64,000 nt of DNA from Halogeometricum sp. S1BR25-6 (GTDB taxonomy: Archaea > Halobacteriota > Halobacteria > Halobacteriales > Haloferacaceae): positions 310,001 through 374,000 of the forward strand of contig NZ_JAMQOP010000003.1 of assembly GCF_031624495.1 (NCBI RefSeq). The letters run 5' to 3'. This document shows positions 1 to 64,000 of this stretch, piece after piece; within the stretch, counting starts at the first letter, position 1, and every line of letters begins with the position of its first letter. Below the pieces are notes generated by a model that made no database searches, was not told the DNA's origin, and saw nothing but the letters and a program-made list of their open reading frames with translations. A program made the position numbers and the translations under genes.

Positions 1-867
1 GACGAGGACGACGGCGACGGCGACGACGGCGATGAGATACAGGAGGACGACGACGGGGAAGACGTGCAGGATTTCGAGCACGGCGGCGATGGCGCCGACG
101 GTGCCGAGGTTGCCGGTGGCGAAGCAAGTGCAGATGACGAACACCTCGCGCTTGTCGTAGCCGCCGCGGTCGAACACGTTCCGCGTGAGGTAGTAGCCGA
201 TACTGAACGACCCGAGCCACGAGGCGGCGCCGTCGAGGGCCGACCGGCCCGGAAGGTCGAACAGCGGGTTCATCACCGGTTGGGCCAGCGTCCCGACGAA
301 CTGGAGGCCGCCGAGTTCCGCGAGGAGGTTGACGAAGACGGCGCCGATGGGGATGACGAGCGCGACGGTCAGGAGGAGGCCACCCCAGACGATACCGGAG
401 GTGTCGCCGTTGAACAGCCACTCCGGGCCGACGCCGAGCAGGATGGGAACCGCGAAGCAGACGCCCGCGACGCGGAAGAACCAAAACAGGTTCGACGTGC
501 GCCAATAGTCGAGGTCGGTGCGAGCGACGAGTCCGCCCTCTCGGTCCAGATAGCCGTGGTGAGTCGCCATCGAAAGCGTCGTCAACACGGCGCCCGCGGC
601 GATGAGCGCGAAGGTGAAGTACTCCAAGAGCGTCGGGAACGCCCCCTGTATGAGCCCGACGAGAACGTCGAGCGGAATCGTCGTCTGCCCGTTCCACTGG
701 ACCGGAAACAGAAAGAAGAACGAGCCGGTGACGAACGCGAGGAGGAACTTCAACAGCGGACCCCGCTTTTCGGTTATCAACCCGACGTCGTCGATGGACT
801 TCTGGGCGGGCTCGGCGTTCTCGCCCGGCGTGTGCTCGTCATTCTCCCACGCAGTGCTGCCGAACAT
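1..867 (-). CDS. YjiH-family polytopic membrane protein (3' end beyond the window)
   Basis: Reads on the minus strand from ATG at 867 and runs off the left edge, so only the N-terminal 289 residues are visible. An acidic N-terminus of about 35 residues is followed by several membrane spans, including a stretch with the motif FPVQWNGQTTIPLDVL that I associate with the YjiH/nucleoside-recognition gate family of inner-membrane proteins. The family is about 450 residues long, so roughly the last third is missing here. Transported substrate is unknown. A TATA-like element centred at 894 lies about 27 nt upstream of the ATG, which supports this start and a leaderless transcript. It is divergent from the monooxygenase gene at 1182. 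Confidence 0.8.
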   Translation of the reverse strand, partial: MFGSTAWENDEHTPGENAEPAQKSIDDVGLITEKRGPLLKFLLAFVTGSFFFLFPVQWNGQTTIPLDVLVGLIQGAFPTLLEYFTFALIAAGAVLTTLSMATHHGYLDREGGLVARTDLDYWRTSNLFWFFRVAGVCFAVPILLGVGPEWLFNGDTSGIVWGGLLLTVALVIPIGAVFVNLLAELGGLQFVGTLAQPVMNPLFDLPGRSALDGAASWLGSFSIGYYLTRNVFDRGGYDKREVFVICTCFATGNLGTVGAIAAVLEILHVFPVVVLLYLIAVVAVAVVLV

Positions 868-1181
868 GGTCCACCAGTAACGACCGTTAACAATAAATCC
901 GTCGGCTTGGAGCGGCCGCCTTCGGAGATTACATCTATCGAAGTAAGAGCGTGATACAGAACATTGTACCTCTCACCCACCCATTTTGAGTTCTTTGTAA
1001 TATATACCGTGGTTCGTTCCAGAGCGGCAGTCAAACCCGGCGAACGAGCAGATATCTAAACGTCACACCCATACGGCTGTAACATCGCGGCGTCGCCGCC
1101 GAAGGTTTTCCGACGGGAGTTCGAGAGCGGGACGATATTGTGACCACAACGATTATGGTAGTTTGTGCCTCAGTTCCCGTC
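868..1181. promoter_or_regulatory. Divergent intergenic region with promoters for both flanking genes
   Basis: Spacer of 314 nt between two divergent genes. At 891-897 the plus strand reads CAATAAA, i.e. TTTATTG on the minus strand, about 27 nt from the ATG at 867. An AT-rich patch near 995-1010 contains GTAATATATACC and could be a second promoter. A weaker AT-rich element near 1151-1157 lies about 28 nt before the ATG at 1182. No convincing gene is seen in between. Confidence 0.5.
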
Positions 1182-2411
1182 ATGAGCGGCGAAACGACAG
1201 ACGATTCCGTACTGATAGCCGGTGCCGGACCGGTCGGGATGACGACCGCGCTCGCGCTGCACGCGCGAGGAGTCGACGCCACCATCCTCGAAGCCGAATC
1301 GGCGGACCGCGACCGGTCGGGGAGTCGCGCCATCTACGTCCACGGCTCGACGCTCCGGACGCTCGAACGGGTGAGCCCCGGACTCGGAACGGACCTCGTC
1401 GAGGAGGGACTGGTGTGGCCGACGCGGCGCACCTGCTGGCGGGGCAAAGAAGTGTTCTCGCGGACGTACGACACGCCCGGCGGCCACGGCGACATCCCGC
1501 ACTTCACCAGCGTCCCGCAGGTGCGCACGGAGGAGTACATGCACGAGGCCCTCGACGAGGCCGGTATCGACATCCACTGGGACGCCGGGGTCGAGACGGT
1601 CGAGTCGTCCCCCGAGGGCGTCCGCGTCGAGACGGCCGACGGCCGCGAGTGGGAGGCGCCCTACCTCGTCGGCGCCGACGGCGGCGGGTCGACCGTCCGT
1701 TCGGAGATCGGTGCGAACTTCGAGGGCGACCAGTCGGAGAACTCCTTCATCGTCGCCGACGTCGAGGAGGTCGAAGAGGACCCCCGCCCCTTGGAGCGAC
1801 TGTTCCACTACGACGACCCCTCGGTCGGCGGGCGGAACGTCCTCCTCGTCCCCTTCACGGGCGGGTGGCGCCTCGACATCCAGTGTCTCGGCGACGACGA
1901 CGCAGAGGAACTGAGCGGCGACGGACAGATGCGCGAGTTCGTCCGCACGGTGATGGGCGAACGCTACGTCGACAACATCACCTGGGTGTCCACCTACAAG
2001 TTCCTGCAGGTGATGGCCGACACGTTCGTCGACGAGCACCGCCGGGTCCTCTTGGCCGGCGAGGCCGCCCACCTCCTCGCGCCGTTCGGCGCGCGGGGGA
2101 TGAACTCGGGCATCGCGGACGCCGACGAGGCCGCTTCGGCCGTCGCCGTCGCCCTGCGGTCGCGGACCGACGGCGTCGCGCGCGACGAGGTCGAACTGTA
2201 CGCCGCCCGCCGAGAGAAGGCGGCGAAGTACAACATGGAGGCCGCGGGGCAGGCGCTCGAATATCTTCAGGGCGACGACCCCGAGACGGTCCTCCGCAAG
2301 GAGGCCGCCGCGGCGATAGCCGACTACTTCGAACCCGCCGGCGAGTATCTCGACGACGCGCCCTACGGCCCGCACGGCGCACCACCCATCGTCACCACCG
2401 GGAACTACTGA
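1182..2411 (+). CDS. FAD-dependent aromatic-type monooxygenase
   Basis: A protein of 409 residues of the PHBH/UbiH-like class A flavoprotein monooxygenases, which hydroxylate aromatic or polyketide substrates using NAD(P)H and O2. The N-terminal Rossmann motif GAGPVG is at residues 14-19, the second FAD/NADPH contact GADGGGSTVR is near 165-174, and the third flavin motif GEAAHLLAPFGARG begins near 293. The frame is open back to a GTG at 1140, but ATG 1182 places the nucleotide-binding motif at the usual distance from the start. No signal peptide, so cytosolic. Substrate cannot be told from sequence. It stands alone rather than in an obvious operon. Confidence 0.85.
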   Translation: MSGETTDDSVLIAGAGPVGMTTALALHARGVDATILEAESADRDRSGSRAIYVHGSTLRTLERVSPGLGTDLVEEGLVWPTRRTCWRGKEVFSRTYDTPGGHGDIPHFTSVPQVRTEEYMHEALDEAGIDIHWDAGVETVESSPEGVRVETADGREWEAPYLVGADGGGSTVRSEIGANFEGDQSENSFIVADVEEVEEDPRPLERLFHYDDPSVGGRNVLLVPFTGGWRLDIQCLGDDDAEELSGDGQMREFVRTVMGERYVDNITWVSTYKFLQVMADTFVDEHRRVLLAGEAAHLLAPFGARGMNSGIADADEAASAVAVALRSRTDGVARDEVELYAARREKAAKYNMEAAGQALEYLQGDDPETVLRKEAAAAIADYFEPAGEYLDDAPYGPHGAPPIVTTGNY

Positions 2412-2499
2412 GAACCGACGACCGGGCGGTCGCTCCGACTCGCTCGTTTTTCTCGCCCGTCGCGCAAGAAGAGCGTCGCGTCCGCAGTCGCCGCGTCGG

Positions 2500-2820
2500 T
2501 TACAAGTCGAGTTTCTTCGCCACCCAGTGGTCGCGAGCGGCGAGCACCATCTCCTCGTCGTCCGCGAACGCCGTCGTCTCGGCGATGAACTCATCCCACG
2601 CGCCGGTCGGCACCTGTTCGAGTTCCGCGGCCGAGGAGACGTCCGACGGACTGGCCGCGACCATCTCCTCGAAGTCGTCGAACTCGGTGTACTCGGCCAT
2701 GAACGCCTCGTCGAACACGTCTTCGATGGGTATCTCCGAACCGATGTCGTGGACGTCCGACGCCTCGGGCACGTCGTCGGCAGACGCCACCGTCGACTCT
2801 AGGTCGGTATCGAGTGCCAT
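2500..2820 (-). CDS. Small acidic hypothetical protein
   Basis: A very acidic protein of 106 residues with no membrane segment. Phe/Trp-containing acidic blocks recur (EFDDFEEMVAASP, then AWDEFIAETT and DDEEMVLAA), suggesting a small helical fold with an internal repeat. I do not recognise a named family. A TATA-like element (plus strand TAATAAA, 2843-2849) lies 26 nt upstream of the ATG, which supports it being a real, leaderless gene. It is divergent from the hydrolase gene at 2944. Confidence 0.65.
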   Translation of the reverse strand: MALDTDLESTVASADDVPEASDVHDIGSEIPIEDVFDEAFMAEYTEFDDFEEMVAASPSDVSSAAELEQVPTGAWDEFIAETTAFADDEEMVLAARDHWVAKKLDL

Positions 2821-2943
2821 ACCGGATGCAGTGCGCCGACCGTAATAAAATCTCCTTCGGCGCGCCGAACGCTCGACGACTACGGACCGCTCCGCCTACG
2901 GAGACCACCACCCTTTATTAGCGTCTCGACCGCACGTCTGTCC
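2821..2943. promoter_or_regulatory. Divergent promoter pair
   Basis: Two TATA-like boxes point outward. TAATAAA at 2843-2849 (TTTATTA on the minus strand) is centred 26 nt before the start at 2820. TTTATTA at 2914-2920 is centred 27 nt before the ATG at 2944. Both spacings fit leaderless haloarchaeal transcripts. Confidence 0.65.
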
Positions 2944-3822
2944 ATGCGCTTCGTCAGATACGACGACGGACAGTTAGGTCTGCTCACCGACGACGGCACC
3001 GGCGTCATCGACCTCGGCGACCGACTCGACCTCGACGGCCGCGAACCGCTCCTCGACTACGTGGAGGGCGACTACGACGCCGAACAGTACGCCGACGAGG
3101 ACCCCGACCACGACGTTGAGGACGTCGATCTGCTGTCGCCCGTCGGCCGGCCCGGCAAGGTCATCGCCGCGCCGCTGAACTACGAGAACCACATCGAGGA
3201 GGCGCTTTCGGACCGCGACATCACCACCGACGAGTGGTTCTCCATCAAGGACAAAGGCTACTTCCTGAAGGCGCCCTCCAGCGTCGTCGGCCCGGACCAC
3301 GGCGTCGAACTGCCGTTCTCGGACCGCCGGACGGACCACGAGATAGAACTCGCGTTCGTGATGGGCGAGGAGGCCAAGGACGTCGACGCCGAGGACGCGT
3401 GGGACCACATCTTCGGCTACACCATCCTGCTCGACATCTCGCTGCGCGGCGACCAAGACCGCTCGAACCGCAAATCCTACGACACCTTCACCGTCGTCGG
3501 ACCGTGCGTCGTCACCGCCGACGAGATAGACGACCCCCAGGACCTCCAGATGGAACTGCAACTCAACGGCGAACGACGCCAGTACGAGAACACGGGCGAT
3601 ATGGTGTACACCTGCGCCGACGTCGTCCAGTACGCCTCCCTCGGCGCGACGCTCGAAGCGGGCGATATCATCACGACGGGGACGCCGGAGGGCGTCAGCG
3701 AACTCTCCGACGGCGACACCATCGAGGCCGAGATAGAGGACGTCGGCAGTATGACCGTCGACGTGACGGGCCGGGACGTCAGCTACGAGGACGCGAACGT
3801 CCAGAAGGGCGGCCAGGAGTAA
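2944..3822 (+). CDS. Fumarylacetoacetate hydrolase family protein
   Basis: A protein of 292 residues of the FAH fold, whose members hydrolyse or decarboxylate acylpyruvate-like and oxo-diacid intermediates of aromatic-compound catabolism using a divalent metal. The C-terminal catalytic domain carries the characteristic DHEIELAFVMG segment with acidic metal ligands near residues 132-142, a GYTILLDISLRGDQ segment, and the TGTPEGV signature near 245. The N-terminal 70 residues are the usual acidic cap. It lies convergent to the thioesterase gene, 21 nt away. Precise substrate is open (acylpyruvate, oxaloacetate or homoprotocatechuate-type). Confidence 0.85.
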   Translation: MRFVRYDDGQLGLLTDDGTGVIDLGDRLDLDGREPLLDYVEGDYDAEQYADEDPDHDVEDVDLLSPVGRPGKVIAAPLNYENHIEEALSDRDITTDEWFSIKDKGYFLKAPSSVVGPDHGVELPFSDRRTDHEIELAFVMGEEAKDVDAEDAWDHIFGYTILLDISLRGDQDRSNRKSYDTFTVVGPCVVTADEIDDPQDLQMELQLNGERRQYENTGDMVYTCADVVQYASLGATLEAGDIITTGTPEGVSELSDGDTIEAEIEDVGSMTVDVTGRDVSYEDANVQKGGQE

Positions 3823-3843
3823 TCATACGCGGCCGCGGGTCGG

Positions 3844-4272
3844 TCAGTCGTCTCCGTCCTCGTCTCCCTCTTCGGCCGCGTACTCCGACAGCGCCGCCCG
3901 GAGGTCGTCAGGGAGTTCCATCGAACCCTGCCCGTCGGCGGGGGCGCAGACGCGCTGTTCGTAGCCGGTGAACGCCACCTCGCCGTTCGAGCGCGCGACG
4001 TACTCGAACCGAACGCTTCGGTTCCCGAGGTCCGGTGTCAGTTCGACGGTCACCTCGTCGCCCGCCTCCACCGGCCGCTCGAACTCGAAGTTCATCTCGA
4101 CGAGCGGCAGTCCGTAGCCGTGCTCCTCAACGATCTCCCAGTACGGGAATCCGATGTCCTGCATGAACATGTCGGACGTCTCGTGCATCGCGTCGACGAT
4201 GCGCGGATAGTGGGCGATACCGAAGGAGTCGGCGTCCGAGAACCGGACGGTCCAGACGCGTTCGTACGTCAC
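3844..4272 (-). CDS. 4HBT-type (hotdog) acyl-CoA thioesterase
   Basis: Hotdog-fold thioesterase. With a GTG start at 4272 the protein has 142 residues, the normal size for 4-hydroxybenzoyl-CoA thioesterase-like enzymes. The catalytic Asp region FSDADSFGIAHYPR starts near residue 10, followed by the long helix with DAMHETSDMFMQDIG. The frame remains open upstream to 4431, but that extra part is Arg-rich and unlike the acidic body, so I chose the internal start; this choice is uncertain. The protein would hydrolyse an acyl-CoA in the cytosol. Convergent with the FAH-family gene. Confidence 0.75.
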   Translation of the reverse strand: MTYERVWTVRFSDADSFGIAHYPRIVDAMHETSDMFMQDIGFPYWEIVEEHGYGLPLVEMNFEFERPVEAGDEVTVELTPDLGNRSVRFEYVARSNGEVAFTGYEQRVCAPADGQGSMELPDDLRAALSEYAAEEGDEDGDD

Positions 4273-5018
4273 GCTCGGACCTCCGGTCGCGTCGCGCGGG
4301 TCGCTCTCGACGGCGACCCGGTGGTTGTCGTTCGAGTCACGGAAGTCCCTTTTCCCGGCACTCAAAAGAGTGTTTCTCTCGCCTCTCCTGGCGGAGCGAC
4401 GACGCGTTCGCCGACATCGAACGAACTGCACGGTCGAGGAGCGAATCGGAGGGAAGAACGCACCCGAGAGGCGAGCGTACGGCGCCAGAGGCGTGGTACC
4501 GGCTCTCGGTTCCGAAATCGCCGCGTCGCGGAGAAGAAATGTTCGATTACACCGAACAAAAGGGAGCGGAGACCGCGGGCCGGAGATGAAATGAAACCGA
4601 GATTCCCGGAATCAGGGTAGAGAGAAGACGCCGGAACGGTGTCGAGCGATTCGGCGGGTGATCGACGACCGTAGGGAGACGGATTTTTGGCATTCTATTA
4701 CATAACTAGTTTTGTAATATCCATCCTCAGATTCCAAACGGTCACTCGGCGGTTCGGTGAGGTCGAACGCTACGAGGGAGAACGCTCGTTCGGCGTCGCC
4801 GCGGAACACGGCGACGACCCGTCGTGCGAACCACCCGTGAGTCTTTCGAGCGACCTGACTTCGTCTCGGCGTCGTATGGTTCTCATATCCGAAATATAGT
4901 TTCGTATATCGAATTTCGGACTGATATTTGCGAATTTCAGACACACATAGGTCGGAGAGGAAATCTGCCATGGACGCGTTTCGACGCCGTTTTCCGACGC
5001 TGCCCGAAGGTGTACCCG
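4273..5018. other. Long intergenic region with AT-rich patches and dyads
   Basis: No supported gene in about 750 nt. Reading frames here are short or Arg-rich. Two AT-rich islands stand out: 4682-4732 and 4880-4950. The first contains ATTACA (4697-4702) and TGTAAT (4713-4718) as an inverted pair, the second TCCGAAAT (4888-4895) and ATTTCGGA (4913-4920). They probably hold the promoter and control sites for the downstream lipoprotein gene. Confidence 0.5.
4888..4920. promoter_or_regulatory. Inverted repeat in AT-rich island
   Basis: TCCGAAAT at 4888-4895 is the exact reverse complement of ATTTCGGA at 4913-4920, separated by 17 nt of mostly A/T. The position, about 100 nt before the lipoprotein start, suggests a regulator site or promoter element rather than a terminator. 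Confidence 0.4.
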
Positions 5019-5576
5019 ATGGACTTCGAGACAGACCGCCGCCAATTCCTGGAACTCGCCGGGACCGGAACCGCCCTCTCGCTCGCCGGTTGTAGCGCGC
5101 TCCAAGACGACGCCGCCCAGCAGACGACGACCACCGGAGCGGGCGAAAGCGGCGACGGCTCCCGACGAGTGGCCGTCACCGTACAACCCGACCAACAGAA
5201 ACTCCAGCAGCGACGCCAGGAGATCCAGTCCGAACTCTCCTCCGGGAACGTCTCCCGGTCGGAGGCGCAACAGCAGTACCAGACGGCGCAGCAGGAACTG
5301 CTCACCCAGGCCGTCGACTCCTTCCGCCAGCGCGCCGACTCGACCTCGAACCTCAGCGTCGTCGGCGCGGTCGAGCAGTTCGGAATCATCCTCATCGCCG
5401 GGGCACCGGCCGCCCTCATCGACTCGCTGTCGTTCGAGACGGTGAACGCGCTGCTCCCGCAGGAGACGTTCCAGCAGGCGAAGTCGCAGGCCCAGCAGGG
5501 AAGCGGAACCGGGACCGCGGGCTCGGGCGCGAGCGCGACCGCGGTCGGGGATTCGACCGAGACGCCCTCTAGCTGA
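5019..5576 (+). CDS. Tat-exported lipoprotein, Gln-rich, unknown function
   Basis: A protein of 185 residues. The start at 5019 places a twin-arginine motif DRRQFLELAG at residues 6-15 followed by a lipobox LAGC with Cys25, so it should be exported folded by Tat and lipid-anchored outside the membrane. The mature part is rich in Gln, with a helical, probably coiled-coil segment at about 55-100 (QKLQQRRQEIQSEL, QQQYQTAQQELLTQ), then a hydrophobic segment near 120-140 and a Gly/Ala/Ser/Thr-rich tail. The frame extends upstream to 4824 but without a signal-like sequence. Family not recognised. Confidence 0.75.
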   Translation: MDFETDRRQFLELAGTGTALSLAGCSALQDDAAQQTTTTGAGESGDGSRRVAVTVQPDQQKLQQRRQEIQSELSSGNVSRSEAQQQYQTAQQELLTQAVDSFRQRADSTSNLSVVGAVEQFGIILIAGAPAALIDSLSFETVNALLPQETFQQAKSQAQQGSGTGTAGSGASATAVGDSTETPSS

Positions 5577-5628
5577 ACTGTTCCGAACCGGGAGCGCCGA
5601 CCGCTCCCGCCTCACCGCCTTCGATTAG

Positions 5629-5636
5629 TTTTACTA
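5629..5636 (+). promoter_or_regulatory. TATA-like promoter element of the MFS gene
   Basis: GTTTTACT centred about 28 nt upstream of the ATG at 5660, fitting a leaderless transcript. Confidence 0.5.
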
Positions 5637-5659
5637 GGCCCCGCTCGGACCGGAGGACG

Positions 5660-6862
5660 ATGAGACGCCGCCTCGGCGCGTTGGACACGCTGCTTCTGAC
5701 CGCGGCCATCTGGTTTCTGGCGAAGTTCGTCCGCTACGCGTTCCCCCCGCTGTTCCCCGAGTTCCAGGCGACCTACGGCGTCTCCAACGGCACCATCGGG
5801 CTGGCGTACACCGCGATGATGCTCGTCTACGCCGTCATGCAGTTCCCGTCGGGCGTCCTCGCGGACAGGGTCGGGTCGCCCCGGGTCATCGCCGGCGGCG
5901 TGGTCACCGCCGCCCTCGGCGTCTTCGCGCTCTCGCGTCCCGTCTCGTTCCCCCTTCTCGTCGGGGGGATGGTGCTCGTCGGCCTCGGTACGGGCGTCCA
6001 CAAGACTGTCGCCGTCCGCTTTCTCTCGTCGGTGTACCCCGAGCGGAAAGGGCGCGCGCTGGGCGTCCTCGACACGTTCGGCGCGCTCGGGGGCGTCGTC
6101 GCGCCCGCGGCCGTCGTCGCCGTCGCCGGCAGGTACGGGTGGGGGACGCTGTTCTTCGGAAGCGGCGTCGCCGGCCTCCTCCTCGCCGGCGCGTTCCTCG
6201 TTCGGACGTCGCCCGCGGAAGCGTCCGGCGGGGGAGAAGAGGGCGGAACGCGTAGCGACGGGAGCGAGACGAATGACCGCGGCGGCGCGTCGCTCGACGA
6301 TTATCTCGCGCTGTGCGCCGACCGGCGCTTCACCGTGTTCGTGCTCGTCACCGTCGCGTTCTCCTTCACCTACAACGGCGTCGTCGCCTTCCTCCCGCTG
6401 TATCTGACCGCTTCGGCGACGGTGAGTTCGACCGTCGCGAACGGGCTCTACAGCGTCCTCTTCGCCGTGAGCTTCGTCCAACTGCTCACGGGCGACCTGA
6501 GCGACCGCGTCGGCTCGCTGCGCGTCATCGTCGGAACGCTGACGCTGGCGCTCGTCGGTCTCGTCGGCCTCCTCGTCGGGTCGACGACGCTCGCCCTCGG
6601 CGCGTCGGTGGTCGCCTTCGGACTGGGGTCGCACGGCTTCCGCCCCGTCAGGGGCTCCTTTCTAGTCGAGTTGGTGCCCGACTCGCTCGCCGGCGGCGGC
6701 CTCGGCGCGGTCCGGACGGTGCTGATGGGGGCCGGCGCCGTCGCCCCCGCCGTCGTTGGCGTCGTCTCCGAACGGGCGTCGTTCGAGGCGGCGTTCGCCC
6801 TCCTGGCCGTCTCGCTGGTCGTCGCCGTCGCCGCCTCGGCGGGACTGCTCGCGACCCGGTGA
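5660..6862 (+). CDS. Major facilitator superfamily transporter
   Basis: A protein of 400 residues with about 12 hydrophobic spans and the MFS loop 2-3 motif (GVLADRVGSPRVIAGG) after the second span and its second-half echo (GDLSDRVGSLRVIVG). A charged, Gly/Asp/Glu-rich loop near residues 185-215 separates the two halves. It is of the general drug/metabolite carrier type; direction and substrate are not evident. The gene has its own TATA element and stands alone between the lipoprotein gene and the convergent malate oxidoreductase. Confidence 0.85.
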   Translation: MRRRLGALDTLLLTAAIWFLAKFVRYAFPPLFPEFQATYGVSNGTIGLAYTAMMLVYAVMQFPSGVLADRVGSPRVIAGGVVTAALGVFALSRPVSFPLLVGGMVLVGLGTGVHKTVAVRFLSSVYPERKGRALGVLDTFGALGGVVAPAAVVAVAGRYGWGTLFFGSGVAGLLLAGAFLVRTSPAEASGGGEEGGTRSDGSETNDRGGASLDDYLALCADRRFTVFVLVTVAFSFTYNGVVAFLPLYLTASATVSSTVANGLYSVLFAVSFVQLLTGDLSDRVGSLRVIVGTLTLALVGLVGLLVGSTTLALGASVVAFGLGSHGFRPVRGSFLVELVPDSLAGGGLGAVRTVLMGAGAVAPAVVGVVSERASFEAAFALLAVSLVVAVAASAGLLATR

Positions 6863-7134
6863 CGGCCGAGCGGACGGCTCTCGACGACCCCGAGCCGAGC
6901 GGCGCTTCCAGATGAGTGGATACTTCGCAAATTCGCACGTATAATTGAGGATTTTGGAACCGCAAATACAAATTATAGAACCATACGTTTATATACGCCA
7001 CTACGAGCCGAGCGTTCGGCAGACGAGCGTCGGATGAGAAGCGTAGGTACCATCCGGCGAGCGGGTGCGGATAGTCGCCGAGTCGGTGCGCGTACGACCG
7101 CGAAGTGGTAGAGTCGAATCGGGTCGAGTCGCTT

Positions 7135-8526
7135 TCAGTCGTTCGCGTGCGGCGCCTCCGCGTCCGTCTCCGCGTCCGTATCCGTCTGCTCGGGACGTGG
7201 GAAGTTGTCGATGGTGTCGGCGCGGAACGCCTCTTCGTCGAACTCGTACTCCCCGTCGAAGAAGTCCATCAGTGTCCGGGTGTCGCGCATCGCGTTCTTC
7301 AGACTGGTCGAGGCGCCCGGCGACGGCGTGATATTGAAGATTATCTCGTCGCCGACGATCTTTGCCTCGCCCATGTCGAGGGCCTTCTCCTCGAGGTTGA
7401 CGATCTGCGGACGGACGCCGCCGTAGCCCTTCGCGCGTTCGATGTCGTCGATAGTGGCGCTGGGGACGACCTTCTGGACGTGCGGCAGGAATTTCTCGGG
7501 ACCCACCTTCGGGAGGTCGTAGACGAGGTTCCGGAGGACGTAGGGGAGGAGGATGCGGTCGGCGAGGATGTTGGCGTAACTGAGGAACGCCGCGGCGTTC
7601 AGTCCGAACACGTCGAGGAAGTCCTTGACCGTCGAGACGCGGCCGCGTTCGAGCGTTGGAACGAGTTTGGCCGTCGGCCCGAACCGCGTGATGGAGGGGT
7701 CGTGGACGTCGGCGTCGCCGTGAATCGCGGCGAACGGGAGCTTCTTCATCTGCAGGGTGTACACCTTCCCGTTCAGGAAGTCGTCGGCGAGGAAGAAACT
7801 GCCCGCGATGGGGAGCAACACCGAGTCCTGTCCGTAGCCGAGCGACTTCGCCATCTGGAGGCTGTGCGATCCCGCGGCGACGACAGTCACGTCGGCGTCG
7901 AACTTCCCGGCGGTCGTATCGAGCGTGAAGCCCTCGTATCCCTCGGTTATCTCTTCGACCTCCGTGGAGGTGTAGACGTCGACGTTCGCCTCCTCGCGGG
8001 CCTCCTCGACGAACGACTGCGAGGTGGCGCCGTAGTCGACGACGTAGCCGTCGGGCGTCTGGAGGGCGAGCAGTTCCTCGTCGGGGTCACGACCCTCGAC
8101 GACCTTCGGTTCTATCTCGGCGATTTCCTCGCGGTCGATGGGTCGGAGCTTCGGGTACAGGTCGCCGAAGCCCTCCTCGTGGTAGCGCTCTTCGAGGCTC
8201 TCGACCTCCTCGTCGCCCACGGCGAGGACCATTTTGCTCCGCTTCGCGTGCATCTCGCGGTCGGGGTCGTGGTTCTCCAGATAGCCCGCGAGCGTCTCTG
8301 CACCCCGCTTGACGGACTCGGCCTTCTCGAGTTTGTAGTTCGTCTCGATGTCGCCGAAGTGCAGCGTCTGGGAGTTGTTCGTGTGCTTCGAGTTGATGGC
8401 GGCTATCTCTTCTTCTTTCTCGACGAGCGCGATCGATTCGATGTCGGTGAACTTCGCCGTCGTGTAGAGCAGCGAGGCGCCGCTGATGCCGCCGCCGACG
8501 ATGACGAGGTCGTACGTTCCAGCCAT
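7135..8526 (-). CDS. mqo: Malate:quinone oxidoreductase-type FAD protein
   Basis: A protein of 463 residues from ATG 8526. The FAD-binding GGGISG is at residues 11-16, and the segment KHTNNSQTLHFGDIETNY near 47-64 is characteristic of malate:quinone oxidoreductases, which oxidise malate to oxaloacetate and pass electrons to the quinone pool at the membrane inner face. A C-terminal GGVRPQIVN and FNITPSPGASTSLKN pattern also fits the family. The frame runs upstream to 8607, but the flavin motif only sits correctly from 8526. A TTAAAG-type element about 35-40 nt upstream on the minus strand could be its promoter. Confidence 0.8.
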   Translation of the reverse strand: MAGTYDLVIVGGGISGASLLYTTAKFTDIESIALVEKEEEIAAINSKHTNNSQTLHFGDIETNYKLEKAESVKRGAETLAGYLENHDPDREMHAKRSKMVLAVGDEEVESLEERYHEEGFGDLYPKLRPIDREEIAEIEPKVVEGRDPDEELLALQTPDGYVVDYGATSQSFVEEAREEANVDVYTSTEVEEITEGYEGFTLDTTAGKFDADVTVVAAGSHSLQMAKSLGYGQDSVLLPIAGSFFLADDFLNGKVYTLQMKKLPFAAIHGDADVHDPSITRFGPTAKLVPTLERGRVSTVKDFLDVFGLNAAAFLSYANILADRILLPYVLRNLVYDLPKVGPEKFLPHVQKVVPSATIDDIERAKGYGGVRPQIVNLEEKALDMGEAKIVGDEIIFNITPSPGASTSLKNAMRDTRTLMDFFDGEYEFDEEAFRADTIDNFPRPEQTDTDAETDAEAPHAND

Positions 8527-8932
8527 AGTTGGTCCTACCTCGACAGTCGTGCTTCGACCCTTTAACTCGTGCTCTATCGCCTCGAAAAATATCGACAGCC
8601 GTTGCACGGCGTATCGACGATAGTCGTCTTCGGCGGTCGCACGGGGTCGACACGAGTCGGACGCCGGGCCGAATTCGGACCGGGTACGGTACCCCCGGCC
8701 GCGTTCGCCGTACCCCGGCGATGGTGGTTTCGACCCTCCGTTCGCACTCTCGGACTTCGACGGAGTCCGGAGTTCGGGAGGGGTTTGAGCCGTTCGCAGT
8801 TTCTACAAATTGTAGAATTTTCAGAATTTTGGAGATTCGCGCTCACGCTGCCGGCACTCTCTCCCGATACCGGCGCGGGACTCCCCGTACCGCCGGATTG
8901 ACCTGTCGACGCCGCGAATTTTCGACTACGCG
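8527..8932. other. Divergent intergenic region with perfect palindrome
   Basis: About 400 nt between divergent genes. No supported ORF. The left part should carry the mqo promoter. The right part contains an AT-rich block at 8798-8835 with a perfect palindrome (8801-8817) and the AT-rich sequence CAGAATTTTGGAG just after it. Confidence 0.5.
8801..8817. promoter_or_regulatory. Perfect palindrome, candidate operator
   Basis: TTCTACAAATTGTAGAA, two 8-bp arms around one central base. It lies about 115-130 nt before the dioxygenase start at 8933, within the only AT-rich block of the spacer, so it may be a repressor site controlling the two-gene ring-cleavage operon. The binding protein is not identified in the window. 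Confidence 0.55.
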
Positions 8933-9868
8933 ATGCTCACCGACACGCCGGGAATCCACCACGTCACGTCGATGGTCGGCGACCCGCAGGAGAACCTCGA
9001 CTTCTACGTCGAGACGCTGGGCCTGCGCCTCGTGAAGCGCACGGTTAACCACGAGGACGTCCTCCGATACCACTTCTACTACGGCAACGGGTCCGGCGAC
9101 GTGGGGACCGTCTACACCTGCTTTCCGTACCCGAACGAACCGCCGAGCAGGCGGGGGCGGCCGGGGATACCCGCCGCGGCGTTCGCCGTCCCGCCGGGGT
9201 CGCTCGGCGGCTGGGAGCGTCGGCTGAGCGACCGCGGCGTCGACACCGAGCGACGCGAGCGGTTCGGGGAGACGGCGCTCCGGTTCGAGGACCCCTCCGG
9301 CACCCGTCTCGAACTCGTCGGCGCAGAGTCGCCCGTCGACCCGTGGACGGACGGGTCCGTCCCCGCCGAGACCGCGATTCGAGGCATCCACGGCGTCACG
9401 ACGCTCCCCGTGAACCCCTATCAGACCGCCGGCGTCCTGGAGACGCTGGGGTTCGAGTACGTCGCCGAGGAGGGCGACCGAATCCGCTACGAGGCTCCCG
9501 GCGACCGCGGCACCGTCGTCGACCTGCTGAATCGGGAGCCCCCGTTCGCCCGCGAGGGCATCGGCAGCATCCACCACGTCGCCCTCCGCGTCCCCGACGA
9601 GGAGGAACTCCGCGAGTGGCACGACCTGTTCCGGGAGCGGGATATCGAGGTGTCGCGCATCCGCGACCGGCACTACTACCGGGCGATATACGTCCGCGAA
9701 CCCGGCGGCGTCCTCTTCGAGTTGTCCACCGAGGAGCCGGGCTTCGACATCGACGAGGGCGAGGAGGCGTTCGGGTCGTCGCTGGTCCTGCCGCCGTGGG
9801 CCGAGGAGGACCGCGAGATGATAGAGGGGCAACTGCCGCCGGTGGACGTGCCGGGTGCGGCGGAGTGA
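8933..9868 (+). CDS. VOC-family ring-cleaving dioxygenase (MhqO/PcpA-like)
   Basis: A protein of 311 residues built from two vicinal-oxygen-chelate (glyoxalase-like) units. The first begins at once with GIHHVTSM (His9/His10), the second with GIHGVTTLP near 151. Likely iron ligands of the catalytic half are His in SIHHVALRVPDEEELREW (about 213) and Glu in GGVLFELSTEEPGF (about 258-271). Relatives open hydroquinone or catechol rings or detoxify quinones. The stop overlaps the start of the carboxylesterase gene by GTGA, the same pairing seen in Bacillus mhqO/mhqD quinone-resistance loci, so a role in quinone or catechol detoxification is inferred. Confidence 0.85.
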   Translation: MLTDTPGIHHVTSMVGDPQENLDFYVETLGLRLVKRTVNHEDVLRYHFYYGNGSGDVGTVYTCFPYPNEPPSRRGRPGIPAAAFAVPPGSLGGWERRLSDRGVDTERRERFGETALRFEDPSGTRLELVGAESPVDPWTDGSVPAETAIRGIHGVTTLPVNPYQTAGVLETLGFEYVAEEGDRIRYEAPGDRGTVVDLLNREPPFAREGIGSIHHVALRVPDEEELREWHDLFRERDIEVSRIRDRHYYRAIYVREPGGVLFELSTEEPGFDIDEGEEAFGSSLVLPPWAEEDREMIEGQLPPVDVPGAAE

Positions 9869-10563
9869 ACCCGCCCGCTGGCGGGGGAACGGAGAGTCAA
9901 ACGGGACCGCACGACCCCGACTCGTTCGTCGCCGCGGGCGCGCCGCGCGGGGCGGCGCGGGCGGCGGTGGTCGCCCTTCACGGCCGCGGCGCGACGGCGC
10001 AGGGAATCGTGAACCTCCTCGACCCGGTGGCCCGCCACGGCGTCGCGTTCGTCGCGCCGCGGGCCGACCGGAGTCGGTGGTATCCGGGTGCGGCCGACGA
10101 CCCCCTCAAACGGAACGAACCACATCTCTCCTCGGCGCTCGGCGTCGTAGAGTCCGTTCTCGACCGGGTCGCGTCGACGGTCGGCGTCCCGCGCGAGCGG
10201 ACCGTCCTGCTCGGGTTCTCGCAGGGCGCCTGCGTCGCCGCGGAGTACGCCGCCCGAAACCCCGGACCGTCGCCCGTCGTCGTCCTCAGCGGGACACTTC
10301 TCGGACCGACCGTCGACGCCGACGCCGACCGGTACGCCGGCGACGAGCGATTCGACGGTACCCCCGTCTTCGTCGGGTGCGGTGCGGACGACGCGCGCGT
10401 CGACGCGGGGCGCGTGCGAGACACGGCCGACGTCTTCCGGTCGCTGGGCGCCGACGTGACGGAACGCCGCTACGACGGCGTCGGCCACGAGGTAACCGAC
10501 GACGAGTTCGAGTACGTAGACGCGTTACTGGCCGGACTCGTCGGGGATCGAGACCCGGGATGA
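9865..10563 (+). CDS. Phospholipase/carboxylesterase family hydrolase (MhqD-like)
   Basis: GTG start at 9865 overlaps the stop of the dioxygenase by 4 nt, so translation is probably coupled; the protein then has 232 residues. Alpha/beta-hydrolase features are LHGRGA near residues 38-43 (oxyanion region), the nucleophile elbow GFSQG near 115-119 with Ser117, an Asp in GCGADDARVD near 171-180, and His in GVGHEVTDD near 204-212. This matches the small carboxylesterase/lysophospholipase family that includes MhqD. The frame is open further upstream inside the dioxygenase gene, but that part is an out-of-frame shadow. Confidence 0.85.
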   Translation: MNPPAGGGTESQTGPHDPDSFVAAGAPRGAARAAVVALHGRGATAQGIVNLLDPVARHGVAFVAPRADRSRWYPGAADDPLKRNEPHLSSALGVVESVLDRVASTVGVPRERTVLLGFSQGACVAAEYAARNPGPSPVVVLSGTLLGPTVDADADRYAGDERFDGTPVFVGCGADDARVDAGRVRDTADVFRSLGADVTERRYDGVGHEVTDDEFEYVDALLAGLVGDRDPG

Positions 10564-10623
10564 CCGAGCGCGGTCGAGGAAACGCACGCCCCGTCTGGAC
10601 GGCGGCCGGAGCATCGGTCTCGG

Positions 10624-11046
10624 TCACTGTCCCGCGGCCGCGTTGAACAGGGCCGTGTCGGCGTAAGACGTCCAGCGAACGATCTTCCCGTCCTCGAAGT
10701 CGAAGACGTGCGCGCCTCGGAACTCGACGGACCTCCCGGTTTCGCTGGACGTGCCGCTCCACGTGATGAGCGCGACGACCGTGTCGCCGCCGTCGACGAA
10801 CCGCTCCGGAACAACCGAGACGTCCGTCCAGTCGTTCGCCAGGCCGGCGAAGAGGTTCTCGATTATCTCGTCCCGTCCCCGAAACGTTCCGCCGCCGACG
10901 ATTCCCTCGGGTTCGCGGAGTTCGATGTCGGCGTCCCATCCGGCGGTGGCGGCGTCAAGGTCACCCTCGGCGAACGACTCGTACAGGTTCGCTGCGGTCT
11001 CGACGTTACCTCTCGCGTGTGAGTTGGCCATGGCGATACTCGACAT
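10624..11046 (-). CDS. SnoaL/NTF2-like small protein
   Basis: A protein of 140 residues with the cone-shaped NTF2/SnoaL fold signature: an N-terminal helix (ETAANLYESFAEGDLDAATAGW), then strands with GIVGGGTFRGRDEI, and a C-terminal FRGAHVFDFEDGKIVRWTSYAD. Such proteins are isomerases, cyclases or binding proteins; catalytic identity is not visible. A TATA-like GTATATC on the minus strand near 11066-11072 is about 23-25 nt from the ATG at 11046, favouring that start over the ATG at 11031. It is divergent from the EamA gene. Confidence 0.75.
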   Translation of the reverse strand: MSSIAMANSHARGNVETAANLYESFAEGDLDAATAGWDADIELREPEGIVGGGTFRGRDEIIENLFAGLANDWTDVSVVPERFVDGGDTVVALITWSGTSSETGRSVEFRGAHVFDFEDGKIVRWTSYADTALFNAAAGQ

Positions 11047-11203
11047 ATCCTACGACGCCAGCGACGATATACCCGGCACCACTCGCCCGGACGCCGCCCC
11101 CCTCCGACACGAGAACCCCGACCGACCGACGGCCCGCGTGCGGAGGGGGCGCGCGTTCGCTTCCGACGAGGTCGCTCCGTGGTTCTGTCGACGCGTCGGC
11201 GGG

Positions 11204-11208
11204 TATAT
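11204..11208 (+). promoter_or_regulatory. TATA box of the EamA transporter gene
   Basis: GGGTATATGA with the TATAT core centred 27 nt before the GTG at 11233. The spacing selects that GTG as a leaderless start. Confidence 0.6.
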
Positions 11209-11232
11209 GACCTCAGAGAGCGTACTACACCC

Positions 11233-12156
11233 GTGTCTACCCGGAGAGCAGCGGGGCTCTTTCTGTTCATGGGGGTCGCGTTCGGCGCCGCCTTCCCCGC
11301 GATCAAGGCCGGACTAGCCGACGCGCCGCCGCTTTTGTTCGCAGCGCTGCGGTACGACTTGGCGGCGCTGCTGTTGCTCGCCTACGCCGCGTTCGTTTTG
11401 GGAGACTGGCGACCCCGCCGGCGCGCCGACTGGCTGGCCGTCCTCGCCGGAGGCGTGCTGTTCTTCGGGTCCTCGGGTTTCCTCTACCTCGGTCAGCAGT
11501 ACACGACTGCCGGCGTCTCGGCGATCATCTACAGTCTCGGCCCCATCCTGACGGTCGTCTTCGCGTGGGTGCTGTTACCCGCCGAGCGCCTCTCTCGACG
11601 GGCGCTGGTCGGCGTTCTCGTCGGTCTGGCGGGCGTCGCCCTCGTCGTTCGCCCCACTCCCGAGGCGCTGTTCAGCGACGGCTTCCGGGGGAAACTGCTG
11701 GTGCTGGCGGCCATTACGGGCGTCACGCTCGGGTCTATCGCGATTCGAAAGAGCGGGTCGCACATGCCCGCAGCGACGACGACGGGCCTCTCGTTGGCCC
11801 TGGGTGGTGTGGTGCTCCACGCCGGGAGTCTCCTGTCGGGCGAACCCCAGGCCGTCAGACTCACTCCGACGTTCGTTGGCTCCTACCTCTACCTCGCGGT
11901 GGTCGCCACCACGATGGCCTTCGTGGCGTACTTCTCGCTGCTCGACCGGGTCGGCCCTCACCAGGCGAATCTCGTGGTCTACGTCGTCCCCGTCGTCGCC
12001 ACCGTCGTCGGGTGGGCCTGGCTCGGCGAGCGCCTGCCCGCGGTCACGCTGGCCGGGTTCGCGGTGATATTCTGCGGGTTCCTCGTCGTCAAGTGGCCAG
12101 AGCTGTCCCGGAGCGCCCGGAAGGCCGTACTCCGAACGCGGAGTCGGCGCGCTTAG
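11233..12156 (+). CDS. EamA/DMT-family permease
   Basis: A protein of 307 residues with about ten membrane spans in two homologous halves, each an EamA domain (drug/metabolite transporter superfamily, usually exporters of metabolites or amino acids). The first half has GAAFPAIKAGLADAPPLLFA and the second LLDRVGPHQANLVVYVVPVV, typical positions of family motifs. Start chosen at GTG 11233 because of the TATA element 27 nt upstream; the frame is open to 11179 but that part is not hydrophobic. Ends with a short basic tail. Substrate unknown. Confidence 0.85.
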   Translation: MSTRRAAGLFLFMGVAFGAAFPAIKAGLADAPPLLFAALRYDLAALLLLAYAAFVLGDWRPRRRADWLAVLAGGVLFFGSSGFLYLGQQYTTAGVSAIIYSLGPILTVVFAWVLLPAERLSRRALVGVLVGLAGVALVVRPTPEALFSDGFRGKLLVLAAITGVTLGSIAIRKSGSHMPAATTTGLSLALGGVVLHAGSLLSGEPQAVRLTPTFVGSYLYLAVVATTMAFVAYFSLLDRVGPHQANLVVYVVPVVATVVGWAWLGERLPAVTLAGFAVIFCGFLVVKWPELSRSARKAVLRTRSRRA

Positions 12157-12302
12157 CGCCGATTCGGTCGCTCCAGTCGGGTTCGATGCGTCAGTGAGAC
12201 GGCGGAGAGACGAGCGCCGGAACAGCGGTTCTCTCGGTGCAGCCGCTGGGAACGGTCGAGCGAGCGCCTCAGCGAGGCCAAAGTAATCGAGCGCGGCGAC
12301 CG

Positions 12303-12431
12303 CTACGCGGGTTGGCCGGGACCGGACGGGTCGCGGTCCTCGTCGCCGTCCCCGCGGTTGAGAATCGCGTCTCGGATGCGGTCGAACACCGATTCGTCCG
12401 CACTGACGTGTGATACGTCCACATTCGACAT
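12303..12431 (-). CDS. Small acidic protein of 42 residues
   Basis: Begins MSNVDVSHVSADESVFDRIR and ends in a short acidic, Pro/Gly-containing tail. No membrane span or metal motif. An AT-rich promoter-like sequence (GATTGAAGT on the minus strand) is about 25 nt upstream of the ATG, and amino-acid composition fits haloarchaeal coding sequence. Family not recognised. It overlaps nothing and is divergent from the reductase gene at 12532. Could be a chance frame. Confidence 0.4.
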   Translation of the reverse strand: MSNVDVSHVSADESVFDRIRDAILNRGDGDEDRDPSGPGQPA

Positions 12432-12531
12432 AGTCGCCCGGGACACTTCAATCCGGCGAGGGGACGGAGCGGGTCGCGGCGGATGGTGCCGAGGGCGGAA
12501 GCCACCTCCGAGGCGGGACCGAATCACGCCC

Positions 12532-13545
12532 GTGAGAGAGACCAACCGCGAGTGGTACTTCGTCGAACGGCCCGAAGGCGAACCGACGCTCGACAGCTTC
12601 GAGTTCCGCGAGAGCGACGTCCCAGAACCCAGACACGGCGAACTGCTCGTCCGCGTCCGATATCTCTCGGTGGACCCGTACATGCGCGGCCGAATGCGCG
12701 ACGCCGAGTCCTACGCCGAACCGTGGGACGTGGGCGACACCCTGAAGGGCGGCGTCGTCGGCGAAGTCGTCGAGAGCGAGAGCGACCGATACGAGGCGGG
12801 CGACTACGTCACCGGCAACGGTGCGTGGGCCGACTACGCCGTCCTCGACGCCGACGAGGCCGCGCCCGTCGATACGTCCGTCGCGGGACTGCCGGCGTAC
12901 CTCGGCGTCCTCGGGATGCCCGGCCGGACGGCGTACTTCGGGCTGCTGGAGGTGGGCGAACCGAAGCCCGGCGACACGGTGGTCGTCTCGGGCGCGGCGG
13001 GCGCCGTCGGCTCCGTCGTCGGCCAGATAGCGAAGCGGAACGGCTGTCGCGTCGTCGGCTTCGCCGGGTCCGACGAGAAGACCGACTGGCTCACCGACGA
13101 GTTGGGATTCGACGCGGCGATAAACTACAAATCGACCGACGACTACGCGGCCGCCCTCGACGACGCCGCGCCCGGCGGCGTCGACGTTTACTTCGACAAC
13201 GTCGGCGGCCCCATCACCGACGCGGTGTTCACGAAACTGAACCTGGACGCCCGCGTCGCCGTCTGCGGGCAGATTGCCCACTACAACGACGAGGGCGCCC
13301 CGACCGGGCCGCGAAAGCTCCCGATGCTCATCGCGCCGCGCGCGAAGGTGCAGGGACTGCTCGTCGGCGACTACGCGACGCGCTTCGAGGAGGCGGCCGA
13401 GCGACTCGGGTCGTGGGTCGACGCCGGCGAACTCGAACACCGCGAAACGGTCGTCGAGGGGTTGGAGAACGCGCCGGACGCCTTCCTCGGTCTGTTCTCC
13501 GGCGACAACATCGGAAAGCAGGTCGTGAAGGTCTCCGAAGAGTGA
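12532..13545 (+). CDS. Zinc-independent NADP-dependent oxidoreductase (CurA/PTGR-like MDR)
   Basis: A medium-chain dehydrogenase/reductase of 337 residues from GTG 12532. The N-terminus WYFVERPEGEPTLDSFEF and SVDPYMRGRM near residues 45-55 are signatures of the prostaglandin reductase/CurA branch, which lacks zinc ligands and reduces alpha,beta-unsaturated carbonyls with NADPH. The dinucleotide motif VVSGAAGAVGSVVGQIAK lies near 149-166, and VDVYFDNVGG near 219. The usual length is about 335 residues, supporting the start although the frame is open to 12358. It fits with the quinone and aldehyde detoxification genes nearby, but no operon link is seen. Confidence 0.85.
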   Translation: MRETNREWYFVERPEGEPTLDSFEFRESDVPEPRHGELLVRVRYLSVDPYMRGRMRDAESYAEPWDVGDTLKGGVVGEVVESESDRYEAGDYVTGNGAWADYAVLDADEAAPVDTSVAGLPAYLGVLGMPGRTAYFGLLEVGEPKPGDTVVVSGAAGAVGSVVGQIAKRNGCRVVGFAGSDEKTDWLTDELGFDAAINYKSTDDYAAALDDAAPGGVDVYFDNVGGPITDAVFTKLNLDARVAVCGQIAHYNDEGAPTGPRKLPMLIAPRAKVQGLLVGDYATRFEEAAERLGSWVDAGELEHRETVVEGLENAPDAFLGLFSGDNIGKQVVKVSEE

Positions 13546-13602
13546 GCACCGCGGGAGCGACGAACCGATAGAGGGTTCGTCCCCCCGTCCGAAGCCGGCG
13601 AC

Positions 13603-13869
13603 GTGACGGACATCCGATCCGCGTTCTCCACGACAGATCCGACGCCCGACTCCGACTCGCTGCGACTCGGAGGCGTGTTGGGCGTCGTCGCCGCACTGTT
13701 CGAACGGTTCCTGTTCGCGTTCGACGCCATCACCGTCGCCGTCCTACTCGCGTTGGTCGGCGTCGTCCTCGCCCTCCGCGGCGAGCGGTGGTGGCGGGAC
13801 GCGGGGTGGGCGTTCCTCGCGACGGGTCTCGCGATACTGGTCGTGCTGCCGGTGCTCCTCCTGTTCTGA
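13603..13869 (+). CDS. Small membrane protein of 88 residues
   Basis: GTG start. A polar N-terminus of about 20 residues is followed by three hydrophobic segments (about 24-42, 44-59 and 68-87), so it is probably a three-span membrane protein ending at the membrane with LPVLLLF. No known motif. It ends 6 nt before the convergent ASCH-domain gene. Confidence 0.55.
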   Translation: MTDIRSAFSTTDPTPDSDSLRLGGVLGVVAALFERFLFAFDAITVAVLLALVGVVLALRGERWWRDAGWAFLATGLAILVVLPVLLLF

Positions 13870-13875
13870 GGGGAG

Positions 13876-14199
13876 TCAGTCCGCTCGTTCGAAGCGGTAC
13901 GTCACGACTTCGTCCTCGTCGTCCCACTCGAAGTTGCCGCCGTGGACCCGGTTCATCCGCTCTTTGTACGCCGCCAGCGACTCCGAACCCTCGCGGCGGG
14001 CGTCCTCGTCGGTGAACTCGCCGAGCGTTCGCTCCTCGACGGACGCGACGCGGAACGTCTCCCCGTCGACGTCGAAGGTGTCTCCCTCCTGCGCGTAGCG
14101 GTTGCTCGCGCCGCGGGTGAGTTGCGTGACGTCGCCGTCCGCCACGGACTGCTTCACGCGGTCGTTCGGAAGTAGGCTGTCGACGTCGATTGTGGACAT
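13876..14199 (-). CDS. ASCH-domain (PUA-like) protein
   Basis: A protein of 107 residues from ATG 14199. It has the layout of ASCH/PUA-like RNA-binding domains: LLPNDRVKQSVADGDVTQLTRG near the N-terminus, a small barrel with GDTFDVDGETFRVASVEER, and a C-terminal RMNRVHGGNFEWDDEDEVV. ASCH proteins are thought to bind RNA or modified nucleosides; some hydrolyse N4-acetylcytidine. The frame extends to 14235, but MSTIDVDSLLP is the natural beginning. Confidence 0.7.
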   Translation of the reverse strand: MSTIDVDSLLPNDRVKQSVADGDVTQLTRGASNRYAQEGDTFDVDGETFRVASVEERTLGEFTDEDARREGSESLAAYKERMNRVHGGNFEWDDEDEVVTYRFERAD

Positions 14200-14503
14200 A
14201 GAATCACGTTCGGCCGCATCGCGGAAAAGTCTCACCGCGACGGCCGAGGCCGCCGGAGCGGTATTCGCACAATTTATATTATATTTAATATGTTTTAAAA
14301 TAAATTATCTCTGCCAAATTTGTTATCAAAGTCGCCCGCGACACCTGACGGGAGATGGTTCGAGGAAACTCGGCTGCCCCGAAGAACGCATCCGAACAGA
14401 CTGCCCTCCGACGCGGAGGTGGTGGCGTCGACACGGTTCGACCCGTCGACCGCGTCGTCTCGGACCCGACCGGCGGTGTACCCGCGGAAACCGAGAGACG
14501 CCC
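14200..14503. promoter_or_regulatory. Intergenic region with strong AT-rich island
   Basis: About 300 nt between divergent genes. At 14268-14330 the sequence becomes very A/T-rich (for example ATTTATATTATATTTAATAT), unlike everything around it. It probably holds the promoter of the sugar porter, implying a long leader of well over 100 nt, or a site for a chromatin or regulatory protein. No gene seen. Confidence 0.5.
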
Positions 14504-15937
14504 ATGAGTTTGAGCCGCATCGACCGACTGGCGAACGCGGAACGGAGCCACGACACCTTCGTCTACATCGCCGCCGTCATCGCGGCGTTCAACGGCCTGC
14601 TGTTCGGATTCGACACCGGCGTCGTCTCCGGCGCCCTCATCTACATCGAGCAGTCGTTCGGCCTCTCGACGTTCATGGAACAGGTCGTCGCGAGCAGCGT
14701 GCTCGTCGGCGCGATGGTGGGCGCGATGACCGGCGGGCGACTGGCCGACCGCTTCGGCCGCCGCCGCCTGACGCTCGCGTCGTCGGTGCTGTTCTTCGTC
14801 GGGTCGCTGGGGATGGGCCTGGCGCCGAGTCTCTGGTCGCTCATCGCCCTGCGGGGCATCACCGGCCTCGGCGTCGGCGTCGCCTCCATCATCGGACCGC
14901 TGTACATCTCCGAGATGGCCCCGCCGGACGTCCGCGGATCGCTCGGCTTCCTCCAGCAGTTGATGGTCACGCTGGGCATCCTTCTGGCGTACGGGATAAA
15001 CTACGTCTTCGCCCCGAACTTCCTCGGCGTCATCGGGTGGCGCTGGATGCTCGGGTTCGGCGCCATCCCGGCCGTCGCGCTCGGCGTCGGGATGTACTTC
15101 CTCCCCGAGAGCCCCCGCTGGTTGGTCGAGAACGGCCGCATCGACGAGGCCCGCGACGTGCTCTCCCGGATGCGCGCTCGCGACGACGTCGACCAGGAGA
15201 TAGAACAGATAGAGGAGGTCAGCGAGAAGGAGTCCGAGGGTAGCGCCACCGACCTGCTCCAGCCGTGGATTCGCCCGGCGCTGACGGTCGGTATCGGCCT
15301 CGCCGTCCTCCAGCAGGTCAGCGGCATCAACACCATCCTCTACTACGCGCCGACCATCCTCACCAACATCGGCCTCGGCGACATCGCCTCGCTGTTCGGC
15401 ACCGTCGGCATCGGCGTCGTCAACGTCGTGATGACCTGCGTCGCCATCTACCTCGTCGACCGGGTCGGCCGGCGGCCCCTGCTGCTCGTCGGCACCGGCG
15501 GGATGACCCTCATGCTGGGCGTCCTTGGTCTCGGCTTCTACCTGCCGGGTCTCTCGGGCGTCATCGGCTACGTGACGCTGGCGAGCATGATACTGTACGT
15601 CGCCTTCTTCGCCATCGGCCTCGGCCCGGTGTTCTGGCTGCTCATCTCGGAGATATTCCCGCTCCGACTGCGCGGGTCCGGGGAGGGCGTCTCCAGTTTC
15701 TTCAACTGGACGGCGAACCTCCTCGTCTCCCTGACGTTCCTCTCGCTCATCCAGCGGTTCGGCGAAGCGCTCGGGTTCTGGACGCTCGGCGTCTTCTCGT
15801 TCGTCGCGGTGGTGTTCATCTACTTCCGCGTCCCCGAAACGATGGGTCGCTCGCTCGAGGAAATCGAATCCGACCTGCAGGAGAACACCGTCGTCGGCGC
15901 GGACGAGAGAGGGGTGCAGGCGGACAACACGGACTGA
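14504..15937 (+). CDS. Sugar porter family MFS transporter
   Basis: A protein of 477 residues with twelve spans and all sugar-porter signatures: GFDTGVVSGAL in span 1, GGRLADRFGRRR in loop 2-3, PESPRWLVENGR near residues 202-213 before the central loop, QQVSGINTILYYAP in span 7, DRVGRRPLL in loop 8-9 and PETMGRSLEEIE near 444 after span 12. These mark proton- or sodium-coupled hexose/pentose/polyol uptake in the cytoplasmic membrane. The frame is open to 14102, but the upstream part is not protein-like and ATG 14504 is directly before the conserved N-terminus. Confidence 0.9.
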   Translation: MSLSRIDRLANAERSHDTFVYIAAVIAAFNGLLFGFDTGVVSGALIYIEQSFGLSTFMEQVVASSVLVGAMVGAMTGGRLADRFGRRRLTLASSVLFFVGSLGMGLAPSLWSLIALRGITGLGVGVASIIGPLYISEMAPPDVRGSLGFLQQLMVTLGILLAYGINYVFAPNFLGVIGWRWMLGFGAIPAVALGVGMYFLPESPRWLVENGRIDEARDVLSRMRARDDVDQEIEQIEEVSEKESEGSATDLLQPWIRPALTVGIGLAVLQQVSGINTILYYAPTILTNIGLGDIASLFGTVGIGVVNVVMTCVAIYLVDRVGRRPLLLVGTGGMTLMLGVLGLGFYLPGLSGVIGYVTLASMILYVAFFAIGLGPVFWLLISEIFPLRLRGSGEGVSSFFNWTANLLVSLTFLSLIQRFGEALGFWTLGVFSFVAVVFIYFRVPETMGRSLEEIESDLQENTVVGADERGVQADNTD

Positions 15938-15981
15938 CGCCCTACGCCTACATTCATCTTTTAGATACTGTACGCAAAAAC

Positions 15982-15988
15982 TATAATT
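15982..15988 (+). promoter_or_regulatory. TATA box of the YdcF-family gene
   Basis: TATAATT centred about 25 nt upstream of the ATG at 16010 in an otherwise AT-rich spacer. Confidence 0.6.
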
Positions 15989-16009
15989 CTTCGATATGTA
16001 GAGGACGAT

Positions 16010-16582
16010 ATGATAGTCGTCGTCCCCGGCCACCGCCTCGAATCCGCGCGGATACACGACCAACTACGGGCGCGGGTCGACGCGGGGATGCGGGCGTTCG
16101 AGGACCTCGACGCCTCCTACCTCGTCTTCTCGGGCGGGCAGGCGAATCCGAGCGTCGACCGGACGGAGTGCGGCGTCATGGGCGACTACGCGGTTCGGGA
16201 GGGAGTCGACCCCGACCGAATCGTGCTCGACCCCTTCGCCTACGACACCATCGGGAACGCCTACTTCACCCGCGTCCTCGCGGACGACGCGGGACTCGAC
16301 GCCGAGGAGATACGGATAACGACCGACGACTTCCACGCCGAGCGAACGGTGTACGCCTTCGAGCACTGCTTCGGACCGAGCGTCCCCGTCGAAGCGACGC
16401 ACACCGTGGAGACGGACGTCGACGCCGACGCCCCGGTGTGTCGGCGGAAACTGGCGCAGACGCGGCGGTTCTTCGACGGCATCGACCCCGGCGACGCGGA
16501 CGCGATTCGGCGCCGCCTGCACGAGGAACACGACTGCTACGAGTTCCCCGAACTGGAAGCGGCCCGGACGGCCGCGCGCTGA
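16010..16582 (+). CDS. YdcF-family (DUF218) protein
   Basis: A protein of 190 residues. The start VVVPGHRLES, the central LVFSGGQANP near residues 38-47 and the later AYDTIGNAYFTRV and TTDDFHAERTVYAF are the conserved blocks of the DUF218/YdcF/SanA/ElyC family, a Rossmann-like fold that in bacteria is linked to envelope metabolism and can bind adenosyl cofactors. This one lacks a membrane anchor, so it is cytosolic. Function in archaea is unknown. Confidence 0.75.
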   Translation: MIVVVPGHRLESARIHDQLRARVDAGMRAFEDLDASYLVFSGGQANPSVDRTECGVMGDYAVREGVDPDRIVLDPFAYDTIGNAYFTRVLADDAGLDAEEIRITTDDFHAERTVYAFEHCFGPSVPVEATHTVETDVDADAPVCRRKLAQTRRFFDGIDPGDADAIRRRLHEEHDCYEFPELEAARTAAR

Positions 16583-16609
16583 ATCGCCCGCGGAGCACCC
16601 GCCGGTCCG

Positions 16610-17443
16610 TCACCGGTCGGACGGGTCGGGAAAGAGGGCGACGGAGGGCGGGCCCGCGTCCGTGTTCGGGCACGACGCGGTCCGTTCGACCGGAATCGTC
16701 TCGCCGGTGAGGTTCGCCGCGTTCGTGTTCAACGCGACCCGGTACGTCCGTTCGCTCCCCCCGAAGACGTGGTCGTTGTAGCCGTCGTCGACGTAGGCGT
16801 TGAGATACACCTCGCCGTCGGAGCGCTTCGGTTCGCCCGGCGGTCGGTACGGCGTCCAGTTCCCGACCGCGCAGACGCCGTACCGCGGCGCCTCGACGCG
16901 TTCGGGGAACGGCGTCGGATTCGAGACGCGCAGGGTGGCGACGTCGACGTCGTTCCCGCCGTGGTAGCCCCCGTCGAACTCGACCTGACTCGCCGGGCGA
17001 AGTTCGTAGACGAGGCCGCCGGTGGCCACGTCGACGACGAGGAGGAGGGCGGCGAGGGCGGCGACGCCCGCGAACAGCGTTCTGGCGTGCGACGGGGCCA
17101 GGAGGCGGTCCGCGGCGTCGAACCGCGGGACGGCGTAGAGAAGCGCAGAGAGGAGAAGCAGGCCCGCGATGACGACGGGCGTGCCCGCGTCGAACGTCTC
17201 GGCGACGTCGAAAAAGACGGCCACGAGGACGGCGAGGACGACGCCGTAGCCGAACAGGGTCACCTGCGAGTCCGTCGTCCGCTGACAGAGGGCGAGGACG
17301 CCGACGAGGAAGACGAGGGCGAGAGCGTACTTCGAGACCGGCGAGTAGGGGTACCGAAAGCCGAGGACGAACAGCAACGCGGCGGCCGTCCCGACGACGG
17401 CCGCGGCGGCGTTGAACAGCGTGTCAGAGGTGATCGAGACCAT
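16610..17443 (-). CDS. Membrane protein with extracellular C-terminal domain, unknown
   Basis: A protein of 277 residues. The N-terminal half has about five hydrophobic spans (roughly 10-30, 36-53, 60-78, 88-106 and 122-140). The rest is a soluble, probably beta-rich, extracellular domain with two Cys (in YGVCAVGNW and TASCPNTDAG) that could form a disulfide and a tail of Pro/Asp. The domain has strands such as DVDVATLRVSNPTPFPERVE typical of immunoglobulin-like folds. No family recognised. Confidence 0.65.
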   Translation of the reverse strand: MVSITSDTLFNAAAAVVGTAAALLFVLGFRYPYSPVSKYALALVFLVGVLALCQRTTDSQVTLFGYGVVLAVLVAVFFDVAETFDAGTPVVIAGLLLLSALLYAVPRFDAADRLLAPSHARTLFAGVAALAALLLVVDVATGGLVYELRPASQVEFDGGYHGGNDVDVATLRVSNPTPFPERVEAPRYGVCAVGNWTPYRPPGEPKRSDGEVYLNAYVDDGYNDHVFGGSERTYRVALNTNAANLTGETIPVERTASCPNTDAGPPSVALFPDPSDR

Positions 17444-17981
17444 GAGAGGGCGTCCGCCGGCGACGCCGGCTGAACATCGGAACAGTTCATCGAACTCACA
17501 AGTAGGTTTCGGAGGGGCGGGTCGAAGTGGGGATGAGAGAAAGGACGAACCGCGTCTCGGTCGCCCGACTCGGTATGTCGCTGGAACCGGTCGACGCGGC
17601 GCGGTGTCCCGAGTGCGAGGAGCGAATCGCGAGCGACGACGTGGGATTCCCGTAGACGAGCGAGCGTTCGAACGGGTCGTCCGGACTGGTCGTCTGTCCG
17701 CACTGCGACCGGGTCGTCGGCGCCGTGGCGTCCGCGTCGGACGACAGCATTCTCTTTTGACGCCGCGGGCGGGCGGGAGTCCGTCGTCGGAGCGCCGTCG
17801 TCGAGAGCCGGGGCGCTTCGTATTCGAAGCCGTGAGCGGGACGAATCTCTAGTTCGTTAGCCGAAATCACTGAAAAGCTCTGACGTGTATCCCTATCAGA
17901 GTCGTCGGAGGACGGCGGCCGCGCGCTCGCCTCGTTTCGAGGAGGCGCGGCCCCTCGGCTCCGACACGATTCGATCAAACG
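17444..17981. other. Intergenic region containing an interrupted zinc-ribbon ORF
   Basis: Between divergent genes. Apart from the interrupted ORF at 17575-17760 listed separately, I see only short or Arg-rich frames. The stretch 17830-17905 is locally less GC-rich and may hold the promoter of the DUF4396 gene. Confidence 0.4.
17575..17760 (+). pseudogene. Small two-CxxC zinc-ribbon gene broken by an in-frame TAG
   Basis: Reading from ATG 17575 gives a 26-codon start containing CPEC, then TAG at 17653-17655, then in the same frame a further segment with VVCPHCDRVVG and a TGA at 17758-17760. Together the two halves would make a 61-residue CPxC...CPxC zinc-ribbon of the small zinc-finger type common in haloarchaea, with both zinc knuckles needed for one metal site. 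The frame is also open upstream to ATG 17533. Either the gene is inactivated by a nonsense mutation, the TAG is a sequencing error, or only a half-domain is made. Confidence 0.5.
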
Positions 17982-18749
17982 ATGCTTCGAGAACAACTCG
18001 CGACGCCGCTTCAAGGGTCGTTGGTTCCGCAGTGGCTCGCACAGTTCGGAAAACAGCTCGAACACGCATTCGCGCCGATACGACAGGTTCTGGAACCCGT
18101 GCTATCCAGCCCCATCGCCGCCGGAATCTGGGTGCTGTTGGTCGTCTCCGCGGTCGGCGTCCTCTGGTGGGACATCCGGAAGCGAAACGAGGCGCTCCCG
18201 TCGATGATGAAGTTCGTCTGGACGCTGACCGTCGTCTACTCGGGTCCCATCGGTCTCGCCGTCTACTGGTGGGCCGGACGGACGCAGATAGCCCACGACT
18301 CGCTCTGGCGGCGCGGCGCGCGCTCGACGAGCCACTGCTACTCGGGGTGCGGACTGGGCGAAATCGTCGGCATCACGCTCGCGCAGGGCATCCTCGGGCT
18401 CCACACCCTCTGGGTCGTGCTCGTCACGTTCGGGTTCGCGTACTTGTTCGGCTACGGACTCAACATCGGACCGTTGATGCAGGAAGGGTCGAGTTTCCGC
18501 GAGGCGACGCAGGACGCGCTCCTCAGCGAGACGCCGAGCATCACCGTCATGGAGATAGCGGCCATCGGGACGGACCTGCTGTTGGCCGGCACCGCCGGCA
18601 TCGGGAGCGTCCTGTTCTGGATGGCGATGGCGTTCTCGTTGTCCGTCGGGTTCATCGCCGCCTACCCCATCAACGCGGGCCTCATCTCCTTCGGCGTGAA
18701 GGAGGGGATGATGAACCCGAAGGAGATGGGCGAGGGTTCGGGCGCTTAG
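17982..18749 (+). CDS. DUF4396 family membrane protein
   Basis: A protein of 255 residues. An amphipathic N-terminus is followed by a span near 45-62, a WDIRKRNEALPSMMKFVW linker, and further spans. The block STSHCYSGCGLGEIVGITLA (about 119-138), with two Cys, is the hallmark of DUF4396 proteins. They are polytopic membrane proteins sometimes next to copper or mercury genes; function is not established. The final residues are polar (GMMNPKEMGEGSGA). It converges on the TetR gene, whose stop overlaps its own stop by 4 nt. Confidence 0.75.
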   Translation: MLREQLATPLQGSLVPQWLAQFGKQLEHAFAPIRQVLEPVLSSPIAAGIWVLLVVSAVGVLWWDIRKRNEALPSMMKFVWTLTVVYSGPIGLAVYWWAGRTQIAHDSLWRRGARSTSHCYSGCGLGEIVGITLAQGILGLHTLWVVLVTFGFAYLFGYGLNIGPLMQEGSSFREATQDALLSETPSITVMEIAAIGTDLLLAGTAGIGSVLFWMAMAFSLSVGFIAAYPINAGLISFGVKEGMMNPKEMGEGSGA

Positions 18750-19348
18750 TCGTACAGCGCAGTTTCGAGGTAGGCGTCGACCTCGGCGCGGACGGCCTCG
18801 GGGTCGCTCGCGTCCGAGGTGGCCCGGAGCGTCCGAACGCCCTCGACGAGTGCGAACACGAACGCGACGACGCGTTCGGGGTCGACGTCGCGGAACGTGC
18901 CGTCGTCGACGCCCGCGCGAATCACCGCTTCGAGCCGGTCGCGGAAGAAGCGGTCGTGGCGGGTGAACTGCTCGCGGTACCGCTCGTCGTGGGCGGCCTG
19001 CGCGCGGAGTTCGACCATCGCCGACTCGAACTCGGCGTGCTCGGCGGACGGCGCGGCGTCGAGTGCGCGGGTCAGGACGGCGTCGAGGTGGTCGGTCGGG
19101 TCGCCCTCCGAGACGTCGGGGATGGACCGCTCGAACGCTTCGAGCATAAAGGAGAGGAACGCCACGAGCAGTTCGTCCTTGCCGTCGTGGTGCTGGTAGA
19201 GCAAGGAGACGCTCTTCTCGAAGTGGTCGCCGATGCGCTGGATAGTCAGGTCGGCGTAGCCGTGCTCGCACAGCGCACGGTAGGTCGCCCGCATGATCTC
19301 TTCGCGCGTGCCGTCGGGGTTCTCCAAGAACGAGGGCTCGCCGTCCAT
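18746..19348 (-). CDS. TetR/AcrR-family transcriptional regulator
   Basis: A protein of 200 residues from ATG 19348. The N-terminal helix-turn-helix spans about 12-60 (REEIMRATYRALCEHGYADL, then IQRIGDHFEKSVSLLYQHHD), followed by an all-helical ligand/dimer domain. It lies downstream of the ABC exporter genes in the same orientation, so it most likely represses that exporter and itself. Candidate operators are the dyad at 19350-19367 directly before its start and the palindrome at 21363-21380 before the ATPase gene. Because of the permease frameshift, the upstream frame reads through into this gene; I treat the TetR start as independent. Confidence 0.85.
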   Translation of the reverse strand: MDGEPSFLENPDGTREEIMRATYRALCEHGYADLTIQRIGDHFEKSVSLLYQHHDGKDELLVAFLSFMLEAFERSIPDVSEGDPTDHLDAVLTRALDAAPSAEHAEFESAMVELRAQAAHDERYREQFTRHDRFFRDRLEAVIRAGVDDGTFRDVDPERVVAFVFALVEGVRTLRATSDASDPEAVRAEVDAYLETALYD

Positions 19349-19349
19349 T

Positions 19350-19367
19350 GGTGAAGAGGCGTTCACC
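19350..19367. promoter_or_regulatory. Inverted repeat at the tetR start
   Basis: GGTGAA (19350-19355) and TTCACC (19362-19367) are reverse complements around 6 nt, ending 2 nt upstream of the TetR ATG. It shares the TGAA...TTCA outer halves with the palindrome at 21363-21380, so it may be an autoregulatory site. Confidence 0.4.
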
Positions 19368-19404
19368 GCGGCGAAAAAGGGTTGTGATGCACCGCACGCC
19401 GCCG

Positions 19405-20290
19405 TCAGCGCGCCTCCGCGCTGGTCGCTCGTGCCATGTAGTAGACGGCGACGGCGCCGAGCGCGAGGTCCAAGACGCCGAGCACGACGAACGCCGGGAC
19501 GAGCGTATTCCAGACGCCACCGAACGCCGTCACCTCGGCGACGGTCATCACGTCGCGGCCGAACATCAGCGCGCGCGGCGTCGACGCCGTAGGTGATGGG
19601 GTTCACCGCGGCGACGGTCCGCACCCACCCCGGCAAGGTCTCCAGCGGGAGGAAGGCGCTGGAGAGAAAGAGGAGGGGAAACTGCAGGATGTTCACGCCG
19701 ATCATCGTCGACTCTTGGTCGCGGGTGACGAGCGCCATCACGTTCGAGAACGCCGTGAACCAGATCGAAAAGAGGATGCCGACGAGGACGATGCCGACGG
19801 CGCCGAGGAGGCCGGTGGCGACGTAGTCGCCGGTGTTCCCGCCTGTCTCGAACCACAGCAGGACGTAGCCGAACGTGAGGATGATGCAGACCTGAACGAC
19901 GATGCGGAGCACCTCCGACAGCGACTTCCCGAGGAAGACGGCGCCGCGGTGCATCGGCGAGACGAGCGCCTTTTCGAACATCCCGTTCTCGATGTCCTCG
20001 ACGAGGCCGATGCCCGAGGTGGTCGCCGCGATGAGCGACACCTGTATCGCGATGGCGGGGACGAGGTAGGTGACGTAGTTGGCGTCGCCGCCGACGCTCC
20101 CGCGAATGGCCCCGCCAGTTATCCCGCCGAACACCTCGGTGAACAGCACGAGGAACATCACCGGGTTCAGAAGCGAGAACGTCATCACGAACGGGTTCCG
20201 CAGCGTCTTCAGCGCCCACCGCTTGAGGTTTATCCACGTGTCGGTGAGAAAGCCGTTGCCGTCGGCCTTCCGCCCGCATTCGGTGCTCAT
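19405..20290 (-). pseudogene. ABC-2 type permease with a frameshift near the C-terminus
   Basis: ATG 20290 overlaps the stop of the ATPase gene (ATGA). The frame encodes a DrrB/ABC-2 type permease with six expected spans and normal motifs (LRNPFVMTFSLLNPVMFL, SGIGLVEDIENGMFEKAL, VAAVNPITYGVDAAR). After that point the frame turns Arg-rich. The proper C-terminus (LMFGRDVMTVAEVTAFGGVW, a last span, then YYMARATSAEAR and TGA at 19405-19407) is intact but in another frame. The switch lies in a short GC-dinucleotide run at 19569-19578; two extra nt there would restore 295 residues. It is either a true slippage mutation, a phase-variable site or a sequence error. Confidence 0.75.
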
Positions 20291-21327
20291 CGGGGCGCCT
20301 GCCGAGCGGTCGTTTCGGCGTCCGCGCCCCCGCCGTCACCGCCGGGGTCGTCGGTATCGCCGCCGCTCTCGCCCCCCTCCGCGTCGTACTCCTCGCCGGT
20401 CACCGCGAGGAACACGTCGTCGAGCGTCGGACTCCGGACGTTGAACCCGACGACCGAGAGGCCGGCGTCCCGGAGCGAGACGAGGAGGTCGGTGCCGTAC
20501 CGACGCGCCTCGGCCGAGCGAACGAGGAGTCCCTCCTCGGTCGCCTCCACGTCGTCTGCGTCGGCGGCGAGGCGGGAGTCGACGGCCACCTCGCGGGCGC
20601 GTTCGACGTTCGTCGGCGTCGGGTCGTCGAGTTCGAGCACGTCGCCGCCGACCCGCGATTTCAGCTCCTCGGGCGACCCGCTGACGGCGATTTCGCCGTC
20701 CCTGATGACGCCGATTCGCTCGCAGAGGTGGTCGGCCTCCTCCAAGTACTGCGTCGTCAGGAAGACGGTCGTCCCCCGGTCGTTGATGCGCTCGAAGTAG
20801 TCCCACAGGCGGTTGCGCGCCTTCGGGTCCAGCCCCGTCGTCGGTTCGTCGAGGAAGACGACGGGCGGTTCGTGGGCGAGGGCAGTGGCCACGTCGAGTC
20901 GCTTTTTCATCCCGCCTGAGAACTCCTTGGCCCGCTTGTCCGCCACGTCGACGAAGTCCACCAACTCCAGCAGTTCGTCGATGCGCTCACCCCGTCGGTC
21001 GCGGGAGACGCCGTACGCCTCGCAGGCGTAGCGAACGTTCTCGCGAGCGGTGAGTTCGGGGTCGATGCTCGTCTCCTGCGCCATGTATCCGATGGATTCG
21101 CGGACGCGTCGTGGGCTGTCTTCCACGTCGTACCCGTTGACGGCAACGCTCCCCGACGTCGGCCGCAACAGCGTCACGAGCATCTTGATGGTCGTCGTCT
21201 TCCCCGCGCCGTTCGCCCCGAGGAAGCCGAAGAACTCCCCTTCGGGGATATCGAGCGAGACGTCCTCGACGGCCTCCGTCCCGTCGGCGTACGTCAGGGC
21301 GAGGTGCCGGGCGTCGATTGCGCTCAC
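20287..21327 (-). CDS. ABC transporter ATP-binding protein (DrrA-like)
   Basis: A protein of 346 residues from GTG 21327. Walker A GANGAGKTT at 37-45, ABC signature FSGGMKKRLD at 136-145, Walker B VVFLDEP at 156-162 with GLDPKARNRLWDYFERI following. The extra C-terminal region (about 240-320) containing GFNVRSPTLDDVFLAVTG is typical of DrrA-type drug-export ATPases. The tail is Gly/Asp-rich. It overlaps the permease ATG by 4 nt, forming an exporter operon (ATPase, permease, TetR). The TATA-like TCATAATAC about 30-36 nt upstream supports the GTG start although the frame is open to 21450. Confidence 0.9.
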   Translation of the reverse strand: MSAIDARHLALTYADGTEAVEDVSLDIPEGEFFGFLGANGAGKTTTIKMLVTLLRPTSGSVAVNGYDVEDSPRRVRESIGYMAQETSIDPELTARENVRYACEAYGVSRDRRGERIDELLELVDFVDVADKRAKEFSGGMKKRLDVATALAHEPPVVFLDEPTTGLDPKARNRLWDYFERINDRGTTVFLTTQYLEEADHLCERIGVIRDGEIAVSGSPEELKSRVGGDVLELDDPTPTNVERAREVAVDSRLAADADDVEATEEGLLVRSAEARRYGTDLLVSLRDAGLSVVGFNVRSPTLDDVFLAVTGEEYDAEGGESGGDTDDPGGDGGGADAETTARQAPR

Positions 21328-21362
21328 GGGCCGAGGGACGGCGCGAGCAGTGAAAGGTATTA

Positions 21363-21380
21363 TGAATGAACGTTTATTCA
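21363..21380. promoter_or_regulatory. Near-perfect palindrome, candidate TetR operator
   Basis: TGAATGAACGTTTATTCA is an 18-bp palindrome broken at only one symmetric base pair. It directly abuts the TATA-like element of the divergent ABC ATPase gene and lies 64 nt before the protease start. Position and shape fit a dimeric repressor such as the TetR protein of this operon; binding is inferred. Confidence 0.6.
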
Positions 21381-21443
21381 CAGTGCGGGCGTCGGACCCG
21401 CGAGGTTCTTGCCGCGGGCGTCCGACGCGGGAGACGAACGACT

Positions 21444-22370
21444 GTGCCAAATTCGCTCCTCGTTCAAACGTGGGCGCTGACGCTCGGCGTGTCGGCGCTC
21501 GCCGCCCTCTCCGTCGCCGCGGTGCTCTCGACGGGCGGATCGCCGCTCGCCGCCGCCGTCGCCGTCTCCGCGCTCTGCGTGCTCGTCTTCGAGACGTACC
21601 GCTCGGGCGGCCGCTTCACGTTCGAGGCCGGGCGCGCGCGACCGCTCGAGGCCGGTGAGTTCCCGGACGCGCGGGCGGCGCTCGTCGTCCTCCGCGAGCG
21701 AACCGGCCGCGCCGCGCCGCGGCTGCTCGTGATGGATATGGACGCGCCGGGTGCCGTCGTGGGCTACGACGACGGCCGGCCGGTCGTCGCGTTCGATCCG
21801 CGTCTCCCCGACGTCGTCGGCGTCGAGGGCGTCCGCGCGCTGTTCGCGCACGAACTCGGCCACCTCGGCACCGACCTCCACACCGACGCCCTGCGCGCGC
21901 ACGCGCCACCGGTCGTCGGGTTCGGTGCCTTCTGGCTCGCGTTCCTCGCCGGGCGCGGTCCGGCCGTCGCCACCGCCGGAACGCTCGCGTTCGCGGCGCT
22001 GACGCTCTCCGGCGACCGCCGGCTGAGCGGGCCACGGTACGCGCTGGGACTCGGCGCGGAACCGCTCGTCCTCGTGGTGAGTCGGTACGCGAACCGACTC
22101 GAAGAACACGCCGCGGACGCCTACGCGGCCGACGTCGTCGGTCCCGCGGTGCTGGCCGAGGCGCTGTACCGCGCCGCCGCCGTCGCCGCCGGCGACAACG
22201 ACGAGGACGTGGCGGGGCCGGTGCCGTGGACCGCCGACCGCTCGCTCCGGTTCGCGCTGTTCGCCACCCACCCGCCCGTCGAGGACCGTCTGTCGCGACT
22301 GGGCTGGGAACGGCCGGACGCGGGGCGGGCGGGCCGGCCGCCCCGTCCGGACCCACCCGGCGTCGACTGA
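21444..22370 (+). CDS. M48-family (HtpX-like) zinc metalloprotease
   Basis: A protein of 308 residues from GTG 21444. Two hydrophobic spans near the N-terminus (about 8-25 and 30-48) anchor it. The zinc site HELGH is at residues 136-140, and the third ligand is the Glu in LEEHAADAYAAD (about 220-221). Two more hydrophobic stretches follow HELGH, as in HtpX/Ste24-type proteases that cleave damaged or regulatory membrane proteins at the cytoplasmic face. The frame is open to 21366, but that part is basic and unlike the family. It shares the intergenic region and possibly the operator with the ABC exporter. Confidence 0.85.
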   Translation: MPNSLLVQTWALTLGVSALAALSVAAVLSTGGSPLAAAVAVSALCVLVFETYRSGGRFTFEAGRARPLEAGEFPDARAALVVLRERTGRAAPRLLVMDMDAPGAVVGYDDGRPVVAFDPRLPDVVGVEGVRALFAHELGHLGTDLHTDALRAHAPPVVGFGAFWLAFLAGRGPAVATAGTLAFAALTLSGDRRLSGPRYALGLGAEPLVLVVSRYANRLEEHAADAYAADVVGPAVLAEALYRAAAVAAGDNDEDVAGPVPWTADRSLRFALFATHPPVEDRLSRLGWERPDAGRAGRPPRPDPPGVD

Positions 22371-22463
22371 CCGCGACCTACTCGGCGAACGTCACGTCCG
22401 AGAACCCGAACCGGGCGCCGCCGACGCGCGAGCGTCGAGGGCGACCGACCGGAGAGACGCCGG

Positions 22464-22571
22464 GTTTAATATCGGCAGATGACACGTTTCGGTATGACCC
22501 TCCCGAACGCCCTCCGGACGACCGAGATACGACCCGACCGACGCTCGTCCGCCCGCGGACTGAGCGCCTGA
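22464..22571 (+). other. Promoter and possible short upstream ORF
   Basis: TTTAATAT near 22464-22471 is TATA-like. About 25 nt later an ATG at 22494 (in frame with another at 22479) opens a 25-codon frame whose TGA overlaps the ATG at 22571 as TGATG. This could be a leaderless upstream ORF coupled to the membrane-protein gene. Protein character is weak, so this is only suggestive. Confidence 0.3.
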
Positions 22572-24304
22572 TGTCCTCGCCGAACACCTCCGAGGAGTCC
22601 GGCGACCGAGCGAGCGACGAGGAGACGAGCGAGTGGTCCCCCGGCGGCGGCCGCGACGGCGGCCGTCCCCCGTTGGTCGCGCTACTCGGAGTCGCCCTCC
22701 TCCCCCTCCTCGTCGCGTGGTTCTTCCGGCCGACGCTGCACGCGGTGGTGTACGCGCTGTACACGACGCCGCTGTTGGTCGTTCCGCTGGTCGCCGCCGT
22801 CGTCGCCGGGTGGTTCTCCGCCGGGTACGCGCGGCGCGAAACGCCCTCGGAGTACGGTATCGGCGGCGACGACCGGCAGGTGAGTCCGCTCCGGGTGGCG
22901 GGCGTCGTGTTCGTCGTCGGTATCCTCGTGCTCTCGCCCGTCGTCAACGTCGTCGCCGGCGCCACGCTGAGCGACCGGACGATGGCGGGCGCGACGACGG
23001 TGGAGCGACTCGACGACGTCGACGCCGACAACCCGCGCATCGTCACCCGCGCGGTGGCCGAGCAGTACGCCTCGAACACGCTCAATCGGCCGCAGTACCG
23101 GGTGGGCGAGACGGCCATCACCGTCGCGAACGGGACGCCGTACTGGGCGGCGCCGCTGTCGCCTGACGGCCTGTTCAACGTGCTGACGAAAAAGCAGGCG
23201 GGGACGGTGCTCGTCGACACGACGACCCAAGGGGCGAACGTCCGGGTCGTCGAGGGGACGATGGAGAAGGGCATCGGCACCGTCTTCTTCGAGAGCTACC
23301 GCTGGCACCTTCTGAAGAGCGGAGAGTACCTCGTCGACTACGGCGACCCGAAGATGGTCGTCGAGAACGGCACCCAGCACATCGTTGTCCCGTACTCGAA
23401 GCCGACGTTCCACCTGACGCCGATTCCCCACTCGACGCCGTCGTGGGGCGGCGTCGCCGTCGTCGACCCGGACGGCACCGTCCGAACGCTCTCGCCGGAG
23501 CAGGCCGCCGAGAGTTCCGTGCTCGCGGGTCAGCAGTTGTACCCCGAGGACCTCGCGCGGCGGCGGGTCGCCGCGACGAAGTACCGCAACGGCATCGTGA
23601 ACACGTTCACGAGCCACGAGGACGAGATAGAGGTCGCCCCCCTCCCCGGAGACGACAACGACCAGCCGTTCTTCGTGCTCACCGAGGAGGGCCCCCAGTA
23701 CGTCGTCGCCGTCGAACCGTACGGGGAGGCGCAGGGCCTCCGCGAGGTGTGGACGATAGACGGCCAGACGGGCGCCTTCGAGGTGTACCGACCGACCCAG
23801 TCGCTGTTCGGTCCGCAGAAGGCCGCGGACCTGGTCAGACAGGCCGCCCGGCAGACCGACTGGAACCGGTTTTCGCCCGCCGAGCCGATACTGACGGTGA
23901 TAGACGACCGCGAGTACTGGCAGGTGCGCATCGTCCCCGAGGACAACAGCGGTATCGCCTACGTCGCGTTCGTCGACGCGCAGAGCGGCGACGTGCGGGA
24001 GTTCGAGGACACCGACGCGATTCGGCGGTTCCTCGCCGGGGCGACGCCGACGAACGCGACCGGCGGTGCGGGCGACGCGGCCGGGGCGGGCGGCGGGTCC
24101 GGGTTGGGGAACGGCGCGCCGACCGTCGTCGTCCAACGCGTCGCGGAGAACGGCACGGTGCTGGAGACGATGGAGGTGTACGGCGACGAGACCGTTCGCA
24201 TCCGACAGCCCGCGAACGGGACCGAGACCGGAAACGCCTCGACGGCGTCGGCGGGGTCCGCGGAGACGAACACGACGGCGGGCGGGATTCGAGCGGGCGC
24301 CTGA
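22571..24304 (+). CDS. Membrane-anchored protein with large extracellular domain, unknown
   Basis: A protein of 577 residues. A polar N-terminus of about 33 residues is followed by three hydrophobic spans (about 37-55, 62-82 and 113-135), then a large soluble region with several Asn-X-Ser/Thr sequons (for example NGTPY, NGTQH). The segment REVWTIDGQTGAFEVYRPTQ and the later EYWQVRIVPEDNSG/AFVDAQSGDVREFEDT look like PepSY-type repeats. The C-terminus is low complexity (Gly/Ala then Thr/Ala). Family not identified; haloarchaeal in style. 83 nt precede the molybdoenzyme gene, so the two could be cotranscribed. Confidence 0.7.
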   Translation: MSSPNTSEESGDRASDEETSEWSPGGGRDGGRPPLVALLGVALLPLLVAWFFRPTLHAVVYALYTTPLLVVPLVAAVVAGWFSAGYARRETPSEYGIGGDDRQVSPLRVAGVVFVVGILVLSPVVNVVAGATLSDRTMAGATTVERLDDVDADNPRIVTRAVAEQYASNTLNRPQYRVGETAITVANGTPYWAAPLSPDGLFNVLTKKQAGTVLVDTTTQGANVRVVEGTMEKGIGTVFFESYRWHLLKSGEYLVDYGDPKMVVENGTQHIVVPYSKPTFHLTPIPHSTPSWGGVAVVDPDGTVRTLSPEQAAESSVLAGQQLYPEDLARRRVAATKYRNGIVNTFTSHEDEIEVAPLPGDDNDQPFFVLTEEGPQYVVAVEPYGEAQGLREVWTIDGQTGAFEVYRPTQSLFGPQKAADLVRQAARQTDWNRFSPAEPILTVIDDREYWQVRIVPEDNSGIAYVAFVDAQSGDVREFEDTDAIRRFLAGATPTNATGGAGDAAGAGGGSGLGNGAPTVVVQRVAENGTVLETMEVYGDETVRIRQPANGTETGNASTASAGSAETNTTAGGIRAGA

Positions 24305-24387
24305 AGGACGACGGTCGCCGACGACCAGCCCCTTTCACGCGCAGGCAGCACAGCCGAGTGCGTCCCCCCTGAACCGACGGTCCCCCG

Positions 24388-25647
24388 ATGTCTCCGAGAG
24401 ATACCGACGAGAGCGAGGCGTCCCGGCCGCGTGACGAACCGGTCGCCGAGACGTACTCCGGACTGGAGGCGCTCTCGACCGACCCCGACAACGCGCAGAC
24501 CGACTCGCGGGAGAACTTAGAGAGCTACCTCACGCCGCGGGAGGAACACTACGTCCGAAACCACCACCGGACGCCCGAGATAGACGCCGAGGAGTGGACC
24601 GTCTCGCTGACGGGCCTCGTGAATTCGGAGGCGGACCTGTCGATGGCGGCGATACGGAACGACTACCCCACCGAATCGGTCGTCCACATGATGGAGTGTT
24701 CGGGCAACGGTCGGGCCTACTTCTCGCCGGACGCCGAGGGCGACCAGTGGACGTTCGGCGCCGTCGGCAACGCCGTCTGGACCGGGACGCCCCTGCGAGC
24801 GGTGCTGGAGGACCACGGCGCCGAAAGAGATGAAGAGAAGTGGCTGACGGTGATGGGCGGCGAGGCGAAGGCGGACGAAGACGTGTTCTGCCGGTCGATT
24901 CCGATGGCGAAGGCGCTCGACGACTGCATCCTCGCCTACGAGATGAACGGCGACCCGATGACCGCCGAGCACGGCTACCCCGTCAGACTCCTCGTGCCGG
25001 GGTGGTTCGGCAACAACAGCGTGAAGTGGGTCGAGGAGGTGCGCGTGATGGACTCGATGGTCGCCGGCGAGGAGTGGGAGTCGCGGGACGGCCGCGACTA
25101 CACCGAGTACCAGCAGTCCTCCTACCGAATCGTCCCCGCGCAGGACGACGAAGCCGAACGGTACGCCTCGGTGGACAGCGTCGACACCCACGACCAGATG
25201 CGGGAGACCGAGGAGATACGGAACGCCTACTTGTTCGACCAACTCGTCAAATCGCTCGTCACGTCGCCGGCGGACGGCGCCGTTCTCTCGCCGGGCGCCG
25301 ACGGGCGCGTCGAGGTGACGGGCGTGGCGTGGTCCGGCGACGACGCGGTCGAACGCGTCGAGGTGTCCACCGACGGCGGCGAGACGTGGGGTGAGGCCGA
25401 GTTCGTCGGTCCGGACCTCGGCCGCTACGCTGTGCGGAAGTTCCGGTACGTCTGGGACGCCGACCCCGGCGAACACACCGTCGTCGCGCGCGCGACGGAC
25501 GACCGCGGGCGGACGCAACCGGCGACGGTGTCGGACCCCGAGGAGGGCCTGCGCGGTATCGAGGGCGACCGCTACCCGTGGAACCAGAAGGGGTACGGGA
25601 ACAACGCCTACCGACCGCTCGGTTCCTCCGTCACCGTCGAGCGGTAG
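24388..25647 (+). CDS. Sulfite oxidase-type molybdopterin oxidoreductase
   Basis: A protein of 419 residues. The oxidoreductase molybdopterin-binding domain spans about 45-265 and carries the conserved Cys104 in HMMECSGNGRAYF, the residue that ligates Mo in sulfite oxidases, plus GYPVRLLVPGWFGNNSVKWV (about 195-214). The Mo-cofactor dimerisation domain follows at about 285-400 with ERVEVSTDGGETW. No twin-arginine signal or membrane span is visible, so the enzyme should be cytosolic, unlike many bacterial SorA/SoxC proteins. It would oxidise sulfite to sulfate or act on related substrates. Confidence 0.85.
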   Translation: MSPRDTDESEASRPRDEPVAETYSGLEALSTDPDNAQTDSRENLESYLTPREEHYVRNHHRTPEIDAEEWTVSLTGLVNSEADLSMAAIRNDYPTESVVHMMECSGNGRAYFSPDAEGDQWTFGAVGNAVWTGTPLRAVLEDHGAERDEEKWLTVMGGEAKADEDVFCRSIPMAKALDDCILAYEMNGDPMTAEHGYPVRLLVPGWFGNNSVKWVEEVRVMDSMVAGEEWESRDGRDYTEYQQSSYRIVPAQDDEAERYASVDSVDTHDQMRETEEIRNAYLFDQLVKSLVTSPADGAVLSPGADGRVEVTGVAWSGDDAVERVEVSTDGGETWGEAEFVGPDLGRYAVRKFRYVWDADPGEHTVVARATDDRGRTQPATVSDPEEGLRGIEGDRYPWNQKGYGNNAYRPLGSSVTVER

Positions 25648-25651
25648 CCGC

Positions 25652-25870
25652 CTACGCCGTCGCCCCGACCCGCGCGAGCAGTCTGTCGCAGACCAGCACG
25701 CCAGCCGCGATAACGACCCAGAGACCGAGGACGGCGACGAGGAGCGCCGACCAGTGCGGAATCGGCGTCGACGCCGGGGCGCCTGCGCCGCCGTGAAGCG
25801 GCACGGGGGCGACGAGTGCGGCGTGCGCGACGGACGTCGAGAGCGCGGCGAGGGGGAGCACCGGCGTCAC
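25652..25870 (-). CDS. Small membrane protein of 72 residues coupled to DUF2243 gene
   Basis: GTG start at 25870 overlaps the DUF2243 stop as GTGA. The protein has a hydrophobic N-terminus (VLPLAALSTSVAHAALV), a Pro/Ala/Gly-rich middle and a clear span near 43-63 (WSALLVAVLGLWVVIAAGVL) followed by a basic end. Probably two spans or a signal anchor plus span. No motif recognised. Coupling suggests it works with the DUF2243 protein. Confidence 0.6.
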   Translation of the reverse strand: MTPVLPLAALSTSVAHAALVAPVPLHGGAGAPASTPIPHWSALLVAVLGLWVVIAAGVLVCDRLLARVGATA

Positions 25871-26391
25871 GCCGCCTCCGTCGCGCTCTCGGCCCGCCGC
25901 TTCACGCCGGTGCGGTAGACGTAGTAGCCGGCGCCGAGGATGAGGAGGCTCACGGCGGCCCAGTGTGGGTTGTACTGTCCGCCCTGCGAGAGCGGTTGGT
26001 GCAGACCGAGGAGGACGTGGTCGACGAGCACGTCGTACAGGTCGAAGGCGCCAAGGCCGATGACCGCCGCGCCGGCCACCGGTCGGAGCGCGAGGGGAAC
26101 GTCGGTCCGGCGTTCGGACTGCCAGAGGAGACCGGCGCCGACGCACATGATGACGAGCATCGCGAGGGAGAACAGACCGTCCGCGAGGATGTTCGTCCGG
26201 AGGCCGGTCATCGTCGTCTGCGGGTAGATTCCCGAGAGGAGGTGGTGCCACTGGAGGACGTGATGTAAGACCAGCACGTCGATGAGGCCGCTGAAGCCGA
26301 AGCCGAACACGCCCGCCGAGAGGAGCGACCGACGGGTGACGCCGTCGGCCGCCTCCAGCGAACGGGTCGAAGAGGAGGTCTGACCGCTCAT
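25867..26391 (-). CDS. DUF2243 domain membrane protein
   Basis: A protein of 174 residues from ATG 26391. Four spans are expected. The block FSGLIDVLVLHHVLQWHHLL (about 35-54), with several His, and the later GAFDLYDVLVDHVLLGLHQP are the family hallmark of DUF2243. The paired His suggest metal or heme binding, but this is not known. The frame is open to 26502; that extension is polar and I excluded it. Divergent from the flavoprotein gene at 26535. Confidence 0.8.
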   Translation of the reverse strand: MSGQTSSSTRSLEAADGVTRRSLLSAGVFGFGFSGLIDVLVLHHVLQWHHLLSGIYPQTTMTGLRTNILADGLFSLAMLVIMCVGAGLLWQSERRTDVPLALRPVAGAAVIGLGAFDLYDVLVDHVLLGLHQPLSQGGQYNPHWAAVSLLILGAGYYVYRTGVKRRAESATEAA

Positions 26392-26534
26392 TGGTAGCTC
26401 TCGAACGCACACACCGGAAGGCGGCGGGGCTGTATATGCAGGTGGTTCAAACGCCGGGCGTCGGGTACGCGACGGCGACTCGGACAGAGGGCGGCCCGGC
26501 AAGACGCCTTTTCACGCTCGTGTCCGTACCGCCG

Positions 26535-27935
26535 ATGATGCGCGAGTACGACCTCATCGTTCTCGGCGGCGGAACCGGAAACATCGTCGCGGCGGCGGCC
26601 GCGGATGACGGACTGGACGTCGCGCTCGTCGAACGCGACAGGCTCGGCGGCACCTGCCTCAACCGCGGCTGTAACCCCTCGAAGAAGCTCATCCACCGGG
26701 CCGACGCCGCCGAGTCGATCGCGAACGCCGATTCGCTCGGTCTCGACGCGTCGCTAGACGGCGTCGCGTTCGGGGATATCGTCGACGAGGTCACCGAGGA
26801 AGTGACCGAGGCGGCCGAGGCGAAGGCCGAACGCGCCCGCGAGCACGAACGCATCGATTTCTACCAAGCGGAAGGGCGGTTCGTCGACGAGCGGACGGTC
26901 GAAGTGGATTCAGAGGACGGTACGGAGGAACTGACCGCCGAGCGTATCGTGCTCGCGGGCGGGTCGCGGCCGATGATTCCCGACTCCATCGACGGCACCG
27001 ACGAGGTGGACTACCTCACCAGCGACGAGGCGCTTCGGTTGGGGGAGTTGCCGGACCGCCTCGTCGTCGCCGGCGGCGGCTACATCGCCGTCGAGATGGC
27101 GCACCTGTTCGGCGCCCTCGGGACGGACGTGGCCGTCGTCGGCCGAGGGGACGTCCTCCTCGACAGGGAGGACCGCGAGGTGGCCGAGCGACTGACCGAG
27201 GCGTACGGCGAAAAGCACGAACTCCACCTCGGCCGCGAGGTAACCGCACTCCGCGAGGACGGCGAGGAGACGGTAGTCGTCGCCGAATCCGCGGATGACG
27301 GCGACGGAAGCGGCGACCGCATCGAACTCGCCGGCGACGAGGTGCTGTTGGCGACGGGTCGGCGACCCAACTCCGACCGTTGGAACGCCTCGGCGGCCGG
27401 ACTCGACACCGACGACGGATTCGTCGAGACGGACGAGTACCTCGAAACCTCCGTCGACGGCGTCTACGCCATCGGCGACATCGCGGGCAACTACATGTTC
27501 AAACACTCCGGCGACAAAGAGGCCGAACACGTCGTCGAGACGCTGACCGGCGAGTCGCGGTCGGCGGTGTCCTATCCGGGAATGGCGCACGCCGTGTTCG
27601 GGTCGCCGCAGGTCGGAAGCCTCGGAAAGACCGAGGAAGAGCTAGACGGCGGCTACGAAGTGGGTACGCACGCGTACGACGATACCGCGCTCGGGTCGGT
27701 ACTGGCGGACGACGGCGGGTTCGCGAAGGCCCTCGTCGCCGACGACGGCGAGGTGCTCGGGTTCCACGTCGTCGGCCCGCACGCGTCGATGCTCGTCCAC
27801 GAGGTGAGCACCGCCGTCGCCGCCGGCGCGGACGCCGAGACGATAGCCGAGACCATCCACGTCCATCCGGCGCTGTCGGAAGTCGTGCAGGGTGCCTTCC
27901 GCGACGTTCGGGACGTGGCGCCGTCGGGAATCTGA
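26535..27935 (+). CDS. Dihydrolipoamide dehydrogenase-like pyridine nucleotide-disulfide oxidoreductase
   Basis: A protein of 466 residues from ATG 26535 (26538 also possible). FAD motif GGGTGN is at 11-16, the redox disulfide is Cys41/Cys46 in GTCLNRGCNPSKK, the NAD motif VVAGGGYIAVEMAH lies near 177-190, the second FAD motif VYAIGDIAGNYMF near 312-324, and the dimer-interface acid-base His444 in HVHPALSEVV. These fit class I flavoprotein disulfide reductases such as dihydrolipoyl dehydrogenase or a mercuric-reductase-like paralogue. It stands alone, away from 2-oxoacid dehydrogenase genes, so the partner thiol is uncertain. A TTTTCAC element about 25 nt upstream may be the promoter. Confidence 0.85.
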   Translation: MMREYDLIVLGGGTGNIVAAAAADDGLDVALVERDRLGGTCLNRGCNPSKKLIHRADAAESIANADSLGLDASLDGVAFGDIVDEVTEEVTEAAEAKAERAREHERIDFYQAEGRFVDERTVEVDSEDGTEELTAERIVLAGGSRPMIPDSIDGTDEVDYLTSDEALRLGELPDRLVVAGGGYIAVEMAHLFGALGTDVAVVGRGDVLLDREDREVAERLTEAYGEKHELHLGREVTALREDGEETVVVAESADDGDGSGDRIELAGDEVLLATGRRPNSDRWNASAAGLDTDDGFVETDEYLETSVDGVYAIGDIAGNYMFKHSGDKEAEHVVETLTGESRSAVSYPGMAHAVFGSPQVGSLGKTEEELDGGYEVGTHAYDDTALGSVLADDGGFAKALVADDGEVLGFHVVGPHASMLVHEVSTAVAAGADAETIAETIHVHPALSEVVQGAFRDVRDVAPSGI

Positions 27936-28075
27936 CTCCCGCGGCGCCGCCGAACCTCCGAACAGGCGTCTCGACGGTGTGAGACCGCAGCACACCTCGA
28001 TGTAGTGTCTCGCGGCCGAACATATTTTTCTGTCCGAGGGTGCGAACCTAATTTTACAATATCACGAATCTCGGC

Positions 28076-28084
28076 GATAAAACT
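28076..28084 (+). promoter_or_regulatory. TATA-like element of the NhaC antiporter gene
   Basis: GATAAAACT in an AT-rich spacer, centred about 35 nt before the ATG at 28115, implying a leader of only about 8-10 nt. Confidence 0.45.
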
Positions 28085-28114
28085 TAACACACGGGAGAAG
28101 AGAGACTGGCTGTC

Positions 28115-29680
28115 ATGCCCGCAGAGTCGTACGGAGCCATCAGCCTGCTCCCGGCGCTGTTCGCCATCGTGCTGACGCTGGTGAGCCGGCAGGTGCTCCT
28201 CTCGTTGTTCACCGGAATCTGGATCGGCGCGACCATACTGGTCGGGTGGAACCCCATCGGGGGGATGGCCCACTCCCTCCAGTTGGTCATCAACAGCCTC
28301 ATCACGCCGTTCAACAGCAAACTACTGTTGTTCACGTTCCTCTCGGGGGCGATGCTCGGGATGATATTCCTCTCGGGCGGGATGAAGGCGCTGGCTGAGC
28401 GCATCATCGCCCGCATCAAGACCCGAAGACAGGCCGAGGTCGGCACGAGCATCCTCGGGATGCTCATCTTCGTCGACTCCTACGCGAGCACGATGATCAC
28501 TGGGTCGGTGATGCGACCCATTACCGACCAGTTCGACATCAGCCGCGAGAAACTCGCGTACCTGCTCGACTCGACCACCTCACCGGTCGTGAGTATCGCC
28601 GTCGTCTCGACGTGGGTCGGGTTCGAGGTGGGACTCATCCGCGACCAGTTCTCCTCGCTCGGCATCGACCAGAGCGCGTTCGTGGTGTTCCTCCAGAGCA
28701 TCCCGTACCGCTTCTACAGCCTCCTCGCAATCGCGCTCGTGTTCATCCTCGTCGGCATGGGTTGGAACTTCGGCCCGATGAAGCGCGCCGAGAAGCGCGC
28801 GAAGGAGGAGGGGAAGGTGCTCGGGGACGACGCCGACCCCCTCATCGAGACGCGCGAGGAGGACATCGTCACGCCCGACCACGTCGACTCGCGCTGGTGG
28901 TACTTCGCCGCACCCATCGTCGCCTTGGTCGCCGTCACCGGGTTCGGTCTGCTGTACTCCGGCGGGTGGCCGTCGACGGCGCCCGTCGAGGCCCTGAAGG
29001 ACGCCGCCACCGCCGACGCCATCCTGTGGGGCGTCTTCTCGGCCTGCGCCCTGCTGCTCGCCATCCTCGTCGGACACGCCCGCATCGAACTCGAAGCGGT
29101 GAGCGACTCCATGTTCGAGGGGTTCAAGATGGTGATGTTCCCGGTGGCCGTCCTCACGCTGGCGTGGACCATCGGCGGCGTCAGCGAGACGCTCGGCGTC
29201 GGACCGTTCGTCGTCAGCATCGCGGAGGGCATCATCACCGCGCCGCTCCTGCCGGCTATCGTGTTCGTCGCCGCGGCCATCGTCTCCTTCTCCATCGGCA
29301 CCTCGTGGGGGACGATGGGCATCATGTTCCCCGTCGCGGTGCCGTTGGCGTTCCAACTCGGCGCACCGCTTCCGGGCGCTATCGGCGCCATCCTCACCGG
29401 GTCGCTGTTCGGCGACCACTGCTCGCCCATCAGCGACACGACGGTGCTGTCGTCGATGTTCGCCGGCGCCGACCACGTCGACCACGTGAACACGCAGATT
29501 CCCTACGCGGTGCTCTGCGGGGCGGTGGCGACGCTGCTGTTCCTCGCCACCGGATACGGATTCAGCGGCCCAATCCTGCTCCTGCCCGTGGGCGTGCTGG
29601 CGCTGTTCGTCACCGCGTACTACCTCTCGGAACGCCGCGACGCGGACGTTCCGAACGTCTTCGGTTCCTCGTCGGACTGA
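28115..29680 (+). CDS. NhaC-family Na+/H+ antiporter or related carrier
   Basis: A protein of 521 residues with about 11-12 spans. Family blocks are LLPALFAIVLTLVSRQVLLS at the N-terminus, the DSYASTMITGSVMRPITDQF region (about 127-146), SFSIGTSWGTMGIMFPVAVP (about 391-410) and GSLFGDHCSPISDTTVLSS (about 430-448), all typical of the NhaC/ion-transporter superfamily that exchanges Na+ for H+ or amino acids. It would help maintain low internal Na+ or move metabolites in a salt-loving cell. Single gene with its own promoter. Confidence 0.85.
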   Translation: MPAESYGAISLLPALFAIVLTLVSRQVLLSLFTGIWIGATILVGWNPIGGMAHSLQLVINSLITPFNSKLLLFTFLSGAMLGMIFLSGGMKALAERIIARIKTRRQAEVGTSILGMLIFVDSYASTMITGSVMRPITDQFDISREKLAYLLDSTTSPVVSIAVVSTWVGFEVGLIRDQFSSLGIDQSAFVVFLQSIPYRFYSLLAIALVFILVGMGWNFGPMKRAEKRAKEEGKVLGDDADPLIETREEDIVTPDHVDSRWWYFAAPIVALVAVTGFGLLYSGGWPSTAPVEALKDAATADAILWGVFSACALLLAILVGHARIELEAVSDSMFEGFKMVMFPVAVLTLAWTIGGVSETLGVGPFVVSIAEGIITAPLLPAIVFVAAAIVSFSIGTSWGTMGIMFPVAVPLAFQLGAPLPGAIGAILTGSLFGDHCSPISDTTVLSSMFAGADHVDHVNTQIPYAVLCGAVATLLFLATGYGFSGPILLLPVGVLALFVTAYYLSERRDADVPNVFGSSSD

Positions 29681-29787
29681 CGAACCCCGACGCCGTCTGA
29701 CTTTTTTGACGCCGAACGACGAGCGAGCGCGCGGTCGAACCGCTCGGGAGGCGTTTTTTGTCACTGGTGCGATCAGATGTGGGCAGA

Positions 29788-29946
29788 ATGGAACGGGCGT
29801 ACGTTTACTACGGCTTCCTCGCGCTCTGGGGCTGGACGGACGGGACAGACGCGCTCCTGACCGGAGCGACGCGGGGGTGGAACGTCCCGTCCGCCGTACA
29901 GGCCGTCGCCGGCGCCCTGCTGGTCGCGGTGGCGGGACGAGGCTAG
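29788..29946 (+). CDS. Small membrane protein of 52 residues, possibly frameshift-truncated
   Basis: ATG 29788 opens a hydrophobic protein with two short spans (about 4-20 and 33-49) ending AVAGRG and TAG at 29944-29946. Just downstream, in another frame (about 29950-30060), lies a third membrane-like segment FEVGPAGFWGVVLGVSALLG with good haloarchaeal codon use, but without a start of its own. The two pieces may be one small membrane gene broken by an indel near 29930-29945. No clean stop matches the second piece, so this is uncertain. Confidence 0.4.
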   Translation: MERAYVYYGFLALWGWTDGTDALLTGATRGWNVPSAVQAVAGALLVAVAGRG

Positions 29947-30076
29947 CGAGGGGGTCGCCGTCCGACTTCGAGGTCGGTCCGGCCGGGTTCTGGGGCGTCG
30001 TGCTCGGCGTCTCGGCCCTCCTCGGACTTCGTCTGCTCCGAGTTCGACCGACCCGTCGATGGAAAGGCTTCGTCGC

Positions 30077-30292
30077 TCACGCCATCTTCGCGAGACTCAC
30101 GAACGACCCTTCTTCGGCGGTTATCCACGTCGTCGTGCGCTCGAAGCCGACGAGGTCGGGCGGGAACAGCGTACACTCGGCCGGCCCGCCTCGCGGGAGG
30201 ACTATCTCAGCCGTCAGTCGCGGCGGTCGGTCCGTCGGCCCCGTCTCTCTCGGCGGGCGGTTCTCGGCGTTGTGCGTGGCGTTGTCGTCCAT
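30077..30292 (-). CDS. DUF7511-like small haloarchaeal protein
   Basis: A protein of 71 residues from ATG 30292. The pattern AECTLFPPDLVGFERTTTWI followed by TAEEGSFVSLAKMA is that of a widespread small haloarchaeal family (DUF7511 as I recall it) with a conserved Cys and a TTWITA core. N-terminus is polar and Pro-rich. Function unknown. The frame is open upstream to 30472, but the family core supports this start. Confidence 0.65.
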   Translation of the reverse strand: MDDNATHNAENRPPRETGPTDRPPRLTAEIVLPRGGPAECTLFPPDLVGFERTTTWITAEEGSFVSLAKMA

Positions 30293-30504
30293 CGTTGTGA
30301 CCTCGGGAGCGAATTCGCTCTCCACGGCAACTACGACCACCGGGCGCATGACTGGCCACCGTGGTTCCCGGCGGGCGAGAACTGCGGGCCCCGTCGGCTC
30401 CTCGACCGCGCGTTCGCGACGCGGGAGTAGTCGGCCCCCCACCCCGTGAAGATTATCCAGTGATATTACCAACGTATTTCATCACCGAGCCGGTACGGGC
30501 GAGC

Positions 30505-31170
30505 ATGAGCTTCACCGACGACCTATCGACGGTTGCGGACCCCATCTGGGACGCCATCGAGGACCACCCGATGGTCCGGCGGTTGGGCGCGGGCACGCTG
30601 TCGACGGACCCCTTCGAGTACTGGGTGCGGCAGGACTACGTCTACCTCGTCGACTACGCGCGGGTGTTCGCCTACGGCGCGGCGACGGCGCCGGATTTGG
30701 AACGAATGGGCACGTTCGCCGAACTCTTAGACTCGACCATCAACACCGAGATGGACCTCCACCGCGCGTACGCCATGGAGTTCGGAATCGGCGAAGCGGA
30801 GTTGGAAGCGACGGAGGCGTCGCCGACGACGCGAGCGTACACGGACTTTCTCGTCCGCACCGCCGCGACGGGGTCGTTCGGCGACCTGGTGGCCGTTCTC
30901 CTCCCGTGCATGTGGGGGTTCAACGAGACGGCCGAGCGACTGCGGGCGACGGGCAAACCCGACGACGAGCGCTACGCCGAGTGGATAGACACCTACGCGG
31001 GCGCGGAGTTCACCGAACTCACGACGTGGTGCAAGGAGCTGATGGACGACGTGGCCCGCGGCGCGAGCGACGCGGAACGCGAGCGCTACCGCGACCTGTT
31101 CTACGAGTCAGGGCGGTACGAGTACCGCTTCTGGGACGCCGCGTGGCGACAGGAGGGGTGGGAGCTATGA
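30505..31170 (+). CDS. tenA: TenA family aminopyrimidine aminohydrolase (TenA_C type)
   Basis: An all-helical protein of 221 residues from ATG 30505. TenA hydrolyses aminopyrimidines from degraded thiamine to HMP for thiamine salvage. The catalytic Cys falls at residue 135 in LLPCMWGFNET, the same position as in the Bacillus enzyme, and the second catalytic acid is Glu201 or Glu206 in YESGRYEYRFWD. The N-terminal DPFEYWVRQDYVYLVDYARV (about 33-52) is also family-typical. A GTATTTC element about 28 nt upstream may be the promoter. First gene of a five-gene operon; its stop overlaps the next start (ATGA). Confidence 0.9.
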   Translation: MSFTDDLSTVADPIWDAIEDHPMVRRLGAGTLSTDPFEYWVRQDYVYLVDYARVFAYGAATAPDLERMGTFAELLDSTINTEMDLHRAYAMEFGIGEAELEATEASPTTRAYTDFLVRTAATGSFGDLVAVLLPCMWGFNETAERLRATGKPDDERYAEWIDTYAGAEFTELTTWCKELMDDVARGASDAERERYRDLFYESGRYEYRFWDAAWRQEGWEL

Positions 31171-31937
31171 GCGAGAGAGACGGGGACGAACGCGGACCCG
31201 AGCGCGAGTCCGTCCCCGAGTCGTTCGACGCGTACGCCGAGACGGTCGCCAACGCCCGCGTCACCGACTGGCTCCGGGAGCGCGCCGAACCCGAGTGGAT
31301 GGCGGCGACGACCCACCGGTTCACCCGCGAACTGGGCGCCGGCGAGGTGGACGACGCGGCGTTCCGGCGGTATCTGGTGCAGGACTACGCCTTCCTCGGG
31401 TCGCTCGTCGGCCTCGTGGGACACGCCGTCGGCGACGCGCCGACGATGGCGTCGAAGCGTCGGCTGTCGACGTTCCTCGGAACGCTCACATCCGAGGAGG
31501 ACGACTACTTCGAGCGCTCCTTCGAGGCGCTGGGCGTCTCACCGAAACGGTACGAGAACCCGACGCGAACGCCAACGACGCTGGCGTTCGAGGACCTCAT
31601 CGGCCGCGCCGCGCGGGAGGGCGGCTACGCCGAACGACTGGCCGTGCTCCTGCCCGCCGAGTGGGTGTACGAGGAGTGGGCGACGGCCGTCGACGAGGGG
31701 TCCCAATCCCCCGACCGATTCTACCTCGACGAGTGGGTGCACCTCCACGCGAACGAGGAGTTTCGGGCGTTCGTGGGATGGCTCCGCGCGGAACTCGACC
31801 GCGAGGGCGCCGCGGCCTCCCCGCGGCGTCGGCGCCGCCTCGAACGGCTCTTCGCGCGGACCGTCTCGCTGGAAGTCGCGTTCTTCGACGACGCCTACGG
31901 GGACCACGCGTCGAGCGGGGGTGAGCGGGAGTGGTGA
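31167..31937 (+). CDS. Second TenA-family protein lacking the catalytic Cys (TenA_E-like)
   Basis: A protein of 256 residues starting in a 4-nt ATGA overlap with the first tenA. After an acidic N-terminus of about 40 residues it has the TenA fold (FRRYLVQDYAFLGSLVGLVG; SFEALGVSPKRYENPTRTPT). At the site equivalent to Cys135 it reads LLPAEWVYEEW, i.e. Ala164-Glu165 instead of Cys-Met. Known TenA proteins without the Cys (TenA_E) use an acidic residue there and act on other thiamine breakdown products such as formylaminopyrimidine. The assignment to that class is inference. Confidence 0.8.
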   Translation: MSERDGDERGPERESVPESFDAYAETVANARVTDWLRERAEPEWMAATTHRFTRELGAGEVDDAAFRRYLVQDYAFLGSLVGLVGHAVGDAPTMASKRRLSTFLGTLTSEEDDYFERSFEALGVSPKRYENPTRTPTTLAFEDLIGRAAREGGYAERLAVLLPAEWVYEEWATAVDEGSQSPDRFYLDEWVHLHANEEFRAFVGWLRAELDREGAAASPRRRRRLERLFARTVSLEVAFFDDAYGDHASSGGEREW

Positions 31938-33523
31938 GTTCGACCGTCGCCCTCGGCCTCACCGTCGTCACCCTCTCCGTCTTCGCGGGGTTGGGACTGT
32001 GGGTCTCGCGGGGGCGCGTCGACTCCGTCGAGGACTTCATCACCGCCCGCGGCGCCGCGGACGAGGGGCGGTTGAGCGCCACGCTCGTCGCCTCGGTGAT
32101 GGGCGTGTGGATACTGCTGTCGGCCCCCGAGGCGGGCGCGCTGTACGGTATCGCCGCGGCCGTCGGCTACGGACTCGGCGAGGCGGCGCCGATGCTCGCG
32201 TACTCCCGATTAGGGCCGCAGATTCGAGAGCTGATTCCGGAGGGGCACTCGCTGACCGAGTACGCCTACGCGCGGTACGGCGGCGCGATGTACGCGTTCG
32301 TCCTCGCGGTCAGCGCCCTCTACATGTTCGTCTTCCTCGCCGCCGAGTTGACGGGCATCTCGCTGGCGTTCCACTACGTCGCCGGCGTCCCCCAGTGGCA
32401 GACGGCCACGCTCGTCACCGGGTTCGTCCTCGTCTATACCGCCTACGGCGGCCTCCGGGCGAGCATCGCCACCGACGCGGTGCAGCTGGTCGTCGTCCTC
32501 CCCCTCCTCGCCGGAAGCGTCGCGGCCCTGCTGTTCGCGCTCGGCGGACCCGGCGCCGTCGTCGACGGCGTCGCGGACGCGAACCCGGCGCTCTTGGACC
32601 CCGGCTACGTCCCCGGCCTGCGGTTCGGCGTCGCCCTCGTGTTCGCGGTGCTCGGCGCGGAACTACTCAACCAGACGTGGTGGCAGCGAATCTACGCCGC
32701 CGACGGCTCCGAGACCGTCAAGCGGAGCTTTCGCGTCGCGACCGTCGCGAACGGGCTTATCCTCCTCGTGGCCACGCTGCTCGGCGTCGTCGCCGTCGGA
32801 AACTCCGGCGTCGTCACGACGGGCGCGGAGTACAACGCCGGCGTCGCCTTCTTCGTTCTCCTGGACGGCGCGTTCTCCGAACCACTGGTGGTCGGCGTCC
32901 TCCTTCTCGCCCTGCTGCTCGTGACGAGCACGGCCGACTCGCTGTTCAACGCCCTCTCGAGTCTCGTCACCGCCGACCTGCCGCGGGTGCTGGACGACCC
33001 CGACGACCGGACGCTCCGACTCGGCGCGCGCGCCGTCACCGTCGTCGTCGCCGTCGCCGCCGTCGCCGTCAGCCTCCGCGCGCGCAGCGTCCTCAGCCTG
33101 TTCTTCGTCGCGGACCTCCTCGGCGCCGCCGTCGGCGTCCCCCTCGTCTACGGGCTGTTCAGCGGTCGGCTGTCGGGACGGGGCGCGCTGGCGAGCGCCC
33201 TCCTCGGCCTCGCCGTCGGGAGCGCGTTCTTCCCCTTCCCGTTCGGACTGCACGGCGCGGTCGACTCGCTCCTCGGCGGCCTCCTCCCCGCGCCCGACCC
33301 GACCTACCTCGTGCCGTTCGCCGGCGCGTTTCTCGTCTCTTCGGCCGCGGCGGCCGTCGCGGCGCGCTTGTCGAGCCGCGAGTTCGACCTCGACCGCCTC
33401 TCGCGGGAGATTCGCCGCCTCGACCGACCCGTCGCCGACGGCGGAACGCCGCGCGACCTGGACGGTCCGAACGGGCCTGACGGTCCGGGCGGTCGACCCT
33501 CCGAGGGGGCGGAGGACCGATGA
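31934..33523 (+). CDS. Sodium:solute symporter (SSS) family transporter
   Basis: GTG start at 31934 overlaps the preceding stop (GTGA); a GTG at 31931 is also possible. The 529-residue protein has about 13 spans. SSS signatures include a first-span SVEDFITARGAADEGRLSAT loop, GYGLGEAAPMLAYSRLGPQI (about 74-93), the TAYGGLRASIATDAVQ block (about 170-185) and TSTADSLFNALSSLV (about 335-349). The C-terminus is a long polar Asp/Gly/Pro tail. Coupling to tenA points to Na+-driven uptake of a thiamine-related pyrimidine or vitamin. The stop overlaps the micro-ORF start. Confidence 0.85.
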   Translation: MSSTVALGLTVVTLSVFAGLGLWVSRGRVDSVEDFITARGAADEGRLSATLVASVMGVWILLSAPEAGALYGIAAAVGYGLGEAAPMLAYSRLGPQIRELIPEGHSLTEYAYARYGGAMYAFVLAVSALYMFVFLAAELTGISLAFHYVAGVPQWQTATLVTGFVLVYTAYGGLRASIATDAVQLVVVLPLLAGSVAALLFALGGPGAVVDGVADANPALLDPGYVPGLRFGVALVFAVLGAELLNQTWWQRIYAADGSETVKRSFRVATVANGLILLVATLLGVVAVGNSGVVTTGAEYNAGVAFFVLLDGAFSEPLVVGVLLLALLLVTSTADSLFNALSSLVTADLPRVLDDPDDRTLRLGARAVTVVVAVAAVAVSLRARSVLSLFFVADLLGAAVGVPLVYGLFSGRLSGRGALASALLGLAVGSAFFPFPFGLHGAVDSLLGGLLPAPDPTYLVPFAGAFLVSSAAAAVAARLSSREFDLDRLSREIRRLDRPVADGGTPRDLDGPNGPDGPGGRPSEGAEDR

Positions 33524-33630
33524 GTTCCGTCGCACGCGCCGCGCGCGACGACCTCGCGCTCGTCACCGGTGGTGCCGACGATGAGTCGGCAGCACGTCGA
33601 ACAGCGTTCGACGGCGGTGACGACCGATGA
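33520..33630 (+). CDS. Micro-ORF of 36 residues between two transporter genes
   Basis: Starts in an ATGA overlap with the symporter stop and ends in an ATGA overlap with the Nramp-like start, so it exactly bridges two coupled genes. The product is polar and charged (MSSVARAARDDLALVTGGAD first, then Asp/Arg-rich), with no membrane span or metal motif. It may be a small regulatory subunit or only a device that passes ribosomes along the message. No family recognised. Confidence 0.55.
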   Translation: MSSVARAARDDLALVTGGADDESAARRTAFDGGDDR

Positions 33631-34952
33631 GCGACGCGACGCCGACGCTCTCTGGGAATCGACTGGCGGGGGTGCGCGAGCGACTGTCCGGGATGGGCCC
33701 CGCGTGGGTCGCAGGCGCCGTCGCGGCCGGACCGGCGACGATGGCGAGTCTCGTCACCGCCGGAGCGGCCTTCGACTACGCGCTGCTGTGGGTCGTCGTG
33801 CTGTCGGCCGCGGCGGGGACGCTCGCGCAGTATCTCGCGATGCGGTTGGGGCTGCTGACCGAGCGCGGAATCGTCGCCGTCGTGGAGGCGCACCTCGGCG
33901 AGCGGTGGGCGTGGCTGCTCGTCGCCGACGTGGTGGTCGCCGCCGGCGCCGCACAGTTGGTGATACTGAACACGCTCGCGACCGTCACGGCGACGGTGAC
34001 GGGCGTGAGCGCGGGAGCCTGCGGCGTCGCGTGGGCGCTGGTGCTCGCGGGCGGACTGGCGGGACGGGGCTACGACTTCCTCGAACTGGCGGCGAAACTA
34101 CTCGTGGCCGGCGTCGTCGTCGCGTTCGTCTCCTCGCTTCTCGTCGTGCCCGTCGACCCGGGTGCCGCGGCGCGGGGACTCGTCCCGACGCTCCCTGCGG
34201 GCAGTGCGGTGCTGGCCGCCGGCATCCTCGGCGGCGCAGTGCACGTCACGCTGGTGACGATGCACTCGTACACGATGCGGGCACGCGGGTGGTCGGCGTC
34301 GGACGCGGGTCTCGCCGTCTTCGACGTGGTCGCCTCGATGTTCGTCGCCTTCGGCGTCTACAGCGTCGCCATCTTCCTCGTCGCGGCGAGCGTGCTGTCG
34401 GACCCGAACCTCACGACGGTGGGCGCCGCGGAGGCGCTGGGTCCGCTCGTCGGCCCGAGCGCGGAATGGCTGTTCCTCCTCGGACTCGGCGGCGCGGCCG
34501 TCTCGACGCTCGGGGGCAACACCGTCGCGCCGCCGTTCCTCCTCGCGGACAAACTCGGCTGGGGGACGACGGTCGAGGACGGACGCTACCGCGCCTTTCT
34601 GGCCGGATTCGCGCTGCTGTCGGCGCCGGGCGCGTTCATCGGCGGCGAGGTGCTCGGCCAACTCGTCCTCGTCCTCGCCCTCGGCACCGTGGGAACGCCG
34701 TTCGCCCTCGCCCTCGTGCTCTACCTCCTGAACTCCCCGGCGGCGCCCGAACCGACCTCGGCGCTCGCCAACGTCGGCGGCGTCGCAGTCTTCCTCGTCT
34801 CGGGTGCGCTGGCGACGAACTTCGTCCGCGGGGAGGTCGCCGGCGGCGTCGGTCCGCTCTCGGGGGGCGTCCTCGCGTTCGCCGTCGTCGTCGCCGTCGC
34901 GACGGTCGGCCTCGCCGGAAAGTACGTCCGCGAGGAAGTTGGGAGCGCGTAG
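33627..34952 (+). CDS. Nramp-like transporter without canonical metal-binding motifs
   Basis: A protein of 441 residues with about 11 spans and the Nramp fold layout (MGPAWVAGAVAAGP...YALLW in span 1, GAVHVTLVTMHSYTMRARG in span 6). In true Nramp metal carriers span 1 has DPGN and span 6 has MPH; here the aligned residues are GPAT and HVT, so Asp, Asn, Met and the first His are all lost. Transition-metal transport is therefore unlikely. As the last gene of the tenA operon, coupled by ATGA, it may carry a thiamine-related molecule or Mg2+; both are inference. Confidence 0.75.
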   Translation: MSDATPTLSGNRLAGVRERLSGMGPAWVAGAVAAGPATMASLVTAGAAFDYALLWVVVLSAAAGTLAQYLAMRLGLLTERGIVAVVEAHLGERWAWLLVADVVVAAGAAQLVILNTLATVTATVTGVSAGACGVAWALVLAGGLAGRGYDFLELAAKLLVAGVVVAFVSSLLVVPVDPGAAARGLVPTLPAGSAVLAAGILGGAVHVTLVTMHSYTMRARGWSASDAGLAVFDVVASMFVAFGVYSVAIFLVAASVLSDPNLTTVGAAEALGPLVGPSAEWLFLLGLGGAAVSTLGGNTVAPPFLLADKLGWGTTVEDGRYRAFLAGFALLSAPGAFIGGEVLGQLVLVLALGTVGTPFALALVLYLLNSPAAPEPTSALANVGGVAVFLVSGALATNFVRGEVAGGVGPLSGGVLAFAVVVAVATVGLAGKYVREEVGSA

Positions 34953-35326
34953 GCGCGGTCGGACCGCCCGGTCGCCGGCCGCCGGTCACCTCCGGTCGTC
35001 GGTACCGCCGAATCGGACCTTCCGTGTGCTGTGTGTCCGTACAGCACACCGACCGCGTTTCGATGCGGTGCTGCTAGATATTCACACGCGGTCGAAACGG
35101 GCGCTAACCCCCCGTGTACGGCGAATTAGTATCCGGTTGACAGGGCCAAGTACCGTATAACAAAGTACGTACCTCCCGGTTCGGTCGGTAGACCCGCCTC
35201 TCTACTCGGCGGTCGAACACACATGCTCGAAGTTACACAGGCGGCCCCTTCGACCCGCGCTCTCCACGGAATCGAGGGAACGACAGTCGACGCGCAGACA
35301 GCGACATCGCACGGCCGGAGGTCGAC
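34953..35326. other. Intergenic region with stem-loop and promoter
   Basis: No supported gene of normal size. It contains a 9-bp hairpin (35024-35049, listed separately), an AT-rich promoter-like stretch with CCGTATAACAAAG at 35153-35165, and a 37-codon frame from ATG 35223 that ends inside the start of the dehydrogenase gene (TGA 35334-35336), whose protein character is weak. The dehydrogenase leader would be about 140 nt. Confidence 0.45.
35024..35049. terminator. Stem-loop after the tenA operon
   Basis: GTGTGCTGT (35024-35032) and ACAGCACAC (35041-35049) pair perfectly around an 8-nt loop, 72 nt after the Nramp-like stop. There is no T-tract, so it may be a transcript-end or processing structure, or an operator, rather than a classic terminator. 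Confidence 0.4.
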
Positions 35327-36697
35327 GTGGCGGTGACGGGTCTGTACGAGAGCCGACAGGACCCGGACGAACAGCGGCGGGCGTTCACGTCCGGCGAGGT
35401 TCCCGTCTCAGTCGTCGGTCTCGGGAAGATGGGACTCCCCCTCGCCGCGGTGTACGCCGAGACGGCCGGCGACGTGGTCGGCGTCGACGTCGACCAGGAC
35501 GTCGTCGACGGCATCAACGAGGGCCGCTCGCACATCAAGGGCGAACCGGGCCTCTCGGACCTCGTCGCCGAACAGGTGGAGGCCGGGCGACTCCGCGCCA
35601 CCACCTCGGCCGCCGAAGCCGCCGAAGCCGCGGCGGTGCACGTCGTCATCGTCCCGACGCCGCTGACGAACGACCACGAACCGGACCTCTCGGCGCTGAC
35701 CGCCGCCGTCGAGGGTATCGGCGAGGGCCTCTCGAAGGGCGACCTCGTCGTCGTCGAGTGCACCGTTCCGCCGGGAACGTGCGAGGGCCGCGTTCGCCCG
35801 CTCCTCTCGTCGGTCAGCGGCCTCGACGAGGACGAGTTCGGCGTCGCCTTCTGTCCCGAACGGACGTCCAGCGGACGGGCGCTGAAGGACATCCGCGGCG
35901 CGTATCCCAAGGTCGTCGGCGGCGCGGACGAAGAGAGCGGCCGCGCGGCCGAACTCGTCTACGGCGAACTCACCTCGAACGACATCGTCCCGATGGAGGA
36001 CGCGACGTCGGCGGAGGCGGTGAAACTGTTCGAGGGCGTCTACCGCGACGTGAACATCGCCCTGGCAAACGAACTCGCAAAACTCGACCGCGACCTCGGC
36101 ATCGACGTCAACGAGGCCATCGACGCGGCGAACACCCAACCGTTCTGCGACATCCACACGCCCGGTCCGGGTGTCGGGGGCCACTGCATCCCCTTCTACC
36201 CGTACTTCATCATGAAGTACACCGAGACCGACACCCCGCTCCTGCGGACGGCCCGCGAGGTGAACGACTCGATGCCCGCACACACCGTGCACCTGCTCGC
36301 CGACGGTCTGGAGGCGATGGGGCGCGACGTGGACGGGTCGACCGTCGCGGTGCTCGGAATCACCTACCGGGCCGGCGTCGAGGAGACGCGGAAGACGCCC
36401 GCCGCCGGCGTCATCGACGGCCTGAACGCGCGCGGCGCGAAGGTGCTCGCCGCCGACCCCCTCATCGACGACATCGAGTCGTTCGGTGCGACGCCCATCG
36501 AGGCCCGAGATATTCCCGATGCAGACGTCGACGCCGTCGTCCTCGTCACCGCTCACGAGGAGTTCGCCGATATCGACTGGGGGCGTCTCGAAGACGCCCT
36601 CCTCGTCGACGGACGCGGCGTCCTCGAAGAGTGGTGCGGCGACGGCGACTACCGCATCCTGACCATCGGAGGGGGAGAGCGTGTATCGGGACAGTAG
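35327..36697 (+). CDS. UDP-N-acetylhexosamine 6-dehydrogenase (nucleotide-sugar dehydrogenase)
   Basis: A protein of 456 residues from GTG 35327. Rossmann motif VVGLGKMGLPLAAVYAE is near 27-43. The catalytic Cys287 is in GPGVGGHCIPFYP. Further conserved parts are VPTPLTNDHEPDLS (about 109-122), CPERTSSGRALKDI (about 176-189) and the C-terminal GITYRAGVEETRKTPA (about 345-360). The family oxidises UDP-GlcNAc or UDP-ManNAc to the uronic acid with two NAD+. It could supply the uronate precursor for the aminotransferase/acetyltransferase set at 52.3-54.0 kb. It overlaps the next glycosyltransferase by 17 nt. Confidence 0.88.
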   Translation: MAVTGLYESRQDPDEQRRAFTSGEVPVSVVGLGKMGLPLAAVYAETAGDVVGVDVDQDVVDGINEGRSHIKGEPGLSDLVAEQVEAGRLRATTSAAEAAEAAAVHVVIVPTPLTNDHEPDLSALTAAVEGIGEGLSKGDLVVVECTVPPGTCEGRVRPLLSSVSGLDEDEFGVAFCPERTSSGRALKDIRGAYPKVVGGADEESGRAAELVYGELTSNDIVPMEDATSAEAVKLFEGVYRDVNIALANELAKLDRDLGIDVNEAIDAANTQPFCDIHTPGPGVGGHCIPFYPYFIMKYTETDTPLLRTAREVNDSMPAHTVHLLADGLEAMGRDVDGSTVAVLGITYRAGVEETRKTPAAGVIDGLNARGAKVLAADPLIDDIESFGATPIEARDIPDADVDAVVLVTAHEEFADIDWGRLEDALLVDGRGVLEEWCGDGDYRILTIGGGERVSGQ

Positions 36698-37853
36698 CGT
36701 CGCCGTCGTCGTCCCCGCCTACAACGAGGAGGGGTTCGTCGGCAGCGTGGTGCGCGGTATCCCGGCCTACGTCGACAAGATATACGTCGTCGACGACCGG
36801 TCGACGGACGGCACGTGGGACGAACTGCAGGAGTGCGCGGAGCGGATGAACGCCGAAGGCGAGGGCGACGGCGAACGCGTCGTCCCCATCCGCCACGAGC
36901 GGAACCGCGGCGTCGGCGGCGCCATCAAGACCGGTTACAAACGGGCGCTGCGCGACGAAATCGACGTGACCGCCGTCATCGCCGGCGACGGGCAGATGGA
37001 CCCGAGCAAACTGACGCAGTTTCTCGACCCCATCGTCGACGGCGAGGCCGACTACACGAAGGGTAACCGCCTCTGGCGCGAGGACACCTGGCGTGAGATG
37101 TCGCGGTGGCGGCTGTTCGGCAACCGACTGCTCACCGTCCTGACGAAGATAGCCAGCGGCTACTGGGGAATGGTCGACCCGCAGAACGGCTACGCGGCCA
37201 TCTCGCTGCGGGCCCTCGAGGAACTGCCGATCGACGACCTCTACGAGGAGTACGGCTTCCTCAACGACCTGCTGGTGCATCTCAACGTGCAGGGGCTCCG
37301 AATCGCCGACGTGCCGCACGAGGCGGTGTACGGCGAGGAGCAGAGCGGTATCAAGTACTCGACGTTCGTCCCGCGACTGTCGAAGCTCCTCCTGCGCGAT
37401 TTCCTCTGGCGGCTGAAGATGAAGTACTTCGTCTACGACTTCCACCCGACGGGGCTGTGTTACGCACTCGGCGCCGCCGGAACCGGCGCCGGTGCGGTCG
37501 CGGCGCTGAAGGCGCTGGCGGACCGCGACTCCGAGAGCCGCTTCACGGACCTGCTGCTGTCCGGCGTCGTCTCGCTTCTGGGATGGCTCTTCTTGGTCGT
37601 CGCCGTCGTCCTCGACATCGACCGGAACGCCGACCTGATGGCGTCCGGCGAGTACGGCGAGCGACGCGCGGAGGCCGACATCCCGGACGCGGCGTACGCG
37701 CACGCCGGCGAAGCGACGAGCGGCGCCCCGGAGCGAGCGAGCGACACCGACCGCGGTCCCGACTCCGAGAGCGAGGACGCGAGCGGGAACGAAAGTGCCG
37801 CGGACGGCGGTTCCGAGGACGTCGACCGGTCTTCCGGGGGGAGCGAACGGTGA
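36681..37853 (+). CDS. GT2 glycosyltransferase with C-terminal membrane segments (DPM-synthase-like)
   Basis: A protein of 390 residues from GTG 36681. The GT-A domain begins VAVVVPAYNEEGFVGSVVRG; DDRSTDGT (about 38-45), NRGVGGAIKTGYKRAL (about 75-90) and AGDGQMDP (about 99-106) are typical of dolichol-phosphate-sugar synthases and related GT2 enzymes. Two hydrophobic spans near 252-275 and 293-312 anchor it; the last 65 residues are Asp/Glu/Ser-rich. It likely transfers a sugar to a lipid carrier at the cytoplasmic face for glycan assembly. Confidence 0.85.
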   Translation: MYRDSSVAVVVPAYNEEGFVGSVVRGIPAYVDKIYVVDDRSTDGTWDELQECAERMNAEGEGDGERVVPIRHERNRGVGGAIKTGYKRALRDEIDVTAVIAGDGQMDPSKLTQFLDPIVDGEADYTKGNRLWREDTWREMSRWRLFGNRLLTVLTKIASGYWGMVDPQNGYAAISLRALEELPIDDLYEEYGFLNDLLVHLNVQGLRIADVPHEAVYGEEQSGIKYSTFVPRLSKLLLRDFLWRLKMKYFVYDFHPTGLCYALGAAGTGAGAVAALKALADRDSESRFTDLLLSGVVSLLGWLFLVVAVVLDIDRNADLMASGEYGERRAEADIPDAAYAHAGEATSGAPERASDTDRGPDSESEDASGNESAADGGSEDVDRSSGGSER

Positions 37854-37889
37854 CGGACGCCCGTCGGTCCACTGCCGGCCGCCGCGGAG

Positions 37890-38897
37890 GTGAACGCAGC
37901 CGTGCGGAACTCGGCTGAACGCACGTCCGGCGCGGTCGGACTGACCGTCGAAGCGGTCCTCGTCGTCGTCGCCCTCGCAGTGTTCGGGGCGGCGGCGCTG
38001 ACGCTCCCGCCGGGTCCGACCCGTATCGCCGTCGTCCTTCTCGGACTGCTGTGGCTTCCGGGCTACGCTATCACGACGCTGGTGTTCCCGAAGCGCGTCG
38101 TCGAGCGACCGGCGCGAAGCCGTCGGTTGGGACGAACCGACACCGGGTCGCGCCGCGGGACGCTGACGGGCGCGCAGCGCGCCGGACTCTCGCTCGGCCT
38201 CAGCGTCGCCGTGCTCCCGGTGTTCGGCGTCGTCATCGTGGCCAGTCCGCTCGCGCTCTCGGTCCCGGTGGTGCTCGCGGCGGTGGTCGGGTTCACCGTG
38301 CTCGTGTTCGCCCTCGGCCTCGTACGTCGGGTGCGGAAACGCGAAGAGAGCCGGTACGTGCTTCCGCTGGCCGCGTTCCGCCGGACCATCGGCGCCGGGT
38401 TCCAGGGGTCGGCCCTCGACACCGGACTGAACGTGCTGCTGGTTCTCGTTCTCGTCGTCGCCAGCGCCGGGTTCCTCGGGGCGGTGGCGCTCCCGCAGGA
38501 CCAGACGAGTTACACGCGGGTGTCGCTGCTCACCGAGAACGAGCAGGGGAACCTGGTCGCCAACGGCTACCAGACGGACCTCACGGTGGGCGAGTCAGCC
38601 GAGTACGTACTGGAGGTCGCGAACCACGAGAACGGACCGGAGACGTACACCGTCGTCGTCGAACAGCAGGAAGTGGGTGAGGGCGGCAACGTCGTCAGGT
38701 CCGCCGAGATAGACCGGTACCAGCGCAACATCGGCGAGAACGTAACGTGGCGGTTACGGCACGAACTCCGTCCGACCTTCGCCGGTGAGAACCTCCGGTA
38801 CACCTACCTCGTCTACCGCGGCGAGGCGCCGGACGACCCGAGCGTCGACTCGGCGTACCGCCACCTGACGCTGGACATCAACGTCAGCGGGTCGTAG
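37890..38897 (+). CDS. DUF1616-type membrane protein
   Basis: A protein of 335 residues from GTG 37890. Spans near 17-40, 45-65, 92-112, 118-140 and 172-192 are followed by a soluble extracellular domain of about 140 residues with TDLTVGESAEYVLEVANHEN and a beta-sandwich look. The LLGLLWLPGYAITTLVFPKR block near the start is characteristic of DUF1616 proteins, which often lie in archaeal glycosylation clusters. Several sequons are present. Function unknown. 36 nt after the GT2 gene, so probably in the same operon. Confidence 0.75.
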   Translation: MNAAVRNSAERTSGAVGLTVEAVLVVVALAVFGAAALTLPPGPTRIAVVLLGLLWLPGYAITTLVFPKRVVERPARSRRLGRTDTGSRRGTLTGAQRAGLSLGLSVAVLPVFGVVIVASPLALSVPVVLAAVVGFTVLVFALGLVRRVRKREESRYVLPLAAFRRTIGAGFQGSALDTGLNVLLVLVLVVASAGFLGAVALPQDQTSYTRVSLLTENEQGNLVANGYQTDLTVGESAEYVLEVANHENGPETYTVVVEQQEVGEGGNVVRSAEIDRYQRNIGENVTWRLRHELRPTFAGENLRYTYLVYRGEAPDDPSVDSAYRHLTLDINVSGS

Positions 38898-39204
38898 GGA
38901 ACCGACCGGCGACGCAACTGGTCGGCGGCGCGACCGACAATCGAGACCGTCGCCCACCGAACCGTCGGAATCGGTCTGTTTATGCGACACATATTCATCA
39001 GAGTGTGTCCGAACTATCCGACAGGAATGACCGACCAGTCGAGAGTCGTCGACACCGCGGCCGCCGAGGGAGCGCGCCGCGAGGGGAGTCGCGATACCGG
39101 TGCGAGCGTCGGCGGGACCGGCGTCGGGGAGTGTGGGGTGTGAGCCGGACCCACCGAACGGGTGACGCGTCGACGCGTGTGCGCACGGCCGTCAGCGGGG
39201 TCTG
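38898..39204. other. Intergenic region with promoter and doubtful small frames
   Basis: TTTATG near 38979-38984 resembles a TATA box, and GTG codons at 39003/39005 follow at the leaderless distance. From 39005 a 66-codon frame runs to a TGA that overlaps the next ATG, but it is extremely Arg-rich; a 38-codon frame from ATG 39027 has more normal composition. Neither is convincing. The downstream lipoprotein gene is probably transcribed from this promoter with a long leader. Confidence 0.35.
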
Positions 39205-40659
39205 ATGAAGCGCCGAACGTTCTTGGCGTCGGCCGCGGCGGCCGGTCTCCTCCCGCTCGCGGGCTGTTCGGTGTTCGACGACTCGGAACCGTCGACGCCG
39301 ACGGGGACGCTGCCGCGGACCGGCGTGGAGACGTCGCAGGGGCCGGAGAGGCAGTACCAGTCGTACGACCGCGTCGTGCGACTCGGCAACCGCGGCGTCG
39401 AAAACGGGAGCAAAGGACGCGTCGGGTCGGTCATCGCCTCGGAACTGGCCGACAACACGCTGTTCGTCGTCCCGGCGGGACGCCACTTCGTCGACCCGAT
39501 ACGGATCAACGGCTACCGAAACGTCGGCGTCGTCGGCGCTCCGAACGCTCGAACGACGCTCGTCCCGACGAGCGCCGCCAGCGAGCAGGGGTGGCTGTTC
39601 ACGTTCGAAAACGGGGGCGACTTCGAGTTCGGACGCTTCGATCTCGACTTCCGCGGCGAGGACGTGGGCGCGAGTCTCACGCTCATCGCCACGGTGGGCA
39701 ACCTCTACCTGCACGACGTCCACGCGTTCGGCGTCTATCCCTACGACACGTACGGCGTCGGCGTGAGCGTGGTCAACCCGGACGGGGAGGGCGTCGTCGA
39801 GCGGTTCTACGCGCGCGACGGCAGCACCTACGACAGTCCCGGGGCGGGAATCTTCGTCGCGCAGGGACACGCCGGAAGGCTCGAGATACGCGACTGTGAG
39901 GTGTGGAACTGGGCCGATAACGGCGTCTACGCTTCCAGCCCCGGCTACGTCGGCGGGTTCAAGGGGCAGACGACGGCGGACCGGGGCAACGGCGTCGTCC
40001 ACGTCCGCGGCGGCGTCTACAAGAACAACAACATCGCCAACATCCGCATCGGGTCGACGTACAGTTCCGTGCGGGGGGCGCTCATTCGCAACGAGCGGAA
40101 CCCCTCGGGTGACACCTGGGACGCGCGACGATACCCGATCATGCCGCGGTCGGGCACCGAAGCCGAACCCGTCGTCAACGCCCGCGGCATCCGGTTGACG
40201 AACCGCCACCACCAACTCGTCGCCGACTGCGACATCGTGATGAACGCCGGTCGGTCCGACGGTGCCATCGTCGCCAACGGCGCGACGGGAACGAATACGA
40301 TTCGAAACACGCGGATACGCGTCGACACCGACGAGGTGCTCTATCCGATCAATCTGAAGGGTCCGTCCATCGACTGGCAACGGTACGGATTCACGATTGA
40401 AGGCGTCACGGTAACGGGGACCGCGGTCGCGCGCAACGCGGCGGTGCGCGTGCAGGGCAGAGACGGCACCACGCTCGAGAACTGCTGTATCTCCGTGGAC
40501 GGAGGGAGTCAGGACGGCATCGCCTTCGAGAACGCCCGCAACTGCGCGGTGTCGAACAGCACCATCGACGTGCCCGGCCGGATGATCACGACGAGCAACG
40601 CCGCAGTCCGACGGACGAATCTTCGGGCGAACGGCACCTGTCGAAGGGGCGATAACTGA
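39205..40659 (+). CDS. Exported lipoprotein with right-handed parallel beta-helix
   Basis: A protein of 484 residues. MKRRTFLASAAAAGLLPLAG followed by Cys is a Tat-like signal with lipobox (Cys21), so it should be lipid-anchored outside. The mature part is a parallel beta-helix of pectin-lyase type: repeated short strands with Asn and aromatic ladders (FKGQTTADRGNG, YKNNNIANIRIGSTYSSVRG, ENCCISVDG). The block RFYARDGSTYDS and CEVWNWADNGVYASSPGY are shared with the next gene, so they are paralogues. Likely binds or cleaves surface polysaccharide; no catalytic residue can be named. Confidence 0.8.
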   Translation: MKRRTFLASAAAAGLLPLAGCSVFDDSEPSTPTGTLPRTGVETSQGPERQYQSYDRVVRLGNRGVENGSKGRVGSVIASELADNTLFVVPAGRHFVDPIRINGYRNVGVVGAPNARTTLVPTSAASEQGWLFTFENGGDFEFGRFDLDFRGEDVGASLTLIATVGNLYLHDVHAFGVYPYDTYGVGVSVVNPDGEGVVERFYARDGSTYDSPGAGIFVAQGHAGRLEIRDCEVWNWADNGVYASSPGYVGGFKGQTTADRGNGVVHVRGGVYKNNNIANIRIGSTYSSVRGALIRNERNPSGDTWDARRYPIMPRSGTEAEPVVNARGIRLTNRHHQLVADCDIVMNAGRSDGAIVANGATGTNTIRNTRIRVDTDEVLYPINLKGPSIDWQRYGFTIEGVTVTGTAVARNAAVRVQGRDGTTLENCCISVDGGSQDGIAFENARNCAVSNSTIDVPGRMITTSNAAVRRTNLRANGTCRRGDN

Positions 40660-40900
40660 CCGGCATCCGCGGTCAGAAGACTTTTCGAGCCCCGTTAATA
40701 CCTCATTAATCGCTTGTACCGGACGTCTTGAACCGCTTCGACAATCGCTTCTGAGTGAGGGATAATTACCTCTTCGTGCCCTCCGGGACGGATAAATAGA
40801 ATATAAAAATTGAAATTCATAAAATATTGATTGTTCTGAAAAACTTATTTTTTGCTATCCGATAGACTTATATCGTTAATTATCTCTTAATCAATTGTCC
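40660..40900. promoter_or_regulatory. AT-rich island and promoter of the large beta-helix gene
   Basis: At 40795-40895 the sequence is the most AT-rich in this part of the window. TTATAT at 40868-40873 is centred about 30 nt before the ATG at 40901, as expected for a leaderless start. The long A/T tracts (for example AGAATATAAAAATTG) upstream suggest a strong or regulated promoter. Confidence 0.55.
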
Positions 40901-43390
40901 ATGGCAGAGAACCCCATCGAGTCTCCGACCGAATCACCCACCGAACCCGCCAGCGCACACTCCGGACCGAAACTCATCGGCCGACGGGGCGTGCTGCAAC
41001 TCGGCGCGGCCACCGCCGCCGTCGCTGCGACGGGCGTCGGGTCCGCCAGCGCCGCGGGAGGGTACACTTACGAAGGCATCTCGTTCGACCGCAAGGTGAA
41101 CGCGGTCGAAGACCTCGGTCTCGACCCGAACGAGGGAACGCTAGTCGACGACGCGCTCGGAGCCGTTCCGAGCGGGACCCTCGTCGAGTTCCCCACGGGT
41201 CGGTACCGCATCGACTCCTGTTGGATTCGGTCCAGCAACGTCGGCCTCGTCGCCGCCGACGGCGCCGACCCCGTGTTCGTCCCCGCCAAGCCGCAAAGCG
41301 AGAGCGAATCGTGGACCATCCTGATGAAGACCGGCGGCGACCACGTCTTCGCCGGGTTCGAGTTCGACTACACGCGCGAGGGCTACGGCGGGACGCTCAT
41401 CGTCATCGCCGAGCACGGCGACTACTACATCGGCGACGTGCACGTCAAGGGCGTCGTCGGGCACAGTTGCGAGGGCCTCTCGACCGCCGTCGAGGACCCG
41501 AACGGGACGGGCGTCATCGAGCGGTTCTACGCCCGCGACGGCAGCACCTACGACAGCGCCTCTCACGGCCTGTTCGTCGGTCTCAAGCACGCCGGAACGC
41601 TCTACATCCGCGACTGCGAGGTGTGGAACTGGACGGACAACGGCGTCTACGCCTCCAGCCCCGGCTACATCGGAAGCTACCGCGGAACGACCGACTCCGA
41701 CCGCGGCGACGGTGAAGTCCACATCGAGGGCGGGGTGTTCAAGAACAACAACATCTCGAACGTCCGCATCGGGTCGACGAACAGTTCGGTGAAGGGCGCG
41801 GTCATCCACAACGAGAAGAATATCTCCGCGGACTCCTGGGACTCCCGCGAGTACGACATCATGCCGCGGTCGGGCACCGAACCCGAACCCGTCGTCAACT
41901 CTCGGGGAATCTGGCTTGCCGGCCGGACGAACCTGCTCGTCGAGGACTGCGACATCCGGATGGATACCGGCATCTCCTCCGGGGCCATCATCGCCAAGGG
42001 CGCGACGGGCAACTGCACGATTCGGAACACGCGCGTCCAGGTGAACACGACCGACGTGCTCAACCCCATCATCGTCGCGGAACCCTCTATCGACTGGCCG
42101 GACACGGCGTACACGTTCGAGAACGTCTCCGTCACGGGCGTCGGCGGCGGTCGGAAGATAGCCGCCGAGGTCACCGACCGGCCGGGCACCTCGTTCCGCG
42201 ACTGCTGCATCTCGCTCGACGGAGCCGACCAGAACGGTATCAAGTTCATCGACACGTCCAGCGGCGTTGTCGCCGACACGAACGTCGGCGTCGACGGCCG
42301 GTCGACGCTGTTCCAGAACTCCACCATCAGCACCTCGAACGTCTCCACGGCCGACGCCTGCCCCGTCCCGAACCTCTCGGGGTCGGAGACCAACTACGGC
42401 GGGTCGAAGGAACTGCCGTACACCCTCACCGTCCGGGGCACCGGTGCTCCTCTCGACTACCGCGTCGTGACGACCGACGGCATCAATCAGGGCTCGCACA
42501 TCGTCGACGAGGACGTGCCCACCGTCGTCGAGGGGTCACTCGACGAGGACGACCAGGAGGACTGGTTCTGGTTCGCCGGGGAGGTCACCGAAGTGAGCCT
42601 CAGCGACGAGGCGAAACTGTTCATCGAGGGCGAACCGGCCGACCCCGCCGACTACGCTCCCCCGGACGGGGGCGACGGCGACGCGGGCGATAGCGTCGAC
42701 GAGTCGGACACCGACGGCGAGACGAGCGACGGTTCGGACGACGGGGCCGTCGACGTCCCGGAGGTCATCCGGTTCGACGGAACCCGGAAACTCACGGACA
42801 CGACGACCGTCCGAAGCACCGGCGCACCCCTCGAATACCGCATCGTGACGACGCAGGGTATCAACCAGGGCTCGCACATCGTCGAAAACGAGGTCAGCAC
42901 GGTTGCCGAAGGGTCGCTGGCGGCGGGCGACGAGAACTGGTTCTGGTTCGCCGGAGAGGTCGTCTCCGTCGAACTGAGCGGCGACGCGAAGTTCTTCGTC
43001 AACGGCGAGGAACTCAACCCCGCCGACTACGCCCCCGCAGACGCGGGCGGCGACGTCGGAGACGGTTCCGGCGACGGCTCTGCGGACGATGGCTCGACCG
43101 ACGACGGCGCGGGCGACGGGTCGACGCTGGAGCACGTCATCTACGTCGACGGCTCCGCCACCCGCAACACCAGCCACTACTCGTTCACGGTCACGGGCGA
43201 CGTCGAACGCAGCGCGGAACTGAGCACCGTGCCCGCCGATGCATCGGCGGCCGACCTGAAGGCGGACGAGGTACTCGACGGCCACGTCGAAGGCACCGTC
43301 GCGGAGGGCGTGGACGCCTACCGCTTCTCGGGAACTATCACCCAGTTCGACATTACCGGATTCGCGGTCATCGACTTCGAGAACCGGTAG
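40901..43390 (+). CDS. Large Tat-exported beta-helix protein with repeated C-terminal modules
   Basis: A protein of 829 residues from ATG 40901. The twin-arginine signal GRRGVLQLGAATAAVAATGV lies at about residues 28-47 and ends SASAAGG. Residues about 50-490 are a parallel beta-helix paralogous to the previous gene. Two copies of a beta module follow (about 504-587 and 629-712), each with TVR(G/S)TGAPL(D/E)YR, TxGINQGSHIV and NWFWFAGEV-like blocks, joined by Asp/Gly/Ser linkers. A third, diverged module (about 744-829) contains SHYSFTVTGD and YRFSGTITQF. The modules look like surface or carbohydrate-binding domains. Confidence 0.82.
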   Translation: MAENPIESPTESPTEPASAHSGPKLIGRRGVLQLGAATAAVAATGVGSASAAGGYTYEGISFDRKVNAVEDLGLDPNEGTLVDDALGAVPSGTLVEFPTGRYRIDSCWIRSSNVGLVAADGADPVFVPAKPQSESESWTILMKTGGDHVFAGFEFDYTREGYGGTLIVIAEHGDYYIGDVHVKGVVGHSCEGLSTAVEDPNGTGVIERFYARDGSTYDSASHGLFVGLKHAGTLYIRDCEVWNWTDNGVYASSPGYIGSYRGTTDSDRGDGEVHIEGGVFKNNNISNVRIGSTNSSVKGAVIHNEKNISADSWDSREYDIMPRSGTEPEPVVNSRGIWLAGRTNLLVEDCDIRMDTGISSGAIIAKGATGNCTIRNTRVQVNTTDVLNPIIVAEPSIDWPDTAYTFENVSVTGVGGGRKIAAEVTDRPGTSFRDCCISLDGADQNGIKFIDTSSGVVADTNVGVDGRSTLFQNSTISTSNVSTADACPVPNLSGSETNYGGSKELPYTLTVRGTGAPLDYRVVTTDGINQGSHIVDEDVPTVVEGSLDEDDQEDWFWFAGEVTEVSLSDEAKLFIEGEPADPADYAPPDGGDGDAGDSVDESDTDGETSDGSDDGAVDVPEVIRFDGTRKLTDTTTVRSTGAPLEYRIVTTQGINQGSHIVENEVSTVAEGSLAAGDENWFWFAGEVVSVELSGDAKFFVNGEELNPADYAPADAGGDVGDGSGDGSADDGSTDDGAGDGSTLEHVIYVDGSATRNTSHYSFTVTGDVERSAELSTVPADASAADLKADEVLDGHVEGTVAEGVDAYRFSGTITQFDITGFAVIDFENR

Positions 43391-43615
43391 GGCAGACGAC
43401 ACGTACTCGGCCACTGACGTTCGCTAACACACCGCGTCAGCACCCGAGTAGGCGGTTTTTACGTGTCACGGGATTGGCTTTGACGCTTACTAACTAAGTG
43501 GATATGACGAGTGTACTCGTCAAATGACGGCCCCGTTGTTGACAATCCGACAAGAGTGTTCGTCGGCGGACGCGTCTGTTTCGGACGAGCGCCGTCTCTC
43601 CCCGTCCCACAAGCG
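43391..43615. promoter_or_regulatory. Intergenic region with 18-bp palindromic element
   Basis: AT-rich CTTACTAACTAAG near 43486-43498 may be the promoter of the next gene. Just after it lies TGACGAGT-GT-ACTCGTCA at 43505-43522, two perfect 8-bp arms. No gene is seen; the only ATG here opens a six-codon frame across the palindrome. Confidence 0.5.
43505..43522. promoter_or_regulatory. Palindrome TGACGAGT-GT-ACTCGTCA
   Basis: Perfect 8-bp inverted arms with a 2-nt centre, placed just downstream of a TATA-like stretch and about 94 nt before the DUF354 gene. A candidate repressor site at or near the transcription start. Confidence 0.5.
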
Positions 43616-44728
43616 ATGAAGGCACTCGTCACGATCCAACACCCCGCACACGTTCACTTCTTCAAACACTCGATTCGGGAACTCGAAGCCCGCGGTCACG
43701 AGGTTCGCGTCGTCGCGCGCGAGTACGACGTCGCCATCGAACTTCTCGAGGAGTACGGCATCGACCACGAGGTGCTCGCCGGGCGCGTCGATACGACGTT
43801 CGATATGGTCAAAGTCCAACTCCAGTACGAGGCTCGTATCCTCGATATCGCCCGGAAGTGGAAGCCGGACGTCATAACGGCTATCGGCGGCATCGCGGCG
43901 GCGCACGTCTCCGCTATCGTCGGCGCCCGCAGCGTCGTCTGGACCGACAGTCCCGTCGGGTCGAACCGCATCACCGTCCCGTTCGCCGACTTCGTCTGCA
44001 CGCCCCGGAAGTTCCGCGACGACTTCGGAGAGAAGCACGTCCGCTACGACGGATTCCACGAACTCGCCTACCTCCGTCCGGGGTACTTCGAACCGGACTA
44101 CGAGGCCCTGCGCGAACACGGGGTCGACCCCGACGAACCGTACTTCCTGCTCCGGTTCGGGACGATGAAAGCCCACCACGACATCGGCCAGAAGGGCATG
44201 TCGCTCGCGGTGAAAGAGCGACTCGTCGAACTGCTGTCCGAGCACGGGGAGGTGTACATCATGAGCGTCGCCAAGAAGCTTCCCGACTCGCTGTCGCAGT
44301 ACGCCTTACAGATACCGGTCCATCTCTCCCACTCGCTGCTCGACGCCGCGGACATGTTCGTCACTGACACGCACACGATGGCCACCGAGTCCGCCATCCT
44401 CGGGACGCCCGTCATCCGGACGAACTCGTTCGCCGGCGAGGGCGACATGAGTAACTTCGTCGAGTTCCAGGAACGATACGGACTAATGTACTCCACGCCG
44501 GACGGCGAGGAGGCGGTCGAAAAGGCCCGGTCGTGGCTCGAACGACCGGAGAGCGAGCGCGATATCGAACAGCGACGACGACGGCTGCTGGCGGAGACGA
44601 TAGACGTCGCGCGGTTCGTCACGGACGCCGTCGAAATCGCCGGAAGCCCCGACGCGACGCCCGCCGACGTTCGGCGCGTCCGCGACGCCGACCCGGTCCG
44701 TCGACCGACCGAACGGAACCCGGCGTGA
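43616..44728 (+). CDS. DUF354 family putative glycosyltransferase
   Basis: A protein of 370 residues from ATG 43616. The start MKALVTIQHPAHVHFFKHSI, the AIGGIAAAHVSAIVGARSVV segment (about 86-105), WTDSPVGSNR, and the second half with DMFVTDTHTMATESAILGTP and SNFVEFQERYGLMY are typical of DUF354, a GT-B-like family related to UDP-GlcNAc 2-epimerase/MurG and found in archaeal polysaccharide loci. Cytosolic or membrane-peripheral. The frame is open to 43511, but the domain begins at this ATG. Followed after 51 nt by a large membrane protein. Confidence 0.82.
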   Translation: MKALVTIQHPAHVHFFKHSIRELEARGHEVRVVAREYDVAIELLEEYGIDHEVLAGRVDTTFDMVKVQLQYEARILDIARKWKPDVITAIGGIAAAHVSAIVGARSVVWTDSPVGSNRITVPFADFVCTPRKFRDDFGEKHVRYDGFHELAYLRPGYFEPDYEALREHGVDPDEPYFLLRFGTMKAHHDIGQKGMSLAVKERLVELLSEHGEVYIMSVAKKLPDSLSQYALQIPVHLSHSLLDAADMFVTDTHTMATESAILGTPVIRTNSFAGEGDMSNFVEFQERYGLMYSTPDGEEAVEKARSWLERPESERDIEQRRRRLLAETIDVARFVTDAVEIAGSPDATPADVRRVRDADPVRRPTERNPA

Positions 44729-44779
44729 TAGCTATGAGAGCTGTGAACCACACCATGACTCCGGCGAGGGTGGCGTAAC

Positions 44780-46642
44780 GTGCAGCGAGCGAACACGCGG
44801 CGCAGACGGCGGAGCGCGAGCGGAACCGGAACCGAGAGCGGGACGTCCGCTCGGCTCTCGAAGGTCCTGCTCCTCGTGGGTGGACTCGCCTTCTTCGGCG
44901 GACTCGTCCGGGCGTACTTCGCCCCCGCAACGGGGTACGAACTCTCGATTTACGGGTCGACCCCGGCGCTCTACTGGGTCGGCATCGGCATCGCGGTGGC
45001 CTGCGCGCTGGTCGTGGGTCTCGTGCTCCGCCCCGGCGGACCGCTCCGCTGGGCGACGATGCTCGTCGGCGGGCTCTCGATACTCTCGGTGGCCGCCCTG
45101 CCGCTGATCCGCGGCTACTTCTTCTACGGGATGGGCGACTCGCTCACCCACCTCGGGTGGGCGAAGGACCTCGCGTCGGGCGTGATGCAACCGACGCAGT
45201 TCCTCTACCCCGGGGTCCACACGACGACGCTCCTGATTCGGGAGCTGACGGGGATGACGCTGAACCGGACACTGCTGCTCGTCGTCCTGCTGTTCGTCCT
45301 CGTCTACTTCGTCACGGTCCCCCTCTGCGTCGGGGTGTTGGTCGACGGACGCGGCGTGTCGGTCATCGCCGCCTTCTCGGCGCTGTTGCTCCTTCCGAGC
45401 AACGACCTCGGCGTGTTCATGATGGCGCACCCGTTCACGCAGGCGCTGTACTTCACCCCGGTGTTACTCTACCTCGCGCTTCGGCACATCCTCGACGCGC
45501 CCGGCGAGGAGGGGTTGCTCCCCGTCACCGCGACGGACGGCGCCCTCGCGTTCGCGTCGGTCGCACTCGTGCTCCTGCACCCGCAGCAGGCGCTGAACGT
45601 CGCGATGGTCTTTCTCCTCATCGGCGCGACGCGGGCGGTCATCGTGCGTCGGTGGAACGACCACCCGATAGCGGCCCAGCGGTCGGTGCTGGGACACGGC
45701 GCCTTCCTCATGGCCGTGTTCCTCCTGTGGACGAGTCGGCTCGAACGCGCCCAGCAGTCCTCCATCGGCGTCGTGCAGAGCTTCTTCAAGAGCATCCTCC
45801 AGACGGGGACCGGCGCGAACGACGTGGCGACGCAGGCGACGTCGCTGAGCGCGCTCGGCGGGAGCACCGTCGAAGTCGCGGTGAAACTGTTCCTCCCGAC
45901 GGTGGTGTTCGGCCTCCTCGCGGCCGGACTGGTGGTCCGGGCGCTCCTCGCGGAGGCGCGCGGCGACGCCTCCCGCCGGTCGGCCATCGTCGTCGCCCTC
46001 GGCGTCGCCACCACTGCGCTCACGGCGATGTTCGGGGTGTTCTACCTCGCGTCGTCGACGGCGGTGTGGGGGCGGTACGTCGGCGCCGTCGTCCTCCTGT
46101 TGACCATCCTCGGCTGCGTCGCGCTCGTCCGCGGTCGCGAACTGGCGACCGGTCGGCTCACCGACGTGAGCATCGATAGCGCGCTGGCGGTGGTGTTCGC
46201 GCTGCTCATCGTCTTGAGTACGATGACCTTCTTCATGTCGCCGCTCATCTATCTCCCCTCCTCGCAGGTCCCCGAAACGGAGATGGCCGGCTACCGGGCG
46301 AGTTTCGAGAGCGTCGGCGGCGACGCGAGACTCCTCGGCGTCCGCCTCGGCCCGGGCCGGTACTCCGACGCCGTCTACGGCCGCGAGGCGAAGTCGTCGA
46401 TGTCGAACCTCGCCACGGGCGGAAGCGTGCCGCCGGAGGTGTTCAACCGCAATCTCACGACGCACTACAACGGCGAGGGCGACGTCTACGTCGTGGTGAA
46501 GCGCTCCGACGAGCGGCGCGAACTCGAACTGTACCGCGGGCTCATGTATAACGAGTCCGGGTTCCGGAGTCTGAACTCCACCGCAGAGGTGAGCCTCGTC
46601 CAGACGACGGGCGACTACAAGATGTACAAAGTGAGCGACTGA
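44780..46642 (+). CDS. Large polytopic membrane protein, GT-C-like
   Basis: A protein of 620 residues from GTG 44780. A basic N-terminus of about 28 residues precedes roughly 12-13 spans and a soluble C-terminal region of about 120 residues with NGEGDVYVVVKRSDERRELE. The first large loop reads YGMGDSLTHLGWAKDLASG (about 115-133); an Asp and His in this place recall the catalytic loop of GT-C glycosyltransferases such as dolichol-dependent enzymes. This is suggestive, not proof. In front, a 14-codon frame (44734-44778) may act as a leader. Context favours a role in surface glycan assembly or flipping. Confidence 0.7.
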   Translation: MQRANTRRRRRSASGTGTESGTSARLSKVLLLVGGLAFFGGLVRAYFAPATGYELSIYGSTPALYWVGIGIAVACALVVGLVLRPGGPLRWATMLVGGLSILSVAALPLIRGYFFYGMGDSLTHLGWAKDLASGVMQPTQFLYPGVHTTTLLIRELTGMTLNRTLLLVVLLFVLVYFVTVPLCVGVLVDGRGVSVIAAFSALLLLPSNDLGVFMMAHPFTQALYFTPVLLYLALRHILDAPGEEGLLPVTATDGALAFASVALVLLHPQQALNVAMVFLLIGATRAVIVRRWNDHPIAAQRSVLGHGAFLMAVFLLWTSRLERAQQSSIGVVQSFFKSILQTGTGANDVATQATSLSALGGSTVEVAVKLFLPTVVFGLLAAGLVVRALLAEARGDASRRSAIVVALGVATTALTAMFGVFYLASSTAVWGRYVGAVVLLLTILGCVALVRGRELATGRLTDVSIDSALAVVFALLIVLSTMTFFMSPLIYLPSSQVPETEMAGYRASFESVGGDARLLGVRLGPGRYSDAVYGREAKSSMSNLATGGSVPPEVFNRNLTTHYNGEGDVYVVVKRSDERRELELYRGLMYNESGFRSLNSTAEVSLVQTTGDYKMYKVSD

Positions 46643-46704
46643 GAGCGAACGGCGAGCCGGTTTTCCGGTTCTCTACTTCTCGATTTCCCGACGCCGCGCC
46701 GGCG

Positions 46705-47628
46705 TCACCGCGACGCCAAGGCGCTCCTGTACACGTCTTCGATTCGCTCGCCCATCGTCTCCAAGCGCAGGTGCTCAACCGTTTCGCGCCCGTTGGAGCG
46801 CTCGCCGCGCCGGAGCGTTTCGACGAGGGCGTCGACGAGTTCCTCGTCGGTCTCGCAGGCGAACGACGGGTCGACCCCCGAGAGGAGGTCGCACACGTCG
46901 CCCACGTCGGTGGAGACGACCGGGAGGTTGCACGCGAGCGCCTCTTTGACCGTGTTCGGCGACCCTTCCCGCTTCGAGGTCATCAACAGCGCGTCGGCGG
47001 CGTTCATGTACGTCGGAATCGCGTCGTGTGCGACGCCGTGGACCGCGTGGAGTTCGACCGGTTCGTCGAAGGCGTCGTTCGCGCGGTCGACCACCCGCTC
47101 CGCACGCGGGTGGTCTTTCAGTTCGCGGTCGGGCGAGTACGGGAAGAGCACGTGCCGGGCGTCGTGGGTCCACCCCACCTCCTCGCGCGCCTCGCGCATC
47201 GACCGGGGTTCGAACAGCCGCATATCGATGCCGTGGGGGATGACCTCGCAGTCACCGCCGTACGCCTCGGCCATCTCGTCGCTCATCACGATGACGGCGT
47301 CGGAGCGGCGGGCGCAGGCCTTGCTCAGCGGCCCCGTCCAGCCGAGGAGGTCGCTCCCCCACAGCGATAGCACGACGGGTCGAGTCGGTTGTAACAGCGC
47401 CGCGGGGGCGGTGAGTCCGTAGTTCGCGTGGACGATGTCGAACTTCCGCGAGTGCTTCAGAACCGGCGCGTGAAGCCGGAGGTAGTCGGCCGCGCTACGG
47501 GTGTGCTCGGTGTCGTGACGACCCGGCACTTCGATCGTCTCGCACTCGATACCGCGCCGCTCGAGGATGGCCTCTTGCTGTTGGAAGAAAGGTGCAGACT
47601 CGTTGACCACGAGATTGAGAACCCGCAT
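46705..47628 (-). CDS. GT4 family glycosyltransferase
   Basis: A protein of 307 residues from ATG 47628. N-terminal LNLVVNESAPFFQQQEAILE, then HANYGLTAPAALLQPTRP (about 89-106) and LSLWGSDLLGW. The second GT-B domain has CEVIPHGIDMRLFEP (about 149-163), VLFPYSPDRELKDHPRAE and the nucleotide-sugar site KREGSPNTVKEALACNLPVV (about 238-257) with the two Glu of the EX7E motif. CTATAACA about 30 nt upstream on the minus strand may be its promoter. The frame is open to 47919; that part is Arg-rich and excluded. Convergent with the polytopic membrane gene. Confidence 0.85.
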   Translation of the reverse strand: MRVLNLVVNESAPFFQQQEAILERRGIECETIEVPGRHDTEHTRSAADYLRLHAPVLKHSRKFDIVHANYGLTAPAALLQPTRPVVLSLWGSDLLGWTGPLSKACARRSDAVIVMSDEMAEAYGGDCEVIPHGIDMRLFEPRSMREAREEVGWTHDARHVLFPYSPDRELKDHPRAERVVDRANDAFDEPVELHAVHGVAHDAIPTYMNAADALLMTSKREGSPNTVKEALACNLPVVSTDVGDVCDLLSGVDPSFACETDEELVDALVETLRRGERSNGRETVEHLRLETMGERIEDVYRSALASR

Positions 47629-47812
47629 GTGTGCACGCGTTCGGACAAGCGCGGTATTGTTATAGCCCTCGTATACGGGGAGAACGTGTTCAGCCGTGTG
47701 ACACTGTCGACGTCGGCCTTCGGACGCGGTTCGGACGCGGCCGTCCGATACGCGAGCGACGAGCAAGTAGTCGAGCCGAATACGACATCCGTTCGCGAGG
47801 CGAACGCGGGGG

Positions 47813-48733
47813 CTACTCGTCGACGAGCGTCCGAAGCCCTTCTTCGAGCGAGACGGTGGGTTCGTACCCGAGCGACTCGCGGGACTTCGAGAGGTCGGCG
47901 ACGCTCCGCGGGATGTCACCCTCGCGCCCCTCGACGTGGACGATGTCGCTGTCGCTGTCTGCGGCGCGCTTGACCGTCTCCGCGAGCGTGAGAACGCTCG
48001 TCTCCTCGCCGGTGCCGACGTTGTACGACTCGCCGACGGCGTCGGTGGTGGCCGCCGCGAGGTTCGCGCGCACCACGTCGCTGACGTGGATGAAGTCGCG
48101 CGTCTGGTCGCCCTCGCCCTCGACGGTGATGGGTTCGCCGCGGCGCGCCTGGTCGAGGAAGATGCTGATGACGCCGCTGTACTCGCCGGCCGTCTGCCGC
48201 GGGCCGTAGGCGTTGAAGTAGCGGAGGGCGACCGTCTCTAACCCGTACTGTTCGTGATAGACCTCCGCGTAGGAATCGATGGCCGCCTTGTCGACGCCGT
48301 ACGGCGACCGCGGACCGAGCCGTTCGGTCTCCGAGAGCGGCACAGAGTCCGGGACGCCGTAGATGGCGCAACTCGACGCGAGGACGACCCGCGCGTCGGC
48401 GTCTCTGGCGGCTTCGAGGACGTTCAGCGTCCCGCCGACGTTGACCTCGTTGCTCCGCTTCGGCTGTTCGACGCTCCGTTGGACGCTGACCTCCGCGGCC
48501 TCGTGGAACACCAGGTCGGCGTCCTCGATAGCGGCCGAGACGACGTCCTCGTCGCGGACGTCCCCGGAGACGAGTTCCGCGCCCTCGGGAACGTTCTCTT
48601 GGTACCCGGTCGAACAGTCGTCCAACACGCGGACGTCGTTCTCCGAGACGAGCGCGTCGGCGATGTGGCTGCCGATGAATCCCGCGCCGCCGGTGATGAC
48701 GACCGTCTTATCTTCGATATCTGCTGTGTTCAT
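47813..48733 (-). CDS. NAD-dependent sugar epimerase/dehydratase (GalE-like)
   Basis: An extended short-chain dehydrogenase of 306 residues. NAD motif GGAGFIGSH is at 15-23, the catalytic couple is Tyr145xxxLys149 in SPYGVDKAA, and the FHEAAEVSVQRSVEQP segment (about 76-91), ALRYFNAYGPRQ (about 167-178) and DFIHVSDVVRAN (about 211-222) are typical of UDP-glucose/UDP-GlcNAc 4-epimerases and related enzymes. It would supply a nucleotide sugar to the glycosyltransferases around it. Which epimer is made is not visible. Confidence 0.88.
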   Translation of the reverse strand: MNTADIEDKTVVITGGAGFIGSHIADALVSENDVRVLDDCSTGYQENVPEGAELVSGDVRDEDVVSAAIEDADLVFHEAAEVSVQRSVEQPKRSNEVNVGGTLNVLEAARDADARVVLASSCAIYGVPDSVPLSETERLGPRSPYGVDKAAIDSYAEVYHEQYGLETVALRYFNAYGPRQTAGEYSGVISIFLDQARRGEPITVEGEGDQTRDFIHVSDVVRANLAAATTDAVGESYNVGTGEETSVLTLAETVKRAADSDSDIVHVEGREGDIPRSVADLSKSRESLGYEPTVSLEEGLRTLVDE

Positions 48734-49226
48734 CGTCTAATGATAGGGTCTGCTTCCGTCGAGCCGTGCGGCGCGGCGTCGCGTCGGGCCGCGGAACGCA
48801 CTACTCGCCGAGTAAGTATCAATCCGACCCGGACGCAAAAGCGTATCCCCCGGTCAGTCGAGATAGGTACAACTTACTAATGAGGGGGGAATCGGTACGT
48901 ACACGATAGCATGCCTGCGACACATCGGGTCGGGTCGAGGCGACGGGCCGTCGAGGGCCGACCTGCGAGCGACGAAGGCAGTGCGACACCCGTCTCAGGC
49001 GCGTCTGCGCCGTCTCCCTCCCGTCTCGGCGACGACTCGCTCCCCACGAGACCGCAGCACAGCACGGTCCACCCGACCGACGGATAACACGAGTGAAAGC
49101 AGATGTTCTGCCTTCCGAACGCCGCCGTGAGAGGCGGCACAGATTCTTTCATTCGCGCGCACGCACGAGGCCGCCGAACCCGTACCGTGCGCGTGCGCTC
49201 CGACCGACGCGGTCCCCCCGAGGCGG
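48734..49226. other. Divergent intergenic region
   Basis: About 490 nt between divergent genes. A small palindrome TACTCG-C-CGAGTA lies at 48802-48814, and ACAACTTACTAATGAG near 48870 is the most AT-rich part. A 58-codon frame from ATG 48911 exists but has mixed codon use and no recognisable protein; I do not call it. Both flanking promoters should lie here. Confidence 0.4.
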
Positions 49227-50126
49227 ATGACGCGTAGCACGATGGACGTCTCATCGCGGCTCGGACCCGAGATGCGCGAGCGCGTCTCCCGGTGCGTGGT
49301 CGTCAACGACGACGTCGCCGCCGACACCTCCGTCGTCGTCGTCACCTACCGGACGGCCGCGGAGGTGTTCGAACCGGTGTTGGAGGCGCTCGACGACCAG
49401 ACGACCTCGGAGTACGAAATCGTCGTCGTCTCCAACGGCACCGACGCGAACGTCGAATCGGCCGTCAGGGAGTCCGAGCACGTCCATCTGTTCGTCGAAC
49501 TCGACCGCAACTACGGCGTGACGGTCGGCCGGAACCTCGGCGCGAAACTCGCTCGCGGCGACCTCCTCGTGTTTCTCGACGACGACGGCGTCCCCGAACG
49601 GGACTTCGTGGCGGCCCACCGGCGCGCCCACCGGGAACGCGACATCGTCGCGGCGCGCGGCCGCGTCCTCCCGAAGCACGACACAGTGTACACGCGAATC
49701 CAGAGCCACTACGACCTCGGCGACGACCCGTTTCCCTACTTCATCAACGTCGAGGGGAACACGTCGTTCGACCGGGAGACGTACCTCGACGCCGGCGGCT
49801 ACGACGAGAACCTCGCCGACCGCGCGGGTCACGAGGGAATCGAACTGACCCACCGGCTGATACAGGACGGGATTCGGCGCGACCAGATTATCTACTACCC
49901 GGACGCCGTCATCTATCACGACTACGCGAACTCCTTCGTCGAGTACATCCGCAAGCGGACCGGCCGCAACCCGAACTTGGAGTACCTCTTCGAGCACCGC
50001 CCGGAGATATTCGAGTTCGCCGCCTCCTACGACCCGCCGGTCACCTCCCCCGAACTCTGCACGCGGGACAAGGTGAAGTTCCTCGCGCTGAGCGGCGTCC
50101 GCCGCGTGGTCGACTTCGTGATGTAG
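49227..50126 (+). CDS. GT2 family glycosyltransferase
   Basis: A GT-A enzyme of 299 residues (ATG 49227; ATG 49242 also possible). TSVVVVTYRTAAEVFEPVLE (about 34-53) opens the domain; VVSNGTDANVESAV, RNYGVTVGRNLGAKLARGDL (about 93-112) and the metal-binding FLDDDGVPERDFV (about 114-126) follow. The acceptor half has NVEGNTSFDRETYLDAGGYD (about 174-193) and ending helices. It resembles rhamnosyl- or other transferases of GT2 that extend lipid-linked glycans at the cytosolic face. No span. Confidence 0.85.
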   Translation: MTRSTMDVSSRLGPEMRERVSRCVVVNDDVAADTSVVVVTYRTAAEVFEPVLEALDDQTTSEYEIVVVSNGTDANVESAVRESEHVHLFVELDRNYGVTVGRNLGAKLARGDLLVFLDDDGVPERDFVAAHRRAHRERDIVAARGRVLPKHDTVYTRIQSHYDLGDDPFPYFINVEGNTSFDRETYLDAGGYDENLADRAGHEGIELTHRLIQDGIRRDQIIYYPDAVIYHDYANSFVEYIRKRTGRNPNLEYLFEHRPEIFEFAASYDPPVTSPELCTRDKVKFLALSGVRRVVDFVM

Positions 50127-50313
50127 CCGTGAGTGTGGTCGTCACAGACTGTCGTCGGTTTGGAGGTGACTACCGGCGCGTAGCAGTTCGGTAACAAAGA
50201 GAGTGGAACGCATCGTGCGTCACGATGAGTCAGACGACGGCAGACGGAGCGACGCGTCGGCGCCCACCCGAGGTGGCGGACGGCACCGGCGACGCGGGGG
50301 CGGAGAGCAACCG

Positions 50314-51258
50314 ATGAGCGGGGACGATACGCCCCTCGTCAGCGTCGTGGTTCCGGCGTACGGCCGTCCGGAGTACCTGCCCGCGGCCGTCCGGAGCGTC
50401 GTCGAACAGACGTACGACGCCGTCGAGATTCTGGTCGTCGACGACTGCTCGCCCGACCCCATCGAACCGACGCTGACCGAGTTCGTCGAGGACCCCGCAG
50501 TGGACCTCACGGTCGTCCGCCACCCCGTGAACCGGGGGGCCAACGCCGCCCGGAACACGGGAATCGAGGAGTCCGGCGGCGAGTTCGTCGCCTTCCTCGA
50601 TGACGACGACTACTGGCGCCCCGAGAAACTCGAACGGTTCGTCGACGCCTTCGAACGGGCCGGCCCGGACGTCGGCGTCGTCTACGGCGGCGTCGACGTG
50701 GTGGACGGCGACGGCGAGACGGTGCGCTCGGTCCGCCCCTCGCGCCGCGGCGACGTGACCCGGGCGCTGCTCCGAGGGGAGAACGTCGTCGGCGGGTTCT
50801 CGAACCCCGTCGTCCGCCGGTCGGCCGTCGAGGCTGCGGGCCGCACCGACACGCGCTTTCCGAGTTGGCAGGACCGCGAGTGGTATCTCCGCCTGTCGAC
50901 GCACTGCGAGTTCGAGTACGTCGACGAGCAGTTGACGGTTCGCCGGATGGCCTCTCACGGACAGATCAGCGACGACTTCGAACGCAAGCGCGACGTGTCG
51001 TTCCCGCTGTTCGTCCACAAGCACCGCTCGACGGCCGCGGAGTACGGGATGGAGCGCAGATTCGTCGCCGAGCGGTCCCGCGCGGTGGCCGCGGCGGCGA
51101 TTCGGACGGGTCACTTTCGGTCGGCGTACCCGTTCCTCCTGCGGTCGCTGTTCTACTACCCGTTCGACTGGAAGACGTACGCGTTTCTCGCACTGGCGCT
51201 GGCCGGGCCATCGACGCTCGAACGCGTCAGACGCGTTCGGCGACGTATCGGCGTCTGA
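50314..51258 (+). CDS. GT2 family glycosyltransferase
   Basis: A protein of 314 residues from ATG 50314. VSVVVPAYGRPEYLPAAVRS opens the GT-A fold; VVDDCSPDPIEPTL, VNRGANAARNTGIEESGGEF and the DXD-like FLDDDDYWRPEKLERF (about 94-109) are the sugar-nucleotide and metal sites. SWQDREWYLRLSTHCEFEYV is the acceptor-side pattern. The C-terminal YPFDWKTYAFLALALAG is hydrophobic and may sit at the membrane. The frame is open to GTG 50203, but that part is a low-complexity polar stretch. It converges on the Gfo/Idh gene. Confidence 0.85.
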   Translation: MSGDDTPLVSVVVPAYGRPEYLPAAVRSVVEQTYDAVEILVVDDCSPDPIEPTLTEFVEDPAVDLTVVRHPVNRGANAARNTGIEESGGEFVAFLDDDDYWRPEKLERFVDAFERAGPDVGVVYGGVDVVDGDGETVRSVRPSRRGDVTRALLRGENVVGGFSNPVVRRSAVEAAGRTDTRFPSWQDREWYLRLSTHCEFEYVDEQLTVRRMASHGQISDDFERKRDVSFPLFVHKHRSTAAEYGMERRFVAERSRAVAAAAIRTGHFRSAYPFLLRSLFYYPFDWKTYAFLALALAGPSTLERVRRVRRRIGV

Positions 51259-51302
51259 AGAGGAGAAGAAGAAAAAGCGGCTCCGTCGGCTTCGCCGCGA
51301 GG

Positions 51303-52301
51303 TCAGTTCATCCCGTGCGGCATCGGCCGGTCGCTGACGTCGGTGCCGTACTCCGAGTTCTCGGCGCACTCCTTGATGCGGTCGGCGAGTTCGACCGCCC
51401 GGAGGCCGTCCTCGGCCGTGACGCGCGGCGTCCGGTCCTCGATGATGCTGTCGACGAACGACTCCAGTTCGAGTCGAAGCGGTTCGCCCGTGTTGACGAA
51501 CGGTTTCTCGATGATGCCCTCGTGGCGGTAGCGGAGGTTGCCGTCGTCGTTCATGTACTCCGGCCGGGACTGTCGGTGAATCTCGACCGACTGGTCGATG
51601 TAGTCCAGTTTGATGTAGCAGTCTTCCGCCGTGATAGTCAGGTCACGCGTCTTCTGCTGGGTGACGCGGCTGGCGGTGAGGTTCACGATGGTGCCGTTGT
51701 CGAACGACATCTGGGCGTTGGTGTACTGGCGGTCGGGGGTGCCCATCGCGTTGACGCGCACCGCCCGCCCGGGAACCAGCGACCGGACCACGTCGATGTC
51801 GTGTATCATCAGGTCGTGGACCACGCCGTCGAGCGAACGCGCGTCGTCGCTCGGCGGACCGAGGCGGCGCGCGTGGATGGCGATGGGGTCGAAGTCCTCG
51901 GTGATACGAGCCAACTCGGTCACGGCGGGGTTGAACTGCTCGACGTGTCCGACCTGCACCTTGACGCCGGCCTCGTTCGCCCGTTCGATGATCGCGCGGC
52001 CCTCCTCGTGGTCGGTGACGAACGGCTTTTCGACGAGGATGTTGACGCCGGCGTCGATGCACTGCTTGGCGACGGACGCGTGGAACTGCGTGGGGACGAC
52101 GATGGAGACGGCGTCGACCTGCGCGAGCAGTTCCTCGGTCGTGAACGCCTCCGTTCCGAGGTCGGAAGCGATCTCGCTCGCCCGTTCGACGTCCGCGTCG
52201 GCGACGCCGATGAGGTTCGCCTCCCACATCTGCGCGTAGATGCGCGCGTGGTTCTGTCCCATCGACCCGACGCCGATGACGCCGACGTCGATGCCGGTCA
52301 T
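51303..52301 (-). CDS. Gfo/Idh/MocA-family sugar dehydrogenase (WbpB/WlbA-like)
   Basis: A protein of 332 residues from ATG 52301, which overlaps the aminotransferase stop as ATGA. NAD site GVIGVGSMGQNHARIY (about 6-21), catalytic-type EKPF with Lys92, and VHDLMIHDIDVVRSLV (about 155-170) with the conserved Asp/His. In bacterial O-antigen loci this family oxidises the C3 position of UDP-GlcNAc uronic acid, giving the 3-keto sugar for the aminotransferase. Coupling with the DegT and hexapeptide genes supports that role here. Confidence 0.85.
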   Translation of the reverse strand: MTGIDVGVIGVGSMGQNHARIYAQMWEANLIGVADADVERASEIASDLGTEAFTTEELLAQVDAVSIVVPTQFHASVAKQCIDAGVNILVEKPFVTDHEEGRAIIERANEAGVKVQVGHVEQFNPAVTELARITEDFDPIAIHARRLGPPSDDARSLDGVVHDLMIHDIDVVRSLVPGRAVRVNAMGTPDRQYTNAQMSFDNGTIVNLTASRVTQQKTRDLTITAEDCYIKLDYIDQSVEIHRQSRPEYMNDDGNLRYRHEGIIEKPFVNTGEPLRLELESFVDSIIEDRTPRVTAEDGLRAVELADRIKECAENSEYGTDVSDRPMPHGMN

Positions 52302-53380
52302 CGGACCACCGACCTTGTCATCGCCGCGACGATGTCGTCGATGTCGTCGTCCTCCAGGGCGGGATGCACCGGCAGCGACAGTACTTCCTCGGCGGCCGCT
52401 TCGGCCTCGGGGTAGGAACCGCCGACGTCGTCGTACGCCGGTTGCTTGTGGATGGGGACGGGGTAGTAGACGCCCGTTCCGACGCCGGCGTCGGAGAGAT
52501 GTTCCTGCAGGCCGTCGCGGTCGTCGACGCGAACCGTGTACTGGTGGTAGACGTGTTCGTAGCCCTCGGGTTCGGTCGGCGGGGTCACGCCGGGGACGTC
52601 CGCGAGTTCGTCGGTCAGGCGTGCCGCATTCCGCCGCCGGGCCTCGGTGAATCCGGGGAGGCGTTCCATCTGCGCGAGGCCGATGGCGGCCGCGATGTTC
52701 GTCATTCGGAAGTTGTGGCCGACGGAGGCGTGTTCGTAGCCCTCGGTGCGGCCGTGGTCGATGAACCGTCGGGTTCGTTCGGCCACGTCCTCGTCGTCGG
52801 TGAGGATCATACCGCCCTCGCCGGTGGTCATGTTCTTCGTCGGGTAAAACGAGAAACACGCCGCGTCGCCGAACGTGCCGACGCGCGTCCCCTCGTACTT
52901 TGCGCCGTGCGCCTGCGCGGCGTCCTCGAGGAGTTTGAAGTCGTATTCGTCGGCCAGTTCGCGGAGTCGGCCGACGTCCGCCGGCAGACCGTAGAGGTGG
53001 ACGGCGATGACGGCGTCGACGTCCTCGCCCGCGCGGAGGCGGGATTCGAGGGTGTCGGGGTCGATGTTGTACGTTTCGGGGTCGATGTCGACGAAGTCGA
53101 CGTCGGCCCCCGCGAGTCGGGGGGTGTTCGCCGTCGCGATGAACGAGAACGGCGTCGTGAGCACCGTGTCGCCCTCGCCGATTCCGAGACCGACGAGCGC
53201 CGCGTGCAGCGCCGTCGTTCCGTTCGTCGTCGCGAGGCCGGTGTCGGCGCCGCAGTACGACGCGAACTCGGACTCGAACTCGTGGACGACGTCGCCTTCC
53301 GCCACCATTCCCGAGTCGATGACTTCCGTTACGCGATCTTTCTCTTCCGTACCGAGCGTCGGGTTTGCGATGTGTATCAT
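52298..53380 (-). CDS. DegT/DnrJ/EryC1 aminotransferase (WbpE/WlbC-like)
   Basis: A PLP-dependent sugar aminotransferase of 360 residues from ATG 53380. TNGTTALHAALVGLGIGEGD (about 54-73) binds the cofactor phosphate, DAAQAHGAKYEG (about 156-167) contacts the ring, and Lys182 in FYPTKNMTTGEGG forms the Schiff base. GHNFRMTNIAAAIGLAQMER (about 222-241) and PVPIHKQPAY near 314 are family-typical. Expected reaction: amination of the 3-keto UDP-GlcNAc uronate. Middle gene of an acetyltransferase-aminotransferase-dehydrogenase operon. Confidence 0.9.
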   Translation of the reverse strand: MIHIANPTLGTEEKDRVTEVIDSGMVAEGDVVHEFESEFASYCGADTGLATTNGTTALHAALVGLGIGEGDTVLTTPFSFIATANTPRLAGADVDFVDIDPETYNIDPDTLESRLRAGEDVDAVIAVHLYGLPADVGRLRELADEYDFKLLEDAAQAHGAKYEGTRVGTFGDAACFSFYPTKNMTTGEGGMILTDDEDVAERTRRFIDHGRTEGYEHASVGHNFRMTNIAAAIGLAQMERLPGFTEARRRNAARLTDELADVPGVTPPTEPEGYEHVYHQYTVRVDDRDGLQEHLSDAGVGTGVYYPVPIHKQPAYDDVGGSYPEAEAAAEEVLSLPVHPALEDDDIDDIVAAMTRSVVR

Positions 53381-53384
53381 AACG

Positions 53385-53957
53385 TTACCGGATCTTGTTC
53401 TCGCCGCGCAGTTTCTCCGGGAGTTCCTCGTGTTGCGCCGGACACCCCACGGCCAACGTTTCGGGCGGCACGTCCTTGGTAACAACGGCTCCGGCGGCGA
53501 CGAACGCACCTCGGCCGACGGTGACGCCGGGCAGGACAGTCGCGTTCGCGCCGATGGACGCGTGGTCTTCGATGGTCGGTCCGACCAACTCGTCGTCGCG
53601 CCGTATCGGGTGCGGGTCGTTCGTCAACACCGCGCCCGGGCCGATGAACACGTCGTCGCCGATGGTCGTGTTGGAGGGAACGTAGACGCGCGTCTGGAGG
53701 CTGACGCCGGACCCGATAGTCGAGCGGCCGTCGATGACGGTGTGCGTTCCGACGAGGACGTCGTCGCCGATTTCGGTCTCCTCGCGGATGAGGGCGTCGT
53801 GGCCCGTCTGGAACCGGTCGCCGACGACCACGTCGTGGTAGATGACCGTACCCGCGCGGACGACCGCTTCGTCCCCCAACACGGGGTCGGCACCCTCTCC
53901 GTGGCCCACGTCGGCGTCCGGGGAAATCGAACCTGTATCGTCGTTCGTATCGCTCAT
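53385..53957 (-). CDS. Left-handed beta-helix (hexapeptide) N-acetyltransferase (WbpD/WlbB-like)
   Basis: A protein of 190 residues from ATG 53957. Hexapeptide repeats run from about 40 to 175 (IGDDVLVGTHTVIDGRSTIG, IGDDVFIGPGAVLTNDPHPI, IGANATVLPGVTVGRGAFVA). The NDPHPI segment with its His is the active-site region of UDP-sugar 3-N-acetyltransferases. A Val-rich end with VTKDVPPETLAVGCPAQ closes the coil. It lies 4 nt before the aminotransferase gene and probably acetylates the new 3-amino group using acetyl-CoA. The frame is open to 54029; that part is not hexapeptide. Confidence 0.88.
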   Translation of the reverse strand: MSDTNDDTGSISPDADVGHGEGADPVLGDEAVVRAGTVIYHDVVVGDRFQTGHDALIREETEIGDDVLVGTHTVIDGRSTIGSGVSLQTRVYVPSNTTIGDDVFIGPGAVLTNDPHPIRRDDELVGPTIEDHASIGANATVLPGVTVGRGAFVAAGAVVTKDVPPETLAVGCPAQHEELPEKLRGENKIR

Positions 53958-54362
53958 CTGTACGCACCCGCCGAAACCGAGTCGAATCGCCGGCGCGCGC
54001 ACGACGGACGATACGAATTCGAGCACCACATCTCAGTTGGGACCAATGCGCCCGTCGGCATTGTTTTTAACGGAATATCGAATTATAACCGTGTCTTAAC
54101 CGGAGGTGTTGTTCAAACGTACACTACATTCAGCTCAAATATGATAGTTGTTGCCGTGAGAGCGCGTCAGGAGCCGTCTACGTCCCGCCCGCGGCGGATT
54201 ACAGTCGTGTTCCAACTCCGGAGGTCCGCCGGCCGTCGAGGCCAACCGGGGACGTCGCAGATTATGCACAGAAGAGGCGCCGAAATCGTGCATATCGGTG
54301 GCAAACGCCTGTCAGAACGGCGAACGGGGACGAAAGCCGCGGCGGGAACGATTCGAGTCCGG
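53958..54362. other. Intergenic region between two minus-strand operons
   Basis: About 400 nt without a gene. AT-rich sequence at 54055-54150 (for example TTGTTTTTAACGGAATATCG) probably contains the promoter of the acetyltransferase operon. The part before 54362 is the 3' flank of the TrmB gene. No clear hairpin with T-tract found. Confidence 0.4.
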
Positions 54363-55112
54363 CTACGAGGGTTGGTCCATCCCGCTCCGGGCGAGTTGGA
54401 TGAGCACCTTGGCGAAGTTGGTGCCCGAACTCCAGATGGCCGTCTCCTCCTCGTTCGCCTGCACGCCGAGCAGAATCGTCTCGTCGTCCGCGATGAGGAC
54501 GTGCTGGGGCCTCGGGACGTCGGCGCCCACCCCCTTGCGGTGTCTGACGACGCTCGCGAACGGTTCGAACCGCTCGGCCACCGTCTCGCTCTCGGTGACG
54601 ACGATGATTTCGACGCCCTGCTCGCTCTTCTCCGCGAGTTGCGTCTCCAACTGCTCGAAGAGCGGGGAGTCCTCGTCGATACCGACGACGAGTTGCTCCT
54701 CGGTGTCGGAGACGATTTTGGCGATGCGCGAGGTGACCGCCGCGGCGCCGCTGACGGTCCAGACGTCCTCTTTCTGCTCTTCTTCGCGGCTCCGTCGCTC
54801 GTTTCGGATCTGCTTCAGTTGCTGTTCGGCGTCGGCGGTGCGCCGTTCGTACCGCTGTTTCAGTTGGTCGATGGCCTCATCGACCGCGATTGGGCGGTAC
54901 GTCCGCGGGTTCGACTGCTGGACCTCGACCAGCCCCTGCTCCTGCAGGGAGTCCGCGGCGCCGTATATCTGCGAGCGCGGAACGCCCGAGAGGTTGGCTA
55001 TCTCCTTTGCGGTGCCGCGGCCGAGGCGCTGAAGCGCGACGAACACGCTCGCCTCGTAGCTCGAGAGTCCGAACCACTCGAGCAGCTCTGCTGTTTCAGA
55101 CTGAGTTGGCAT
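54363..55112 (-). CDS. TrmB-family transcriptional regulator
   Basis: A protein of 249 residues. The winged helix is at about 10-72 (LSSYEASVFVALQRLGRGTA, then EIANLSGVPRSQIYGAADSL and LVEVQQSNPRTYRPI). A coiled coil (about 80-118, KQRYERRTADAEQQLKQIRN) links it to a C-terminal sensor domain with VSGAAAVTSRIAKIVSDTEE and EQGVEIIVVTESE, the TrmB regulatory type. It is the last gene of the COG1361/RND operon, overlapping the RND gene by 17 nt, so it most likely controls this operon, perhaps via the inverted repeat at 59202-59223. Confidence 0.85.
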   Translation of the reverse strand: MPTQSETAELLEWFGLSSYEASVFVALQRLGRGTAKEIANLSGVPRSQIYGAADSLQEQGLVEVQQSNPRTYRPIAVDEAIDQLKQRYERRTADAEQQLKQIRNERRSREEEQKEDVWTVSGAAAVTSRIAKIVSDTEEQLVVGIDEDSPLFEQLETQLAEKSEQGVEIIVVTESETVAERFEPFASVVRHRKGVGADVPRPQHVLIADDETILLGVQANEEETAIWSSGTNFAKVLIQLARSGMDQPS

Positions 55113-57591
55113 CTGTGTTGCTCCCGTGTGTGTTGGTTCTGTAGCTAACGTAGCGGTCCCAGAGGACGAGCGCCGAGGGGAGGACGAACACCGAGGCGAG
55201 ATACGAGTACAGGATGCTGATTCCGATGAGCAGCCCGAACTGTCCCAGGATGGGCGTCACGGCGATGACGAGGACGCCGATTCCGGTGACCGTCGTCAGC
55301 ATGCTCGCCGTCAGCGCGCCGCCGGTCCCGCGGACCGTCGCGTACAGCGACTCGGTCGCGGTGCCGGGTCCCTCGTACTCCTCGGCGAACCGGTGGACCG
55401 TGTGCGCCGAGTAGTCGACGCCCAGTCCGATGGCGATGGAGAGGATGGTCCCCGTCAGGGCGTTGAACGGGATGCCCGCGTAGCGCATCGTCCCCGCGAT
55501 GAACGCGATGGCGATGGCGATGGGAAAGAGGTTGACGATGCCGAGCGAGGGGTAGCCCTCGGTCACGTAGTAGCTGAAGACCAAGAACAGCGCCGTCAGC
55601 AACATGGCGATAGCCATGCTCTGCAGCGCGGAGTTCGCGATAGTGTCGGAGACCGCCTTCAGCACGATCGTCTGCCCCGTGGCCGTCGCCTCGAAGCGGA
55701 GTCGGTCGGCGACCGCCTTCGCGTCCGTCGTTATCTCGGTCTGTTCGGCGTCGGCCTGTACGTCGTAGACGATTCTGGCGCTCCGGTAGTCCTCGGAGAT
55801 GTACTGGCTGGCCTGCGACCCGTACGGCGAGTCCAGAAGCGCCGCGTACACCGCTTTCAGATTTTCGTCCGGGATGCCGTCGCCGTCCTCGTCGTTGCGC
55901 GCGACGAGTTGCCGGAACTCCTCGGACTGGTCGGCGTAGTCGCGGATGACCGTGACGATGCTCGTCGAGGACGCCTCGCCGCCCTCCGAGACGAACGAGT
56001 CCGGCGGGTCGTGGTCGGCCTTCGCCAACTGTTCGAGGGCGCTGTCCTGGTACATCGGTCCCTCGACGTAGAGGGTGACCGTATCGCCCTGTCCCGTCTG
56101 GAAGTTGTCCTCGAGGTAGTTCGTCGTCTCGGTCACCGTGTAATCGCCCGGCGCGAAGGGTTCGGGGAGGCTCTCGATGAACGCGGGGTTGTCCTCCGGC
56201 GGGAGGAAGTCGTCCTGCGTGAACTTCGACTCCACCCCCATCCCGTAGGCTCCGACCCCGGCGGTGAGAAGTAGCATCCCGACGACGAATATCGCCGGTG
56301 CGGTCTGGCCGACCTTGATCCCCGCGGGCAGTATCCGTCCGAGGACGGACTTCTCGTCGCCGAGGGGCGACTGTCCCCAGAAGGGGATGTCGTGTCGCTC
56401 CCGAAACTGGTCGGAGTGAACTTTCGCGGCGGGGAGGAAGATACCGAAGATGAGGAAGGTGAACACGATACCGATGCCCGCGACCAGTCCGAAGTCGCGG
56501 ATGGGCTGCAGGCTGCTCGTGACGTTCGCCAGGAAGCCGATGACCGTCGTCCCGGTGACGATGGTGAACGCGACGAGCAGTTGGTCGGTCGCCGTCCGCA
56601 TCGAATCCGCGACCGAGTAGCCCTGCACGCGTTCCTCGCGATACCGGTTGACCGCGTGGATACCGAAGTCGATGCCCACGGCTAAGAGTAGCGGCGGCAC
56701 CGCGATGAGCATCTGCGTGAACGCGATGCCCGCCAGTCCCATGAACCCGAACGTCCACAGGATGGCCATCGCCAGGCAGACGACCCCCAACAGGAGGTCG
56801 AAGGGGTCCCGATAGGAGTACACGAGGAACCCGAGGATGAGAAGCACCGCCGCAGGGACGACCAACAGCAGGGAGTCGGTGATGACGTTGGTCAACTCGG
56901 CGGAGATGATACCGCTGCCGAAGACGGTGATGGTGCCGCCGACGGAGGCGACGATGGTCTGCGCCCGCTCCTGAATCGACGTGAGCGGACTGGACCCCGA
57001 GGTGCCCGCGCCGCCCCCGGTGTCGCCGCCCGGCAGTCGATGCGTGACGACGCCGATGGTCGCCGACGCCTCCACCGTCTCCGAGTTGTAGTCGTCGCTC
57101 ACCGTCGAGGTGAGACCCGGATTCCGTTCGAGCGTCGTCCGCGTCGCCGACTCGACTTCGGAGTCCGTCGCCCGTTCGAGCGTGCGAATCTGCGCTTCGA
57201 GGTCGGTCGCGTCGGGGTTGACTGTCTGCGCGACGGCGCCGGCGACGCTCGTCGTGCTCTCGACCCTGAGGTCTTCGTGCTCCTGCAGCCGATGTTGCGC
57301 TCGGAGCATCCTGAGCTGTTCGTCCTTCGAGAGAACGTTGGTCGCCCGTTGGATGAGCTGTGTCGTCCCCGACCCCTCCTCGAACGACTGGGTGAGGAAC
57401 TCGTCGTTGACGTTCTCCAAGGCGGTCTGTGCGGGCACGTCGTTCGTGAACTGCGAGGTGCCCGACTCCGTCGAGATGGCGGGCAGCCCCGCCGAGAAGA
57501 CGAGCGTCGCGACTAAGAACGCGAGAAGGACCGTCCGCGAGCGGTTGACGATCCAATCGTCGACCGCGTCGATGTACGGTTGATAGTCCAT
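55096..57591 (-). CDS. RND/MMPL exporter of the archaeal HAE3 type
   Basis: A protein of 831 residues with two repeats of one span, a large extracellular loop and five spans (12 spans). Loop regions are about 45-220 and 440-620. Conserved ion-pathway segments are VGIDFGIHAVNRYREERVQG (about 310-330) and IGLGVDYSAHTVHRFAEEYE (about 718-737). This is the hydrophobe/amphiphile efflux (HAE3)/MMPL type, which exports lipids or hydrophobic molecules using the ion gradient. It follows the COG1361 protein gene by 15 nt, a pairing that suggests a joint export machine with an extracytoplasmic partner. Confidence 0.88.
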   Translation of the reverse strand: MDYQPYIDAVDDWIVNRSRTVLLAFLVATLVFSAGLPAISTESGTSQFTNDVPAQTALENVNDEFLTQSFEEGSGTTQLIQRATNVLSKDEQLRMLRAQHRLQEHEDLRVESTTSVAGAVAQTVNPDATDLEAQIRTLERATDSEVESATRTTLERNPGLTSTVSDDYNSETVEASATIGVVTHRLPGGDTGGGAGTSGSSPLTSIQERAQTIVASVGGTITVFGSGIISAELTNVITDSLLLVVPAAVLLILGFLVYSYRDPFDLLLGVVCLAMAILWTFGFMGLAGIAFTQMLIAVPPLLLAVGIDFGIHAVNRYREERVQGYSVADSMRTATDQLLVAFTIVTGTTVIGFLANVTSSLQPIRDFGLVAGIGIVFTFLIFGIFLPAAKVHSDQFRERHDIPFWGQSPLGDEKSVLGRILPAGIKVGQTAPAIFVVGMLLLTAGVGAYGMGVESKFTQDDFLPPEDNPAFIESLPEPFAPGDYTVTETTNYLEDNFQTGQGDTVTLYVEGPMYQDSALEQLAKADHDPPDSFVSEGGEASSTSIVTVIRDYADQSEEFRQLVARNDEDGDGIPDENLKAVYAALLDSPYGSQASQYISEDYRSARIVYDVQADAEQTEITTDAKAVADRLRFEATATGQTIVLKAVSDTIANSALQSMAIAMLLTALFLVFSYYVTEGYPSLGIVNLFPIAIAIAFIAGTMRYAGIPFNALTGTILSIAIGLGVDYSAHTVHRFAEEYEGPGTATESLYATVRGTGGALTASMLTTVTGIGVLVIAVTPILGQFGLLIGISILYSYLASVFVLPSALVLWDRYVSYRTNTHGSNTDANSV

Positions 57592-57606
57592 GCTGTACTC
57601 GGGCTG

Positions 57607-59196
57607 TTATTGCCGCCTGCGGTAGAGGACGACGCCGCCGATGACCAGAAGCGCGACGACGCCGAGCGCGATGCCCGTGAGCGGGAGGCCGCTCTCCTCG
57701 GGTTCGGTCGCGGAGACGGGAACTTTGTACGTCTCGGAGATTTCGGTGTCGCCGTTCGGTCGCGCGTACTGGAAGTCCATCGACATCGGGTACGTCTTGT
57801 TGATGGCCGACCCTGCGACGCTCGCGCTCACGCGCACGGTCTTCGTTTCACCGGGGGCGAGTCGACCCAAGAACGCCTCGTCGTCGTCCAAGGAGAGCGG
57901 GTCGTTGACGTACGCCTTCGCGCTCACGTCCGTCAGCGGCTCCTCGCCGTTGTTGGTGACGTTCACCGCGACGACTTCGCTGTTGCCGATGGGCACTTCG
58001 AGGCTCTCGTCGACCGAGACCGAAAAGCGGTCGCGGCTCTCGTTGATCTGCACGCGACTGTTCAGCGACTTGCTCGTCCGGTCGTCGCCGTCGCCGTTCT
58101 GATACTCCACCGCGTGCGTGAGTTGGCGCGCGCCGGGGTCGGCGCTCTCGCTCACGTCGACAGTGAACTCGAACTGCGCGGACTGGTTCGGGCGCAGGGT
58201 GCCGATGGCGTACTCTGACTCCTGACTCGATAGGGTACCGGAGTTCGTCTGGACGGTGACGACCGCGTTCTGTGCGACCTGCGGCCCCTGATTCGTGATG
58301 GTGCCCGAAACGGTCCCCTCCTCGCCGACGCGGAGGTCGCTACTGACGTTCGACAGCGAGAAGGACTGTTCGCCGCGGGGGGTGATGCCCACGGAGAGGT
58401 TGTTCGAGCGTGCGGGGACGCCGTCGGTGTCCTCGAACTGGACGTCGCTCGTCAGCGAGTAACTGCTCGTGGCGGCGCTGTTGGTGGCGGTGGCCTCGAA
58501 CTCGACGGTCTTGGTCTCGCCGGCGCTCCAGTTGCCGACGAAGCGGGAGGCCGACGCGGACTCGCCGAAGCGGATGTCCGCGGTCGAGGAGCGAAGGTTG
58601 ACCGTGGCGTCGCGGGCGGGTTGGGAGCCGATATTACGCACGTCGAGGGAGACGGTCCCCTCGTCGCCCACGAGGACGTTCGAGGAAGTGTCGACGACGC
58701 GGAAGCGCGCTTGGTCCTCGACGCGCACTTCGACCGTGTACGTCTCGGACGTCTCGCGGTTCGTGTAGGAACTGGTGGTCTCTGCGACCTGGGAGGTGTA
58801 GGAGTAGTCGACCTCCATCTCTAACTCGTAGGTCCCCTCCTCGACGCCCTCGGGAACGGTGATGGTGAAGCCGGCCGTCCGAATCTGGCCGTCCTGGATG
58901 GTTCCGACGGCCGTCTGACCGGTCTCGACTTCGATGGGCGTGCCGTCGGCGTCGAGGCTGGCGGTCACGCCGCGTGCGGTGGTGACCTGCGACACCAGGG
59001 CGGTGTTCGCCGAACCGACGTCGACGTCGCCGGTGTTCTGTATCTGGACGTTCAGCGTGGTCTGTTCGCCGGGCGAGACGGAGTTGTCGGGTGTAAAGAC
59101 GGCGAGGTCGGGAGACCCTCGCACCACCGCGGCCGCCGTTCCGGGCGCGACGAGCAGACCGACGAACGCGATGGCGATGAGTTGGTTTCGGTTCAT
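57607..59196 (-). CDS. Exported COG1361/CARDB-type multi-domain protein with C-terminal anchor
   Basis: A protein of 529 residues. Sec signal MNRNQLIAIAFVGLLVAPGT ends near AAAVVRG. Several Ig-like/CARDB domains follow (PGEQTTLNVQIQNTGDVDVG; VGDEGTVSLDVRNIGSQPAR; VGEEGTVSGTITNQGPQVAQ; NSEVVAVNVTNNGEEPL), each about 100-120 residues. The C-terminus is LPLTG (about 504-508), a single span and RRRQ, i.e. anchored with the domains outside. COG1361 proteins act as extracytoplasmic partners of archaeal RND exporters, which fits the next gene. First gene of the operon; TATA and inverted repeat precede it. Confidence 0.85.
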   Translation of the reverse strand: MNRNQLIAIAFVGLLVAPGTAAAVVRGSPDLAVFTPDNSVSPGEQTTLNVQIQNTGDVDVGSANTALVSQVTTARGVTASLDADGTPIEVETGQTAVGTIQDGQIRTAGFTITVPEGVEEGTYELEMEVDYSYTSQVAETTSSYTNRETSETYTVEVRVEDQARFRVVDTSSNVLVGDEGTVSLDVRNIGSQPARDATVNLRSSTADIRFGESASASRFVGNWSAGETKTVEFEATATNSAATSSYSLTSDVQFEDTDGVPARSNNLSVGITPRGEQSFSLSNVSSDLRVGEEGTVSGTITNQGPQVAQNAVVTVQTNSGTLSSQESEYAIGTLRPNQSAQFEFTVDVSESADPGARQLTHAVEYQNGDGDDRTSKSLNSRVQINESRDRFSVSVDESLEVPIGNSEVVAVNVTNNGEEPLTDVSAKAYVNDPLSLDDDEAFLGRLAPGETKTVRVSASVAGSAINKTYPMSMDFQYARPNGDTEISETYKVPVSATEPEESGLPLTGIALGVVALLVIGGVVLYRRRQ

Positions 59197-59201
59197 TGGG
59201 C

Positions 59202-59223
59202 GTGTTGTAATTACCTACAACAC
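59202..59223. promoter_or_regulatory. Inverted repeat GTGTTGTA-N6-TACAACAC, candidate TrmB operator
   Basis: Perfect 8-bp arms around ATTACC, starting 6 nt upstream of the ATG at 59196. The TATA box at 59241-59247 puts the transcription start near 59218, inside the repeat, so a bound regulator would block initiation. The TrmB-family protein encoded last in the operon is the obvious candidate. Confidence 0.6.
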
Positions 59224-59240
59224 ACGTTTCACCGCCTCGT

Positions 59241-59247
59241 ATATAAA
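59241..59247 (-). promoter_or_regulatory. TATA box of the COG1361-RND-TrmB operon
   Basis: Plus strand ATATAAA, read on the minus strand as TTTATAT, about 48 nt before the ATG at 59196; predicted leader about 22 nt. Confidence 0.6.
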
Positions 59248-59330
59248 GTGTTGCAAACGAGTACAAACGGAACGAGCGTGCTCGATTCGCCCGTGGGCGG
59301 TCGATTAGCGGGTTTTCGGGTCGCGCGGAC

Positions 59331-59339
59331 GATATAAAG
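59331..59339 (+). promoter_or_regulatory. TATA-like element of the surface glycoprotein gene
   Basis: GATATAAAG, giving a predicted start near 59361 and a leader of about 135 nt before the ATG at 59496. A leader of about this size is known for haloarchaeal S-layer messages. Confidence 0.5.
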
Positions 59340-59415
59340 CGAGAGGAAGTCTCAGACGGATTAGAATACAGAAAGTATTTACCGGCGGCGGGCCGAGAAA
59401 ATCGTACCCCTACCC

Positions 59416-59499
59416 ATGACGGCACAGGCGAGTAGTCCTCGGGCGCTTCCGGCGTTCGGGGCGAAAGCAGGTGTTGTCGACTCAACTAAACATACATGA
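59416..59499 (+). other. Upstream ORF overlapping the surface glycoprotein start
   Basis: ATG 59416 opens a 27-codon frame (MTAQASSPRALPAFGAKAGV first) whose TGA shares ATGA with the glycoprotein start at 59496. It lies in the leader and could couple or tune translation of a very abundant protein. No peptide function is implied. Confidence 0.4.
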
Positions 59500-62003
59500 G
59501 CGAAACAAACAATCTCCGTGCCCTGCTGATGGCGGCACTGGTGGTCATGTCGGTCTTTGCAGGCGTTGGAACGGTCAGCGCCCTCGATACCGGCTCCGCC
59601 AGCGCTGACCCGGTTGCCGTCGGCCAGGACACGGCTACCCAAGACGTAACATTCAGCACCACGCTGGATGCTGACGAGACAGAAACGATTACGATTAGCG
59701 GCATCCCGAGCGCTGTTGACGTTCTCGGTGTCGGTGCTTCCTTCGAGAACGAGAACGGCAGCTTCGCCGTCACGGACACCAACATCGACAACGGCGAAGT
59801 CACGGTCGACATTACCAACGAGGGTAACGCGACCGAGACCGGCAACGTCACGCTGGCGCTCGTCCACGACACGTCTGACCTCGGTCTCGACCTGATCGGT
59901 GACAGCGTGAACTTCACGGTCTCGAACGAGGCAGGCGAGAACACCACCGTCCCCGTCGCTCTTGAGGCTAACGCCGCAGGCGACAACGACGTCATCTTCC
60001 AGGGCCAGACCGTCCAGGTTGACGTCAGTGGTCTGAACGACAGCCTCACGCTCCGCGAAGTCGACGAGCGCGACGGCGGCGAAATCAGCCAGAGCAGCTT
60101 CGTCGAGCAGCTCAGCGCTGAGAACGGCTACGTCGAAATTGACACCGACGACCTCGAAGGAGACTACGTTGTCTCCGACGGCACCGGTGTCAACGGTGCG
60201 AACGCGGTCGAGTTCGAGGTCGCGGTCCAGAGCCTCACGGCCAACTGGAGCGAGGACTCCGTCACGCAGGGTGACAGCGAGGACCTCGAGCTCGAATCGG
60301 GTCGCAGCGACTACATCGTGGAAGTCAGCGCCGACGGTCTCGACGCTGACGACCTCGAAACGATCTTCGGTGACTCTGACGCCTTCGTCGGCACGAACGA
60401 CGAGGACGACAGTGTCTACCTCGACGCGGGCGAGCAGGACGAGATTCCTGCTGACTTCGGCGACGATATCGACGCCGGTGACTACGAGTTCGACGTCGAA
60501 GTGACGGACACGACGGCCTCCGACTCGGCTTCCATCGCGGTCGAAGAGTCGGACGCTGACGTCAACTTCGCTGACTCGGTCTACACCGAGCAGGTCGGTG
60601 ACGTCGTCGAGATGTCGGTCAACATGGAAGACCGCGACGAAGCGTACGTCTACGTCGGCGGTGACGACGTGAACTACCTCGAAGTCGTCAAGCTCACGGA
60701 CGACGACGACGACGGTATGGTGAACTTCACGTTCAACACCTACACCGCGAACGAGAGCAACGTGAACCCGTTCGAGCTCGTCGAAGACTCTGACGACGAA
60801 CTCGAACTCGCCACGGGCGACGTCGAGACGGAGGACAACGGTCTCCCCGGAGCAGTCGACGGCACTCTCAGCGAGCGCCTCGAGACCGGTGACTACGACC
60901 TCCGCACGAGCACGTCGCTCGACTACAACGTCGAGGACGATGAAGTCGAGGACGAGCAGGACGTCGCGACGCTCGACCTCGGCGAGCGTAACACGAGCGG
61001 CATCGCCACGTGGACCGCAGCGAGCGGTAACGCAGACGAGTTCGACGACGCGCAGGAACTCCTCGAGAACGTCAACGAGAGCAACGTGGTCGCCATCGGC
61101 GACCGTCTCGTTGTTCAGGTGAACGCCAGCGGTACCTCTGGTGTCATCGACGAGGATAACGTTGACTCGCTGCTGAACGGCGACGAGGGTATGCAGTTCA
61201 CCGTCGAGGAGGCTGACGCCGGTGCGAACGCCGACTCGAGTGAACTCGACCTCGACAGCAGCAACACGGCAATCTACCAGAACGAGAGCTCCGATCAGTT
61301 CTTCGTGGTCGTCGACACGCGTAACGTCGACGTCGACGACGACACGGAGTACGACGCGACCTTCACCGTCGGCGACGAGGACGCGGACACGAGTCCGATC
61401 GACTACGTCGACGACGAGGAAGAGGAGAGCGTCTCCACGACGTTCACGGCCGAGGAACCTGACGCGACCCTCGACCTGAACGACGACGACCAGTTCGAGG
61501 TCGCGCAGTCGCAGAACGCACAGGTCGAGTTCGACACGAACCTCGCGGGCGGCTCCGAAGTCGTTGTCCGCCTCCGCAGTTCGGCCTCGAACTCCGCCTT
61601 CCTGCTCTCGAACACGGTCGAAACTGACGGCAACGGTACCGTCATGACGACGTTCGACACCTCGGACGTCGAAGTCGGTACGGAATTCGACATGGTGGTC
61701 CGCAGCGGTAGCGACGAAATCGCTAGCGAGGACGGCATCATCGTCGAAGGCCAGAACATGACGGGTACGGGCACGGGCGAAGGTACGATGTCGGAAACCC
61801 CCGGTACGGGTACCGAGATGACCGGCACCGAGATGTCCGAGACGCCCACCGAAACGCCCGGCGAGACCACGTCCGAAGGCTCGGCGACCCCCAGTGAGGG
61901 AACCACGACCGGTTCCACTGACGGTGGCACGCCCGGCTTCGGTGTGGTCGTCGCCGTGACGGCACTGCTGGCTGCGGCTCTGCTGGCAGTCCGCCGCGAC
62001 TAA
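59496..62003 (+). CDS. S-layer-type surface glycoprotein with PGF-CTERM tail
   Basis: A protein of 835 residues. The signal NLRALLMAALVVMSVFAGVG (about 6-25) is the haloarchaeal surface-glycoprotein type. The mature chain is extremely Asp/Glu-rich with at least 15 Asn-X-Ser/Thr sequons. A Thr/Ser/Gly/Glu-rich stretch (about 754-810) resembles the O-glycosylated stalk of S-layer proteins. The end is PGF (813-815), a hydrophobic span and RRD, the PGF-CTERM signal processed by archaeosortase. Codon use differs from neighbours (more GCT, GTT, CGT), as in highly expressed genes. It is the probable acceptor of the glycans made by the nearby cluster. Confidence 0.88.
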   Translation: MSETNNLRALLMAALVVMSVFAGVGTVSALDTGSASADPVAVGQDTATQDVTFSTTLDADETETITISGIPSAVDVLGVGASFENENGSFAVTDTNIDNGEVTVDITNEGNATETGNVTLALVHDTSDLGLDLIGDSVNFTVSNEAGENTTVPVALEANAAGDNDVIFQGQTVQVDVSGLNDSLTLREVDERDGGEISQSSFVEQLSAENGYVEIDTDDLEGDYVVSDGTGVNGANAVEFEVAVQSLTANWSEDSVTQGDSEDLELESGRSDYIVEVSADGLDADDLETIFGDSDAFVGTNDEDDSVYLDAGEQDEIPADFGDDIDAGDYEFDVEVTDTTASDSASIAVEESDADVNFADSVYTEQVGDVVEMSVNMEDRDEAYVYVGGDDVNYLEVVKLTDDDDDGMVNFTFNTYTANESNVNPFELVEDSDDELELATGDVETEDNGLPGAVDGTLSERLETGDYDLRTSTSLDYNVEDDEVEDEQDVATLDLGERNTSGIATWTAASGNADEFDDAQELLENVNESNVVAIGDRLVVQVNASGTSGVIDEDNVDSLLNGDEGMQFTVEEADAGANADSSELDLDSSNTAIYQNESSDQFFVVVDTRNVDVDDDTEYDATFTVGDEDADTSPIDYVDDEEEESVSTTFTAEEPDATLDLNDDDQFEVAQSQNAQVEFDTNLAGGSEVVVRLRSSASNSAFLLSNTVETDGNGTVMTTFDTSDVEVGTEFDMVVRSGSDEIASEDGIIVEGQNMTGTGTGEGTMSETPGTGTEMTGTEMSETPTETPGETTSEGSATPSEGTTTGSTDGGTPGFGVVVAVTALLAAALLAVRRD

Positions 62004-62411
62004 CGACCTACGCTAACTACCGGCTCACGCCGGCTCTCGACTTTCTTTCACTTTTTCGCGACGCTTCGACCCGAGAGCGACGGCGACGGTAGTCGCTCCG
62101 AGTAGCGCATCTGACCTCGTACCGGAGGCAGCCTCACACCGTTCGACGTGACGAGCGAGATGTGATTCTTACCACAGTCACCCAACGAACTTTGAAATCG
62201 AGCGGTACCGAGAAACGGATGGACAGATAATCGAGGATGCGACGGTTCGGCCGCCGGTGACGAAACATGATTGTCGACCACAGTCACAGCACTTCCTTCG
62301 TCAAGCGCCCTGGTGGCGGCCGAACAACTTCGAGCGAGGTGTTTACCGAGATGAGAGAACCGGGACGGGGCTACGGCTCACTTCTTTAGAACTCGTAGTA
62401 CCGTTCCGCGT
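62004..62411. other. Intergenic region after the surface glycoprotein gene
   Basis: About 400 nt between convergent genes. Apart from the terminator-like element at its left end, only short frames are seen, with no recognisable product. It probably holds just the 3' ends of the two transcripts. Confidence 0.4.
62020..62058 (+). terminator. Hairpin and T-rich tract after the surface glycoprotein gene
   Basis: CCGGC (62020-62024) and GCCGG (62029-62033) pair around a 4-nt loop, followed at 62042-62056 by the T-rich TTTCTTTCACTTTTT. Position 17 nt after the stop fits a terminator. Confidence 0.55.
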
Positions 62412-63503
62412 TCAGCGTTGGGCGACGTTCGCTCGGTCGGCCGGCCGGCCGAGCAGTCGGGCGTACAGCGAGACGAGTTCGTCGGCGACGCCGCTCCACG
62501 CGTAATCCGCCTCGACGCGGCGACGGCTCTCGGTGCCCATCCGGGCCGCCGTCTCCGAGTCCCGAAGGATATCCGCCATCGCGGAGACGAGGTCCTCCAC
62601 GTCACCCGGTCGGACGACGGCACCGTTGGCTTCGTCGACGACCGAGGCGATGCTGCCGACGTCCGTCGAGACGACCGCGTTACCACCCGCCATCGCCTCT
62701 AAGATAGCGATCGGAAGACCCTCCGCGTAGGTCGGGAGGACGTACACCGACGCGTCGCTCAGGAGGTCCCGCTTCTCGGCTTCGGTCACGTAGCCGACGT
62801 ACTCGGCGTCGTCGTACTCGGCCGCGAGGGTCTCGGCGTGAGACGAGAGCGGACCGGAGCCGGCGACCGTGGTGCGGAAGTCGAAGCCACGATCGTACAA
62901 CTCCGAGACCGCCGCCGCGAACTCGGCGATACCCTTCCGCTCGACGTGACTCGAAACGAAGACGACGTGCTGTGGGTCCGCGGCGGTGCCGGGGTCATAC
63001 TCGTCGGGGACCACCGCGTTCGGCAGAACGACCAGTTTCGAGTCGTCGACGCGAACGGAGAGCGTCTCGCGCCAGTACTCCGAGAGGACGACGACGGCGT
63101 CGCAAGCGTCGAAGACGAGCGACTGGAGAGCGGCGACGGGGCCGGACGCCTCTGCGACGAACTCGTCGAACGAAGAGCCGTGGACGTGAAGCACGACGGG
63201 CACGTCCCAGCGACGCGAGGCGAAGAGAACGTACGCCGAGGAGAGATAAAAGGAGAGATAGTGGGAGGTGTGGACGTGGACGACGTCGGGTGGAGATTCG
63301 CGGGCGAACCGAACCCAGTCGGCGACGGCGTGGAGGCCGCCGCGGGCGAGACTCAGCGGTCCGTCAGCCGACGGCGTCTTGGAGTTGAACAGTCGGACCG
63401 AGAGCCTATCGTCGAGGTGGCGCAGTTGTTCGGAGATATACCGACCGATGCCGCCGTCCTTCCCGCCCGTCGGCCCCACGACCAGCAGGTCGATGTCGTC
63501 CAT
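62412..63503 (-). CDS. GT4 family glycosyltransferase
   Basis: A GT-B enzyme of 363 residues. N-terminal VVGPTGGKDGGIGRYISEQL binds the acceptor side; VVHVHTSHYLSFYLSSAY (about 75-92) and VVLHVHGSSFDEF (about 104-116) follow. The donor domain has LVVLPNAVVPDEYDP, VFVSSHVERKGIAEFAAAVS and the EX7E signature in EGLPIAILEAMAGGNAVVST (about 267-286). It probably adds a hexose or related sugar to the surface glycan. GTTACTTTGC about 30-35 nt upstream on the minus strand may be its promoter. Confidence 0.86.
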   Translation of the reverse strand: MDDIDLLVVGPTGGKDGGIGRYISEQLRHLDDRLSVRLFNSKTPSADGPLSLARGGLHAVADWVRFARESPPDVVHVHTSHYLSFYLSSAYVLFASRRWDVPVVLHVHGSSFDEFVAEASGPVAALQSLVFDACDAVVVLSEYWRETLSVRVDDSKLVVLPNAVVPDEYDPGTAADPQHVVFVSSHVERKGIAEFAAAVSELYDRGFDFRTTVAGSGPLSSHAETLAAEYDDAEYVGYVTEAEKRDLLSDASVYVLPTYAEGLPIAILEAMAGGNAVVSTDVGSIASVVDEANGAVVRPGDVEDLVSAMADILRDSETAARMGTESRRRVEADYAWSGVADELVSLYARLLGRPADRANVAQR

Positions 63504-63693
63504 TGCGTACGGGATAGCCGTACCGGGTGCAAAGTAACTCTACGGGTAATCGACCGAACGAGTCTCCGAGGTATTCCGAGACGACGGCGAGACGAGAAGG
63601 AACGTATACGGGCGCGCGGGGAGTTCTCGTATTCGTGAGTCGAACAGGCGCGGGGAGTTCGAACGGAGTGGACGCCGAGGAGGGTCGGACGGC

Positions 63694-64000
63694 GTGACGA
63701 CGTACGCGAACGCACCGACGCAGGCGCGTCGCGTCGGCAACCTGGTGAAACACCAGGCGCTCAAACAGGTGCGGCTTCGACGCGGCGCCTCACGGGCGTC
63801 GAAATCGGCGTTCGACGACCTGTTGGACCGACACGCCGTCGGACACGACCAAGTGTTCGTTCACGCCGGCCTCGGCGACGTGAGAGACGCGTTCGACGTC
63901 GACCCCTACCGCTTTCTGCTCGGTCGACTGGCGGAGCGATTCGAGAGCGTCGTGGCGCCGGGGTTCACCGACTACTTCACCGTCTCGGGGGTGTACCACA
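63694..64000 (+). CDS. AAC(3)-like N-acetyltransferase (3' end beyond the window)
   Basis: GTG start at 63694; the frame stays open to the window edge, giving about 102 residues. A basic N-terminus of about 40 residues is followed by VGHDQVFVHAGLGDVRDAFD, then FLLGRLAERFESVVAPGFTD and YFTVSGVYH, which is the opening of the aminoglycoside 3-N-acetyltransferase (AAC(3)/FrbF) fold. In polysaccharide clusters such enzymes acetylate amino sugars rather than antibiotics. Truncated, so catalytic residues farther on cannot be checked, and the start is tentative. Confidence 0.6.
   Translation, partial: MTTYANAPTQARRVGNLVKHQALKQVRLRRGASRASKSAFDDLLDRHAVGHDQVFVHAGLGDVRDAFDVDPYRFLLGRLAERFESVVAPGFTDYFTVSGVYH

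Follow-up and report, generated by a model that had tools for sequence, protein, structure and literature searches.

The five open reading frames (ORFs) at 30505-34952 of the window, the whole 64-kb stretch of DNA analyzed here, probably form a thiamine-regulated salvage operon in which a protein with the Nramp fold serves as a carrier of an organic substrate and not as a divalent metal importer. This reading builds on gene content and linkage, on an operator motif shared with thiC and thi4, on the loss of metal and proton residues from the Nramp-family protein, and on a structural model in which that protein has the Nramp fold. From these observations we infer the transport of a thiamine-related compound and a division of labor between two carriers. 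In the proposed scheme, low levels of thiamine phosphates would cause a ThiR-type repressor (HTH plus ThiN, encoded beside thi4) to leave a double operator before tenA1, allowing transcription. Uptake of thiamine breakdown products or precursors would then fall to the SSS symporter and the Nramp-fold carrier. From aminopyrimidine-type fragments, TenA2 and TenA1 would produce HMP, and thiamine phosphate would be rebuilt by the products of the thiE-thiM-thiD genes, which lie elsewhere.

The ORFs called in the window lie on the plus strand in the order TenA1, TenA2, SSS, a 36-codon ORF, and an Nramp-family gene, and a 4-nucleotide overlap can be read from the sequence at every junction (ATGA at 31167, GTGA at 31934, ATGA at 33520, and ATGA at 33627). 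Both the coordinates and the sequence therefore confirmed the arrangement given in the original prediction. A Pfam scan of the five ORFs returned TENA_THI-4 (179.5 and 94.3 bits), SSF (77.2 bits), and Nramp (216.8 bits), with no Pfam match for the micro-ORF at 33520-33630. When other haloarchaeal genomes were searched for the same adjacency, using gene calls and start sites from a custom script, the order TenA1-(TenA2)-SSS-Nramp recurred in several haloarchaeal families. The -4 overlaps between TenA1 and TenA2 and between TenA2 and SSS were also present in relatives. The SSS/Nramp overlap was not conserved; in most relatives the two genes were separated by 43 to 271 nt, and this gap was usually filled by a different, membrane-spanning microprotein. 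Hence, the five-part layout that had been proposed held only in part: the order of the TenA, SSS, and Nramp genes is kept, but the 36-codon ORF is not part of the conserved unit, because it is a local variant of the microprotein slot. The further proposal, that of a coordinated salvage unit with its own uptake, was supported by adjacency, by co-occurrence, by linkage to ThiDN and ThiR, and by the operator that the operon shares with thiC and thi4; the refuting outcome named with it, a gene order that relatives do not keep, was not observed. The two carriers may take different products, as was also proposed. On the 3' side of the operon, at 35327-38897 of the window, a sugar-nucleotide dehydrogenase gene and two more genes follow in an order that was kept in genomes G001 and G004 and not in G002.

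The 36-codon ORF (33520..33630, plus strand) has no transmembrane (TM) segment and would be a remnant or a linker in a slot that, in about a dozen relatives, encodes a single-TM peptide of 33 to 54 amino acids whose start overlaps the SSS stop. This microprotein has one hydrophobic helix and the consensus GPTxFAVLLWGSxLGVxLVFxYE, and neither it nor the 36-codon ORF matched any Pfam or NCBIfam family above the cut-off. In the window the slot holds 36 hydrophilic codons and in the sister genome L031 it holds 16, also hydrophilic, with both ends common to the two. The 36-codon ORF was rejected as a conserved fifth gene, since L031, whose carrier is 91% identical, has only the 16 codons and other relatives have the TM microprotein. 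The ORF looks like what is left of a gene for an SSS partner, and the microprotein may be a symporter subunit. Unannotated examples of the microprotein were seen at about 5788-5906 of L146, at about 10937-11079 of L154, and at other SSS 3' ends.

The candidate ThiR operator (30448..30481, plus strand) consists of two overlapping palindromes, 24 to 57 nt upstream of the TenA1 start and 13 nt apart, that scored 14.5 bits (30448-30468) and 9.9 bits (30461-30481). The weight matrix used for scoring was trained on thiC upstream regions only (37 genomes) and included no Nramp or TenA sequence. A TATTAC-N3-GTAATA-like palindrome was found upstream of thiC in 36 of the 37 genomes, and 35 of 36 thiC regions and 40 of 64 Nramp regions had a second copy at a distance of exactly 13 nt. 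The site at 30448-30468 was the best of the 64-kb window, elsewhere in which only 9.2 and 9.5 bits were reached, and shuffled windows gave 0.03 matches above 14 bits. Across the window's genome, the matrix placed 13-nt double sites at thiC, at thi4, and before tenA1, and a ThiR-type gene (HTH plus ThiN) adjoins thi4. The thiC-derived matrix also scored 11 of 13 TenA operons above 10 bits, and of 80 named loci with Nramp operons, 64 exceeded 8 bits and 76 exceeded 5 bits, compared to 1 and 14, respectively, of 403 other genes of the same loci and 1 and 4 of 80 shuffled upstream sequences. Stand-alone Nramp-type genes were likewise preceded by the thiC motif, and the motif was lacking from every protein gene sampled from the other Nramp subfamilies of haloarchaea (highest score, 4.6 bits). 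Of twelve background genes that had scored above 10 bits, most proved to be PhyH genes at the start of PhyH-Nramp operons, and the count of 1 in 403 above 8 bits is that of the corrected background. A degenerate consensus with one mismatch was discarded as a genome-wide marker, since its 28 matches versus 21 for the reversed control were not specific; the weight matrix and the 13-nt double layout were the only criteria that discriminated operator sites.

As expected of a ThiR regulon, the operon shares its operator with thiC, and the genome contains a ThiR-type gene. Archaeal ThiR regulons, as reportedly described by Rodionov et al. in 2017, comprise an HTH-ThiN regulator, a palindromic operator, and thiamine genes, and the operon resembles them in all three respects. 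ThiR represses under sufficiency, and it would presumably bind the operators predicted here. No TPP riboswitch was matched by Rfam in 28000-36000. ThiD, ThiE, and ThiM-like genes are present in the window's genome and form one cluster, so that HMP made by TenA would be usable. The matrix scan found no thiC-type site at this thiE-thiM-thiD locus, and the regulation therefore covers only part of the pathway.

TenA1 (30505..31170, plus strand) scored 186 bits against TIGR04306 (cut-off, 130) and is a Cys-type TenA (thiaminase II/aminopyrimidine aminohydrolase). It retains the equivalents of C135, D44, Y47, Y112, and E205 of Bacillus subtilis TenA, with Y139 replaced by F, and its closest solved structure is that B. 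subtilis protein (1to9). The score above the cut-off together with the catalytic Cys135 and Glu205 places it in the TenA_C class, and on these sequence grounds TenA1 is a thiaminase II. TenA2 (31167..31937, plus strand) is a cysteine-less paralogue that matched PF03070 at 94.3 bits and TIGR04306 at 79 bits, below the cut-off. It carries C135A, Y47F, Y112F, and Y163H and retains D44 and E205, a residue pattern identical to that of its nearest solved relative, Streptococcus pneumoniae 1z72. Having the TenA fold, Ala135, and Glu205 and no active-site cysteine, TenA2 fits the description of TenA_E. The TenA_E enzymes, likewise cysteine-less, were reportedly found by Zallot in 2014 (a study cited in PMC5874261) to act on formyl-aminopyrimidine, and a relay from TenA2 to TenA1 is plausible for this reason; the two proteins may divide the labor between them. 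The operon resembles TenA-based aminopyrimidine salvage (TenA_C/TenA_E and the YlmB/ThiXYZ route) in that TenA1 is of the TenA_C type and TenA2 is cysteine-less as TenA_E is. In contrast to the YlmB/ThiXYZ route, two TenA proteins and two secondary carriers are here encoded in one overlapping unit that contains no YlmB or ABC importer. Among the archaeal TenA_E sequences recovered from TARA Oceans, most are of haloarchaeal origin (PMC10470507).

The SSS-family sodium:solute symporter (31934..33523, plus strand, GTG start) matched PF00474 at 77.2 bits (cut-off, 22.8) and TIGR00813 at 115.7 bits, below the cut-off of the latter model. Its gene was found in 39 of 99 genomes and co-occurred with the Nramp and TenA genes, and the protein is a probable pyrimidine or thiamine carrier. 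In SAR11, HMP is likely carried by ThiV, an SSS protein (PMC11452348), and the two systems are alike in that an SSS protein is, here by prediction, under thiamine control; the control here would be by a DNA operator rather than by a TPP riboswitch. What looked like a fusion of SSS and Nramp in L041 was dismissed as an artefact of ORF extension, since a TAA lies inside it.

The most unusual part of the operon, and one that the original prediction did not mention, is the loss of the metal site in its Nramp-family protein (33627..34952, plus strand; PF01566, 216.8 bits), which belongs to a subfamily that we designate GPAT. In alignment with DraNramp, the DPGN motif of TM1, which supplies the Asp and Asn ligands, is replaced by GPAT, with G35 and T38 at the ligand positions; the MPH motif of TM6 is replaced by HVT, with H206 aligned to Met230 and T208 to the motif's His; and the acidic proton residues of TM3 are replaced as well (DraNramp D131 by Q110 and E134 by I113). 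G35, P36, A37, H206, Q110, and I113 were invariant in both alignments (41 and 63 orthologues), and T38 was nearly so. An AlphaFold model of the carrier (pLDDT, 86) showed TM1 broken at 34-35 and TM6 broken at 205-206, at the usual substrate site, and fitted DraNramp 6d91 (Z score, 45.7), EleNRMT (39.3), YcsG (38), and the cytosine carrier CodB (27.9). The protein therefore shares PF01566 membership and the LeuT-type Nramp fold with SLC11, and broken TM1 and TM6 helices with the SLC11/Nramp and NRMT metal transporters DraNramp and EleNRMT, but it differs from these in having no DPGN, no MPH, and no acidic residues in TM3.

According to Cellier, PF01566 comprises SLC11, an outgroup without the Mn and proton features, and NRMT (PMC9606685). 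One member of this family, PxpT, is required by cells to take up 5-oxoproline (PMC13274462). PxpT/YcsG and the GPAT carrier both have the Nramp-family fold outside the classical SLC11 role and are encoded with the pathway of an organic compound (YcsG model 9a52; Z score, 38). They differ in that the operon contains TenA, ThiR, and ThiDN here and oxoprolinase there, and the two proteins are 14% identical in the structural alignment. No 5-oxoprolinase gene of the YcsG/PxpT kind stood beside the GPAT carrier, whose neighbors are TenA, SSS, ThiDN, ThiR, a P-loop protein, or PhyH. In another haloarchaeal Nramp subfamily, GPGT/VVGYN (L257, L259, L262, L264, and L266), a hydantoinase/oxoprolinase A gene lies directly 3', as in YcsG/PxpT operons; organic-linked Nramp branches may therefore be common in haloarchaea.

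We considered the possibility that the Nramp-family protein imports Fe2+, Mn2+, or Mg2+ within the thiamine regulon and so supplies Thi4, ThiC, or other thiamine enzymes. It is a member of PF01566 with a fold closest to that of DraNramp, and YcsG has been reported as an Mn2+ importer that raises cellular Mn2+ (PMC10448178); metal might therefore be moved even by a PF01566 protein that lacks the classical ligands. However, every one of the Asp, Asn, and Met ligands has given way to another residue, as has the His of MPH, and these changes are invariant or nearly so; the acidic residues of TM3 are lost (Q110 and I113), the linked genes are those of salvage (TenA, SSS, and ThiDN), and the presence of the carrier does not track ThiC. 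Import of metal is thus unlikely, and carriage of an organic substrate is the reading that we prefer.

Of 99 related genomes, 49 had an orthologue of the carrier, at 56 to 91% identity. When 393 genomes were drawn from across the phylum, the 34 proteins that matched at E <= 1e-70 all belonged to the same taxonomic order, and a scan of GTDB genomes yielded 152 relatives, of which the 80 kept were all haloarchaeal (nearest, Halogeometricum pallidum, 89%). The gene also occurs in Haloferax, in H. mucosum and H. gibbonsii among others. The GPAT-type carrier was seen only in haloarchaea. Among the 99 genomes, it occurred with TenA in 42 of 49 (P = 4e-7) and with SSS in 35 of 49 (P = 3e-11), where one genome was taken per species and the statistics ignore kinship and shared ancestry. 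Half of the Nramp loci (25 of 50) had a TenA, SSS, or ThiN-domain gene no more than 8 kb away, and the neighbors included ThiR (HTH plus ThiN) and ThiDN, as confirmed by Pfam. The absence of ThiC was not associated with Nramp, SSS, or TenA, and 18 of the 49 genomes with the Nramp-type gene have ThiC. Auxotrophy for HMP was rejected as the driver on this account, and the carrier is not simply a trait of HMP auxotrophs. In genome G042, where ThiC, TenA, and SSS gave no match, the Nramp-type carrier and its P-loop neighbor were kept beside ThiDN. We therefore favor HMP or thiamine over an aminopyrimidine as the substrate of the Nramp-type carrier, on the evidence of this single genus. In G030 (L141), the Nramp-type gene was split in two frames, by frameshift, decay, or sequencing error.

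The same observations bear on whether the Nramp-type protein of a thiamine salvage operon might instead export, and so detoxify, toxic pyrimidine or thiazole by-products. The direction of transport cannot be read from a sequence, and the regulation would fit export equally, but G042 has the carrier beside ThiDN without ThiC, TenA, or SSS, a setting in which import is needed, and ThiR-type repression by sufficiency suits import better; we regard export as improbable. Salvage of a related pyrimidine or nucleobase for nitrogen, with the thiamine link secondary, would accord with the other roles that TenA-superfamily proteins can have and with the missing cysteine of TenA2, but is very improbable given the motif common to thiC and thi4 and the ThiR and ThiDN neighbors.

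In 44 of 80 loci, the Nramp-type gene is followed directly by a gene for a P-loop protein of about 185 amino acids (GPSNxGKT), and the two often overlap by 4 nt (for example, L146:7323-7871, with 25 further rows in alignment A3). The P-loop gene was present in 26 of the 99 genomes, each time adjoining the Nramp-type gene, and was missing from the window's genome. The protein had no Pfam match above the cut-off; its model (pLDDT, 93) is RecA-like and also near CobU, and it is possibly a thiamine or HMP kinase. We tentatively suggest, as a bolder reading that is less likely than not, that the Nramp-fold protein is a B1 (thiamine/HMP) importer, accompanied in many species by the P-loop protein as a possible trapping kinase, and that the SSS protein has the single-TM microprotein as its partner. 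In G030 and in G050 (contig C3), the P-loop gene was split in two frames, with frameshift, decay, and sequencing error again as the candidate causes.

Family models would name the GPAT carrier a divalent metal transporter. If the organic-substrate reading is true, a subfamily found in about half of the sampled haloarchaea is misnamed, and archaea would gain an uptake step for thiamine pyrimidines that has so far been missing from their pathway; if the protein carries a vitamin precursor, it would represent a second organic-substrate branch of Nramp besides YcsG/PxpT. The shared operator makes the hypothesis directly testable in genetically tractable haloarchaea.

Two other kinds of genes were observed beside the Nramp-type gene. 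At L147:4388-5890 and L161:1607-3100, a gene whose product looks by eye like an M32 carboxypeptidase adjoins the same operator-bearing intergenic region as the Nramp-type gene and is perhaps a mere divergent neighbor. In 13 of 80 loci (for example, L210:5199-5963 and L176:5191-5967), the first gene of the Nramp operon encodes a PhyH-type (PF05721) oxygenase, with the thiC motif upstream in most of them, and three more PhyH genes are divergent to the Nramp operon.
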